Origin: Planctomycetota bacterium
GTDB lineage: Bacteria; Planctomycetota; UBA1135; GCA-002686595
NCBI GenBank assembly: GCA_016764635.1
Contig: JAESRM010000014.1
Span: 1-10,476, forward strand
Reading direction: 5' to 3'
DNA: 10,476 nt
The stretch's first letter is position 1. The number at the start of each line of letters is the position of its first letter. The translations under genes were made by a program, and so were the position numbers. Of this stretch, positions 1 to 10,476 are shown one piece after another. A model generated the notes under the pieces. The model was not told where the DNA came from. It searched no databases and saw only the letters and a program-made list of their open reading frames with translations.

Positions 1-50
1 GGCCGGGTCCAGGCCCTCGATAATACCACCCTAACCTGCCGACCTTCCAC

Positions 51-1439
51 ATGACTGACCTCCGCCAAACCTTCCAAGATGCCGACCAGGGTCATGTCTT
101 TCGATTCTGGAATGACCTGAGCCCTGCCTCCCAAAGCAAGCTCATGGATCAGGCCGGCCAGGTAGATCTGGAACTTGTGGGCTTGCATCGCAGCCTCTTA
201 GCCCCTGGCGAAACGAACGTGGAAGCTCCCCAATTCCACCCGCCTGAACTATTCCCGGCCCAACCCGAAGGGGAACAAATTCCGCATGCGGCCAAGGCAC
301 ATGCCCGCGGCGTGCAGCTATTGGACGATGGCAAGGTTGGGTTCGTACTAGTGGCCGGAGGGCAAGGCTCCCGGCTCGGTTTTGACGGCCCCAAGGGCAT
401 GTATCCTGTCGGCCCCGTTACGGACGCCAGCCTGTTTGCTTGGCACGCTGCGCGACTCAAAGCGGCTGCTATCCGGCACGGCTCCAAGGTGCACTGGTAC
501 GTGATGACCTCGGCCAGTAACGACGGAGCGACGCGCGAATACTTCGCAGAGCAAGGCCATTTTGGTTTGCCCGAGGACCAAGTTCACTTCTTCTGCCAAG
601 CCATGGTGCCGGCCCTGGACCTGCAAGGTCGTATCCTCTTGGCGGCCAAGGATGAGATTTTCCTGGCGCCCAACGGACATGGAGGCACCCTGCACGCACT
701 GGCCCAATCGGGCTTGCTGCGCCACGCGCAAGACCAGGGCATCGAGACCTTAAGCTACTTCCAGGTCGACAACCCCTTGGCGCGCCCCGCCTGCCCCTTA
801 TTCCTCGGTCTGCACTCCCTCGCGGGAGCCGGCATGTCGAGCAAGGTGGTCGCCAAAACCGATCCGAACGAGAAGGTCGGGGTGCTCGGCACGGCCAACG
901 GACAGTTGGGTTGTATCGAATACTCCGACCTGCCCGCCGAATCCCGTGACGCCAGGGATGCGGATGGCGACCTGGTTTTCCGAGCTGGCAACATCGCCGT
1001 GCATGCCTTGCAAACGGAATTCGTCGACCAGCTGACCCGGGATGGACTCGACCTACCCTGGCACTTGGCGCGCAAGGACATGCAAGTGATTGGGGACTCG
1101 GGCACGCTTGAATCCACCGCCGGAGTGAAGTTTGAAACCTTCATATTCGATGCCCTGGCCAAGAGTCCGGCTAGCGTCACTTTGGAAGTGGAACGTCGGT
1201 TGGAATTCAGCCCGGTCAAGAACGCGCAAGGCTCGGATTCCCCGGCCAGTTGCCGCCTGCACATGACGGAGCTTTTTGCGGGCTGGCTGCAGGCCACCGG
1301 GCTTCCGGAAGCCCAGCGGGACACTCAAGGCCTCGTACTCTTGGAGGTCGACCCTTGTTTTGCAGAGGATGAAGTCGAGTTCCAAAAGCGCCTGCCGGCA
1401 CAAGCCGCCAAGCAACCCAAGGGAACACTCTACAAGTGA
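51..1439 (+). CDS. UDP-sugar pyrophosphorylase, UAP/UDPGP family (probable UDP-N-acetylglucosamine or UDP-glucose pyrophosphorylase)
   Basis: This 462-residue cytoplasmic enzyme is expected to join UTP and a sugar 1-phosphate to give a UDP-sugar and pyrophosphate. The nucleotide-binding loop AGGQGSRLGFDGPKG is at residues 102-116, and it resembles the UAP1/UDPGP signature rather than the GlmU or GalU one. Further family landmarks follow in order: NGHGG (208-212), QVDN (238-241, a likely metal/UTP-site Asp), SSKVVAKTDPNEKVG (263-277), RAGNIAVH (311-318) and EFSPVKNA (385-392) with its conserved Lys390. The length fits the family. The ATG at 51 is chosen because the following FRFWNDLSP segment matches the usual N-terminal helix; no Shine-Dalgarno is visible before it. 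Only 50 bases precede the gene, with a possible -10 box GATAAT at 19-24. The stop overlaps ddl, which favours a role in peptidoglycan (UDP-GlcNAc), but motifs alone do not separate GlcNAc-1-P from Glc-1-P as substrate. Confidence 0.9.
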   Translation: MTDLRQTFQDADQGHVFRFWNDLSPASQSKLMDQAGQVDLELVGLHRSLLAPGETNVEAPQFHPPELFPAQPEGEQIPHAAKAHARGVQLLDDGKVGFVLVAGGQGSRLGFDGPKGMYPVGPVTDASLFAWHAARLKAAAIRHGSKVHWYVMTSASNDGATREYFAEQGHFGLPEDQVHFFCQAMVPALDLQGRILLAAKDEIFLAPNGHGGTLHALAQSGLLRHAQDQGIETLSYFQVDNPLARPACPLFLGLHSLAGAGMSSKVVAKTDPNEKVGVLGTANGQLGCIEYSDLPAESRDARDADGDLVFRAGNIAVHALQTEFVDQLTRDGLDLPWHLARKDMQVIGDSGTLESTAGVKFETFIFDALAKSPASVTLEVERRLEFSPVKNAQGSDSPASCRLHMTELFAGWLQATGLPEAQRDTQGLVLLEVDPCFAEDEVEFQKRLPAQAAKQPKGTLYK

Positions 1440-2566
1440 GCGGTCCCGCGGCAGCCCAGGACTCAGGCAACGCAAGCAAACCACTGCCCAACTGGGCCTT
1501 GCTCGCCGAGCCGTGCATGCGTGACCACGCACGCGACCTGCGCGTGGCCGTGCTGCTTGGGGGGACCTCGAGCGAGCGCGAGGTTTGCTTGGTTTCGGGT
1601 CGCGCCATGCTAGACGCCCTGTGCGCTGCAGGTGATCTAGCACCGCAATCCGTGATAGGCATCGAGATCGCCCAGGATGGTCGTTGGATTCTGGAGGGAG
1701 AAACCATCGACGCCACGCGCGCCATCGATCGCCTGCACCCGGAAACCGTCTTCATGCTCGGCTTGCACGGTGGCGACGGTGAAGGCGGGCCCATGCAGGG
1801 TTTCTTGAAATTGGCCGGGCGGGCGCACACGGGCACGGGCTTGGCGGCCTCCGTCTTCTGCATGGACAAGATTCGCTCGCGTCAGGTATTCGTGCAGGCG
1901 GGTCTGCGGGTGGCGCCCGGCGTGGGTCTCTGGCCCCACGAGATCCGTGGCGACCTCAATGCGCAGGTGCAACGAGTTTTGGCATTGGGGCCCGGGCCTT
2001 GGTTCCTCAAGCCCAGCTTGGGTGGTTCCTCGGTTTCCATGGGGCACGCGCGCAATGAACAAGAGATCGTGCAGTTCCTCAACGCATTGCCCGAACTGGA
2101 ACCGGGCGAGGGCATACTCGTCGAGCAGGCCATCAAAGGCGTTGAAGTCACGGTGGGCCTTTTGGCTGCGGGCGCCGAGGCTCCGACCTGCTTACCCGTG
2201 GTTGAAATTCAACCCAGCCCGGGGGCTTGGTTTGACTTCAAAGAGAAATACTCCGACTCGGGGGCTCTCGAATGGTGCCCGCCGAAGAACCTATCGCCCG
2301 CCCGTCAGGAGCAGGTGCAAGTCGCCGCTCGCAAGGCGTGGTATGCGGTCGGGCTCAGTGGCTACGCACGTTTGGACTTCATCGTGCCGGCCGAAGGCGA
2401 ACCGGTTTTCCTGGAGGCCAACACCTTGCCCGGTTTCACGCCGCGCTCCCTTTTCCCCATGGCTGCAGGGGTGGCGGGCTTGCCCTTCAATGAACTGTGC
2501 GTGGAACTCTGCTTGAGAGGCTGGGTCGATCATCAGCAACGCAACCGTAGTGGGGAAGAGGCGTGA
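1436..2566 (+). CDS. ddl: D-alanine--D-alanine ligase
   Basis: This ATP-grasp ligase joins two D-alanines for the peptidoglycan stem peptide in the cytoplasm. The N-terminal motif VAVLLGGTSSEREV (residues 37-50) carries Glu47, equivalent to E. coli DdlB Glu15. LHGGDGEGG (110-118) and the ATP-grasp loop FLKPSLGGSSVSMG (190-203) follow. KY at 271-272 matches the Lys-Tyr pair of D-Ala-D-Ala ligases, where D-lactate-type enzymes usually change the Tyr. ARLDF (311-315) and EANTLPGFTPRS (327-338) give the metal- and substrate-binding Arg312, Asp314, Glu327 and Asn329. The GTG start at 1436 overlaps the previous stop as GTGA, which suggests translational coupling. It adds about 27 residues that the family normally lacks, so the ATG at 1517 (MRDHARDLRVAVLL) is a serious alternative start. 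The end overlaps dapB in the same way. The function is clear and the start is not. Confidence 0.95.
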   Translation: MSGPAAAQDSGNASKPLPNWALLAEPCMRDHARDLRVAVLLGGTSSEREVCLVSGRAMLDALCAAGDLAPQSVIGIEIAQDGRWILEGETIDATRAIDRLHPETVFMLGLHGGDGEGGPMQGFLKLAGRAHTGTGLAASVFCMDKIRSRQVFVQAGLRVAPGVGLWPHEIRGDLNAQVQRVLALGPGPWFLKPSLGGSSVSMGHARNEQEIVQFLNALPELEPGEGILVEQAIKGVEVTVGLLAAGAEAPTCLPVVEIQPSPGAWFDFKEKYSDSGALEWCPPKNLSPARQEQVQVAARKAWYAVGLSGYARLDFIVPAEGEPVFLEANTLPGFTPRSLFPMAAGVAGLPFNELCVELCLRGWVDHQQRNRSGEEA

Positions 2567-3258
2567 GTTCACACCAGGAAATTTTGCGCGTGGCTATCAT
2601 CGGAGCCGCCGGACGCATGGGGCTTTTCGCCGACCGCTGGCTGTCGGCCCAGGCGAATTTTGAGGTGGTGGACCGCATCTATTCCAAGGACGACCTGCCC
2701 AAGGTCCTCGCCGCAAGTCAAGCCCATGTGGCCCTTGACCTCACCCGGGCGAGCCTGGGAGCACGGCATGCAAAACTGATCCTTGAAGCGGGCCTGCGCC
2801 CAGTGATCGGCACCAGCGGTGTGGACTCCATGGAGGACGAAGCCTTGGACCAGCTGGCCCGCGAACGGGGCCTGGGCGGGCTCATCGTTCCGAACTTTTC
2901 ACTAGGGGTGTGCCTGCAGCAGAAACTGAGTTTGCTTGCCGCCCAAGCCATGGGCGTGGTTGAAATCGTCGAAGAGCACCATCTGCGCAAGGTAGACAAG
3001 CCTTCCGCCACGGCCCTCGACACGGCCCAGCGCATCCACGAGGTCCTGCCAGCGGGCTCGGCTCCCGTGCCCATCCACAGCATCCGAACCCTGGGAGTGC
3101 ACAGCAACCAGACCGTGATCTGCACGGGCCCTGGCGAAGTTCTACGCATCGTGCACGAGACCTATGACCTGGAGGCCTTCGGGCCCGGAATGTGCCTAGC
3201 GATTCAGCACGTGATGGGGCAGATCGGCATGAGCCGCGGCCTCCAGCATTGCCTGTAA
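2563..3258 (+). CDS. dapB: 4-hydroxy-tetrahydrodipicolinate reductase
   Basis: DapB reduces 4-hydroxy-tetrahydrodipicolinate with NAD(P)H in the lysine/diaminopimelate pathway, which supplies the cross-linking residue of peptidoglycan. The Rossmann motif GAAGRMG (14-20) is standard. LDLTRA (58-63) stands where DFTxP is usual, IGTSG (82-86) matches the IGTTG loop, and PNFSLGV (110-116) matches PNFSxG. The catalytic block EEHHLRKVDKPSATAL (137-152) keeps His139, His140 and Lys143. The usual D-A-P-S-G-T segment here reads D-K-P-S-A-T, with Ala in place of the Gly that helps bind the substrate carboxylate. At 231 residues it is slightly shorter than common family members. The GTG start at 2563 overlaps the ddl stop by 4 bases (GTGA), so it is probably the last gene of the three-gene unit. 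No strong terminator follows. Confidence 0.93.
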   Translation: MSSHQEILRVAIIGAAGRMGLFADRWLSAQANFEVVDRIYSKDDLPKVLAASQAHVALDLTRASLGARHAKLILEAGLRPVIGTSGVDSMEDEALDQLARERGLGGLIVPNFSLGVCLQQKLSLLAAQAMGVVEIVEEHHLRKVDKPSATALDTAQRIHEVLPAGSAPVPIHSIRTLGVHSNQTVICTGPGEVLRIVHETYDLEAFGPGMCLAIQHVMGQIGMSRGLQHCL

Positions 3259-3521
3259 AATGGGTGCCCTAGGGTTCCCCAGCAGGCCGCCGCAAAAACA
3301 GCGATTCCCCGCCGCGCCCTCACAATCCAGCTGGCGGCGTTGTCACCGCTACCCAGGAATGGATGGCCTCGAATAGAGCCACCATGCAGGGAACCTGAGC
3401 GCCTTGCCAGCCGAATTTTGACGACCCGTCGGGAAAGCGCTGTTGTTGGGGCGGCCTGCTAGCAATTGTGTGGAACTGGGGCTTGTGCCCACGGCTTCGA
3501 ACGCTAGTATTGTGCGCCTAG
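3259..3521. other. Intergenic region between dapB and tRNA-Leu
   Basis: No protein gene is supported in these 263 bases. Just after the dapB stop there is a palindrome CCCTAGGG (3267-3274), but no hairpin followed by a T-run, so a classical intrinsic terminator is not seen. The last 40 bases probably carry the tRNA promoter. The short frames that cross the region overlap the tRNA and show no family motifs. Confidence 0.6.
3483..3510 (+). promoter_or_regulatory. Possible promoter of tRNA-Leu
   Basis: TTGTGC (3483-3488) and TAGTAT (3505-3510) are separated by 16 bases and lie just upstream of the tRNA 5' end at 3522. Each is a partial match to the sigma-70 boxes. A second reading uses TATTGT at 3508-3513 with a 19-base spacer. 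The position fits a short tRNA leader, but the match is weak. Confidence 0.3.
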
Positions 3522-3607
3522 GCCGGAGTGGCGGAATGGTAGACGCGACGGATTCAAAATCCGTTGGGAGCAATCCCATGAGGGTTCAAGTCCCTTCTCC
3601 GGTACCA
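3522..3607 (+). tRNA. tRNA-Leu, anticodon CAA
   Basis: A full class II tRNA can be folded by eye. The acceptor stem pairs GCCGGAG (3522-3528) with CTCCGGT (3597-3603), with one G-U closing pair. The anticodon stem ACGGA (3548-3552) pairs with TCCGT (3560-3564) around the loop TTCAAAA, so the anticodon is CAA (3555-3557) and reads UUG. A long variable arm TGGGA/TCCCA (3565-3569 with 3574-3578) is the class II mark expected for leucine. The T arm has the loop TTCAAGT between GAGGG and CCCTT. The discriminator is A3604, and CCA is encoded at 3605-3607. Confidence 0.96.
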
Positions 3608-3827
3608 CCCCTTTCCTCCCCGCACGAGCGGGTCGAGTCGAGCAGAAGGGGTGGGGGCTACAAGCCCGATAGGGGGGGCTAAGAATCGCCCCAATTGGCC
3701 TTTCGGAAAGACCTCCGGGACGTTTTTTGGACAACCCCAGGTCCAGTCACGAGACCGCGGGATCATTGGGCTGAATTTGACACCCGTCCGGCTTGGCACT
3801 TGCCTGCGACAGGGGTCCAATAGGCCC
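3608..3827. other. Intergenic region after tRNA-Leu
   Basis: Apart from the G-rich hairpins at 3653-3692 and a 5-bp hairpin CCCGC/GCGGG (3619-3632), nothing recognisable is seen. The upstream open frame continues into this stretch, but translated from ATG 3651 it has no family motif and non-coding-like composition, so the gene is started at 3828. TTGACA at 3777-3782 could be a -35 box for that gene, but no acceptable -10 box follows. Confidence 0.5.
3653..3692 (+). repeat. G-rich direct repeat with alternative hairpins
   Basis: The octamer GGGGGCTA occurs at 3653-3660 and again at 3674-3681. Three competing stems are possible in the RNA: GGGCT/AGCCC (3655-3659 with 3663-3667), AGCCC/GGGCT (3663-3667 with 3676-3680), and GGGGC/GCCCC (3675-3679 with 3688-3692). 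A T6 run lies further on at 3723-3728 but is not directly attached to a stem. This could be tRNA transcript 3' processing or termination structure; no function is shown. Confidence 0.4.
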
Positions 3828-4439
3828 ATGGATCCCTCCCTGCTAAAAAGCGGCCTGCTGTCGTTGGCCCTGCCCGTGCTGCTGCATAAGCTCGCCAACC
3901 AAACCCAGCTGATCACGGGTTTCCACGCGATTCTCCGCATGGAGGGGTCGGAAGCCCTGGTGGAGGCGCGTTCTCCGGATTTGATCTCGGCAGGGAATCG
4001 GGTGGAGCAGGTGGGCTGGCTGTTGGCCGCGCTCTCGAGCGGCGCCGGTCACAATCTCATGCTCTCCCGACGGGAACCGCGTGGTTTGACCTGGATGGTC
4101 GAATTGGTCCACGAGATACTGCGCAAGGAGGGTGTGGAGGCTCCGGGCTTCGCACAGGCGGTCCCAAGCATTGCCCCGGCAGCCCCCGAAGGTTGGCGTT
4201 TGCCTTGGGTAGTGGGATGCATGCTTTTTGAGGCGCATCAGGATGGCGAGCCAGGCCTAACGCCCTGGAGTATGAATCGCGGGGAGTCTGGCGAACACGT
4301 GCTGTGCCTGAACGTTCCAACCAGCAAATTCGAACGCATGCTGGAGCTTGCCGAATTCCTTCCTGGATCGAGCTGGAGTCAGGGTGCGGATGGCGCTGGG
4401 CGACTGCATCTTCCCGAAGAGTGGTTCGAAACCCCCTAG
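3828..4439 (+). CDS. Histidine-kinase-like H-box protein without clear ATPase domain (possible phosphotransferase)
   Basis: The protein is 203 residues, soluble, with no signal peptide or membrane segment. Residues 16-36 contain PVLLHKLANQTQLITGF, which resembles the H-box of histidine-kinase dimerisation domains (H-x-L-x-N pattern, His20 as the candidate phospho-acceptor). A second helix at about 53-70 (ISAGNRVEQVGWLLAAL) could complete a two-helix hairpin. The part after residue 85 has a stretch PWVVGCMLFEAHQDG (126-140) that sits where an N-box helix would be, but it lacks the Asn residues, and no G-box is visible. It may therefore be a phosphotransfer protein of the Spo0B/ChpT type or a decayed kinase. 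ATG 3828 is chosen because the H-box helix begins soon after; an AGGGG 12 bases upstream is a weak ribosome site. The gene lies upstream of the membrane sigma genes, and a link to them is only a guess from position. Confidence 0.5.
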   Translation: MDPSLLKSGLLSLALPVLLHKLANQTQLITGFHAILRMEGSEALVEARSPDLISAGNRVEQVGWLLAALSSGAGHNLMLSRREPRGLTWMVELVHEILRKEGVEAPGFAQAVPSIAPAAPEGWRLPWVVGCMLFEAHQDGEPGLTPWSMNRGESGEHVLCLNVPTSKFERMLELAEFLPGSSWSQGADGAGRLHLPEEWFETP

Positions 4440-4455
4440 GGACTCTGAGAGTCCC
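4439..4455 (+). repeat. Perfect 7-bp hairpin at the stop codon
   Basis: GGGACTC (4439-4445) and GAGTCCC (4449-4455) form a perfect stem with a 3-base loop TGA. The stem starts at the last base of the TAG stop of the H-box protein gene. No T-run follows, so it is not a standard intrinsic terminator, though it may still mark or protect the mRNA end. Confidence 0.55.
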
Positions 4456-4555
4456 GGTCTCGGTGGCTGCGCCAAATACGGCATGCATTGCGGCATGGGC
4501 TACTTCAAATACGATCCGACCAGATTCTTTTCGTGGTTAGGAAACATCATTCCTG

Positions 4556-4561
4556 TAGAAT
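4556..4561 (+). promoter_or_regulatory. Possible -10 box for the first membrane sigma gene
   Basis: TAGAAT (5 of 6 bases match TATAAT) lies in a locally AT-rich stretch (about 4501-4565) within GC-rich surroundings, 35 bases before the preferred start at 4597. No good -35 box is found at 15-19 bases upstream. GGAAAC at 4540-4545 resembles an ECF -35 element, but its distance to CGTA (4567-4570) is 21 bases, longer than the usual 16-17. Confidence 0.25.
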
Positions 4562-4596
4562 TGGAACGTACTCGCATGGTCAATAGAGCACGCGCC

Positions 4597-7494
4597 ATGT
4601 CTCCACTAGAAACCAAGTCCTCCAAGCTCTTCCGGCAGTTTCAGACCTCTGGTGATTCCGAGGTTCTTGGACGTACTTACGACTTGATCGCACCTGATTT
4701 CCTGACCCTCGCAGTGCACATTACTGGGTGTGCCGATGCAGCGGAGGACCTTGTTCAAGAGGTATTCCTGGACGCCATCGAGCAGGGGGGCGAATGGGCG
4801 CCAGGTGTCGCCCTGGAAACGTGGTTGGCCGAGTTGCTAGCCCACCGTCTGGAAACGTTTGAGCGCACTAGGGGCCAGGCTCCTGTCACAGCAGACCTGG
4901 ATGAGGCCATGGCGTTGACCATGCGCTGGACGCCGCTTTCGGAGGTGCAACAGTGCGAGGTTCTAGACCAACTGAACGCCGCTATCGCCCACTTGCCCGC
5001 AAAATATCTAGCGGTGGTGCAGTTGGGCATTCTCGATGGGCTGAACTCTAAGGAGATCGGTCTCAAGCTCGGTCGGTCACCCGCAACGGTGAGGTCCCAA
5101 TTGGCTCGGGGATTAGACAAACTTCGGAGTTCGCTCCCTGTGGCATTGGGCTCTTTCCTTCTGATCACTCACACCGGACAAGCCCGCGGGGCTACCTTGG
5201 GGGCAGACGCTGCGTTGCAACCCATGCGTGCCCGGTTTCTCGAACACGCCACCCGAGTCAAAGCCACATCTTCCGCCCCCGCATCGATTGCCACCCGAAC
5301 GATTTTGCAGTGGGCTGCCGTCGCCATGCTCGCCATCGGCGGCGCGTTTTGGGCAATGGACTCCTCCGAACACACCCTGGATGCGGTGCATGCCTCCGCG
5401 GCCACCGAATTGTCGCGCAAAGTGGAGCCTTCCGCGCAAGCACTGGTAGGTCCAGCTGTTGCGGATTCCAGCCGGCGCGAGCCCGCGGTGTTGGGGGACC
5501 TGAATCAAACCCCGAAAAGAGCCCACGTGTTTGGCCGCGTTTTAGACGCTGGCGGGAAACCGATCGAAGGTGCGGCCGCCACCCTCTTTACCTGGAGGAA
5601 ATGGGACTCACCCGAGGGGGCACCCGAAATAGATGGAGAGAGCATCTATGGCTGGAGAGTGCATACAGGCCCGTCCGGAGAGTTTTCTTTCGACGTGCAA
5701 TTGCCTGAAACAGGCAACCCGACGCTCAACGTGCAGTCCGGGCCGAATTACACGGTCTCCGACATTTGGTTCAACACAACTTTTTGCAATCAGGCTCCTC
5801 TTTGGTCAGGTGAAAATGCCATTGGGCCGGTGTACCTGCAGCACGCGGGTCAAATTTCGGGCACCCTGCTGACCGATGCGGGCTTACCAGCCTACCCAGC
5901 GTACATCATTATCTCGCCAGGTGCCAATCCGACAACGGGCTCCATGATCGCCACCCAACCCGACGGCTCCTTCCAAATGGGTCATTTGCTTGCGGGGCAA
6001 CAGGAGCTCATTGTTCAATACAAGAGCCAAGTACGTGCCACTGAATCGGTGCTGATCAAGAAAGGTGGGCCGGCGTTGCGGTTGCACATGCGCATGCCCC
6101 CGACCCGATCCCTGCGTGTGGATGTGAGCCATTCGGACGGCAGCCCGTTGGCCGGAGCCATGATTCGGTTCGAGCCTATGGGAACAAACTCCAAGGGCGA
6201 CATGAGGGACATTGGCCTGCGCACAGACCGCAATGGATCCGCCCAAGTCCAGGTTCTCAACCAGCAGAAAGGAGCTTTATTCGTCAGTCTTAAAGGCTTT
6301 GCTTCGGAGGAACGTTTCTACAGACCCAAAGCAGACCAAGGGTTTCTAAAGGTGCGCATGACGCGTACCTACACCCAAATGTTCCGGGCGGTGGACTTCC
6401 ATACGGGGGAGCCCCTGAAAGAGTATTGGCTGGTTCCCCAGATTCTGGAGGACGGGCAATGGGCAAACTCACGGGCCTCCCAAAGAGAAGAGTTCGAGAA
6501 CTCCGGTGCCATAGCAATCTCCACGAGGGACGGTGAGTGGGTCAATATTTGGTCCCCTGGTTATCATTCCAAGAGATTAGACCCCAGGTCCTGCCGCGAA
6601 GAGATCGCGGTTGTGAGCCTCAAGCCCCTCATGAAGATCGCCGGCAGGGTCATGCTTAATGGGCAACCCGTGAGTCATGCAAAATTAGAACTTGCCGGCT
6701 CCACGCTCCGTGCGGAACGGGGTGCCAAGCCAGAGGAACTGCGTGCACTCTTCACCAGCCTGGGAAATGCCATGGCGTGGCTCGAGACCGATTCAAACGG
6801 ATACTTCGAATTCACCGCGTTCACGACGTCTAACCTCACATATAGACTCAGGGTACAGGCGGGCGATGGGCATGCCGTCGAGCGGTGGTTTCGACTGAAC
6901 GAATTCCAGGGCGACACCGCCGAGCTGGGGGCTTTGCAACTCGAGGAAGCGGGATCCGTTGCGGTTTCCGTCCTCGCCCCAACCGGAATGGATCCCACGG
7001 GGTTGGCATTTTTATTGGACCTACCCCATGGCGCCACCATCGGCCGCGTGAACTCGCACGGCAAATTCAAACTCAATGGAATCGTGCCCGGCAAGCACAA
7101 GCTACACCTGAGGAAGAACCCAGGTTTGGCTCAGGACTCTCCAGGATTTGCCTTCGAGATAGTCGCTGGCAAGGCCACTCAACTCGCAATAGACCTGCGC
7201 CCACTCGCCCTGTCCTACCAGGACTTGCAACTGCTCGACAATGGCAAACCCATGGTCGACTGCAAAGTGTTTTTCGCACCCAAGCCCCCGCTTTCAGCGG
7301 GCAATGCCACCCAATGGAAAGGGGGCTACTTCGGAACCACCGACGACCAGGGCCGACTCTATGGAAGGGCACCTGCGGCCGGTTGGGCTCAAGTGTGGGT
7401 CTATGAAGTGGGCAAGAAATCAGCCAAGCGCCTCGCCAAGCCCCATGTTGACCTCCGCCATAAACCACAAGGGCTGATCACCGTCACCTTCTAG
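4597..7494 (+). CDS. Membrane-anchored ECF sigma factor fused to a beta-sandwich repeat ectodomain (copy A)
   Basis: With the ATG at 4597 the protein has 965 residues. Sigma region 2 spans about 10-92, with the core-binding motif AEDLVQEVFLDAI (49-61) and TWLAELLAHRLETFERTRG (75-93) in the place of regions 2.3-2.4. Sigma region 4 spans about 122-180, with the helix-turn-helix SKEIGLKLGRSPATVRSQLA (151-170). A linker (181-235) leads to one hydrophobic helix, ILQWAAVAMLAIGGAFWAM (236-254). The rest looks like carboxypeptidase-regulatory-like/Ig-like modules, with strand-turn patterns such as FGRVLDAGGKPIEGA (312-326), ISGTLLTDAGLPAYPA (420-435), LRVDVSHSDGSPLAGA (506-521), IAGRVMLNGQPVSHA (681-695) and VAVSVLAPTGMDPTG (788-802), and turn motifs like DSNGYFEF (732-739). 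The expected topology is N-inside, C-outside. Earlier starts exist at 4576 and 4348. ATG 4597 best matches the N-terminus of the neighbouring paralogue, and the 4348 start overlaps the previous gene. The sigma/TM assignment is strong; the signal sensed and the promoters used are unknown. Confidence 0.88.
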   Translation: MSPLETKSSKLFRQFQTSGDSEVLGRTYDLIAPDFLTLAVHITGCADAAEDLVQEVFLDAIEQGGEWAPGVALETWLAELLAHRLETFERTRGQAPVTADLDEAMALTMRWTPLSEVQQCEVLDQLNAAIAHLPAKYLAVVQLGILDGLNSKEIGLKLGRSPATVRSQLARGLDKLRSSLPVALGSFLLITHTGQARGATLGADAALQPMRARFLEHATRVKATSSAPASIATRTILQWAAVAMLAIGGAFWAMDSSEHTLDAVHASAATELSRKVEPSAQALVGPAVADSSRREPAVLGDLNQTPKRAHVFGRVLDAGGKPIEGAAATLFTWRKWDSPEGAPEIDGESIYGWRVHTGPSGEFSFDVQLPETGNPTLNVQSGPNYTVSDIWFNTTFCNQAPLWSGENAIGPVYLQHAGQISGTLLTDAGLPAYPAYIIISPGANPTTGSMIATQPDGSFQMGHLLAGQQELIVQYKSQVRATESVLIKKGGPALRLHMRMPPTRSLRVDVSHSDGSPLAGAMIRFEPMGTNSKGDMRDIGLRTDRNGSAQVQVLNQQKGALFVSLKGFASEERFYRPKADQGFLKVRMTRTYTQMFRAVDFHTGEPLKEYWLVPQILEDGQWANSRASQREEFENSGAIAISTRDGEWVNIWSPGYHSKRLDPRSCREEIAVVSLKPLMKIAGRVMLNGQPVSHAKLELAGSTLRAERGAKPEELRALFTSLGNAMAWLETDSNGYFEFTAFTTSNLTYRLRVQAGDGHAVERWFRLNEFQGDTAELGALQLEEAGSVAVSVLAPTGMDPTGLAFLLDLPHGATIGRVNSHGKFKLNGIVPGKHKLHLRKNPGLAQDSPGFAFEIVAGKATQLAIDLRPLALSYQDLQLLDNGKPMVDCKVFFAPKPPLSAGNATQWKGGYFGTTDDQGRLYGRAPAAGWAQVWVYEVGKKSAKRLAKPHVDLRHKPQGLITVTF

Positions 7495-7508
7495 CGCGTC
7501 CTTCTCAA

Positions 7509-7537
7509 GCGGCTTCCATATCCTCATTTCAAGCCGC
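7509..7537 (+). repeat. Perfect 7-bp inverted repeat between the two sigma genes
   Basis: GCGGCTT (7509-7515) and AAGCCGC (7531-7537) are separated by 15 bases. The element fills much of the 63-base gap between copy A (stop ends at 7494) and copy B (start 7558). It could be an RNA hairpin or a dyad operator in front of copy B. There is no T-run, so it does not look like an intrinsic terminator. Confidence 0.5.
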
Positions 7538-7557
7538 ACTACACTCTCCGCACCGCA

Positions 7558-10446
7558 ATGATTCGTTCCGATGACGAGCTGTTTCTTCTGTACCAGCAAA
7601 AAGGGCAAGCCGACATTCTCGGCAAAATCTACGACAGTGTCGCCCCGGGATTACTGACGCTCGCGCTCCACCTCCGGAGCGATCCAGCCCAGGCCGAGGA
7701 TCTAGTACATGACGTTTTCGTGCGGGCCATGGAAGACGCAAGCGAATGGGATCCGGCCACGCCCCTGAGTGAATGGCTCAGTTCCTTTTTGGCCACAGGG
7801 ATGGAAGGTCCATCCTTCGCAATTAGCGGCTTGCTGGAATTGCACGACCTGGATCCCGCACCGGATAGCATGGATCCCTTAAGTCAAGCCAAGGTTTCGG
7901 AGCTGCAACATCAACTCAACGAAGCCATTGTGCGGCTGCCGGAAAAGTACCAATGCGTGATCCGCATGGGGCTCCAGGAAGGTCTCGATTCACATGCCAT
8001 TGGTATGGCGCTGGACCGTTCCCCGGGAACGGTACGTTCACAACTGTCCAGGGGTTTGGACCGGTTGCGCCAAATGCTTCCCAGCGCCCTGGGGTTAGGA
8101 ATCGTTTGCCGCGCCTCTCAGGGCATGGAGCTTGCGCACCCGTTTGGATCCAATGTGCTGCGCACGCGGGTGTTAGAGACGCTCGCGCTCCCCAAGGTTG
8201 CCCCCCTGCCAAGCGAAGCGCTGGCAGGGTCCAAGGGCATACAGACCTTCACCCTCGCCGCACTGGTCACGGGGGTCGTAGGTGTGCTGGCCCTGCTCTA
8301 CAGCCAAGCCCCCCAGACGGCTGGGGCGGGCAACCTTCCAACATATCCAACCACTCAAATCCGGGTTGTTCCGCAAGGCGGAGCGGGGATCGAAACGCCC
8401 GAACTCGCACAGCGGCAAGTCGCCACTGGAGAACGCGCGGCAACCGAGACCCGGGAGAGTCATCTCTTTGGCAGGGTTGTCAATCATCTGGGAGTGCCCA
8501 TCGCTGGCGCGACAATCACGCTCCACTCGGATGATCCTTGGTTCGGAGAAGGCCTCCTCGGCGAGTCAGGGGAAGAACCCGAGTGGATTGTTAGCTCAGA
8601 TGACCAGGGCTACTACAGCCTTGTGGTCCCCACGCCCAAGGCCCGCTATGTGGAGTTGCTCGTTAATGCGACGGATGATTACTCCAGCCATCATATTACA
8701 TTTGCGGGCCTCGGCAGCTGCGCGCCGCCACTTTGGTCCGGCGAACGCGACCTGGGTACCGCGACCTTGTTTCCGGCAGGCAGCATCACCGGCCGCATTC
8801 TAAACCATGATGGCACTCCGGCCTACCCCGCCACGGTGGTGATTTCGCCCGGTTGCGACCCCGCCACGGGCTGCCAACAAGACACGGATCCCGATGGTCG
8901 ATTCATCGCTCCTAACCTGCTGCTCGGGGAACACACCATTCGCGTGTACCAGGACAGCCGCGTCTCATCCCTAAAAGGTGTGGGGTTAGAACAGGGGCAG
9001 CATGTTCAACTGCCCGTTCACTTCCTGCCCCTGACCGATCTCATCACGGTTCAGGTTCAAGGCCCGGAAGGTTTACCGGTCAAAGGCGCCATGCTGGCCT
9101 TTGCCTCCGGGGATGGGGCTCAAGCAGCAAAGCGGGACCTGCCAAGGACCCATGCCAGCGGAATCAGTGAAACCCAATTGGCCCCCGGAGAAGGGCGAAC
9201 TTTAACCGTCCTGGCGTCCGGCTTCTCGCCGGAAGGTCCCTTGCCCTTGGAGCCTGGCGACGCGCATCTCACAATCCGCCTCAAATCCGTTCCCAGCGTG
9301 GGTTTCCGCGCCTTTAACCCAGCCACCCAACAACCCATCCCTGTGTTCTACGTGCACGTAGAACGCCAGAATTTGCTTGGACAATGGCAGGAAGTCGACA
9401 GCCCAAGACCTCTTGATGTCGAAGCCGGAGAAGCACGCCACGTGTCGATCCAAGAGGGTGATAGGTATGGGGTGTTTGCCAATGGATACCAGGAGGTCCT
9501 CGGCGTTTTCGAGCAGGGCGCCGAAGATGTGATCCATATCCCTCTGACCCAGATCCCGTCCATCGTAGGGCGCGTCGTGATGAACGGCATTCCGCAAGCC
9601 CATGTATTGATCGAGCTCTCTGCGGGAGGCTTGCGCAATGGGGACGCTGATCAGTTCGCAGCCGCTCCTGAATTGGAGTTCGAGATCAAAGACTTCTGCG
9701 TGAAATGGACCCAGACCGATAGCGACGGGAATTTCGAAATCGACAGTTTTGAACTTCAGCAGTCTCACTACAGTTTGCGTGCGAACCTACCGGGTGTGGG
9801 GTCTACGATCGAGTGGTTCCAAGTCAAACAGGGTCAGCCGAACACCATTCGAATGGGGGACTTAGAACTAGAGCAAACAGGATCCATTCAAGGTCGTGTC
9901 CTTGGCCCTCCAGGGCTACCCATCGGTGGATTGGCCGTGTTTTTGGATTGCCCAGGTGGCTCTCGCTTTGCCTATACGGATTCCTCTGGAGTCTTTGAAA
10001 TCACGGACGTGCTTCCAGGCCCGCACCGGGTTGTGGTCGAGGAACTGCGGGAGTTGATTCCTATCCGTTCCCCCGAAACCCTATTCGTGAAGGCGGGAGA
10101 AACCAGTGAATTCCATTTGGACCTACGCTCTTGCGGCAGAAGCCTCAGGGACCTGGAAATCTTCTTGGGCGGAAATCCGTTGGTCCACTACAAGGTGTAC
10201 CTACTCGCCCCACGAACCGGGCAACGACCTGGGGATCCCGACGCAGAAGAACTGCAAGCTGGGTTCATTGGGAGCACGGACGCGCAAGGCTTTGTACACG
10301 GTGAGCTGCCCTGCGGGCCGCCGGTTGAAGTCTGGGTGGCCTCTCCCGGAACCGACCGGCTCACTCGTCACGGAAGCGCCATGCTGTACCTGCGTTGCGA
10401 CCCCAGCCCTCGCATCCACGTCGAATTCGAAAGCGTTTCAAACTAA
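7558..10446 (+). CDS. Membrane-anchored sigma-factor-like protein fused to a beta-sandwich repeat ectodomain (copy B)
   Basis: This 962-residue paralogue of the preceding protein has the same domain order. Sigma region 2 begins at about residue 7, with AEDLVHDVFVRAM (46-58). The following segment SEWLSSFLATGMEGPSFAIS (71-90) lacks the basic and Asn residues normally found in regions 2.3-2.4. Region 4 is well kept at 120-174, with the helix-turn-helix SHAIGMALDRSPGTVRSQLS (145-164) followed by RGLDRLR (165-171). A hydrophobic helix, FTLAALVTGVVGVLALLYS, covers 231-249. The exported part repeats motifs such as FGRVVNHLGVPIAGA (304-318), ITGRILNHDGTPAYPA (410-425), VQVQGPEGLPVKGA (498-511), IVGRVVMNGIPQAHV (669-683) and IQGRVLGPPGLPIGG (777-791), with turn motifs DPDGRF (444-449) and DSDGNFEI (721-728). 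Several Cys residues (388, 433, 439, 714, 798, 859, 919, 947) could form disulfides outside the membrane. The ATG at 7558 has no visible Shine-Dalgarno. It may be a DNA-binding membrane regulator rather than a full sigma factor. Confidence 0.87.
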   Translation: MIRSDDELFLLYQQKGQADILGKIYDSVAPGLLTLALHLRSDPAQAEDLVHDVFVRAMEDASEWDPATPLSEWLSSFLATGMEGPSFAISGLLELHDLDPAPDSMDPLSQAKVSELQHQLNEAIVRLPEKYQCVIRMGLQEGLDSHAIGMALDRSPGTVRSQLSRGLDRLRQMLPSALGLGIVCRASQGMELAHPFGSNVLRTRVLETLALPKVAPLPSEALAGSKGIQTFTLAALVTGVVGVLALLYSQAPQTAGAGNLPTYPTTQIRVVPQGGAGIETPELAQRQVATGERAATETRESHLFGRVVNHLGVPIAGATITLHSDDPWFGEGLLGESGEEPEWIVSSDDQGYYSLVVPTPKARYVELLVNATDDYSSHHITFAGLGSCAPPLWSGERDLGTATLFPAGSITGRILNHDGTPAYPATVVISPGCDPATGCQQDTDPDGRFIAPNLLLGEHTIRVYQDSRVSSLKGVGLEQGQHVQLPVHFLPLTDLITVQVQGPEGLPVKGAMLAFASGDGAQAAKRDLPRTHASGISETQLAPGEGRTLTVLASGFSPEGPLPLEPGDAHLTIRLKSVPSVGFRAFNPATQQPIPVFYVHVERQNLLGQWQEVDSPRPLDVEAGEARHVSIQEGDRYGVFANGYQEVLGVFEQGAEDVIHIPLTQIPSIVGRVVMNGIPQAHVLIELSAGGLRNGDADQFAAAPELEFEIKDFCVKWTQTDSDGNFEIDSFELQQSHYSLRANLPGVGSTIEWFQVKQGQPNTIRMGDLELEQTGSIQGRVLGPPGLPIGGLAVFLDCPGGSRFAYTDSSGVFEITDVLPGPHRVVVEELRELIPIRSPETLFVKAGETSEFHLDLRSCGRSLRDLEIFLGGNPLVHYKVYLLAPRTGQRPGDPDAEELQAGFIGSTDAQGFVHGELPCGPPVEVWVASPGTDRLTRHGSAMLYLRCDPSPRIHVEFESVSN

Positions 10447-10476
10447 ATAGATCTGGCCCACCTGTGAAACCCCAGG

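Follow-up and report, generated by a model that had tools for sequence, protein, structure and literature searches.

How can a sigma factor that appears to be fixed in the membrane, on the same chain as a large and presumably exported domain, take part in transcription, and is it still a sigma factor of the ordinary kind? These questions are raised by two long adjacent genes in the window analysed here, a 10,476-nucleotide stretch (bases 1-10476) of a 14,028-base contig from the genome of an uncultured planctomycete (3.06 Mb, 64% complete). The first-pass annotation described them as a tandem pair of single-polypeptide transmembrane sigma factors. Both open reading frames are confirmed, and the features referred to below are as follows.

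3522-3607, same strand as ORF A: tRNA-Leu, upstream of gene X and ORF A
3828..4439, + strand: gene X, 203 aa, between dapB and ORF A, with a histidine-kinase/ChpT-like fold in the structural model
4597..7494, + strand: ORF A, 965 aa
4822..4911, + strand: region 2.3-2.4 helix and following residues of ORF A (residues 76-105), eroded relative to the family consensus
5029..5130, + strand: region 4.2 helix-turn-helix of ORF A (residues 145-178), strongly conserved
5293..5358, + strand: predicted membrane helix of ORF A (residues 233-254), placed by hydropathy and by its position in relatives
7495..7557, + strand: gap of 63 bp between ORF A and ORF B
7558..10446, + strand: ORF B, 962 aa

ORF A comprises sigma2 (about residues 7-92), sigma4 (113-180), a linker (181-232), the predicted membrane helix (233-254), a stalk (255-305) and transthyretin (TTR)/CnaB-like beta modules (306-965). 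ORF B has the same architecture, with a predicted membrane helix at about residues 230-248. The 63-bp gap is consistent with co-transcription of the two genes.

The proposal that each protein carries a sigma region 2 plus region 4 unit is borne out by profile searches. Sigma70_r2 (Pfam cut-off 24 bits) scores 27 in A and 30.3 in B, Sigma70_r4_2 (cut-off 25.7 bits) scores 37.5 and 27.1, and TIGR02937 sigma70-ECF (cut-off 42.9) scores 54.8 and 49.8; the ECF (group 4) feature, sigma regions 2 and 4 above curated cut-offs, is present in both. The profiles named at the outset (Sigma70_r2, Sigma70_r4 and CarboxypepD_reg) all match in A and B. A frameshift or misassembly that joined two genes is excluded because four full-length relatives (961-983 aa) cover 100% of A in alignments with 46-48% identity, so the reading frame is intact. 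At E ≤ 1, A and B have no Pfam match to a zinc-finger or FecR family, a carbohydrate-binding module or WD40, and the motif HxxxCxxC is found in 0 of 110 linkers of family members with a sigma4 anchor. An anti-sigma gene, stated at first to be missing nearby, is likewise not recognised by Pfam among the seven larger neighbours scanned (four upstream and three downstream). A linker motif, GRGLAxVR..., was considered as a conserved feature and set aside as too rare (13/110 non-clade linkers with a strict pattern, 36/110 with a loose one).

A single membrane helix near residue 240 was also expected, and Kyte-Doolittle hydropathy gives one segment after sigma4 in each protein, at residues 236-254 of A (1.69) and 230-248 of B (2.09). 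Membrane segments were compared among 125 family proteins and pieces, 110 of which have a recognisable sigma4 anchor (the 15 without it were left out); a segment of at least 1.6 occurs in the searched stretch of 102 of the 110 and is absent in eight. Hydropathy alone is weak evidence for a membrane helix, above all for A, where it is marginal, because 54.4% of 2,180 composition-shuffled linkers also reach 1.6 (15.0% reach 2.0), compared with 92.7% and 56.9% of real linkers from 109 proteins. Values of 1.6 are reached in 4.2% of 166 ectodomain windows and 3.7% of 109 sigma parts, and 2.0 in none of either. The membrane-helix assignment is based instead on the near-constant position of the segment, a median of 60 residues after the sigma4 anchor (IQR 53-64; 109 proteins), and on the higher hydropathy at the position of A's segment in its relatives P0002-P0005 (2.23-2.63). 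Flanking lysine and arginine counts are nearly equal (mean 1.24 vs 1.14), so that the inside-positive rule gives no support to either orientation; an N-in/C-out topology is proposed because the sigma part would be cytoplasmic. A linker of about 50 residues, modelled with low confidence, lies between sigma4 and the membrane.

Beyond the helix, A and B each have about 660 residues of TTR/CnaB-like beta modules, in agreement with the large repeated beta-sandwich region described initially. CarboxypepD_reg exceeds the Pfam cut-off in three stretches of A and four of B, and the modules combine this match with a TTR-like fold. They resemble pilin, CnaB and TTR domains; the part of the model covered by structural alignment is mainly residues 6-183 and 416-503, and missing matches elsewhere carry no meaning. 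The ectodomain would be exported and may act as a sensor.

The general idea of a single-chain ECF sigma factor with an extension was acknowledged from the start as known, and published descriptions provide three precedents. IutY of Pseudomonas putida (ECF243) is a single-chain sigma/anti-sigma protein with an ECF sigma part, one transmembrane segment and a periplasmic part (PMC9249621), in which Prc and then RseP cleavage frees active sigma (PMC9249621; PMC8999054). The periplasmic part is FecR-like and works with the outer-membrane receptor IutA (PMC9249621). By sequence and hydropathy, A and B appear to share with IutY, as there described, the order of sigma domain, single transmembrane segment and C-terminal part on one chain; they differ in having TTR/CnaB-like modules, no FecR match and no receptor among the neighbouring genes scanned. 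ECF52 (SCO4117 of Streptomyces coelicolor) also has its sigma part, a membrane region and a C-terminal extension in a single chain, and its release by an unknown protease has been proposed (PMC5826349). It has a zinc-finger domain, a proline-rich stretch and a carbohydrate-binding module, and is reported in that account only from Actinobacteria (PMC5826349). A and B resemble it in layout, but have no zinc-finger or carbohydrate-binding Pfam match. ECF57 comprises planctomycete ECF sigma factors with WD40 domains, an extension without anti-sigma according to the sources cited (PMC8999054, PMC8567305). A and B are likewise planctomycete ECF sigma factors with an added C-terminal domain, made in their case of CarboxypepD_reg-type modules, with no WD40 among the Pfam matches. 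The single-chain principle is therefore known, and the differences are the beta-module ectodomain, the missing anti-sigma module, the copy number and the arrays. A literature text search found no description of this domain combination, which may be listed in the main ECF classification (2021) or in the 2012 planctomycete ECF paper, and no paper on a sigma factor with a carboxypeptidase regulatory-like domain in Planctomycetes.

Beyond what the first-pass annotation recognised, the pair belongs to a family that is large and expanded and that includes tandem arrays. Its own genome contains 39 Sigma70_r4_2 matches at E ≤ 0.001, 14 of them in frames longer than 450 aa. All 14 long sigma-fusion frames, three of which are cut by a contig end, have a hydrophobic segment of at least 1.5 after sigma4. 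CarboxypepD_reg lies above the Pfam cut-off in seven of the ten scanned (below it in C41, C130 and C353); Sigma70_r2 falls short of its threshold in C178, and the frame on C318 of this genome begins after region 2. On contig C41 (G000:C41, L047, 999-5587), a 923-aa sigma fusion has a short sigma-factor gene on either side, of Sigma70_ECF type in one case and Sigma70_r2/r4 in the other. Among 61 genomes (this one and 60 relatives, up to 14 candidates scored per genome), 30 match A at 1e-20, this genome included. In a phylum sample with 16 candidates scored per genome, 41 of 149 genomes, again with this one, match a sigma-TM alignment (A2) at 1e-33, and most of the matches listed lie in frames longer than 700 aa. 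Residues 1-260 of protein P0007, used as a database query, retrieve 87 proteins that are not independent of one another, and all those with an organism name are planctomycetes. CarboxypepD_reg also occurs in 80 of the 87, a share biased because the search is restricted to proteins of similar length and scores only the best 8,000 candidates. Named genomes scanned with A alone gave no relative; scanned with another alignment (A1), they encode a relative in 229 stretches. Frames of at least 350 aa occur in 9 of the best 80 of these loci (longest 593), so most are ordinary sigma factors and offer no guide to fusions in other phyla.

The tandem layout was sought in other genomes, and arrays of two, four and five occur in relatives. 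Genome G032 has five sigma-fusion frames in a row on one contig, and G018 has four in a row plus one pair; a membrane segment was checked in the nine members of the two longer arrays. In G018, at least 29 sigma-fusion frames reach 700 aa (150 of 231 candidates scored). Same-strand adjacent pairs within 4 kb number four in G032 vs 0.02 expected (eight frames of at least 700 aa) and four in G018 vs 0.24 expected (29 frames), with four or more in 5e-5 of simulations. The G018 array of four forms a clade of its own (support 0.963); the G032 array of five forms no exclusive clade (its most recent common ancestor has 10 leaves). Three sigma-TM matches within 8 kb in a further genome (G142:C105), in frames of 1570, 1812 and 272 aa, are possibly another array with still larger ectodomains.

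The setting of the pair is as follows. On the same strand 5' of A lie a UDPGP-type uridylyltransferase, D-Ala-D-Ala ligase (Ddl), DapB, the tRNA-Leu and gene X; 3' of B on the contig are an opposite-strand CvpA-type gene, a 564-aa protein and a GNAT protein. The 564-aa protein (L045 1237-2931 on contig C352, past the window end) has no significant Pfam match and is 67% identical in G003, a genome of the same genus, where it also adjoins CvpA. In the closest named relative of the locus (L090, labelled Planctomycetota), UDPGP, Ddl, DapB and X follow the same order and lead into a B-type sigma fusion, within which the contig ends. In G003, a B-type protein begins after Ddl, DapB and X on one contig (C318); on a second (C1), a B-type protein ends and an A-type protein begins; and on a third (C338), an A-type protein ends ahead of CvpA and the 564-aa protein. 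Read from these three separate contigs, the arrangement is what the same pair would give with its two genes in reverse order and the flanking genes unchanged. G001 has a single sigma fusion after X that continues to the contig end, and no pair was seen in G002.

Three further ideas about the locus were considered and not kept. The window copy of gene X has no Pfam match, and eight of ten aligned members have a weak SPOB_a match (best E 0.028). Its model (pLDDT 86) has a compact histidine-kinase DHp-CA-like fold; the best Foldseek rows have probabilities of at least 0.9, E about 5e-3 and TM-scores below 0.45, with ChpT among the lower matches. Gene X occurs in 28 of 41 family genomes, this one included, and in 20 loci examined (1,500-base flanks, some cut by contig ends) Ddl or DapB adjoins it in 14 and a sigma fusion in two (this genome and G001); a fusion also lies beside X in L090 and G003. 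On these counts X is assigned to the Ddl-DapB cluster and a specific link to A and B is rejected; it is probably not part of their system, and its modelled fold makes a phosphotransfer protein tied to the cell-wall precursor cluster possible. A shared autoregulatory promoter was dropped when comparison by eye of seven upstream stretches (A, B, C345, L090, L228, L229 and L235) gave no clear common motif. Phage origin was rejected, with only one weak, sigma-only match among 50,697 phage records.

Region 2.3-2.4 of ECF sigma factors recognises the -10 element and melts the promoter. At the level of sequence, the sigma part of the pair's clade differs from the standard ECF form in that this region is eroded, an observation that is new here. 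The Sigma70_r2 match ends at position 54-55 of 71 in A, B and the paralogue C345 and extends to 67-70 in six other paralogues of the genome; Sigma70_r2 is not matched in relative P0002 and ends at 32 in P0004. Eleven sequences group together with support 0.976 in a tree built without region 2.4, and were compared with 109 others (122 were aligned, two of which were left out as repeats of other entries). Trp76 is present in 7/11 vs 109/109, Gly79 in 1/11 vs 94/109, Ala85 in 0/11 vs 97/109, Arg90 in 1/11 vs 89/109 and Arg94 in 0/11 (two gaps, one Lys) vs 102/109. Net charge over 26 residues from position 76 is -3 to +3 in the clade, five of its 11 members retaining +2 or +3, and at least +2 (median +4) in the others; loss of charge is thus not uniform, while loss of the consensus is. 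The largest number of lysines and arginines in any eight residues, counted over the 30 residues that start at position 76 and without recourse to alignment columns inside that stretch, is 0-3 in the clade (at most 2 in 10/11) vs 3-7 in the others (109/109), and ORF B has no lysine or arginine in the 26 residues from its Trp. Among pairs matched at 45-65% core identity, region 2.4 is 20.4% identical within the clade (41 pairs) and 43.0% outside it (3,843 pairs, not independent). Compared with its four closest relatives, A has identities of 58% (regions 2.1-2.2), 32% (2.3-2.4), 69% (the 12 residues 106-117), 68% (sigma4 helix-turn-helix), 29% (membrane helix) and 43-57% (beta modules), and 2.1-2.2 and 4.2 are conserved as well as or better than each of seven ectodomain stretches compared. 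Erosion of 2.3-2.4 with retention of 2.1-2.2 and 4.2 suggests that the clade's sigma parts would still dock RNA polymerase and read the -35 element, and would use the -10 region in an altered way.

Our preferred reading, in which belief and doubt are about balanced, is that A and B are ECF-type sigma factors kept latent at the membrane and released by proteolysis, with altered -10 use in their clade. The erosion itself speaks against a fully ordinary sigma factor there, and an alternative, to which we would give perhaps half as much credence, is that A and B are membrane-tethered sigma mimics, which keep the polymerase (or anti-sigma) contacts and -35 reading without promoter opening and have their effect through titration, repression or partner switching. 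In principle, PhyR, with its sigma-like domain, sets a precedent for sigma mimicry. The clade-wide loss of the consensus at Arg94, Ala85 and Trp76, the low count of lysines and arginines per eight residues and the low region 2.4 identity of core-matched pairs (20% vs 43%) all favour it. A pure mimic, however, would not need the strongly kept sigma4 recognition helix; in addition, the basic charge retained in part of the clade tells against it, no partner gene is recognised among the neighbours scanned, and 34 PDB sequence matches include no chain named PhyR. Extended to the clade as a whole, the idea is that tethered sigma-like proteins dock polymerase and read -35 elements, cannot open promoters by the usual -10 helix, would repress or titrate while held at the membrane, or be half-sigmas that depend on a partner, and arose within a large family of planctomycete proteins, true membrane-latent sigma factors, which spreads by tandem duplication; this we regard as tentative and rather unlikely in full.

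For latent sigma factors released by proteolysis, we infer topology, latency, cleavage and signal from what sequence provides: architecture, conservation, family size, arrays and the M50 genes of two relatives. A single N-in/C-out helix would anchor each of A and B in the cytoplasmic membrane, leaving the chain of TTR/CnaB-like modules outside, and the tether would prevent productive use of the sigma part. A signal to the ectodomain, or damage to it, would lead to trimming outside, after which a site-2 protease (RseP type) would cleave within the membrane and free the sigma part to bind RNA polymerase. M50 protease genes occur in 3/3 genomes searched, two of them relatives of about 90% completeness, and this incomplete genome has only small or weak matches; their presence is permissive only, because all 14 control genomes also have them (14/14). 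Against this reading it can be said that no anti-sigma element was found in A, B or the neighbours scanned and that tethering alone may be insufficient to keep the sigma part inactive; moreover, A's helix is marginal by hydropathy and the flanking charges are silent on orientation.

A further alternative, which we consider improbable, is that A and B are active while membrane-bound, with DNA brought to the membrane and no proteolysis involved. Membrane-bound one-component regulators of other kinds exist and set a precedent, and the low-confidence linker puts about 50 residues between sigma4 and the membrane. Against this, IutY, in its published description the closest tested single-chain relative in layout, needs cleavage (PMC9249621). 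For the choice between release and action at the membrane, posed as an open question by the first-pass annotation, IutY is a close precedent for release, as far as that account extends (PMC9249621); release is favoured because the anatomy of A and B matches that of IutY and ECF52/SCO4117. Least likely of all, and by some way doubtful, is that the pair is drifting, as duplicated sigma fusions that are losing their transcription function while the ectodomain, a surface stalk or adhesin, is the selected part: the eroded region 2.3-2.4 and the pilin-, CnaB- and TTR-like modules agree with this, but 2.1-2.2 and 4.2 are conserved at least as well as any ectodomain stretch compared, and in a second species of this genus pieces of a like pair lie next to the flanking genes seen here.

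Part of the phylum seems to link outside signals to transcription by single-chain proteins, many per genome and in tandem arrays. If release is proteolytic, these proteins would offer a large natural set in which minimal transcription switches that span the membrane can be studied. Should the eroded clade be unable to initiate transcription, its members would represent a membrane-bound sigma factor that has been turned into another kind of regulator.
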